Below are positions 1 to 26,133 of a stretch of DNA of 26,133 bases, piece by piece; position 1 is the first letter of the stretch; every line of letters starts with the position of its first letter. The notes under the pieces are model-generated. The model saw nothing but the letters and a program-made list of their open reading frames with translations, was not told the DNA's origin and made no database searches. The DNA lies in the IMG/VR virus record IMGVR_UViG_3300005589_000093, positions 1 to 26,133 of that record; one strand, given 5' to 3'. A program made the translations under genes and the position numbers. This DNA comes from a virus.

Positions 1-586
1 GTGGCTCAGACGTAAAGCGAGTAAGTACTGCAGGTACATTTGTCTTGCGTGCGTATGATTTGAATGAGTACATTGAACTACCTCGTAGAGACATCTCATG
101 CAGCTCATCATTGTATACGATATACAGTACAATATTTTCCTCTAGCTTACTTCGCTTCTTCCCATCATCTGAAGTCTTAGGGAACATATCCTTCAACTCC
201 TGAGGTGTACCACGTGCCACCTCTTTCTTGTTACAGAAGAGAGGCAAGATCTCATCCTCATCATCGAAAATAGGTGTTGAACTAAACTCTTCAGTATCCT
301 CATCGTACATCTTCAGCTGCCTTCGCTTGTAGATGATTTTACCTTCGATCTCTGTCCCGATCTCTTCCTTCTCCCACTCTCCAGCATCATTAGGCTTCTC
401 AGTGAGGAAGGTCCCGGCCTCCATAACTACAGTCCGGCTCTTTCCCTTTCCTTCTGTTACATCCTGACTCTTAAATGAAAGTCGTGGGAATGTTACTTTG
501 TCGAATCCCTGCTCCTGTGGAAACTCCTGCTTCAGTGCATCAAGCATTTCCTGACTTGGTACATTTGCTACTTCTTTATTCGCCAT
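1..586 (-). CDS. Conserved phage early protein, possible ssDNA-binding protein (partial, C-terminus off window)
   Basis: I translated 195 uninterrupted codons from the ATG at 586 to the left edge (MANKEVANVPSQEM...). No stop is reached, so the C-terminus is missing. The protein is charged, with an acidic middle (KMYDEDTEEF, FDDEDEILPLF) and a likely beta-rich body; no enzyme motif is visible. It resembles, from memory, a conserved family of phage early proteins found with recombination and replication genes, and an ssDNA-binding role is a guess from that context. It has no Shine-Dalgarno; the ATG follows an A-rich leader (593-610 on the other strand) almost identical to the one before the gene starting at 1867. 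A strong hairpin lies upstream at 636-664. It is the last visible gene of the early minus-strand operon. Confidence 0.6.
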   Translation of the reverse strand, partial: MANKEVANVPSQEMLDALKQEFPQEQGFDKVTFPRLSFKSQDVTEGKGKSRTVVMEAGTFLTEKPNDAGEWEKEEIGTEIEGKIIYKRRQLKMYDEDTEEFSSTPIFDDEDEILPLFCNKKEVARGTPQELKDMFPKTSDDGKKRSKLEENIVLYIVYNDELHEMSLRGSSMYSFKSYARKTNVPAVLTRFTSEP

Positions 587-592
587 AATTAT

Positions 593-610
593 ATTTTCTA
601 TTATTATTTT
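593..610 (-). promoter_or_regulatory. A-rich translation leader of the possible ssDNA-binding gene
   Basis: Read on the minus strand the segment contains AAATAATAATAGAAAAT six bases before the ATG at 586. The leader of the gene at 1867 has the same 17 bases with one change. No Shine-Dalgarno is present at either gene, so this unstructured A-rich element may attract ribosomes. The function is inferred. Confidence 0.4.
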
Positions 611-635
611 CAGAACTTTCTTAACGCTCTGAGTG

Positions 636-664
636 GTGACCCCAGGTCTGCCATCTGGAGTCAC
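636..664 (-). other. Stable intercistronic hairpin
   Basis: GTGACCCCAG (636-645) pairs with CTGGAGTCAC (655-664) with one internal mismatch and a 9-nt loop. A perfect 12-bp palindrome GGCATTAATGCC follows at 672-683 and touches the stop codon of the membrane protein gene. There is no U-tract, so it is more likely an mRNA processing or stabilising hairpin between two early genes than an intrinsic terminator. Confidence 0.45.
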
Positions 665-682
665 TACCCAAGGCATTAATGC

Positions 683-907
683 CTACAGGTTTTCCCAATC
701 CTGGATTATGAATGGAACTGCTACAAATAATCCAACCATGGTCGTTACCGCAATATAGAATCGTATCATCCCCCATAAAAATCCTTCAAATTCCCACATG
801 ATAAAACTATATCCAAGTGATGAAAGAATACCTAGAAACAACCCTACTACTGTGAACACTCCGGTGATTGCAAGTACTGTTATGATTGCTGTTATTATTT
901 TTTTCAT
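683..907 (-). CDS. Small two-segment membrane protein
   Basis: The 74-residue product starts MKKIITAIITVLAITG and has two hydrophobic stretches, about residues 4-33 and 42-67, separated by a short acidic/aromatic loop (WEFEGF). It ends in a charged QDWENL tail. Its ATG overlaps the TGA stop of the preceding gene (ATGA, 904-907), which points to translational coupling. No family is recognised. A holin-like or superinfection-exclusion role is possible in a phage, but the position among early genes does not favour lysis. Confidence 0.65.
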   Translation of the reverse strand: MKKIITAIITVLAITGVFTVVGLFLGILSSLGYSFIMWEFEGFLWGMIRFYIAVTTMVGLFVAVPFIIQDWENL

Positions 908-1365
908 ACTGAAGGTGTTAGGATCTCAATAATTCTCTTTGTTGTTTCTGGAATAAGTACCTCGTTTATACGCTTTGCTAGTTTTGTATCTATCAGGTAT
1001 TCGTCTACTCCTGAAACGTGACACCCTCCTCGACCAAACATTTCAGCACTTTCTCTTAATGTGTAGAACCGCTTGAAAAGTTCTGAAAGTTCCCAACCTT
1101 CTTTTTCTGAGAATGTCATTTCTTTTAGTCTTGGCTTACTTCCGTTCGTTTCCATAAACCACTCAGACATAAACTTATCAGCATGCTCATGGCTTGCGTG
1201 GCTTCCGTCAGTGATTCTTCCACCATTGAAACCTTGGATATATCCGAACCCCCAATACCAATCGCAGTCCCAACTTGGCTCTTCTAGGTAGTAGTGTGTG
1301 TTTCCCTCATCTTTTCCTAGGAGGTACATTTCCTTTCCATGGAATACTACTGTTTTCTTTTTCAT
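904..1365 (-). CDS. Conserved phage hypothetical protein (W/Y-rich)
   Basis: The chosen start, ATG at 1365, lies one base after the TAG stop of the upstream gene and gives 153 residues. A longer reading frame to 1503 would overlap that gene by more than 130 bases and is rejected. The N-terminal third has an aromatic cluster (LLGKDEGNTHYYLEEPSWDC, then DWYWGFGYIQGF) followed by a His-rich stretch (SHASHEHADKF). The rest is helical. From memory, proteins with the YYLEEPSWDC..WYWGFGY signature recur in unrelated phages; no function is known to me. The stop overlaps the start of the membrane protein gene. Confidence 0.7.
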   Translation of the reverse strand: MKKKTVVFHGKEMYLLGKDEGNTHYYLEEPSWDCDWYWGFGYIQGFNGGRITDGSHASHEHADKFMSEWFMETNGSKPRLKEMTFSEKEGWELSELFKRFYTLRESAEMFGRGGCHVSGVDEYLIDTKLAKRINEVLIPETTKRIIEILTPSV

Positions 1366-1366
1366 A

Positions 1367-1867
1367 CTACGCCTCGATAACTCCTTGGCTGATAAGATCC
1401 TGAGCGGTCCGACCGAACCATCCCTGTAGCTGATATGCTGCTCCTGTGTCATGTAGGAACTGCCATGCTGAAAGAACTTGCTCTTTTGCATCTTCTTCTC
1501 CATTGCTCATATCAGGCTTCTCAAATCCTTCTGCAAGGCCTGTGGCCATGTAAGGTGTCATTGCCTTGTAGTGCTTTGATGCTCGTAGCCCTGACTCAAC
1601 CTTGATCCACTCTCCATCCCACTCTACATCATTCAGATACCACACTCCTTTCTTCTGATGAACTGAAACTCCTTCAATTCCATTCAGTCGCTCTTTTGTA
1701 GTGTTACTCATCCATCCTGCATTTGTGATCCATAGATCTCCATCCCGGTATTCTGCGATCTTATTACCATGCAGGTAAAGTGCCTCTCCTGTACTCTCTG
1801 TATTGTTCATCCTCTTTGCCTCCTTGTTGTTGAATGCTCCTACTACTTCTGCTGTTATTTTTCTCAT
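1367..1867 (-). CDS. Conserved phage hypothetical protein, first gene of an early operon
   Basis: The product has 166 residues and begins MRKITAEVVGAF. Residues about 30-90 (LYLHGNKIAEYRDGDLWITN, then GVSVHQKKGVWYLNDVEWDG) form a beta-rich domain that I remember as widespread in phages, usually beside DNA metabolism genes. The C-terminal part is helical and acidic. An internal Met at residue 20 (MNNTESTGEAL) is an alternative start. The ATG at 1867 is preceded by an A-rich leader shared with the gene at 586 and, 24 bases further up, by a -10 box. The stop is one base from the next start. Confidence 0.65.
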   Translation of the reverse strand: MRKITAEVVGAFNNKEAKRMNNTESTGEALYLHGNKIAEYRDGDLWITNAGWMSNTTKERLNGIEGVSVHQKKGVWYLNDVEWDGEWIKVESGLRASKHYKAMTPYMATGLAEGFEKPDMSNGEEDAKEQVLSAWQFLHDTGAAYQLQGWFGRTAQDLISQGVIEA

Positions 1868-1870
1868 ATT

Positions 1871-1888
1871 ATTTTCGATTATTATTTG
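1871..1888 (-). promoter_or_regulatory. A-rich translation leader, second copy
   Basis: The minus strand reads AAATAATAATCGAAAAT three bases before the ATG at 1867. It differs by one base from the leader of the gene at 586. It replaces a Shine-Dalgarno. Confidence 0.4.
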
Positions 1889-1897
1889 TACTCCTGA

Positions 1898-1925
1898 AGT
1901 ATATCATGCACGTTGAAACGTGCAA
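1898..1925 (-). promoter_or_regulatory. Early promoter with operator palindrome
   Basis: On the minus strand TG-A-TATACT (1906-1898) is an extended -10 box. Sixteen bases upstream is TTGCAC (1925-1920), a weak -35. The perfect inverted repeat TGCACGTT-GA-AACGTGCA (1907-1924) fills the spacer, as a repressor operator would. The transcript would start near 1891 and lead into the gene at 1867. The 11-mer ACCTTGCACGT here recurs at 6063-6053. Confidence 0.55.
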
Positions 1926-1936
1926 GGTCATGGGGG

Positions 1937-1945
1937 TGTGGATAA
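1937..1945 (-). promoter_or_regulatory. DnaA box
   Basis: TTATCCACA on the minus strand is a perfect match to the bacterial DnaA box consensus. It sits upstream of the early promoter, so DnaA could act as a transcription regulator here. A second perfect copy is at 5027-5035. Confidence 0.5.
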
Positions 1946-1947
1946 CA

Positions 1948-1976
1948 AAAATACCGCCAAAGAAAGCGGTATTTTG
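1948..1976. terminator. Bidirectional intrinsic terminator
   Basis: AAAATACCGC (1948-1957) pairs perfectly with GCGGTATTTT (1966-1975) around an 8-nt loop CAAAGAAA. The 10-bp stem has T-runs on both strands. On the minus strand it closes the operon that ends with the nuclease gene, before the promoter of the next operon. Confidence 0.75.
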
Positions 1977-2020
1977 CTAGCTATAGAGAGATTATAGACA
2001 CATCATGCCCAAGAAAATTT

Positions 2021-2041
2021 GTGGTGGGGTCGAAGCACCAC
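2021..2041 (-). terminator. Hairpin after the nuclease gene, probable first terminator of a tandem pair
   Basis: GTGGTG and CACCAC pair around a 9-nt loop, and on the minus strand the stem is followed by AAATTTTCTT. It lies only 8 bases after the stop of the nuclease gene and upstream of the stronger terminator at 1948-1976. Confidence 0.5.
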
Positions 2042-2048
2042 GCATGTA

Positions 2049-2627
2049 TTATACACCCTCCGGAGTATATTCGCACATCTGCTTGTGAGTATCTTTAATG
2101 TACGTAGCAAATTCCAGGATGTCTTTCATTGTCCGCTTTGTCTCGAAGGTATTGATCGTAATAGGATCAACCAAGCTCACACTGAAGTCTCCGTTCTCCT
2201 GAGTGGGGATATGGTCCAGGTGAATTTTTAGATCCTCCGGCTTGACCTTGTCCATCAGGAAGAGAAGGAGTGCATACATCGTCAGCTGCCCATGTTTATC
2301 TACTGAGTCTTGATTCCATCGCTTTGCATTCTGTGATGTCTTGTACTCACGCAGCATTTTCTTTTCTGGATGGTAGCTATCAGCGTATCCAATCAATTTT
2401 ATTTTCCCTAACTTTGCCTCGAGCTTATACTCCATCTCTGGATATGCAATGATCCCGGGAACCATAGAATCCTTAGTACCAAGTGTCTCGCCTACAGTGT
2501 TACCAAATAGCATGGCTGGTGTCGCTGGATCACGCTCGCCAAGTACATATGATTTGTACCAGGATTCTTTATTCCACTCCCATGATGAGAGGCAAGACCA
2601 GGACACCGGGCGTTTAGGATCAAACAT
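2049..2627 (-). CDS. PD-(D/E)XK (RecB/Cas4-like) exonuclease
   Basis: The ATG at 2627 overlaps the stop of the preceding gene (ATGTTTGA), so I prefer it to a TTG three codons upstream at 2636. The product has 192 residues. Numbered from the TTG start, it shows a nuclease core: GYADSYHP with D86, then LREYKTSQ with E97 and K99, and QLTMYALLL with Q117 and Y121, the motif-IV helix of RecB-type nucleases. The N-terminal FGNTVGETL resembles the GxxxHxxxE helix but lacks the His. Such enzymes process DNA ends in phage recombination or replication. It is expressed with the primase/helicase. Confidence 0.8.
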   Translation of the reverse strand: MFDPKRPVSWSCLSSWEWNKESWYKSYVLGERDPATPAMLFGNTVGETLGTKDSMVPGIIAYPEMEYKLEAKLGKIKLIGYADSYHPEKKMLREYKTSQNAKRWNQDSVDKHGQLTMYALLLFLMDKVKPEDLKIHLDHIPTQENGDFSVSLVDPITINTFETKRTMKDILEFATYIKDTHKQMCEYTPEGV

Positions 2628-2844
2628 GAGTATCAAAAATATCTACTAAATTATCAAATGTCTGATCTCTTTTGTACACCGCCTCCTTTCCTTCGTGGTA
2701 GATTCCAATCGTCATGGTTGAAAACCATACATCTATTTTTTTATCATTCCTCCTAAACCGGATAAGTTTATTCTCAGGCTTCTCAAATAGAATCTGGTAT
2801 CCAAGCTGCTCTGCTAATTTTTTTACTTCTAGTTCTCTGGTCAT
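2620..2844 (-). CDS. Small conserved phage hypothetical protein
   Basis: The 74-residue product begins MTRELEVKKLAEQLGYQ and contains a predicted short beta meander (IRFRRNDKKIDVWFSTMTIG then IYHEGKEAVYKR). It lies two bases after the primase/helicase stop and overlaps the nuclease start by 8 bases, so the three genes are probably co-translated. It resembles, from memory, small DVWYSTGTVG proteins seen next to phage replication genes. No function can be given. Confidence 0.65.
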   Translation of the reverse strand: MTRELEVKKLAEQLGYQILFEKPENKLIRFRRNDKKIDVWFSTMTIGIYHEGKEAVYKRDQTFDNLVDIFDTHV

Positions 2845-2845
2845 G

Positions 2846-4891
2846 TTATTTCTTAAATAAGTTACTTATCTCAATTTCTTGTAATTGTTTCTCCGTAAGA
2901 TTTGTTGGGATCATCTTTTTTGTCTCCATACTTGGGAAGTATGTGTACTCCCGGATTCCGCTATTCATCACACGTTGCTTCTCGAGCTTCAAAGATGTCT
3001 TCAATATTCCTGCAATGATCGTCTGGTCCAGTTTATTCATCTCTTTACCAAGCACCGCACCGTCACATACTCCTCCTACATAGGCATCACGTACCGTAAT
3101 TCCCTGATTACGTTCCTCATCAGTGAGCTTCAAGAAATACCATTTTGCGATAAGATCCTCTCGAGGGTCTGAAGTCTGCCGCGCTTGCTGCTGCCGTTTT
3201 GTTTCCTCCTCCGGGAATTCCCATGTCGTTTCCTGTAGGGTAATCACACGATGATACGCCTCAGCAAATAGTTGGTCCCTATTCTCTGCAAGCCATTCCA
3301 CATCTGCAGTCCCTTTACACGCAACCGGCAACCACCGCCTATTTCCTGTTTCATCCTTCAAGTACTCATCCTGATTTGTGGTCATTGCAAATACACACTG
3401 CCGGGGGAACTCCTTTACCGTTCGATCATACGGCATACGATATTTATCATTCGTCATCGTGATCACCGCCTTGAGCCGTTTACTTTCTGAGCGTGACAAT
3501 GTTTCTCCTTCTGAGAATTCCACAATCGCATTTCCAGATAGCAGCATGAAGAAATCCTTATTATCCGGTGCAAACACCGTCTCCACGTGCCAAGGTCCTC
3601 CAAGCACCGCCAGTGACGTAGATTTCTTGGTCCCCTGCTCCCCTTCAAATACAATTACATAGTCAAATTTACATCCAGGCTGTATCAGTCGCTTCACAAG
3701 TCCCTTCATCCAGTTGCTACCTACCTTCTGATGATATTCATTGTCCTCTACGTGGTACACCTTTGAAAGCCACTGATCCAGTCTCGGTTTCTTGTCCCAT
3801 ACAATCGACTTTATATATTCTGCTGGAGGTGACACCGCCTTTTCGTGCGCAAGGCGCAACACTGCATCCTCTACAATTGAATATCCCACACGCCTCAGAA
3901 ATTTATAGGTACGCTGCAAGTACATCCGCAGTAAATTAATATCCTCTCGCTGGAATGAGGTGAAATCCTCCCGGCCATACTTGCTCTCTACAAGTCCAGT
4001 GAAGGTATTGAACCGAAATGCATCTTTTGTAGTTACATCGTATCCAATCACTCGATATACATTCTCCTCATTTACAATCCTGTTTCCTTTTGCATCGATT
4101 AATAAATCAAGATCCTTCTCAGGAATATTTTTTGCATTCTCGCGCTTTGCAATTGACTGAAAAATAGTTTCCACCTCCTTCTTTGGTAGTGGATCTTTAA
4201 ATTGCTGATTCGCACCAAGGGCCATGGTGAGGCTGATTGCATCGTCATTGCTGATCTGCAAAATCTTTCCAACCACCTTAGTGAGTACTACATTTCTACC
4301 ATCACCATCGGCCATGGTGTCCATGTTCTTTATTACTTCATCTATAGAGGCAGAAGGCTTCGTGCTCTTCTTCTTTTCAAAAAGCTCAACAGGGAAGGGG
4401 GCAACGGGTAATTGTTTTACTACCTTGTATGCTCCAGCAATTCGCTTTTTGTTTTTTTGATAGTCACAAAATGAAGGAGGTGCCACCACGTAGCCACCAT
4501 CGTTTCGAATATCTACATGGGGAAATTGTGGGTATTGATTTGCTGATTGTCCTATTGCGTCAGTGTATTGATAGTAGAGATGGTACCCTCCGGTTGGTGT
4601 TTCAATCGTCAGTGTTTCAGGGAAGGCTTCAAGTGATGTTACTGCGTCACCACCTGTGTCTATATCAACTACAGTGATGCCTGAAATTTTACCGGTACAA
4701 ATTCCGATGTTGGGTACATTACTCTTTTTAAGAAACCATTTCTCGATCTCTTCGTCACTTGGCCTTCGCTCTCGCTGGTATACGATGTTCTCTTTCAGTA
4801 ATGGTGTTTTATTTCTCCGGAGTGGGATCACTGAATATCCTCTTGCAAGGTATTCGAATGCCTTCTGGTACATCTCATTGGTTGTATTCAT
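2846..4891 (-). CDS. PrimPol-VirE bifunctional primase-polymerase / helicase
   Basis: This is the probable replication initiator. The N-terminal domain (residues about 10-170) is a bifunctional DNA primase/polymerase with VVDIDTGGD (catalytic DxD), TPTGGYHLYY (sxH) and VDIRNDGGYVVAPPS (hD). The C-terminal half is a VirE-type superfamily 3-like ATPase: VIVFEGEQGTKKST is Walker A (about residues 412-425), DFFMLLSGNAIVEFSEGE supplies Walker B, and AMTTNQDEYLKDETGNRRW is the sensor/arginine region. I use the ATG at 4891; a TTG two codons upstream is possible. The 681-residue length fits the family. The gene lies beside the iteron region, as replication initiators often do, and its leader carries interlocking repeats (4902-4979). 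The Walker A has KK where GKS/T is usual in many ATPases. Confidence 0.88.
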   Translation of the reverse strand: MNTTNEMYQKAFEYLARGYSVIPLRRNKTPLLKENIVYQRERRPSDEEIEKWFLKKSNVPNIGICTGKISGITVVDIDTGGDAVTSLEAFPETLTIETPTGGYHLYYQYTDAIGQSANQYPQFPHVDIRNDGGYVVAPPSFCDYQKNKKRIAGAYKVVKQLPVAPFPVELFEKKKSTKPSASIDEVIKNMDTMADGDGRNVVLTKVVGKILQISNDDAISLTMALGANQQFKDPLPKKEVETIFQSIAKRENAKNIPEKDLDLLIDAKGNRIVNEENVYRVIGYDVTTKDAFRFNTFTGLVESKYGREDFTSFQREDINLLRMYLQRTYKFLRRVGYSIVEDAVLRLAHEKAVSPPAEYIKSIVWDKKPRLDQWLSKVYHVEDNEYHQKVGSNWMKGLVKRLIQPGCKFDYVIVFEGEQGTKKSTSLAVLGGPWHVETVFAPDNKDFFMLLSGNAIVEFSEGETLSRSESKRLKAVITMTNDKYRMPYDRTVKEFPRQCVFAMTTNQDEYLKDETGNRRWLPVACKGTADVEWLAENRDQLFAEAYHRVITLQETTWEFPEEETKRQQQARQTSDPREDLIAKWYFLKLTDEERNQGITVRDAYVGGVCDGAVLGKEMNKLDQTIIAGILKTSLKLEKQRVMNSGIREYTYFPSMETKKMIPTNLTEKQLQEIEISNLFKK

Positions 4892-4901
4892 ATGCAAAAA
4901 G

Positions 4902-4979
4902 GGCTACTCGCTGCACAAAGACCTGGGATCTTTTTGCGAGTAGCCTTGTCTATATACGAATAAATTGTGTCTTTGTGCA
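4902..4979 (-). promoter_or_regulatory. Candidate transcription attenuator / pseudoknot leader of the primase-helicase gene
   Basis: In minus-strand order the leader holds A = TGCACAAAGAC (4979-4969), B = GGCTACTCGC (4945-4936), A' = GTCTTTGTGCA (4922-4912) and B' = GCGAGTAGCC (4911-4902), then CTTTTT and the start codon. A:A' is a perfect 11-bp pair and B:B' a perfect 10-bp pair. B:B' plus the U-run is terminator-like. A' lies in the loop of B:B', so A:A' either competes with it or forms an H-type pseudoknot. The function is inferred from this geometry. Confidence 0.6.
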
Positions 4980-4999
4980 TGTGATGCATCATAGCACAC

Positions 5000-5012
5000 A
5001 ACGTGCATAATA
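5000..5012 (-). promoter_or_regulatory. Candidate promoter of the primase-helicase operon (TAnnAT-GYACGTT motif)
   Basis: The minus strand reads TATTATGCACGTT. TATTAT can serve as a -10, with the start near 5000, which would place the whole attenuator in a leader of about 110 bases. The spacing puts the DnaA box at 5035-5027 over the -35 region. The same 13-base pattern occurs at 1902-1914, 6048-6036, 25163-25175 and 25520-25532. Confidence 0.45.
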
Positions 5013-5026
5013 ATACAGTGGGGAAC

Positions 5027-5035
5027 TGTGGATAA
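5027..5035 (-). promoter_or_regulatory. DnaA box at the edge of the iteron array
   Basis: TGTGGATAA on the plus strand is the exact reverse complement of TTATCCACA. It abuts the first TGTGACTTTT iteron at 5036. Confidence 0.55.
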
Positions 5036-5132
5036 TGTGACTTTTGTGACTTTTTGATCAGTTTTATGTGACTTTTAGTGTTTTTTGTGACTTCTCATGT
5101 GACTTTTTTATGTGACTTTTCATGTGACTTTT
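5036..5132 (+). repeat. TGTGACTTTT iteron array
   Basis: Direct copies of TGTGACTTTT start at 5036, 5045, 5067, 5086 (ends TTCT), 5098, 5111 and 5123. Spacing is irregular, 9-22 bases. Further copies lie at 5257 and 5269, and an inverted copy AAAAAGTCACA at 5242-5252. They occur nowhere in the flanking genes in such a cluster. They are likely binding sites for a replication initiator. Confidence 0.8.
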
Positions 5133-5153
5133 AACGTACTTGATGTGAAATTT

Positions 5154-5213
5154 GCCTAACCTATTGCCTAACCTAAATGGCTCAACAGAGCCAATTGCCT
5201 AACCTGCCTAACC
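5154..5213 (+). repeat. GCCTAACC repeat cluster with small hairpin
   Basis: GCCTAACC, usually preceded by TT, occurs at 5154, 5166, 5197 and 5206. A hairpin GGCTC-AACA-GAGCC sits in the middle at 5179-5192. Outlying copies are at 5301-5308 (inverted, GGTTAGGC) and 5355-5362. This is a second repeat class, different from the TGTGACTTTT iterons, and suggests a second binding protein. Confidence 0.75.
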
Positions 5214-5241
5214 TTTTCCCTATATTTATTATATTTATGTT

Positions 5242-5277
5242 AAAAAGTCACATTTATGTGACTTTATATGTGACTTT
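5242..5277. repeat. Inverted and direct iteron copies in the AT-rich segment
   Basis: AAAGTCACA (5244-5252), a 4-base spacer and TGTGACTTT (5257-5265) form a perfect 9-bp inverted repeat. Another direct copy follows at 5269-5277. They lie inside the most AT-rich part of the non-coding region. Confidence 0.7.
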
Positions 5278-5371
5278 CTATCTATACTTATATACTAATA
5301 GGTTAGGCAAAAGTGGTAATAGTGAAAATAGGGCTAAGTGAAGCGGTCATAGCTGCCTAACCCCCCCCCTC

Positions 5372-5407
5372 AAGGGGTTGGGCAATTGCCTAAGGGGTTG
5401 GGCAATT
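5372..5407 (+). repeat. 16-bp tandem direct repeat, period 20
   Basis: AAGGGGTTGGGCAATT occurs at 5372-5387 and 5392-5407. The GGTTGGGC core is a one-base variant of inverted GCCTAACC, and GGCAATTGCC at 5381-5390 is a perfect palindrome. A run of nine C at 5361-5369 precedes it and can pair with the GGGG runs. Confidence 0.7.
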
Positions 5408-5434
5408 AAAAAATCCGCATAATGCGGACTTTTT
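5408..5434. terminator. Bidirectional intrinsic terminator
   Basis: TCCGCA (5414-5419) and TGCGGA (5423-5428) pair around a TAA loop. The stem is flanked by six A on the left and CTTTTT on the right, so each strand has a T-run. It lies 17 bases after the stop of the minus-strand gene at 5451 and would insulate the iteron region from it. Confidence 0.7.
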
Positions 5435-5450
5435 ATGGTATGTGTCAAGG

Positions 5451-6035
5451 TTATCGGAAATTGATAGGAACCTCGATCTCCTCTATCTCACAACCTGGTA
5501 CATTCTTTCCTGCCTTGAGATCCGCGAGTGCTTTTCTCTCATCTAGGATCCAATATGCTTTAGGTATTTTCTTTTCGTCTACCACCTTTAGTTTTTTATC
5601 GGTGCGGAATGAAATCTTACCAGCATTAGTTTCTACTTTTGATGGCGCAGTTTCGATTGCTTCCATCTTCTTTACTGCTGTTTCCATCTTCAGCTTTCCT
5701 TTCCCTTCTCCGATGCGATTGGCAATCTTGTCCGCCTCTTCCTTTCTCCGTTTTGCTTCTGCTGTTTGGAAGAGAGACATCTTTGATCGAACAATCTTTA
5801 TTGCGTCTTCATACAGAGATTCAATTGGTTTCCAGCGTGCGCGTTCTGCCTTGAGTGCTTCGTTCAGAGGTTTAGTTACTTTCTCTTTCTCTTTAGTAAC
5901 TTTGTCTTTAAACGTATTCATGGTTGAAAGCAGTTCTGTTGCTTTCTCCATGTCTTTGGCTTCTGTTATTGATAATTCTTCTGCTGCTACTGCTACCGGT
6001 GAAATTTCTTTCTCGTATATTTTTATATCTGCCAT
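5451..6035 (-). CDS. Coiled-coil conserved phage early protein
   Basis: I choose the ATG at 6035 (MADIKIYEKEIS, 194 residues). The open frame extends further upstream, but that would run through the divergent promoter region. Residues about 30-120 are a long charged helix or coiled coil (KDKVTKEKEKVTKPLNEALK, then ALKAERARWKPIE). The C-terminal third is a small beta domain that ends EVPINFR. I remember close relatives in other phages, near recombination genes, but know no function. The start codon lies 7 bases after TACCAT, one of the recurring TAnnAT-GYACGTT motifs, which fits a leaderless mRNA. It is followed by the terminator at 5408-5434. Confidence 0.7.
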   Translation of the reverse strand: MADIKIYEKEISPVAVAAEELSITEAKDMEKATELLSTMNTFKDKVTKEKEKVTKPLNEALKAERARWKPIESLYEDAIKIVRSKMSLFQTAEAKRRKEEADKIANRIGEGKGKLKMETAVKKMEAIETAPSKVETNAGKISFRTDKKLKVVDEKKIPKAYWILDERKALADLKAGKNVPGCEIEEIEVPINFR

Positions 6036-6048
6036 AACGTACATGGTA
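6036..6048 (-). promoter_or_regulatory. Leaderless promoter of the coiled-coil gene
   Basis: The minus strand reads TACCATGTACGTT directly followed by the ATG at 6035. TACCAT is a -10 candidate 7 bases from the start codon. The same TACCATGTACGT precedes the gene at 25178. A DnaA-box-like repeat overlaps the -35 position (6065-6073). Confidence 0.5.
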
Positions 6049-6064
6049 GCATACGTGCAAGGTT

Positions 6065-6087
6065 CTATCCACATGCTAGGTGGATAA
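6065..6087. promoter_or_regulatory. Inverted pair of DnaA-box-like sites between divergent promoters
   Basis: TATCCAC (6066-6072), a 7-base spacer and GTGGATA (6080-6086) form a perfect inverted repeat. Extended, the arms are CTATCCACA and GGTGGATAA, each one base from the DnaA consensus. ACCTTGCACGT on the minus strand (6063-6053) is shared exactly with the promoter region at 1928-1918. The site lies between two divergent genes and could control both. Confidence 0.5.
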
Positions 6088-6100
6088 CGTGCTAGAACTG

Positions 6101-6109
6101 TGGTATACA
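6101..6109 (+). promoter_or_regulatory. Extended -10 promoter before the chaperonin operon
   Basis: TG-G-TATACA (6101-6109) matches the extended -10 pattern and is followed 8 bases later by the ATG at 6118. Initiation would therefore be at or just before the start codon. Confidence 0.45.
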
Positions 6110-6117
6110 TGGTGTAT

Positions 6118-6288
6118 ATGAAAAAAAATACGCGGTCTGCCAACCTGAAAAAGTATTGGCAGTCTGTGCCGGAAGAGGATAGAAAAGCCCGGGCTTCTAA
6201 TGCAGCGAAAAAAAGATGGGAAGGAGTGAGTGTTGAGGAGAAGAGGGAAATTGCTTTAAAAATGGTAGCAGCTAGAAATAAAAAATAA
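6118..6288 (+). CDS. Small basic protein co-transcribed with the chaperonin
   Basis: From the ATG at 6118 the product has 56 residues and begins MKKNTRSANLKKYWQSV. Upstream GTG (6100) and ATG (6109) starts in frame overlap the -10 box and are less likely. It is rich in Lys/Arg, with two related helical units containing KYWQSVPEEDRKA and KRWEGVSVEEKRE. This RW..vs.EEk pattern is common in small plasmid and phage proteins and in short DNA-binding repeats, so nucleic acid binding is a guess. The TAA is one base from the chaperonin ATG. Confidence 0.6.
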   Translation: MKKNTRSANLKKYWQSVPEEDRKARASNAAKKRWEGVSVEEKREIALKMVAARNKK

Positions 6289-6289
6289 T

Positions 6290-7810
6290 ATGACACCAGC
6301 ACGTACAGTAAAAATTGGAGTTGATGCTCGCGATAGTATTATTAAAGGAGCAGATACCCTTGCAGATGCAGTAAAGCTAACACTAGGACCGCATGGTCTT
6401 AATGGTATTTATGTGAAAGGAGGTACTAAGATCACCAATGATGGTGTGTCTATTGCTAAAGAGATTGCGCTTGAGGATGAGATCGAGCAATTGGGAGTTG
6501 TTGCTTTGCGTGAGGCTTCAGAGAAAACAAACGATGAGGCTGGTGATGGTACTACAACTGCTATTACGCTTGCTCAGGCTATCTTGCGGTCACTCAAGCC
6601 ATATCTATTGAAGAAAGGACAGTATGACTCTCGTAAATCTCTAGCAGAACTAAGAAAACTGGTGAAGAAGGAGACTGAAGATATTATAAAAATCTTGGTA
6701 GATTCTGCCGTTCCTATTGAAACAGAGCAGCAGCTTATTGATGCCGCTCGAGTTTCTGTTGAGGATGAGGTCCTTGCTGAGATGATTGGTAAGGCTCAAT
6801 TTAAAGTTGGAAAAAATGGAGTGGTGATTGCTGAAGAGCATGCAAAACCTGTTGATATTGTTGAGCATGTGAAAGGTATACGCATGGACAATGGATTTGG
6901 TACGTCACTGATCATCAATGATCAGGAGAAGCAACGATTGGTTGAGAGTGACATTCCTGTGATTCTTACAAATCATGATCTTAATTCTCTAAAAGATCTT
7001 GAGCAGATTATCTCTCAGATCCGTAAGAGTGGAGGAACAAAACTTGCTATTGTCGCTCGTAGTTTCTCAAATGAGACTATTCAGTTATGTATGAAAAACC
7101 ATGAGGTTGGATATATGATCTATCCAATCAATGCTCCGTATGTTGATCAAACGCAAGTGATGAAAGACATGGCAGCGGTACTTGGTGGATCATTTATCAA
7201 TAAGGAGGAGAAAGATCTGGACTCTGTTCAGATGAGTGATCTTGGATTTGCGACTCGCATTGTTGCTGAGAGATTCAGTGCAATATTCACCGGAAAGGAT
7301 GATGTCGATGTATCTGCACGTGTTGCAGAACTTGAGAAAATGCTTGAAGGAAGTCCATCAGCTTTTGAAAGGACAATGATCGAATCACGACTTGCACAGC
7401 TGCAAAATGGTTTTGCAATTGTGAAGGTTGGATCTACTTCAGATCAGGAGCGTAAGTATAAGAAAGACAAGGTTGATGATGCGGTAAATGCTGTACGCGC
7501 AGCGTATCAAGAAGGAGTGGTACGAGGTGGAGGATATGCGCTGAAGAGTATTGGTCTTGAAATGCCTGAGGATTCTATTTTGCGTGAAGCAATCCAGGCT
7601 CCGTACAATCAGATCCAGGACAATGCTGGAGAAGAGTTTGAAATTCCTGAGTGGGTATATGATCCGGTAAAGGTGGTGCGTATTGCACTTGAGAAAGCAT
7701 CGAGTGTTGCGATGACACTTGCAACAACTGGTGTTGCTATTGCGCAGCCGCGACCTAAGGCTCGATATGTGCAGGAGGTAGACAAACAGGATGATGGGGA
7801 AAACTTATAA
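6290..7810 (+). CDS. groEL: GroEL-type (group I) chaperonin, phage-encoded
   Basis: This ATP-dependent protein-folding ring subunit aligns along its whole length with bacterial GroEL. Visible landmarks are TLGPHGLN (31-38), ITNDGVSIA with catalytic D51, the nucleotide loop AGDGTTT (84-90), and KVDDAVNAVRAAYQEGVVRGGG (394-415) with the second catalytic Asp. It has 506 residues against about 548 in E. coli: the equatorial segment near 420-455 is shorter and the Gly-Gly-Met tail is replaced by a charged end. In the apical domain the substrate/GroES-binding helices are changed; for example, by my hand alignment a Lys (K269) replaces E. coli V264. No groES is in the window. It follows the small basic gene by one base and precedes the terminase genes, which suggests a role in folding virion proteins. 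Confidence 0.92.
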   Translation: MTPARTVKIGVDARDSIIKGADTLADAVKLTLGPHGLNGIYVKGGTKITNDGVSIAKEIALEDEIEQLGVVALREASEKTNDEAGDGTTTAITLAQAILRSLKPYLLKKGQYDSRKSLAELRKLVKKETEDIIKILVDSAVPIETEQQLIDAARVSVEDEVLAEMIGKAQFKVGKNGVVIAEEHAKPVDIVEHVKGIRMDNGFGTSLIINDQEKQRLVESDIPVILTNHDLNSLKDLEQIISQIRKSGGTKLAIVARSFSNETIQLCMKNHEVGYMIYPINAPYVDQTQVMKDMAAVLGGSFINKEEKDLDSVQMSDLGFATRIVAERFSAIFTGKDDVDVSARVAELEKMLEGSPSAFERTMIESRLAQLQNGFAIVKVGSTSDQERKYKKDKVDDAVNAVRAAYQEGVVRGGGYALKSIGLEMPEDSILREAIQAPYNQIQDNAGEEFEIPEWVYDPVKVVRIALEKASSVAMTLATTGVAIAQPRPKARYVQEVDKQDDGENL

Positions 7811-7814
7811 ACAT

Positions 7815-7880
7815 ATGAAGGGGGAGGAAATGTTGGATAAACTTGTTGAGAAGCAAGTATTGCCTAAAAAGAAGAAATAA
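7815..7880 (+). CDS. Putative 21-residue peptide between chaperonin and terminase
   Basis: ATG at 7815 opens MKGEEMLDKLVEKQVLPKKKK, which ends in a Lys tail. It starts 4 bases after the chaperonin stop and ends 2 bases before an extended -10 box. A purine-rich GGGGGAGG lies only 2 bases before an internal ATG at 7830, too close for normal Shine-Dalgarno spacing. It may be a real small gene or a chance frame. Confidence 0.3.
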   Translation: MKGEEMLDKLVEKQVLPKKKK

Positions 7881-7882
7881 TG

Positions 7883-7891
7883 TGCTATATT
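7883..7891 (+). promoter_or_regulatory. Extended -10 promoter of the terminase genes
   Basis: TG-C-TATATT (7883-7891) differs from the extended -10 consensus by one base. The terS ATG at 7900 is 8 bases on, so the mRNA would be leaderless or nearly so. Confidence 0.5.
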
Positions 7892-7899
7892 GAAAATGT

Positions 7900-8436
7900 A
7901 TGGCAGATGAAAAACTGAAAAAATCTACTCCTAAAAAGCGCGTGACGAAAAGTAAGAATCTAGGAGGTGCAAGGCCTGGGGCTGGAAGAAAGAAGGGAGG
8001 GATGAACGCTAAAACTAAGGAGGCTAAGATTGTTGAAGAAGAACTTCGCAATCGTGTTTTGAAGCATGCAAACAAAATCCTCAACGCTCATTTGAATGTA
8101 GCTCTTGGTGCAACATACATGTACCGAATTGATGAAACTGAAGACAGCAAAGGAAGAAAGATCCGAAAGCATGTTCTTGTTACTGATCCAGACGAGATCC
8201 AGGCGGTGCTTGATGATACTGATGGTATTGGAACATCAGGTGATGACTATTACTACATCACAACCGACAAGCCCGACATCCGAGCTATTGATTCTCTGTT
8301 TGATAGAACCTTTGGTAAACCTGCTTCAAAGGTTGAACTTGACGCAAACATTATCAGTGAAACGCAACTAGACGATGAGCAAATCTCAACAATTGCCGCC
8401 CGAATACTTGATGGTAAAGCAGCAAGCAAAGAATGA
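7900..8436 (+). CDS. terS: Terminase small subunit
   Basis: The 178-residue product starts MADEKLKKSTPKKR. A basic N-terminus leads into GGARPGAGRKKGG (about residues 23-35), an AT-hook-like motif typical of phage small terminases, followed by helices (KIVEEELRNRVLKHANKILN) and a C-terminal RAIDSLFDRTFGKPASKVEL segment often seen in this family. It would recognise phage DNA and recruit the large subunit for packaging. Its 3' end overlaps the large subunit gene by 62 bases, or by 26 if terL starts at 8411. The stop is TGA, which argues against a recoded TGA. Confidence 0.82.
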   Translation: MADEKLKKSTPKKRVTKSKNLGGARPGAGRKKGGMNAKTKEAKIVEEELRNRVLKHANKILNAHLNVALGATYMYRIDETEDSKGRKIRKHVLVTDPDEIQAVLDDTDGIGTSGDDYYYITTDKPDIRAIDSLFDRTFGKPASKVELDANIISETQLDDEQISTIAARILDGKAASKE

Positions 8437-9829
8437 TCTGATCTCATTCCAGATTGCGACTAATGATAAGTATGAAGCTAATTGGCATCATGACCTTGTA
8501 GCCAGGGAGCTTCAGCATATTGAGGCATTTGGGGATAGAGATTATAAGATCTTGATCATCGATGAACCTCCTCGACATGGGAAGAGTCAGCAGATCTCTA
8601 TTGACTATCCAGCGTGGTACCTTGGCCGGAATCCTGATGCAGAGATTATCACCTCATCATACTCAGGTGATCTTGCTATAGACTTTGGTACAAAAACTCG
8701 AGAGAAGGTAAATAGTGACATCTACAAATTCATCTTTCCTGGAGTGCGCCTAAAGGCGGATGAAAAATCAAAAGGGAAGTGGAGGATCGAACAAAAGAAA
8801 GGAGACTCATGGGAATCAGGAGGATCCTATACTTCAGTTGGAGTTGGAGGACCTATCACCGGGCGAGGTGCGAGAGTGTTTATTATCGATGACCCTTTGA
8901 AGAACCGAGAGGAGGCAGAATCAGAAGTGGTACGAAAGAAGTTGTGGCAATGGTTTACTTCTACTGCATTCACTCGACTCGAACCGAATGGTGTGATGGT
9001 AGTTATGCACACACGTTGGCACAATGGTGATCTAGTAGGAATGATCAAAAGCCATCCTGAGTTTGCTGATCGTGTAAAGCACATTCACCTTCCTGCTATT
9101 GCCACTCAGAATGATGCATACCGGATGGAAGGTGATCCGTTGTGGTCTACACGTTTTAATATTGAGAAGCTGGAGGAGATAAAAAGATTGGTTGGTCCAT
9201 ACGATTGGTCCTCACTCTATCAGGGATCTCCGGTGCTAAATGAGAATCAGGAGTTCAAGCCTGAGTGGATACAGCACATTGATGGTGTGCAGTTGCTTAG
9301 TATGAATACGCGCAACTTCTTGACGGTTGATACGGCGATGAGCAAGAAGAGCACCGCAGACTACACGGGCTTTGTAGACAATCGAGTGAATCAAGAAAAC
9401 TTTTGGCACGTAAAAGCGTGGCAAAGCAAGATCGGTCCAGAGGAACTTATTGATGCTCTATTTGCATTGCACGCTCAGAATCAGTACGAAGCTATTGGTA
9501 TTGAAAAGACTACATATACAGAGGGACTGAAGCCATATCTGGATGCAGAGCAGCGCAAGCGAGGCAAGTTCTTGCCTATTGTTGAGCTAAGTCACCGGCA
9601 GACGGCAAAAGAGATTCGTATTCGTGGACTCATTCCACGCTATGCCGCTCGATCAATCTTCCACGTGAAAGGACAGTGTAACGATCTTGAAGAGCAGATG
9701 ATGAGCTTCCCGGTAGGTACGCATGACGATGTGCTCGATGCACTTGCATATCAGTTGCAGCTTGCAGATACGACTGCAGCATCGATGGGTAATGTACAGG
9801 TTACGCTGCATGACTATAGTATTGATTAA
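8375..9829 (+). CDS. terL: Terminase large subunit (ATPase and nuclease)
   Basis: This is the DNA-packaging motor protein, 484 residues from ATG 8375; an ATG at 8411 is an alternative start. The ATPase domain has Walker A EPPRHGKS (64-71) and Walker B FIIDDP (169-174), with MHTRWHNGDLVG (211-222) as the coupling motif. The RNase H-like nuclease domain has LTVDTA (D319), AIGIEKT (E377) and HDDVLDALAYQ (D451/D452), the acidic triad. The arrangement is that of Terminase_6-type phage proteins. It overlaps terS in another frame and is followed by the portal gene. Confidence 0.93.
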   Translation: MSKSQQLPPEYLMVKQQAKNDLISFQIATNDKYEANWHHDLVARELQHIEAFGDRDYKILIIDEPPRHGKSQQISIDYPAWYLGRNPDAEIITSSYSGDLAIDFGTKTREKVNSDIYKFIFPGVRLKADEKSKGKWRIEQKKGDSWESGGSYTSVGVGGPITGRGARVFIIDDPLKNREEAESEVVRKKLWQWFTSTAFTRLEPNGVMVVMHTRWHNGDLVGMIKSHPEFADRVKHIHLPAIATQNDAYRMEGDPLWSTRFNIEKLEEIKRLVGPYDWSSLYQGSPVLNENQEFKPEWIQHIDGVQLLSMNTRNFLTVDTAMSKKSTADYTGFVDNRVNQENFWHVKAWQSKIGPEELIDALFALHAQNQYEAIGIEKTTYTEGLKPYLDAEQRKRGKFLPIVELSHRQTAKEIRIRGLIPRYAARSIFHVKGQCNDLEEQMMSFPVGTHDDVLDALAYQLQLADTTAASMGNVQVTLHDYSID

Positions 9830-9837
9830 AAATAATG

Positions 9838-9846
9838 TGATAGTAT
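9838..9846 (+). promoter_or_regulatory. Extended -10 promoter of the portal gene
   Basis: TG-A-TAGTAT (9838-9846) is followed by exactly six bases and the portal ATG at 9853. The same TAGTAT-N6-ATG arrangement occurs on the minus strand at 25524-25510. Confidence 0.5.
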
Positions 9847-9852
9847 TGACAC

Positions 9853-11871
9853 ATGATCGGACAATCTCTAATTGATGATAAAGGGGAGCTGAAGGAGCAG
9901 TACAAAACCCTTTCTAAATCTAAGTATCAGCCTTCAGAGGAGGTGATGAAACTATTTGAAAAGGTGCAGACTGACTATCAGACTGCATACATGTTGCAGA
10001 ACCGGAGTTTCAATGAGTTCGATGGATACTCATTGCTGCAGCGAGCTAAGATGGATCAGGAAACATTTAGTTCTTTTGTAGGAATTGAATATCTACCAGC
10101 GCATAAGAAGTGGCGATGGCGCGGAAGGCGAAACACTGCGCGTAATAAGTTGATCGGTATCCTTTCGCACATGTTGGCAGCAATGCTCTTTCCTGTTGTA
10201 CGTGCTCAGGATGAAAGCGATGAGGAGGATAAGGGAGCAGCGCGAGCAATGGCAATTCTTGTTGAGGAATATCTACGCAAGGCAGACTATGAGATGAAGT
10301 TTATGTACATTGTGCTCTCAGCACTTGTAAATCCTGCTGTATTCGTGAATGTTGAATTTGTTGAAGCGTATCAGCGTATTAAAGTTAAAACAGATTCAGG
10401 AAAGTATGAGGTGGAGAAAGTGCTGGATGAATTTCTTTCAGGACTGAATCTAAACATCTTGCCTATTGATGAGGTAATGCTTGGAGACTTCTATACATTC
10501 GATATTCGTAGGCAACCGTTCATCCTCCGGGTACGAAGGATCTCATACGAGAAAGCTCGAAGTGTGTACGGTGACAACAAGAATTTTGAGTACGTACAAC
10601 CAGGTATGACTCATGTGCTTATTAATGGTGAAGATGGAGAACAGCAGCTATTTGATGTGGACTGGACCGAAGCTGATTCTAATTTTGTACAAGAGATCAC
10701 TGCATATTACTTGGCAGATGATATGGAGGTGAAGTTGGTTGGTGGAGTATTTATGGGTAATGAGGAGGATGTCTGGAATGGTAATCCATTCTCACACCGG
10801 AGAGCTACACTGCATAAAAATAAATGGGTGACTGTACCAGTATATCCATTTGCAAAAACTGGATTTGAGCCTATTGATCCTTCGTGTCGATTCGCATACT
10901 ACAAGTCCGGAGCATTCAAGGAGTATTGGGATGATAAGGGAATCAACCAGATGGATCGTCTGATGATGGATGGATCGTATCTTGAGGTGATCAAGCCTAT
11001 CTTTATTTCAGGTGCTGCAAAGATCGACAGCACTGTTGTTGTTCCAGGAGCTTCAGTTGCACTTCCAGCAGATGCGAGCGTGACTCCGTACAGTGTTGGA
11101 TCGAATCTTGCTGCTGCATACAATGCGATCCGGGAACGAGAGAATGCATTGTCTGAGAGTACTCAGGACAAAATCATGCAAGGTAATGTTGAAAAGGGTG
11201 TTACTGCATATGCTACAAACAGAGCAGAAAAGAATGCGCGGATCTTCTTGGGAGTATTTGGTCTCATGCTTGCAAGTCTTGTTGAACAGATCGGAGAGCT
11301 GACTACTGATTGTGTTGTCGCAACTGCGACTGTTGGTGATGTTGATCTTACTACACCTGAATCAGTACGAATGAAGTTTAAAACTATTACTTCTCGATCT
11401 ACTGAAAAGGGAAGAAGTATCACTCATAAGATTATCTTTACAGATAAGAACATGGGATACGACATGACAAAGGAGGAAATACGAAAGCGTGAATGGGAGC
11501 TATATAATAAAACTGGAAAGGAGAAAGGAGACCAGAGGATCTTCGAGGTAAATCCATATCTTTTTGCGCGAAGGAAGTACTTCATGTATGTGGATGCTGA
11601 TCAGATCGTACAGAAGTCTATGGGTACTGATCGAGATCAGAGTATCCTTGCCTTCAATATACTTACTGATTCGCGTGTTGCTCCATTCACTGATCAAGAA
11701 GCTGTTGTCAATGACTTTGTTATTGATGAATTCTCAAATGGTAATCCTGATCGCTACAAGCGTAAAGGAAATCTACCTGATGAGCTACTGAATGGAATGA
11801 TGGCTCAGGCTGGAACTAAGACAGGAGGAATGGAAGCAGTGGCAGAACCTGGAGCAGAGTTTATTGGATAA
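9853..11871 (+). CDS. Portal protein
   Basis: The 672-residue product follows terL and precedes the head genes. The N-terminal third is helical with a conserved-looking GRRNTARNKLIGILSHMLAA segment. The middle contains the wing-like mixed region (NILPIDEVMLGDFYTFDIRR). The helical stem and clip region includes MDRLMMDGSYLEVIKPIF and SESTQDKIMQGNVEKGVTAY, the latter typical of podovirus portals (ESTQ...G...tAtE). It would form the dodecameric ring at the capsid vertex through which DNA is packed. The length suits P22/T7-like podophages. There is no Shine-Dalgarno; a -10 box sits 6 bases before the start. Confidence 0.82.
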   Translation: MIGQSLIDDKGELKEQYKTLSKSKYQPSEEVMKLFEKVQTDYQTAYMLQNRSFNEFDGYSLLQRAKMDQETFSSFVGIEYLPAHKKWRWRGRRNTARNKLIGILSHMLAAMLFPVVRAQDESDEEDKGAARAMAILVEEYLRKADYEMKFMYIVLSALVNPAVFVNVEFVEAYQRIKVKTDSGKYEVEKVLDEFLSGLNLNILPIDEVMLGDFYTFDIRRQPFILRVRRISYEKARSVYGDNKNFEYVQPGMTHVLINGEDGEQQLFDVDWTEADSNFVQEITAYYLADDMEVKLVGGVFMGNEEDVWNGNPFSHRRATLHKNKWVTVPVYPFAKTGFEPIDPSCRFAYYKSGAFKEYWDDKGINQMDRLMMDGSYLEVIKPIFISGAAKIDSTVVVPGASVALPADASVTPYSVGSNLAAAYNAIRERENALSESTQDKIMQGNVEKGVTAYATNRAEKNARIFLGVFGLMLASLVEQIGELTTDCVVATATVGDVDLTTPESVRMKFKTITSRSTEKGRSITHKIIFTDKNMGYDMTKEEIRKREWELYNKTGKEKGDQRIFEVNPYLFARRKYFMYVDADQIVQKSMGTDRDQSILAFNILTDSRVAPFTDQEAVVNDFVIDEFSNGNPDRYKRKGNLPDELLNGMMAQAGTKTGGMEAVAEPGAEFIG

Positions 11872-11894
11872 ACGTACATATACGATGAAAAAGG

Positions 11895-11903
11895 TGCTAA
11901 AAT
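11895..11903 (+). promoter_or_regulatory. Extended -10 promoter before the head-gene cluster
   Basis: TG-C-TAAAAT (11895-11903) matches the extended -10 consensus except for one base. Initiation is expected near 11910, just before a hairpin/micro-ORF at 11914. Confidence 0.45.
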
Positions 11904-11913
11904 AAAAAGCAAG

Positions 11914-11967
11914 ATGCCACTGCATAAAAAAGTGGCATGTGGCTACAAGCCAAAAATTAAAAGTTAG
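11914..11967 (+). CDS. Putative 17-residue basic peptide overlapping a perfect hairpin
   Basis: ATG at 11914 opens MPLHKKVACGYKPKIKS and stops at 11965-11967, two bases before the next gene. Its first codons form the left arm of a hairpin: ATGCCACT (11914-11921) pairs perfectly with AGTGGCAT (11931-11938), so the start codon is in the stem. It may be a regulated micro-ORF, a real small basic virion peptide, or only a 5' stabilising hairpin. Confidence 0.35.
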   Translation: MPLHKKVACGYKPKIKS

Positions 11968-11969
11968 TA

Positions 11970-12176
11970 ATGAAAACTATGGATAACTACCCTTGGGCAG
12001 TAAATAAAGAGAAACTTGCGCGAGCTATCAAAGCTCTGCAGGATGAAGGAGCAAAGGTTACAGATGAGGCTGTACGAGAAAAGTACGTTGGATATGCTGG
12101 ACTTGTTATTGATCAAGTAGAGGCAGAGCCAAAGGCTAAGAAGGAGGCTAAGAAGGAGAAGGAAGATAAAGAATAA
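11970..12176 (+). CDS. Small Lys/Glu-rich protein in the head cluster
   Basis: The 68-residue product begins MKTMDNYPWAVNKEKLARAI and ends in a highly charged Lys/Glu tail (PKAKKEAKKEKEDKE). The first 50 residues look like a small helical fold. The TAA overlaps the next ATG (TAATG), indicating coupling. Its function is unknown; small charged proteins at this position are often head-assembly accessories. Confidence 0.6.
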   Translation: MKTMDNYPWAVNKEKLARAIKALQDEGAKVTDEAVREKYVGYAGLVIDQVEAEPKAKKEAKKEKEDKE

Positions 12177-12565
12177 TGATCGTAAAACTCACAACTTGGT
12201 TACTGAAGCGCAGTAATTTATCAAAGAAAGATCGCATGCTATTAACAAATGCGATACTTGATAAATTGTATGCAATACCAACGCGTGATATTATTACTCT
12301 TAACGAAGAAGGAAGGCTTCTCGTTAATAATGTTCCTTTAGATCACGAAAAAACTATCCAGCTCCGCGATAGTGCTCGCGCTGCTCTGAACTCGCAGGTG
12401 CGCAATCTTGTAAAATCACAAGTTGCATACAAGGCGGTGACAATGGGTGTGCATAAATCAAAAGATATAGATGAGCTATATTTTGCGAAAGCGGCAATAT
12501 GGTGGGGACAGCAGGAGGATGATCTCCTCAAGCTGCTTGCTGGGCAGGAAGATTTGGAACAATAA
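12176..12565 (+). CDS. Hypothetical protein in the head cluster
   Basis: The 129-residue product begins MIVKLTTWLLKRSNLSKKDR and is mostly helical, with central segments RDIITLNEEGRLLVNNVPLD and AARAALNSQVR-like helices, and ends QQEDDLLKLLAGQEDLEQ. I do not recognise the family. It is translationally coupled to the preceding gene and lies between portal and scaffold. After its stop, 12566-12623 is non-coding and holds a 5-bp hairpin (CTACC/GGTAG, 12573-12587) and an AT-rich TTATAA. Confidence 0.6.
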   Translation: MIVKLTTWLLKRSNLSKKDRMLLTNAILDKLYAIPTRDIITLNEEGRLLVNNVPLDHEKTIQLRDSARAALNSQVRNLVKSQVAYKAVTMGVHKSKDIDELYFAKAAIWWGQQEDDLLKLLAGQEDLEQ

Positions 12566-12623
12566 ACGGGAACTACCCCCTAGGTAGATTACTTATAAGG
12601 CACCGTTTGCCATAAAAACGACT

Positions 12624-13259
12624 ATGAATGAAGAAAAAAATCCAGATATAAAGAACGAGGAAGCAGATGCACCTGGAGCAGATGCACCAAAGGATGAAGA
12701 TAATTCATCTGCACCTTCACAAAATGAAGATCCTATTGATGCAGAACTCAAAAGGAACGAAAGTAATACTCAGAAACGATCTAAGAAAGACAAGCTCCTA
12801 TATACAAAAAAGCGTGTAGAGGAACAACTTGCCGAACTTGGTGTCGAGGATGAGGATACTGACGATGATGCTGATGATGCTGCACCTCTTACGCGTGGAG
12901 ACTTGAAAAAGTTTAACGTGGAGAGCGCACGCAAGAAGTCAGTTGATATTGCCAGCAGTATCCAGGATGAGAAGGAGCGAAAGCTCACTCTTCAGTACTT
13001 GGAACGAATCGTACCTTCAGGTGATGCAGAAGAAGATGTACGCCTTGCGCGACTTGCGGTGAACTCAGTACGAAATGGGATGGTAATTGAGGAGATTGCT
13101 CGTAAAGAAGCAATCAAGATCAACCAGCACGATAGTGCTCCCGGTAATCCGGCACCATCTCCAGAAGGAGTATTTGAGCCATCACCACAAGAAGCATCGC
13201 TCATGCGACCTCCGTTTAATCTTACAAAAGAAGATATTCTAAAGGCTCGCGGAGAATAG
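12624..13259 (+). CDS. Probable capsid scaffolding protein
   Basis: The 211-residue product has a very acidic, low-complexity N-terminus (to about residue 50), a basic/helical patch (KRSKKDKLLYTKKRVEEQLA), a second acidic run (DEDTDDDADDAAP), then helices (RLARLAVNSVRN, EEIARKEAIKINQ) and a Pro-rich linker with a short C-terminal helix (LTKEDILKARGE). Composition, length and position two genes upstream of the major capsid protein fit a scaffold that guides procapsid assembly. The start is preceded by TAAAAAC-GACT-ATG, an A-rich element shared with the next two genes. Confidence 0.65.
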   Translation: MNEEKNPDIKNEEADAPGADAPKDEDNSSAPSQNEDPIDAELKRNESNTQKRSKKDKLLYTKKRVEEQLAELGVEDEDTDDDADDAAPLTRGDLKKFNVESARKKSVDIASSIQDEKERKLTLQYLERIVPSGDAEEDVRLARLAVNSVRNGMVIEEIARKEAIKINQHDSAPGNPAPSPEGVFEPSPQEASLMRPPFNLTKEDILKARGE

Positions 13260-13273
13260 GTAACTCATTGTGA

Positions 13274-13292
13274 AGGATTACTACTTAATCCT
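13274..13292 (+). other. Perfect hairpin before the decoration-protein gene
   Basis: AGGATTA (13274-13280) pairs with TAATCCT (13286-13292) around a CTACT loop, 8 bases before the ATG at 13301. Since no T-run follows, an mRNA stabilising or processing role is more likely than termination. Confidence 0.4.
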
Positions 13293-13300
13293 AAAACGCA

Positions 13301-13771
13301 ATGAAAACTTTCAGTGTTGTAAACCCACTTGATGCGGTGTCTAGTACACGCAGAATTGTGGAATCAGGAGGTGCAGCGACAATTGCTCGCGGTACTCCTA
13401 CAAAGCAGGGAAGTAACGGAGCCGTAGCCATCATGGCAGACGGTGAAGGTACTACTTCAGAGCGATTTACAGGTCTTGCTAAAAGCGTATCAACTGATAC
13501 AGCTTCAGCAAACGGAATTGTATATACAATCAATCCGCTACCTGGAATCGTATACAAGGGAAGTCCAAAAGTAGCAGGAGCAGCCGATACACAGGCTGAG
13601 ATTGACGCGCTTCAAGGTAAGCGTGTAGTTTTCGATCTTACTTCTACAACCTGGACAATTGATTCAGCAGCAGCCGATGGAGCCACAAACACAGTAGTGA
13701 TTGTTGGCGGTCAGCCAGAGGAGGATGTGCTTTACTTCGTAGTATCAGCAACTGGTATCTACTTCGAGTAA
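13301..13771 (+). CDS. Probable capsid decoration/stabilisation protein
   Basis: The 156-residue product is small, Gly/Ala/Thr-rich and beta-rich with no catalytic motif and no Cys. It starts MKTFSVVNPLDAVSSTRRIV; GTPTKQGSNGAVAIMADGEG and a C-terminal VLYFVVSATGIYFE strand resemble small head decoration (gpD or DUF2190-like) proteins. It sits directly upstream of the major capsid gene, the usual place for such proteins. The assignment rests on composition and context. TAAAAC-GCA-ATG precedes the start. Confidence 0.5.
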   Translation: MKTFSVVNPLDAVSSTRRIVESGGAATIARGTPTKQGSNGAVAIMADGEGTTSERFTGLAKSVSTDTASANGIVYTINPLPGIVYKGSPKVAGAADTQAEIDALQGKRVVFDLTSTTWTIDSAAADGATNTVVIVGGQPEEDVLYFVVSATGIYFE

Positions 13772-13798
13772 TCTTTATTAATTAATCACTAAAACATT

Positions 13799-14740
13799 AT
13801 GAGTAATGTATATGGTTTAAACCGTGACGCGAGTCCAAATCTCGAGTTGGTAAAAACAGCTCTGGACAAGATCAAGGATGATCAAATGATGAAGGAGGCT
13901 CGAGTTGGTAAAGCAACTGCGCTTGACCCTGTTGTGTTCACACAAGCAGGAGCAGACAATGCGGCTGTTGTTACCTCAGTTATCGGAGGAGGTGGATACT
14001 TTGAAAAGAGTATCGATGATGCTTCTCCAGCTAAGAACGTAGCACCAAGTTCTCCAAGTCCTAAGACAACTCTTATCGCAGAGTTCAAGAAGAACCTTCC
14101 TATTACACGTACATTTATGGCCGATCAGCAGCAGAATGCTGTTTCTCGAGCTGTACGTCAGCAAGTTCAATCTTGGGCTGCGAGCCGGGACCAGAATGCT
14201 TTTGCAGTATATGCAAATGGATTCTCAACTCAGCAGACTATTGACAATGTCGTAGTATTCTCAAACTCTCACGAAAATGAGAACGGAGATACTGTAGACA
14301 ACCTAGAGACAGGTGCTCTAGCAGATTCAACACTTAACTCAACTATTGTTTCTCTACGAAATCAGAAGAACCAGGTTGGTGTAAAGGTTGGATATGAGCC
14401 TGACTTCCTTCTAGTACCTAACGTACTTCACAAGGATGCTATGCAGATCACAAAGTCTGTACTTCGATCAGGAACTGGAAACAATGATCTAAACTACTAC
14501 TCAGAGCTATATCCTGGAATGATTGTGAAATACAATCAGTTCCTAGATGACACTTCAAGTACTGCCTACTTCGTAGGATCAGCAGGACATGGAATCATGC
14601 GCTTTGAGCGAGAGGCTTTCTTCACTGATCTAGTAGACTGGAAAACAGATGACAACGATCACTACAAGTACAAGATGCGTGCTCGAGAAGAGGTAGACTC
14701 AATTGAGTACTCAGGACTTGTTGGATCAACAGGTGCTTAG
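13799..14740 (+). CDS. Major capsid protein (HK97-fold, Mu gpT-like)
   Basis: The 313-residue product has the order expected of an HK97-fold coat protein: a flexible N-terminus, an early strand region with TPxP-like NLPITRTFMADQQQNAVSR, a peptide around YEPDFLLVPNVLHKDAMQI (the LVP..L motif common in Mu gpT-like coat proteins), then PGMIVKYNQFLDD and the C-terminal KYKMRAREEVDSIEYSGLVG strand pair. It has no Cys. Position after scaffold and decoration candidates agrees. It would form the capsid shell. The start follows TAAAAC-ATT-ATG. Confidence 0.85.
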   Translation: MSNVYGLNRDASPNLELVKTALDKIKDDQMMKEARVGKATALDPVVFTQAGADNAAVVTSVIGGGGYFEKSIDDASPAKNVAPSSPSPKTTLIAEFKKNLPITRTFMADQQQNAVSRAVRQQVQSWAASRDQNAFAVYANGFSTQQTIDNVVVFSNSHENENGDTVDNLETGALADSTLNSTIVSLRNQKNQVGVKVGYEPDFLLVPNVLHKDAMQITKSVLRSGTGNNDLNYYSELYPGMIVKYNQFLDDTSSTAYFVGSAGHGIMRFEREAFFTDLVDWKTDDNDHYKYKMRAREEVDSIEYSGLVGSTGA

Positions 14741-14767
14741 TTATTAACGTAATCGCAATCAACCACT

Positions 14768-15190
14768 ATGATTAAACAAATCAAAGAATGGGCAGGAATG
14801 ATTGCGTTAATAGCAATCATCGCCACATGGATTGTTCCGTCACCTGCAGGAATGTTGGGAGGAACAACAAACTTCGATCTGTTGGATACAACTGATGGAT
14901 ATGCAGTGGATGGAACTACCGTAATCGATGGTTCTGGAAACTTGGATGCTCCTGTTACTTCAAGTACAGGATCATTCACCGGAGACGTAGGTATTGGTAC
15001 AACCTCACCTTCAGAGCTTCTTCATGTAGAAGACGCTTCAGCAACTTCAACAGCAGCGATCTCTTCAGGAGCAGCTTCTGTAGGAGGCCGATTGATCCTT
15101 GAGGATCACGATGGTGCTGGATGTACTGAGACTGTAGCCCTTAATGGAACATTAACGTCTAAAAGCGTTACTTGTCCGGCAGGGATCTAA
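14768..15190 (+). CDS. Short exported or membrane-anchored fibre-like protein
   Basis: The 140-residue product starts MIKQIKEWAGMIALIAIIAT: a basic N-terminus and a hydrophobic helix at about residues 9-23, as in a signal anchor or signal peptide. The rest is Ser/Thr/Gly-rich fibre sequence with SFTGDVGIGTTSPSELLHVE, a motif common in trimeric fibre and surface proteins in Patescibacteria genomes. Two cysteines (C119, C136) flank a short beta hairpin and may form a disulfide. It directly follows the major capsid gene, where a cytoplasmic virion protein would be expected. Confidence 0.65.
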   Translation: MIKQIKEWAGMIALIAIIATWIVPSPAGMLGGTTNFDLLDTTDGYAVDGTTVIDGSGNLDAPVTSSTGSFTGDVGIGTTSPSELLHVEDASATSTAAISSGAASVGGRLILEDHDGAGCTETVALNGTLTSKSVTCPAGI

Positions 15191-15201
15191 TTGTTCTACT
15201 C

Positions 15202-15239
15202 AGTCCCCTTCTGGGGATTGGGATAGGGCAGGTAGCCCT
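15202..15239 (+). other. Tandem RNA hairpins between two exported-protein genes
   Basis: AGTCCCC (15202-15208) pairs with GGGGATT (15213-15219) across a TTCT tetraloop, with one G-T pair. AGGGC (15225-15229) pairs with GCCCT (15235-15239) across AGGTA. No T-run follows. They may block exonucleases or be RNase III-type processing sites within the late mRNA. Confidence 0.4.
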
Positions 15240-15244
15240 CTTAC

Positions 15245-15253
15245 TGGTAACAT
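15245..15253 (+). promoter_or_regulatory. Weak extended -10 before the second exported gene
   Basis: TG-G-TAACAT (15245-15253) lies 6 bases before the ATG at 15260, with the same geometry as the portal promoter. Only four of six -10 bases match. Confidence 0.25.
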
Positions 15254-15259
15254 TAAAAT

Positions 15260-15682
15260 ATGAATAAACTCTCACTATCAATACTTCTACCACTTTTGAT
15301 TGTTGCAATACTTGGATATGTATTTGTAATAAAAGGTGATGGACAAAAAGATGTGGCACTACAAGGAGGAAAGTACTCAAGCTCTTGCAATGTCACAACT
15401 TCTTCAAATGTAGCAATCGGGGATGACATCTCATCTTCACTTCTTAGTGCAGCTGCAAATCGCGCATGGGCGCAGATCGAAATTCCTGCAAACGCAACTG
15501 ATGAATTCTACCTATCATTTGATGAAGGAGCCGCTGCAGCTACAGGAAGCGGAGTGCTTATTGCTTCATCAAGTCCATCAATTGCATTTGGGCTTAATAC
15601 AGATCTTCCATATACCGGAGCGGTAACTGGAATTACCGCAAACGCAACGACAACTGTTCTTATTACTGAATGTCTTTACTAG
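15260..15682 (+). CDS. Second short exported or membrane-anchored protein
   Basis: The 140-residue product starts MNKLSLSILLPLLIVAILGY: one Lys, then a hydrophobic helix to about residue 24 and a charged KGDGQKD. The mature part is a Ser/Ala/Thr-rich beta protein with two cysteines, C43 and C138 (near the C-terminus), that could close the domain with a disulfide. No enzyme motif is visible. It has the same length and architecture as the preceding gene, though the two do not look homologous in sequence. It sits between the major capsid protein and the adaptor. Confidence 0.65.
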   Translation: MNKLSLSILLPLLIVAILGYVFVIKGDGQKDVALQGGKYSSSCNVTTSSNVAIGDDISSSLLSAAANRAWAQIEIPANATDEFYLSFDEGAAAATGSGVLIASSSPSIAFGLNTDLPYTGAVTGITANATTTVLITECLY

Positions 15683-15685
15683 CCT

Positions 15686-16843
15686 ATGTATACAGTAGGA
15701 AACTTAAAAGACGGAGTGGCAGGAATACTCTCGAGTACTAACCTTGATAATGTTACCAATGTCAATGGCGCACTCGAGCGTACTGCTCGAAAACTGCTTA
15801 CAAAACTAAGTATTCCAGAGGCTACCGCTGTTCAGGCAATTACTCTCTATGATGGTGTATTCGATTACGCTGCACCTACAAATATATTTGGCACAACCTT
15901 GCTGGACTTTAGGCCACAAGGTAATTCTCGTAGTCCGATCAACTATCCGTACAAAATTCCTATCACTACATTTGATCGCACCAAGAAAATGCTTGGATCA
16001 GGTGTTGGTCTTACGTTTGAGTATGACAAAGGTACTCCGATCCTTCGTGTTTCAAGTGCAGCACCAACAAAGCGCGCGGTACTAGACACCATGGCTGAAG
16101 ATACAGGGTGGACAGCTGCAGGAAGTGCGAGTGCTCTTACTGAAGATGACACTGTATTCTATGACTCTCCAAAGTCACTACGGTTTACACTTACAGGATC
16201 TTCAACTGGAACCCTAACCAAAACACTTACAAATGCTCTTTCTATTGCAAAGTATGAGAATAACGCAGTAGCACTCCTGGCCTTCAGAGCATCAGCTGTT
16301 GCAGATCTTACTTCTGCAACACTTCTTATAGGGTCAGATAGCTCAAACTACGATTCAGTAGCAGTAACAGAAGGATTTCTTGGAGCATGGAAGGCGGGAG
16401 AGTGGGTACTTGTGGCCTTCGATATGTCAGGAGCAACTTCAACAGGAACTCCAGACTGGACCGCAATTGATTATGTACAACTTCAATTTGCACATACTGC
16501 AACAATCCAGAATGTGTATGTTGGGGGACTATGGCTATCGCTTCCAACTCCATACGAATTAATTTATGAGACTGCAGCAATCTTCCTAAATGATGGCGCA
16601 TTGTCTAAGACAATTACCGATGATGATGACGAGATTGTGCTTAACGATGCTGCATACGTGATTTATGAAAATCTAGCAGCACTAGAAATCGTTATGCAGG
16701 ATGGAGCAAGTGGAAAAGATCCGAAAGTAAAAGATCTGGAAACGGTATTGTACGGAGGAGGTAGCCAAATGGGTCTTATCCCGGAATACGAATCTTCAAA
16801 TCCAAGTGCTGAAATACGCACATTAGATAGTTGGTATGATTAG
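15686..16843 (+). CDS. Probable head-to-tail adaptor with inserted beta-sandwich domain
   Basis: The 385-residue product has an N-terminal helical part (ALERTARKLLTKLSIPEATA) and a C-terminal helical part (AAYVIYENLAALEIVMQDGA, then KVKDLETVLYGGG) that resemble podovirus head-tail adaptor proteins. Between them, residues about 132-285 (DTGWTAAGS..., SPKSLRFTLTGSSTGTLTKT, WVLVAFDMSG, VYVGGLWL) look like a galactose-binding or carbohydrate-binding jelly-roll. The stop overlaps the nozzle gene by 8 bases, so the two are coupled. The function is inferred from position and helical ends. Confidence 0.55.
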   Translation: MYTVGNLKDGVAGILSSTNLDNVTNVNGALERTARKLLTKLSIPEATAVQAITLYDGVFDYAAPTNIFGTTLLDFRPQGNSRSPINYPYKIPITTFDRTKKMLGSGVGLTFEYDKGTPILRVSSAAPTKRAVLDTMAEDTGWTAAGSASALTEDDTVFYDSPKSLRFTLTGSSTGTLTKTLTNALSIAKYENNAVALLAFRASAVADLTSATLLIGSDSSNYDSVAVTEGFLGAWKAGEWVLVAFDMSGATSTGTPDWTAIDYVQLQFAHTATIQNVYVGGLWLSLPTPYELIYETAAIFLNDGALSKTITDDDDEIVLNDAAYVIYENLAALEIVMQDGASGKDPKVKDLETVLYGGGSQMGLIPEYESSNPSAEIRTLDSWYD

Positions 16844-18701
16844 TAACTTTGATTTCAAAAATCTTGTAGGAGGAGATAAAAGGCCTTTTAAAGGTTACTC
16901 TTCTGCTATAGACAAGACCATTGCATCCGGAAGGCTGATGGTCCGGGGATCAAAAAATGTATATGTAAAAGATTCAGGTACGATTGCAAACCGCCCTGGA
17001 CTAAAAAGGCGTGGTGCTGCAGATGCAACAGAAGCAGGGATCAAATCGTCATTCGAGTGGGTGATGTCACTTGGATTCACTCGGCCTTTGCGTGTTGTGA
17101 ATGGAGAGCTGCAAGTAGAAAGTGACATTGCAGAAAACGGCACATATGTATGGTATACGCTTCTTGACTCTCTTACTCGCACACGATTCAATTTTGCCCC
17201 ATGGTGGGACAATACTGCGAAAAAAGACCTACTTATTATGTGCGATGGTGCAGATGACTTGCGTACCTGGAGTGGAGCACTAGGAATCTTTGATCAGGGA
17301 AACTCAACCTCTAATACTATCGCTCTTACCGCAACAGCGGCTTCTCTTGGATTTAGATCTAGTGGAGGGACAGTGATTATTAATGGTACTGAATATACGT
17401 ATACAGGAACATCAGCATCCACACTAACGGGTGTTGGTTCTGACCCTACCGGGGAGGCAGATGGATCAGTGGTTATTGATAAGCCAGATATTGTTTCTGA
17501 CACACCAGCTGCTAATTTTGAAATTGATTTTATTAAGGTTATTAATAACCAACTATATTGTGGTTCAGATAGCTCTCGATTGATTTATATATCTGATGAT
17601 GCTGACTACACAGACTTCACACCGGCCTCTCCGCGTGTACCTGGAGATGCTGATTTACTTACACTTGATGAAATACCAACCGGTATCGCCTCTAGGCAAG
17701 GTAAAGCACATATCTCCACGCTTGATTCGTGGTATGTCGTGTCATTTGATCAAATAACAGTAGGATCTACACTTACTGAGAGGTCAAATGTGCAGAAAAT
17801 ACCAATGGCTGGACTTAAAGGTGCGAAAGCACATGAATTTATTGACAATGTGGGCGATGATATTGTGTATTTGTCTGCAGATCAGCAATTAACGGTATTC
17901 GGTACCTTCAGAAACATAAATCAGCCTCAATTCCCTACTTTATCCGAAGGAATTAAAGAAGAATTGGCAAATGAGGATGTAACAGGGGGTCATTTGCGTG
18001 CCATTGGTGATTTTGTATACATTACAGCCCCAAACAATGGTCGTGTATGGCTACATGAGACTCGTACACGTGTAAATGCGCTTGGAAACATCACTCAGGA
18101 ACGAATATGGCACTCACCATTTATCTGGAATATTGCACGAATTGCCCTGATTTCAGGGGTAGAATATGGCCACAGTAATGCAAATCCTCAGCTGTACCAG
18201 ATGTGGAACACACTACAATGGCACGATGACTCACCTTCTGATGAGGATATTCCATATGACTCAGTACTTGCTCTCGCATACCAGCAGTATGGCAAGAGGG
18301 GGGAATATCACACCTTCGATAAGGTGTATTACGAAGGGTATATTGCTGCTGGATCAGACCTGCAAAGCGCAGTGGTGTTTGAGTACCAAGGATCTAATAC
18401 AGTCCAGCTTGTGACCATTAATAGCATTGACAATCCAACACAGCTCTTCACAGGTGACGTGGGTATCTCACTTGGAGACGCATCACTTGGAGATAATCCG
18501 CTTGGGGATAAAACTACTGATGAGGAACTTGAGCAGGAGTTGCTGCCGAAGTTTAGAGCAATAGGAACAATAAACGCTCAGAATGCTTTTGAGTCACAAC
18601 TTCGAGTTTTCTCAAGTGAAGCAAATAGCCGATGGGAGATCTTAGCAATCGGTCCGAATGTACAAAACACACAGACAAAGCCTGTATTTATCAAAAAGTA
18701 A
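16836..18701 (+). CDS. Tail nozzle/hub protein (P22 gp10/T7 gp12-like)
   Basis: The 621-residue product opens with GSKNVYVKDSGTIANRPGLK (about residues 38-57), the kind of N-terminal strand common to podovirus nozzle or stabilisation proteins. The remainder is a long beta-rich protein with repeated blade-like segments (for example LTLDEIPTGIASRQGKAHIS and YVVSFDQITVGSTLTERS), consistent with a beta-propeller ring. It would close the tail tube below the adaptor. The start overlaps the adaptor stop. It contains LGDASLGDNPLGDK near the C-terminus, a short repeat loop. Confidence 0.7.
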   Translation: MISNFDFKNLVGGDKRPFKGYSSAIDKTIASGRLMVRGSKNVYVKDSGTIANRPGLKRRGAADATEAGIKSSFEWVMSLGFTRPLRVVNGELQVESDIAENGTYVWYTLLDSLTRTRFNFAPWWDNTAKKDLLIMCDGADDLRTWSGALGIFDQGNSTSNTIALTATAASLGFRSSGGTVIINGTEYTYTGTSASTLTGVGSDPTGEADGSVVIDKPDIVSDTPAANFEIDFIKVINNQLYCGSDSSRLIYISDDADYTDFTPASPRVPGDADLLTLDEIPTGIASRQGKAHISTLDSWYVVSFDQITVGSTLTERSNVQKIPMAGLKGAKAHEFIDNVGDDIVYLSADQQLTVFGTFRNINQPQFPTLSEGIKEELANEDVTGGHLRAIGDFVYITAPNNGRVWLHETRTRVNALGNITQERIWHSPFIWNIARIALISGVEYGHSNANPQLYQMWNTLQWHDDSPSDEDIPYDSVLALAYQQYGKRGEYHTFDKVYYEGYIAAGSDLQSAVVFEYQGSNTVQLVTINSIDNPTQLFTGDVGISLGDASLGDNPLGDKTTDEELEQELLPKFRAIGTINAQNAFESQLRVFSSEANSRWEILAIGPNVQNTQTKPVFIKK

Positions 18702-18709
18702 TGTATAAT
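18702..18709 (+). promoter_or_regulatory. -10 promoter of the exported fibre gene
   Basis: TG immediately followed by a perfect TATAAT (18704-18709) begins one base after the nozzle stop codon. The ATG at 18718 is 8 bases downstream, so the transcript would be leaderless. Confidence 0.55.
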
Positions 18710-18717
18710 TTAATCAT

Positions 18718-20139
18718 ATGAAATTTCTCTTCTCTATACTAATCGCTGCTGCTGTAACCCTTGGGGGGATTGGTGCATATCACAATTTTATTGCACCACA
18801 AAATGATGGACTTGTCGTGCTTGGAGGATTTAATCCTGCAGCTGGAGGTACATACCGCCTACAAAGCTCTATTGGTACAACAAACACCAGTATTACACTC
18901 TCTTCATTTAAAGAGCCTATTTCTGAAACAAACATCACGATGAGCACTCTTGGCTCAGATATTGGATACGGTACGCTTGATCCACAATCTTCAACTCGTA
19001 AGGAGTTTATCTCCTTCACTGGTATTACACAAAATGCTAATGGTACTGCGACTCTTACAGGTGTGACTCGAGGTCTTGGATTCCAGTATCCATATGCTGC
19101 ATCTGCTACATATCGTAAGGCACATCCCGGACAATCTATCTTCATCCTATCTGACTCACCTCAGCTTTTTGATGAGTACACAAAGCGAAGGAGCAACGAG
19201 TGGATCACTGGTACATGGGGATTCTCATCAAACGCGACATCTACAAGCAACTGTTCTTCAGCAGAAGAATATTGTCGTAAGGACTATGTAGACAACGTAG
19301 TAAACCAAGGTGCTGCTACTTCAACTGAATCAGTATCCGGTATCGTAGAGCTTGCTACTGCAGCAGAGCAAGCAGCAGGTACTGCGAACACTGCAAATCT
19401 TGCCTATGCACTTACTGCAGAGCACGCAACCTCAACTCCAGGTGCTAACAACGTAGCTGCAAATCATACAATCATTGCAGACTCAAATGGATTCTTAGGG
19501 ATTGGATGGATAAGTTCTGCGCTTGAGTACGCATTTGGCTCTCTTACAGCAACAAATGCTACAACAACAAACCTCACTATTTCAGGAACAGTTTCATCTC
19601 TTCTAAAGACTGATGCAAGTGGAATTGTAAGTGGTGCTGTAGCAGGTACAGATTACCCTCCTGTCAACCTTACGTTCTCGACAACAACCGATGCTCTGGT
19701 TAATAACGGAAGTATTGATACGACTACTTTCCTTATTCCTGCAGGAACTATTCATGCTAGTTCTACAATCCGAACACTATTCTCTATTACAGGAGTAGAC
19801 GTAGGAGCAGATACTGAATGTAGTTTCGCACTTAAAACAAGTGGAGATGTAACCCTTGGGGGGATTGGACTTGGAACAATGGATGGAACTAATACTTATA
19901 TAGCTAACGGTGAGTTTATGACATTGTTCAATAGTTCTGTAAGTTCTCAGACCACACTGGGGTACAGTAATTCTGGTAAGAATTCTATAACAAATGCTAC
20001 TCGTGCAGGAGCATCTTCATTCTCAGAAAATACATCTTCAATAGACTTTAGTAGTGCAGTAACCCTAAAGGGTGTACTTACTTCAGGAGGAGGAGGAGCA
20101 AATTGTACGATTAATAATATGATGCTCAAGGTAAACTAA
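18718..20139 (+). CDS. Tail fibre-like protein with N-terminal export signal
   Basis: The 473-residue product starts MKFLFSILIAAAVTLGGIGA, a typical signal peptide or anchor of about 20 residues. Residues 45-155 (YRLQSSIGTTNTSITLSSFK, EFISFTGITQNANGTATLTG, GQSIFILSDSPQLFDEY) match, from memory, a fibre module seen in phages associated with Patescibacteria. SVSGIVELATAAEQAAGTAN (206-225) is a phage tail-fibre repeat, and SLTATNATTTNLTISGTVSS follows. Cysteines occur as pairs (C179/C186 and C368/C463). It probably serves in host adsorption. A signal peptide on a tail fibre is unusual. Confidence 0.7.
   Translation: MKFLFSILIAAAVTLGGIGAYHNFIAPQNDGLVVLGGFNPAAGGTYRLQSSIGTTNTSITLSSFKEPISETNITMSTLGSDIGYGTLDPQSSTRKEFISFTGITQNANGTATLTGVTRGLGFQYPYAASATYRKAHPGQSIFILSDSPQLFDEYTKRRSNEWITGTWGFSSNATSTSNCSSAEEYCRKDYVDNVVNQGAATSTESVSGIVELATAAEQAAGTANTANLAYALTAEHATSTPGANNVAANHTIIADSNGFLGIGWISSALEYAFGSLTATNATTTNLTISGTVSSLLKTDASGIVSGAVAGTDYPPVNLTFSTTTDALVNNGSIDTTTFLIPAGTIHASSTIRTLFSITGVDVGADTECSFALKTSGDVTLGGIGLGTMDGTNTYIANGEFMTLFNSSVSSQTTLGYSNSGKNSITNATRAGASSFSENTSSIDFSSAVTLKGVLTSGGGGANCTINNMMLKVN
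18753..18773 (+). repeat. 21-bp direct repeat, copy 1
   Basis: The 21 bases beginning TGTAACCCTTGGGG and ending GGATTGG lie in the signal-peptide coding part of the fibre gene. They are repeated exactly at 19848-19868 in the same frame, encoding VTLGGIG both times. Confidence 0.8.
19848..19868 (+). repeat. 21-bp direct repeat, copy 2
   Basis: Exact copy of 18753-18773, 1,095 bases downstream in the same gene and frame (residues GDVTLGGIGLG). Confidence 0.8.
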
Positions 20140-20140
20140 T

Positions 20141-22225
20141 ATGCCAACAATGACACCTACAGAAGAGCAGACAAAAGCAGCAGCAGCAGTTGGTGAGGCT
20201 TTTGCTGTAGGACCATCTGATGATCTTACACCGCAACAGAAAGCTGCTTTTAAAGGTGTGCAGGAGGCATTTAGTTCTCCCACTGTTATTACAGACGAAA
20301 CAATTAGGAACGAAGTAAATCCAGAGAATACTGCAAGAGCAAATGCTCTTCCAGAGCCGGGGAAGAAACGCAATCCACAGGGGATTATCGAAGGAATGGC
20401 ACCTGAAGGATCAAAGCAGTCATCTGCTGGATTCTTCGTGGCTCCAAATGGTGAGTACTACACTGATGCACCTGATGTACAGTACGATTTTAACGATACC
20501 TTTGATCAGTTGCAGGAAGCAGGAATTACTGCATCTCCGGTAACTGGCGTGTCAGATGAAGATCGTGAATACAATGGCCTTCTAAATGAGATGCGACTTT
20601 CATCAGATCGAGTGACAAAGTCAATTATTTCATCTATTGAAAATAAGTACGCGGTGTTGAGGTCTCAACAGGAGGATATAAATAAAAGACAGCAGCAAGG
20701 TGTAGAAAAAGTACTACTTTTGGCAGGTACTTCACGCTATGCACCAATCACTGCAGGATCCATCTCAAGCGCACAGGAGCGCGCAGGGATCATGGAACTT
20801 GCTGCACTTGAGGCAGAGGAGCAACAGCTGATTGCTAACGCTAAGAACGCTCAGGAGGCTCAGAACTTTGAACTGCTTGCAAAGCAGCTTGATCGCGTAG
20901 ATGCAAAGCGTGCAGAGAAAGCAAAGGTACAGGAAGCTCTTGCAAAGACTCTTGCTAAAGAAATTGAAGATGCTAAGGCAAAGCAGATGCAAGCAACACG
21001 CGACTTCGCTATTGCCGGACTTGTGGAGCAAGGTATTACTGATCCTGCTGAAATTATGAAGGCTCTTAATGAAGCATCAGTAGCAGGAGGATATGGTCCT
21101 AGTGACTTTACCGCAAAGGAGATTAGTGAAACGCTTGAGTATATTGCAAAGGAAAATGGAGCATCAAGTGCTGGAGCACTTACAGGTGATGCTAAGAACT
21201 TCTTCACTATCCGAGATAACTACCCTCAGTATCTTCCAGCTGCTGTTGCAGCACTACCAGAGGATCAGCAACTCGCTGCGTACATTAACTATATGGAGAA
21301 TGGTGGAACAAGTACTCGCTCAGGTGGTGTAGGAACTGGCAGTGGGTCTGGAGGATCACTTGAGTTTAACTGGAATAAAGTGCCAACTGACGCAAATCTA
21401 TTTACTGTGCAGGTTGGGCCTAAGATTTACGGAGGCCGTATTTCTAATGATGAGAGTGAACGAATTGAAAGTATTGCGAAGCAAGGAATTGCTCAAGGTA
21501 AAACATACGCAGAGATTTTTGATACAACATTGGGATATTCCGTGTCTCGAAACCAAGATCTTGCGGACAATCTGCGCAATGTGCTTCTTACGATCACAGA
21601 TAGTAGCAAGGGGCTTATTGATTTTGATATGCCTGGACTTGCACGACTTATTGAAGATGGTAAGGATGTAAATGCAATCACTCGTGTTGAAAATCTTGTA
21701 ATGGACAAGGCGCGTGAAGAACAAAGTGATATATATATGAGTGAGGCATCTGTGAGATACGCAGCAGAGAAAACAGACGAGATTCGAGAAAAAATTACTG
21801 CAATGGGAGGAGAGGAACCTATTGGAGTTGTCTCAGGAACCATGCAAAACTGGATTCGCCGCTTTAAGGGAAAGAAAGCTGCAGAGATTCGTGCATCATT
21901 CACGACACTTGTTGCCGAGATGCGTAACAGACTATCTGGTACTGCGGTTACAGAATCTGAGGCACGATTCCTTGAGCCACTTATTCCAGATCTATCTGAT
22001 CGACCTGATGTGTTTATGACGAAGCTAGCTCAGCTTGAGTCAGATCCTTTGATGCGCATGAACAATATCCGAGACACATATTTATTGCCTCGACTCGATA
22101 AAGAAAGTCTCTTGAATAAAGATCTACGTGTTGGTCTGTACTCTCAAAGTGGAGATCCACTTGGAATATTTAGTAACGAATCTGCTGCTAATGCAAATGA
22201 TCCATTAGGAATTAATTCACCATAA
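20141..22225 (+). CDS. Large coiled-coil protein, probable internal/ejection protein
   Basis: The 694-residue product has a low-complexity N-terminus, a region of long charged helices at about residues 145-300 (for example QERAGIMELAALEAEEQQLI and AKTLAKEIEDAKAKQMQA), a Gly/Ser linker near residue 395 (GVGTGSGSGGS), and a second helical part with RNRLSGTAVTESEARFLEPL, a motif I recall from phage internal proteins. It has no signal sequence. Place and composition suit a podovirus internal virion protein that is ejected to extend the tail tube. It begins two bases after the fibre stop. Confidence 0.55.
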   Translation: MPTMTPTEEQTKAAAAVGEAFAVGPSDDLTPQQKAAFKGVQEAFSSPTVITDETIRNEVNPENTARANALPEPGKKRNPQGIIEGMAPEGSKQSSAGFFVAPNGEYYTDAPDVQYDFNDTFDQLQEAGITASPVTGVSDEDREYNGLLNEMRLSSDRVTKSIISSIENKYAVLRSQQEDINKRQQQGVEKVLLLAGTSRYAPITAGSISSAQERAGIMELAALEAEEQQLIANAKNAQEAQNFELLAKQLDRVDAKRAEKAKVQEALAKTLAKEIEDAKAKQMQATRDFAIAGLVEQGITDPAEIMKALNEASVAGGYGPSDFTAKEISETLEYIAKENGASSAGALTGDAKNFFTIRDNYPQYLPAAVAALPEDQQLAAYINYMENGGTSTRSGGVGTGSGSGGSLEFNWNKVPTDANLFTVQVGPKIYGGRISNDESERIESIAKQGIAQGKTYAEIFDTTLGYSVSRNQDLADNLRNVLLTITDSSKGLIDFDMPGLARLIEDGKDVNAITRVENLVMDKAREEQSDIYMSEASVRYAAEKTDEIREKITAMGGEEPIGVVSGTMQNWIRRFKGKKAAEIRASFTTLVAEMRNRLSGTAVTESEARFLEPLIPDLSDRPDVFMTKLAQLESDPLMRMNNIRDTYLLPRLDKESLLNKDLRVGLYSQSGDPLGIFSNESAANANDPLGINSP

Positions 22226-22226
22226 T

Positions 22227-25160
22227 ATGACTCCAGAACAATTTGCTGCAAAAATAAGAGAGAAGTATCCAGGCTCATACGACAGTATGAGTGATATGGA
22301 TTTGGTGAATAAGATTACTACCAAATATCCTCAATACAAGTCACAGGTGACAATGCCTGTTGTTGTTCCTACTCCTGAGCCTTCTGCTGTGCCTGAGCAG
22401 GGTGGAGGATTCTTTGATAAAGCTGGGGAAGTTATGGGGACAAGACCTCAGGATATAGGAGGTAGGTTGGGTGATCTTGGAAATGATTTTGCAGAGGTAG
22501 GAGAAAATATTGTTGAAGGTTTTAACAGGCGTACAGATCGAATAGGGGGAAACATTGCAAGGCGTGCTGAAGGTGGAACACAGCCTCTTGAGATGGCCGC
22601 AAATGCACTTGATGTAGGAGGTGCGACTCTTGCAACACTTGCTGATTCTATCTTCCAGGCAGGACTTGGAGTCGTAAAAGCAACACTTACTCCAGAGCAG
22701 GAGAAGATGATTGGAGGTGCAGTACAGGCAGGAGCAGAAACCCTAGTAGATACAGATGCTGTAAAAAGCATGGTTCAAGGATTCAATGACTTTGCAGAAA
22801 AGAATCCTGAAGCTGCATCTAACCTTCAAACAGCCGGGGATTATGCACAGTTCCTGCTAGATGCAATGGGAATAAAAATAGCTCCTGGAGTTTCACGTGC
22901 TACTGCAAAAGCTACTGCTGATGCAGCAGGAGCGGTGCTAGAGAAAGCTGCGCCAGCTGTACGAATGGCAGGAGAAGCAACAGATGTTGCGGTTGACACT
23001 ACTAAGAAAGTTGCCGGACAGGTTGGAGAAGCTGCTGCAGACATTGCTGCTCAGTCGAGAATCGCACGGTTAGAGAAGGCAAAAGAAAAAATAAAAGAAA
23101 TAACAGGAAAGATTGTACAAGGGAAACCAAAAGATATTGAGCAAGCAAAGCGTGCTCTTACTGATATTGATACAACTGGTGTTAAAACATATGAAGATCT
23201 AAACGCACGAATTAAAGATCGTGTTAGTGCAATTTCAGATGAACTTGGAACATATCTTGATGAAGCTGACACCCGGCTTGGTCGGCTGAACCCTGAAGAT
23301 CTTATTGTGACCACAAAGGTGGGTGAAAAAACAGTTACACAAAATTTTGTTGAAGATGCAATAAACCATCTTTCTGAGTTGTACACAAAAACAAATGATG
23401 CTCCAAATGCAGCAAGGATTGAAAATCTCAGTGAACGATTTGCTGCAGGAAATATAAGTAGGAGAGAGCTAAACGATCTAGCTATCGAGTATAACCAAGA
23501 ATTTGGACAGAAAGCATTTAGTAAAACAAATGGAGATCCTCTTACAAGTATCAACGCACAGGCGTATGAAAATACAAGAAAGGGGGTAAAAAACACTGTA
23601 CGAGAAACGCTTGATACTGATGTTGCAAGAACACTCGACTCAAAACTCAGTGATCTTATTTCAACACGTAGACTCACTCAAAAACTAGAAGAGCGAGTGA
23701 ATGCTTTGTATCAAAAGGTTAAGAAGCGTGGGGTGCTGGAAAAAGCAGCAAGAGGACTTGCTGATCTTGTGAATGTATTAACATTCAATACTATTTCAGG
23801 ATTTCTTGCTCGGATGTTGCCAAGCAATGTTGGTCTTAAAACAATGAATGCTATTGATATTGAAAGTGTACTTTCTAAGAATCTGAAAAAAATCAATAAA
23901 CTTATAGAGCTTGAAGATGAAGCTGCTTTAATTAAAGGACTTCAGGCGATTATAAGAGAAAATGCTGATGAAACCCTCCCAAAAGCTAACGGAGCTGCAG
24001 CTCCTAAAACTGCGGAGGTTGCAACAGAGCTTCGTACACAAATCGATGACATTGTTTCCGGTAAGATATTTGGTGAAACATTAAATGCTGATGGAACTAA
24101 ATGGACCGGTACCGATGCAGTAGCTACACTACGAAGTCAGAATATTGCAGCTGCTGATGCGACACCTGAGAGGATCGCAGAGTTCCTATCTGAGAAAGCA
24201 TACATATTTGATAAGTACCCTGACGAAGTGAAGTATGGGGTATTTAAGATGCCGAATGGTCAGGTGTCTCTTGACATAAACGTATCAACTCAAAACAGAG
24301 CAGTATCAGAGCGTATTGCAAAACTCAACAACCAGGATTCATATTGGGATGCCGAGATTGGTAAGGCTATAGACACAGGAGGAACTGGAGTACAAAAACT
24401 TACAGATACAGAGATCGAGCAGATCCTGGAGTCAGTAAAATTCTTCAACCGGGATAATCCTGCAGTACGCAAACTCGCTAATGATTTTGCACAATCAAAG
24501 GGAATGCCGGAGATCGAAAACAATCTCACATTCTATATAGATAAGGAGCAAGGTAAGAAAATTGCTGATGCATTTGAGCGTATGCCGGACAATCCAACTG
24601 ATCCAAAGGTTGTTAAAGCATACGATGCACTTGCAAAGGAAACCAAGGAGCAGTACGAGTGGTTGGTATCAAAGGGATATAAGATAGAGCCTTGGAAGGG
24701 CAAGGGACAACCATATCCAAACAGCGAAGCTGTTGTAAAAGATATTGCTGACAATAAACATCTATATTTCTTCCTCACTGATGAAGGATTTGGAAGTGGT
24801 GTAAGTGCCTCACATCCTCTACTAAAAGAGACTGGAATCATCGTAGATGGAGTAAACCTAAAGTATAACGATCTCTTCAGAGGAGTGCATGACATGTTTG
24901 GTCACGCAAAGATGGGTAATAATTTTGGAGCACTTGGAGAAGAAAATGCATGGCGCATTCACTCTCAGATGTTCTCTCCAGAGGCTCGCAAGGCAATGAC
25001 CACTGAGACCAGAGGTCAAAACTCATGGGTAAACTTTGGTCCACAGATGCGCAATGCACAAGGAGAATTGATAAAACCTGGTGAGCCTGGATACCTAAGA
25101 CCTAAGGATCGAGCGTATGCAGATCAAAAAACAGGCCTATTGCCTGAAGAGTATTATTAA
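22227..25160 (+). CDS. 977-residue internal virion protein with conserved HDxxGH C-terminal domain
   Basis: The N-terminus FAAKIREKYPGSYDSMSDMD then KITTKYPQY is a short module common at the start of large phage virion proteins. A hydrophobic/amphipathic stretch follows (ALDVGGATLATLADSIFQAG, about residues 115-150), then long helices. The C-terminal domain (about 795-977) contains LTDEGFG, NDLFRGVHDMFGHAKMG (H888, H893), EENAWRIHSQMF and TTETRGQNSWVNFG (E927). I recall this C-terminal domain from large phage and polyvalent proteins but know no proven activity. The conserved H/D/E residues look enzymatic. It probably travels in the virion and enters the cell with the DNA. Confidence 0.6.
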   Translation: MTPEQFAAKIREKYPGSYDSMSDMDLVNKITTKYPQYKSQVTMPVVVPTPEPSAVPEQGGGFFDKAGEVMGTRPQDIGGRLGDLGNDFAEVGENIVEGFNRRTDRIGGNIARRAEGGTQPLEMAANALDVGGATLATLADSIFQAGLGVVKATLTPEQEKMIGGAVQAGAETLVDTDAVKSMVQGFNDFAEKNPEAASNLQTAGDYAQFLLDAMGIKIAPGVSRATAKATADAAGAVLEKAAPAVRMAGEATDVAVDTTKKVAGQVGEAAADIAAQSRIARLEKAKEKIKEITGKIVQGKPKDIEQAKRALTDIDTTGVKTYEDLNARIKDRVSAISDELGTYLDEADTRLGRLNPEDLIVTTKVGEKTVTQNFVEDAINHLSELYTKTNDAPNAARIENLSERFAAGNISRRELNDLAIEYNQEFGQKAFSKTNGDPLTSINAQAYENTRKGVKNTVRETLDTDVARTLDSKLSDLISTRRLTQKLEERVNALYQKVKKRGVLEKAARGLADLVNVLTFNTISGFLARMLPSNVGLKTMNAIDIESVLSKNLKKINKLIELEDEAALIKGLQAIIRENADETLPKANGAAAPKTAEVATELRTQIDDIVSGKIFGETLNADGTKWTGTDAVATLRSQNIAAADATPERIAEFLSEKAYIFDKYPDEVKYGVFKMPNGQVSLDINVSTQNRAVSERIAKLNNQDSYWDAEIGKAIDTGGTGVQKLTDTEIEQILESVKFFNRDNPAVRKLANDFAQSKGMPEIENNLTFYIDKEQGKKIADAFERMPDNPTDPKVVKAYDALAKETKEQYEWLVSKGYKIEPWKGKGQPYPNSEAVVKDIADNKHLYFFLTDEGFGSGVSASHPLLKETGIIVDGVNLKYNDLFRGVHDMFGHAKMGNNFGALGEENAWRIHSQMFSPEARKAMTTETRGQNSWVNFGPQMRNAQGELIKPGEPGYLRPKDRAYADQKTGLLPEEYY

Positions 25161-25162
25161 GT

Positions 25163-25175
25163 TACCATGTACGTA
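25163..25175 (+). promoter_or_regulatory. Promoter motif before the small gene at 25178
   Basis: TACCATGTACGTA copies the first 12 bases of the promoter motif before the gene at 6035, again just ahead of ATGGC. A second -10 candidate TAGTAT (25174-25179) and a TATAAT (25183-25188) overlap the start codons. Confidence 0.45.
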
Positions 25176-25177
25176 GT

Positions 25178-25378
25178 ATGGCTATAATGAACGGAACAAA
25201 AGAAGCTGAGGAATATGCAAAGTTCCTCGCGCGAAGAAGACCCCACAACCCTCTATTCTTAGAGGTGCTAGAGCGTATAGCAAAAGAAGGAAAAGCTCCA
25301 CAAGGAAAACTTCTCGAGTCTGCGCTTGATACTACAGAAGAAATAATGGAGAGTTACGAACCTCACTTCAGACGATAG
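25178..25378 (+). CDS. Small charged hypothetical protein
   Basis: The 66-residue product starts MAIMNGTKEAEEYAKFLARR; an ATG at 25187 is an alternative start (63 residues) if transcription begins at the TAGTAT box. It is helical and charged, ends SYEPHFRR and shows no known motif. It follows the large virion protein by 17 bases and has its own promoter motif. No function is assigned. Confidence 0.5.
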   Translation: MAIMNGTKEAEEYAKFLARRRPHNPLFLEVLERIAKEGKAPQGKLLESALDTTEEIMESYEPHFRR

Positions 25379-25380
25379 TA

Positions 25381-25512
25381 CTATCCAAGGTTTAGTAAAA
25401 ATGCTCCCATTGCTAATGCATATAGTATCCACATTGGTGGAAATACTATAGCTAGAGCGACTAAACCTGTTATAATAAATAGGATTCCTATGATGTTAAG
25501 TATTGCTGTCAT
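25381..25512 (-). CDS. 43-residue two-helix membrane protein on the opposite strand
   Basis: Translation from the ATG at 25512 gives MTAILNIIGILFIITGLVAL followed by AIVFPPMWILYALAMGAFLL and NLG, ending at TAG 25381-25383. It has two hydrophobic helices with a PP turn. Every codon is sense and the composition is almost wholly hydrophobic, so a small membrane protein is credible. It has the best promoter in the window (25519-25547), six bases from its ATG. It is convergent with the gene ending at 25378, three bases away. A small holin-like or toxin-like role is possible but unproven. Confidence 0.5.
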   Translation of the reverse strand: MTAILNIIGILFIITGLVALAIVFPPMWILYALAMGAFLLNLG

Positions 25513-25518
25513 GTACAC

Positions 25519-25547
25519 ATACTATGCACGTTAGGTAAGAAAGTCAA
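25519..25547 (-). promoter_or_regulatory. Promoter of the 43-residue membrane protein gene
   Basis: On the minus strand TTGACT (25547-25542), a 17-base spacer and TAGTAT (25524-25519) form a near-consensus promoter, followed by six bases and the ATG at 25512. The mRNA would be leaderless. The plus-strand motif TACTATGCACGTT (25520-25532) overlaps it. Confidence 0.6.
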
Positions 25548-25548
25548 T

Positions 25549-26133
25549 ATGCTACCTCCTAAAAAACCAGTACGATCTCCTATACGTGTACCGCGACAGC
25601 AGGGGGTTAATCTTGGTGGTTTAAATGAAGTGGTACGTCTCGTACAGCAACTTAATTTAGTAAAGAAAAACACTGAAATCGCGCTTAACAAAGCCCTTTC
25701 AGAGTTAGAGAGAATAGAAAAAATACAGCGTGGACCTCAAGGTCCCAAGGGAGAGAAAGGAGAGCGTGGAGATCCATTTTACAAGCCGATCAAGGGTGTG
25801 GATTACTTTGTAAAAGAGGATATTGATTTGATAGTGAACAATGTTCTGAGTCAGATCCCTAAACCAAAAGACGGTGAGACACCGATCCGGGGTGTCGATT
25901 ATTTTACAGATGAAGATATTAAATACATTGCATCTGAAGTACTTGAGCTTATTCCTACTCCGGAGGATGGAAAGGATGCAGAAGAGCTTGATCCAAAAGA
26001 TGTTGTTGATCTTATAAAAGATAGGAGGCTGCTAACTATTGAAGATATTCCAGGACTTGCTGATAACCTCCGGGTGCTTGCAAGCCAGATTGGTGAAGCA
26101 AAAGGAGGAAGATATCTCAGTGGATCCGGAGTA
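25549..26133 (+). CDS. Collagen-like tail fibre protein (partial, C-terminus off window)
   Basis: I translated 195 open codons from the ATG at 25549 (MLPPKKPVRSPIRVPRQQGV) to the right edge. A basic Pro-rich N-terminus and a helix (LVQQLNLVKKNTEIALNKAL) lead to a short collagen-like Gly-X-Y stretch (GPQGPKGEKGERGDP, about residues 67-81). After that come two repeats of the type PIKGVDYFVKEDID / PIRGVDYFTDEDIK, each followed by a helix. Such proteins are trimeric phage side fibres. No signal peptide is seen, in contrast to the fibre at 18718. Confidence 0.7.
   Translation, partial: MLPPKKPVRSPIRVPRQQGVNLGGLNEVVRLVQQLNLVKKNTEIALNKALSELERIEKIQRGPQGPKGEKGERGDPFYKPIKGVDYFVKEDIDLIVNNVLSQIPKPKDGETPIRGVDYFTDEDIKYIASEVLELIPTPEDGKDAEELDPKDVVDLIKDRRLLTIEDIPGLADNLRVLASQIGEAKGGRYLSGSGV

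Follow-up and report, generated by a model that had tools for sequence, protein, structure and literature searches.

Does the gap of repeats that lies beside a primase-helicase gene in a tailed phage constitute the replication origin of this phage and, if so, which proteins read its repeats? The locus belongs to a viral contig of IMG/VR, 26,133 bases long and analysed over its full length (the window), which is classed as linear and is possibly a fragment. Judged from its sequence, the gap is very probably a phage replication origin.

Architecture of the gene-free region

The open reading frames of the window leave positions 4898–5450 free of genes, in agreement with a sequence-only reading which had placed a 550-base region without genes beside a PrimPol-VirE gene. 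Two points are corrected: the flanking genes are co-directional on the minus strand, not divergent, and at the 3′ limit stands an intrinsic-terminator-like hairpin (stem 5414–5428) for the Gp157-like gene. The features are arranged as follows:

2846–4897, minus strand: PrimPol-VirE/VapE initiator gene, likely start ATG at 4891
5027–5035, minus strand: perfect DnaA box, TGTGGATAA / TTATCCACA, abutting the first A repeat and in 9-bp register with two A repeats
5036–5132, plus strand: A array on the side nearer the gene, seven TGTGACTTTT copies with a common orientation; the relative L006 has six at this position
5152–5213, plus strand: left B half of the putative origin, TTGCCTAACC at 5152, 5164, 5195 and 5204 (steps of 12, 31 and 9)
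5178–5193: palindrome TGGCTC-AACA-GAGCCA in the B spacer, present in the window, L006, L019, L022, L023 and L024
5214–5300: AT-rich core between the facing B halves, GC 0.195 versus 0.427 for the window, containing three A repeats
5301–5405: right B half of the putative origin, sites at 5301 (minus), 5353 (plus), 5376 (minus), 5386 (plus, 2 mismatches) and 5396 (minus)
5407–5435: hairpin resembling a bidirectional intrinsic terminator, bounding the putative origin
5451–6302, minus strand: Gp157-like gene, which also flanks the origin region in L006

Two repeat families occupy the region. Family A is represented by ten exact copies of TGTGACTT within 4898–5450, nine on the plus strand (5036, 5045, 5067, 5086, 5098, 5111, 5123, 5257 and 5269) and one on the minus strand (5245), matching the earlier count of about ten mostly direct repeats; the last two plus-strand copies and the inverted one lie inside the core. 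The 10-mer TGTGACTTTT at ≤1 mismatch is found 10 times in the region, against two occurrences elsewhere in the 26 kb, and a triple-repeat pattern of A occurs 4 times in the region versus 0 in 100 shuffles. Family B comprises nine TTGCCTAACC sites at ≤2 mismatches within 4898–5450, including six exact GCCTAACC cores, where seven or more in both orientations had been claimed; both orientations are indeed present, the reverse complement being GGTTAGGCAA. At ≤1 mismatch, eight B sites fall into the region and none elsewhere in the 26 kb. The nine recognisable sites, with their irregular right half, do not form a clean 6+6 layout. The perfect DnaA box and the AT-rich core, both claimed before, were recovered at the positions listed, and 87-nt stretches as GC-poor as the core are practically absent elsewhere in the window.

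The nearest relative, the 14-kb contig L006 whose primase is 68% identical to that of the window, displays the same succession of elements: a DnaA box directly adjoining the A array, then B sites, the palindrome, the AT-rich core, a further set of B sites, the terminator and the Gp157-like gene. It carries 12 B sites, shares the core gap of 97 with the window, and has the same three A repeats in the core, one inverted and two direct, at 2379, 2392 and 2404. The palindrome of the window and its five relatives follows the scheme GGCTx-N4-xAGCC, in which the fifth (closing) pair varies compatibly (C-G, T-A, A-T), and may correspond to a hairpin in single strands or to a dimer site. The idea of a stem-loop in all spacers was rejected as weak (stems of at least 6 in 8.9% versus 2.0%), the signal coming mainly from the window clade.

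The GC skew, proposed earlier as a check, does change sign near the region, but at about 5.75–6 kb, which is also the place where the gene orientation changes; because of this coincidence the skew is not independent evidence for an origin and was dropped as confounded with transcription and gene orientation. The PrimPol leader (4902–4979) contains two interleaved inverted repeats of 11 bp (4979–4969/4922–4912) and 10 bp (4945–4936/4911–4902; z −4.2), which are mutually exclusive or form a pseudoknot and are directly followed by CTTTTT and then ATG. They constitute a possible attenuator; the structure was not seen in L006. On the other side, the window encodes a GroEL-like chaperonin at 6290–7810 (PF00118, E 1.3e-27; PHROG chaperonin, E 2e-87) adjoining the terminase, and L006 shows a weak GroES-like match at 3819–4070.

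A diversified iteron family and its candidate reader

A megablast comparison of 10 kb of the window with known phages yielded no match, an Rfam search likewise none, and scans of genome contigs with the primase and with the helicase-core alignment no relative. Relatives were obtained from IMG/VR via the helicase-core alignment, 80 + 80 loci giving 123 distinct proteins after removal of duplicates. Across dozens of these loci, the B-type repeats belong to an iteron family GGTNNGG[AC]A beside PrimPol/VirE genes whose spelling differs from phage to phage: GGTTAGGCAA in the window and L006, GGTATGGCAG in L013, GGTAGGCAA in L023, GGTATGGAAG in L082 and others, GGTTAGGAAG in L042 and others, GGTTGGGAAG in L051 and others, besides further GGT-headed words such as GGTGGACGG and GGTGTCCA. 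The earlier remark on the novelty of the repeat sequences has to be corrected for B, which is a member of a widespread and diversified family. GGTGAAC/CTGAACA repeats were also observed adjoining VirE genes in L168, L170, L175, L177, L182 and L183.

The arrays share a geometry. In 44 of the 45 loci scanned, two halves face each other across a core gap of 73–120, and over these loci steps of 9 bp (179) and 35/36 bp (73) were counted. The halves usually consist of 5–6 repeats, the commonest pairings being 6+6 and 6+5. The inner repeats follow each other at 9-bp steps and are oriented away from the core, the outer ones lie about 35 bp more distant; roughly 35 bp separate the trios and about 90 bp form the core. 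Position, repeat type and spacing in the window agree with those of iteron arrays that adjoin PrimPol/VirE genes in over 40 further phages, which sustains the earlier interpretation as an iteron origin. Its proposed check, the presence of the repeats in relatives with the same primase, turned out positive for both families and the same layout in L006, and for the B type alone in distant relatives. No array was found beside the gene in L016, L017 and L020; that of L019 and L021 may be located in another part of the contig. Simple counts gave no clear GGT array beside the gene in Haddon, RcGingersnap, BU1-1 and TCUEAP1.

The assumption that the cores are always AT-rich was rejected on the basis of 44 loci (mean core GC 0.577 versus 0.570). 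In the same 44 loci the cores alternate between purine and pyrimidine in 0.69 of the steps versus 0.51; this alternation is strong in GC-rich phages and weak in the window, the cores of the window clade being mostly just AT-rich. In GC-rich members (L042, L051, L116, L118 and others) the cores are built of strongly alternating CG/CA runs and are not AT-rich.

Instead of being an origin, the region might merely control the PrimPol operon, its B sites being autoregulatory. Its location upstream of the gene, together with the likely promoter region and the structured leader that it contains, would be compatible with such a role. The array is, however, usually 5′ of the gene only in the window's clade and directly 3′ of it in most relatives, as in the Marinobacter phage PS3, the Staphylococcus phages 2638A and 47, the Lactobacillus phage LfeSau, the Listeria phage LWP01, the Acutalibacter phage Fontainebleau and APSE-1, and therefore cannot be the promoter of the gene there. 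Two halves around a core are also unlike operators, and we regard a pure control function as very improbable.

The putative initiator is composed of a Prim-Pol domain (PF09250), PriCT_1, a VapE-like SF3 helicase (PF05272, E 6.6e-67) and a C-terminal winged helix. The latter was recognised in an AF2 model of residues 300–683 (36 sequences, mean pLDDT 90.8), in which Tyr651 (683-aa numbering) lies on the second of the wing strands. The best fold match of the model is 7pds (PriRep1 with dsDNA), followed by the C-terminal region of NrS-1 and the SaPI5 primase-helicase.

At 46 loci where a GGTNNG array stands out clearly, iteron base 4 was compared with all 384 alignment columns. The column of Tyr651 reached a mutual information of 1.00 bit (corrected 0.89; next best column, corrected, 0.35); it had first been picked by eye on 37 sequences, and the later all-column scan was unbiased but included those 37. 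The residue–base pairs are Y-T (17 loci), F-A (16) and R-T (6), with seven others among the 46 (W-A 2, H-A 1, T-A 1, M-G 1, F-G 1, plus a row with a gap). Base 4 requires 12 changes on the tree, and F and Y alternate across it. Many of the 46 loci are related to one another. Restricting the comparison to well-supported branches leaves six independent pairs, of which a mean of 5.8 are concordant and 0 discordant; the sign test is only just significant (p 0.03), while the F/Y subset with its 4 pairs puts p under 0.05 out of reach. The wing of the window was aligned to the proteobacterial clade at about 30% identity; its placement relies on the alternation of aromatic residues in the strand and is less certain than the placement of the proteobacterial clade. 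As indirect support, the covariation between residue 651 and base 4 suggests that B is most likely bound by the adjacent PrimPol-VirE protein, probably via its C-terminal winged helix.

The A repeats and the DnaA box

Among the 123 loci the A repeats are confined to the window and L006, so they cannot serve as the site used by the conserved winged helix in general. More distant relatives keep B-type repeats without A; this separability supports two different binders, as had been guessed. We consider A a probable lineage-specific second layer whose binder, other than the winged helix, is most likely a DnaA-type or a phage regulatory protein. Second repeat families appear as if gained independently, since L018 contains four GGTACC-centred copies ca. 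100–300 bases upstream of PrimPol, in the interval separating the gene from the B array. A pattern scan of viral contigs with TGTGACTTT, the source of L006 and of unrelated arrays, produced matches besides L006 near terminases (L003, L009–L012), in a coding repeat (L008) and beside another PrimPol (L004/L007). Alongside the arrays near the terminase, L003 and L009 carry the gene of a small sigma-region-4/Clr5-like protein. In L004 (12777–12960) and L007 (1–450), dense GTGAC sites in both orientations adjoin the primase of a PrimPol-AAA_25 phage; a tie of GTGAC to this primase type failed, as the 47% relative L187 has GTGTTGACA repeats instead.

Three roles of A deserve consideration. The repeats might be divergent DnaA boxes, in which case the phage initiator on B and the host DnaA on A plus the perfect box would share one platform; this is compatible with the assignment of B to the winged helix. 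A TTATNCACA box is kept 38–206 bp upstream of PrimPol in constant orientation in 8 of 13 window-clade loci checked (chance about 2% per locus), and it abuts the A array in L006 as well. Read in the direction of the gene, A is AAAGTCACA and has the CACA half in common with TTATCCACA, and the box and two A repeats of the window form three contiguous 9-mers in one orientation, making a DnaA-type binder attractive. However, A matches only 5 of 9 DnaA consensus positions, with a G at a T position, and the relatives having the box are without A repeats; this role is put forward tentatively. Alternatively, A might provide operators for a phage regulator of the PrimPol operon which acts in the core too. 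Seven A copies in one orientation at a promoter position, 140–240 bp upstream of the PrimPol start, fit a regulator, and so would the TGTGACTTT arrays near terminase genes in the unrelated phages L003 and L009–L012, with a gene for a small HTH-like protein in L003 and L009, and the second repeat of L018 between origin and gene. Yet a Pfam and PHROGs analysis of the window's small ORFs exposed no convincing DNA-binding regulator, and three A copies reside inside the replication core; operators are likewise put forward tentatively.

A further role would be that of priming sites: PrimPol would begin primer synthesis at GTGA once the DNA is unwound, with the three copies in the core used for both strands. 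The NrS-1 PrimPol, which has the same domain plan, primes at 5′-GTGA-3′/GTGG and 5′-TTTGGTTA-3′, and the pRN1 primase at GTG (PMC8718748). A contains GTGA, the reverse complement of B contains GGTTA, and CAC/GTG is about 2.9-fold enriched in 44 cores; the cores generally alternate between purine and pyrimidine, though, so that CGC, ACA and ACG are enriched as well. Moreover, the pRN1 origin was replicated despite GTG mutations (PMC4234260), the relative of L004, the second PrimPol phage with a GTGAC array, is without such an array, and the 9–10 bases of A are longer than a primase site needs. Priming sites are thus an unlikely explanation of A.

Relation to known origins and proposed mechanism

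P4 is a known case of an iteron origin with a self-loading helicase; its iterons are GGTGAACAG-like. The likeness of the GGTGAAC/CTGAACA repeats beside VirE genes to the P4 iteron suggests that the P4 iterons belong to the GGT-headed family. The window resembles the P4 alpha/ori1 system in combining a primase-helicase initiator with iterons, but the primase domain of alpha differs from the AEP Prim-Pol (PF09250) of the window, and P4 requires a second distant element, crr; in a search for a crr-like element no further B cluster was identified in the 26-kb record, which may itself be a fragment. Iteron plasmids of the RepE/pi/RepA type unite repeats, a DnaA box and an AT-rich core in one origin. 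These three elements occur together in the window as well, but its initiator provides its own helicase and primase and is not a Rep_3 protein, the genes flanking the iterons being PrimPol-VirE and Gp157-like.

Self-loading-helicase iteron origins are already known from SaPIs and, putatively, SCCmec (PMC7581432). In SaPI Rep helicases the C-terminal domain recognises an iteron origin beside the gene, apparently with two hexamers, and in the case of Cch2 the isolated C-terminal domain is enough for binding to the putative origin (PMC7581432). The window corresponds to SaPI Rep/PriRep in its SF3/VapE-type helicase with a C-terminal DNA-binding domain, in the iterons placed in two sets around a core beside the initiator gene, and in 7pds as best fold match. 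It differs in belonging to a tailed phage, in the fusion of PrimPol to the helicase, in the origin 5′ of the gene, and in the GGTNNGG[AC]A iteron family, the extra A repeats and the DnaA box. SCCmec Cch2 is similarly a D5-type helicase whose C-terminal domain binds repeats, located 3′ of its gene (PMC7581432), but these are three AAGTG iterons only. NrS-1 shares PrimPol, a ring helicase and a C-terminal region matching the window model; for NrS-1 two copies of an 8-nt site are reported and an iteron array is not (PMC7102993), in contrast to the array of the window. ORF904 of pRN1 combines an AEP primase, an SF3 helicase and a C-terminal winged helix in one protein (PMC4234260), like the window initiator. 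Its origin, however, is a 100-nt stem-loop without iterons, and in the region 5′ of PrimPol no such stem-loop of about 100 nt was seen, only the 16-nt palindrome in the B spacer.

With high confidence we favour the view that the region is the phage replication origin, that its B iterons are bound by the winged helix of the adjacent PrimPol-VirE protein and that two SF3 hexamers would be loaded there. The facing two-half geometry suits the loading of two helicase hexamers, and the commonest site numbers, 6+6 and 6+5, fit this arrangement. From the observed repeats, geometry and covariation we infer origin function, hexamer loading and the roles of DnaA and of the A repeats in the following scenario. 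The initiator would bind the B iterons through its C-terminal winged helix, and the two B sets facing each other across the AT-rich core would nucleate two oppositely oriented SF3 helicase hexamers. These would open the core and then travel outwards in opposite directions, the fused PrimPol domain laying primers during the movement. Host DnaA at its box probably aids or times the opening, or controls the gene, and the A-binder would contribute further control.

PrimPol-VirE modules are common, with over 1,000 matching records in the phage collection, and in the open literature we found no general description of their origins; nor was a description of the two-half geometry or the residue–base rule found there, most subscription papers being outside the scope of the search. 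We propose, in what we regard as an evenly balanced judgement, that PrimPol-VirE phages use a fixed two-half plan of about 12 sites, a private iteron per phage and a base 4 set by one wing residue (Y to T, F to A), which together would amount to a readable code, and that the lineage of the window adds host-DnaA coupling or site-specific priming by means of second repeats and palindrome. If this is true, such an origin-recognition code would limit cross-talk between phages. The shared geometry and the residue–base rule would allow origins to be located from sequence and would account for the specificity of replication between phages and satellites, and origin selection and opening by a fused primase-helicase would become directly testable. 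The A repeats, finally, would show how a PrimPol-VirE origin can gain a second input.
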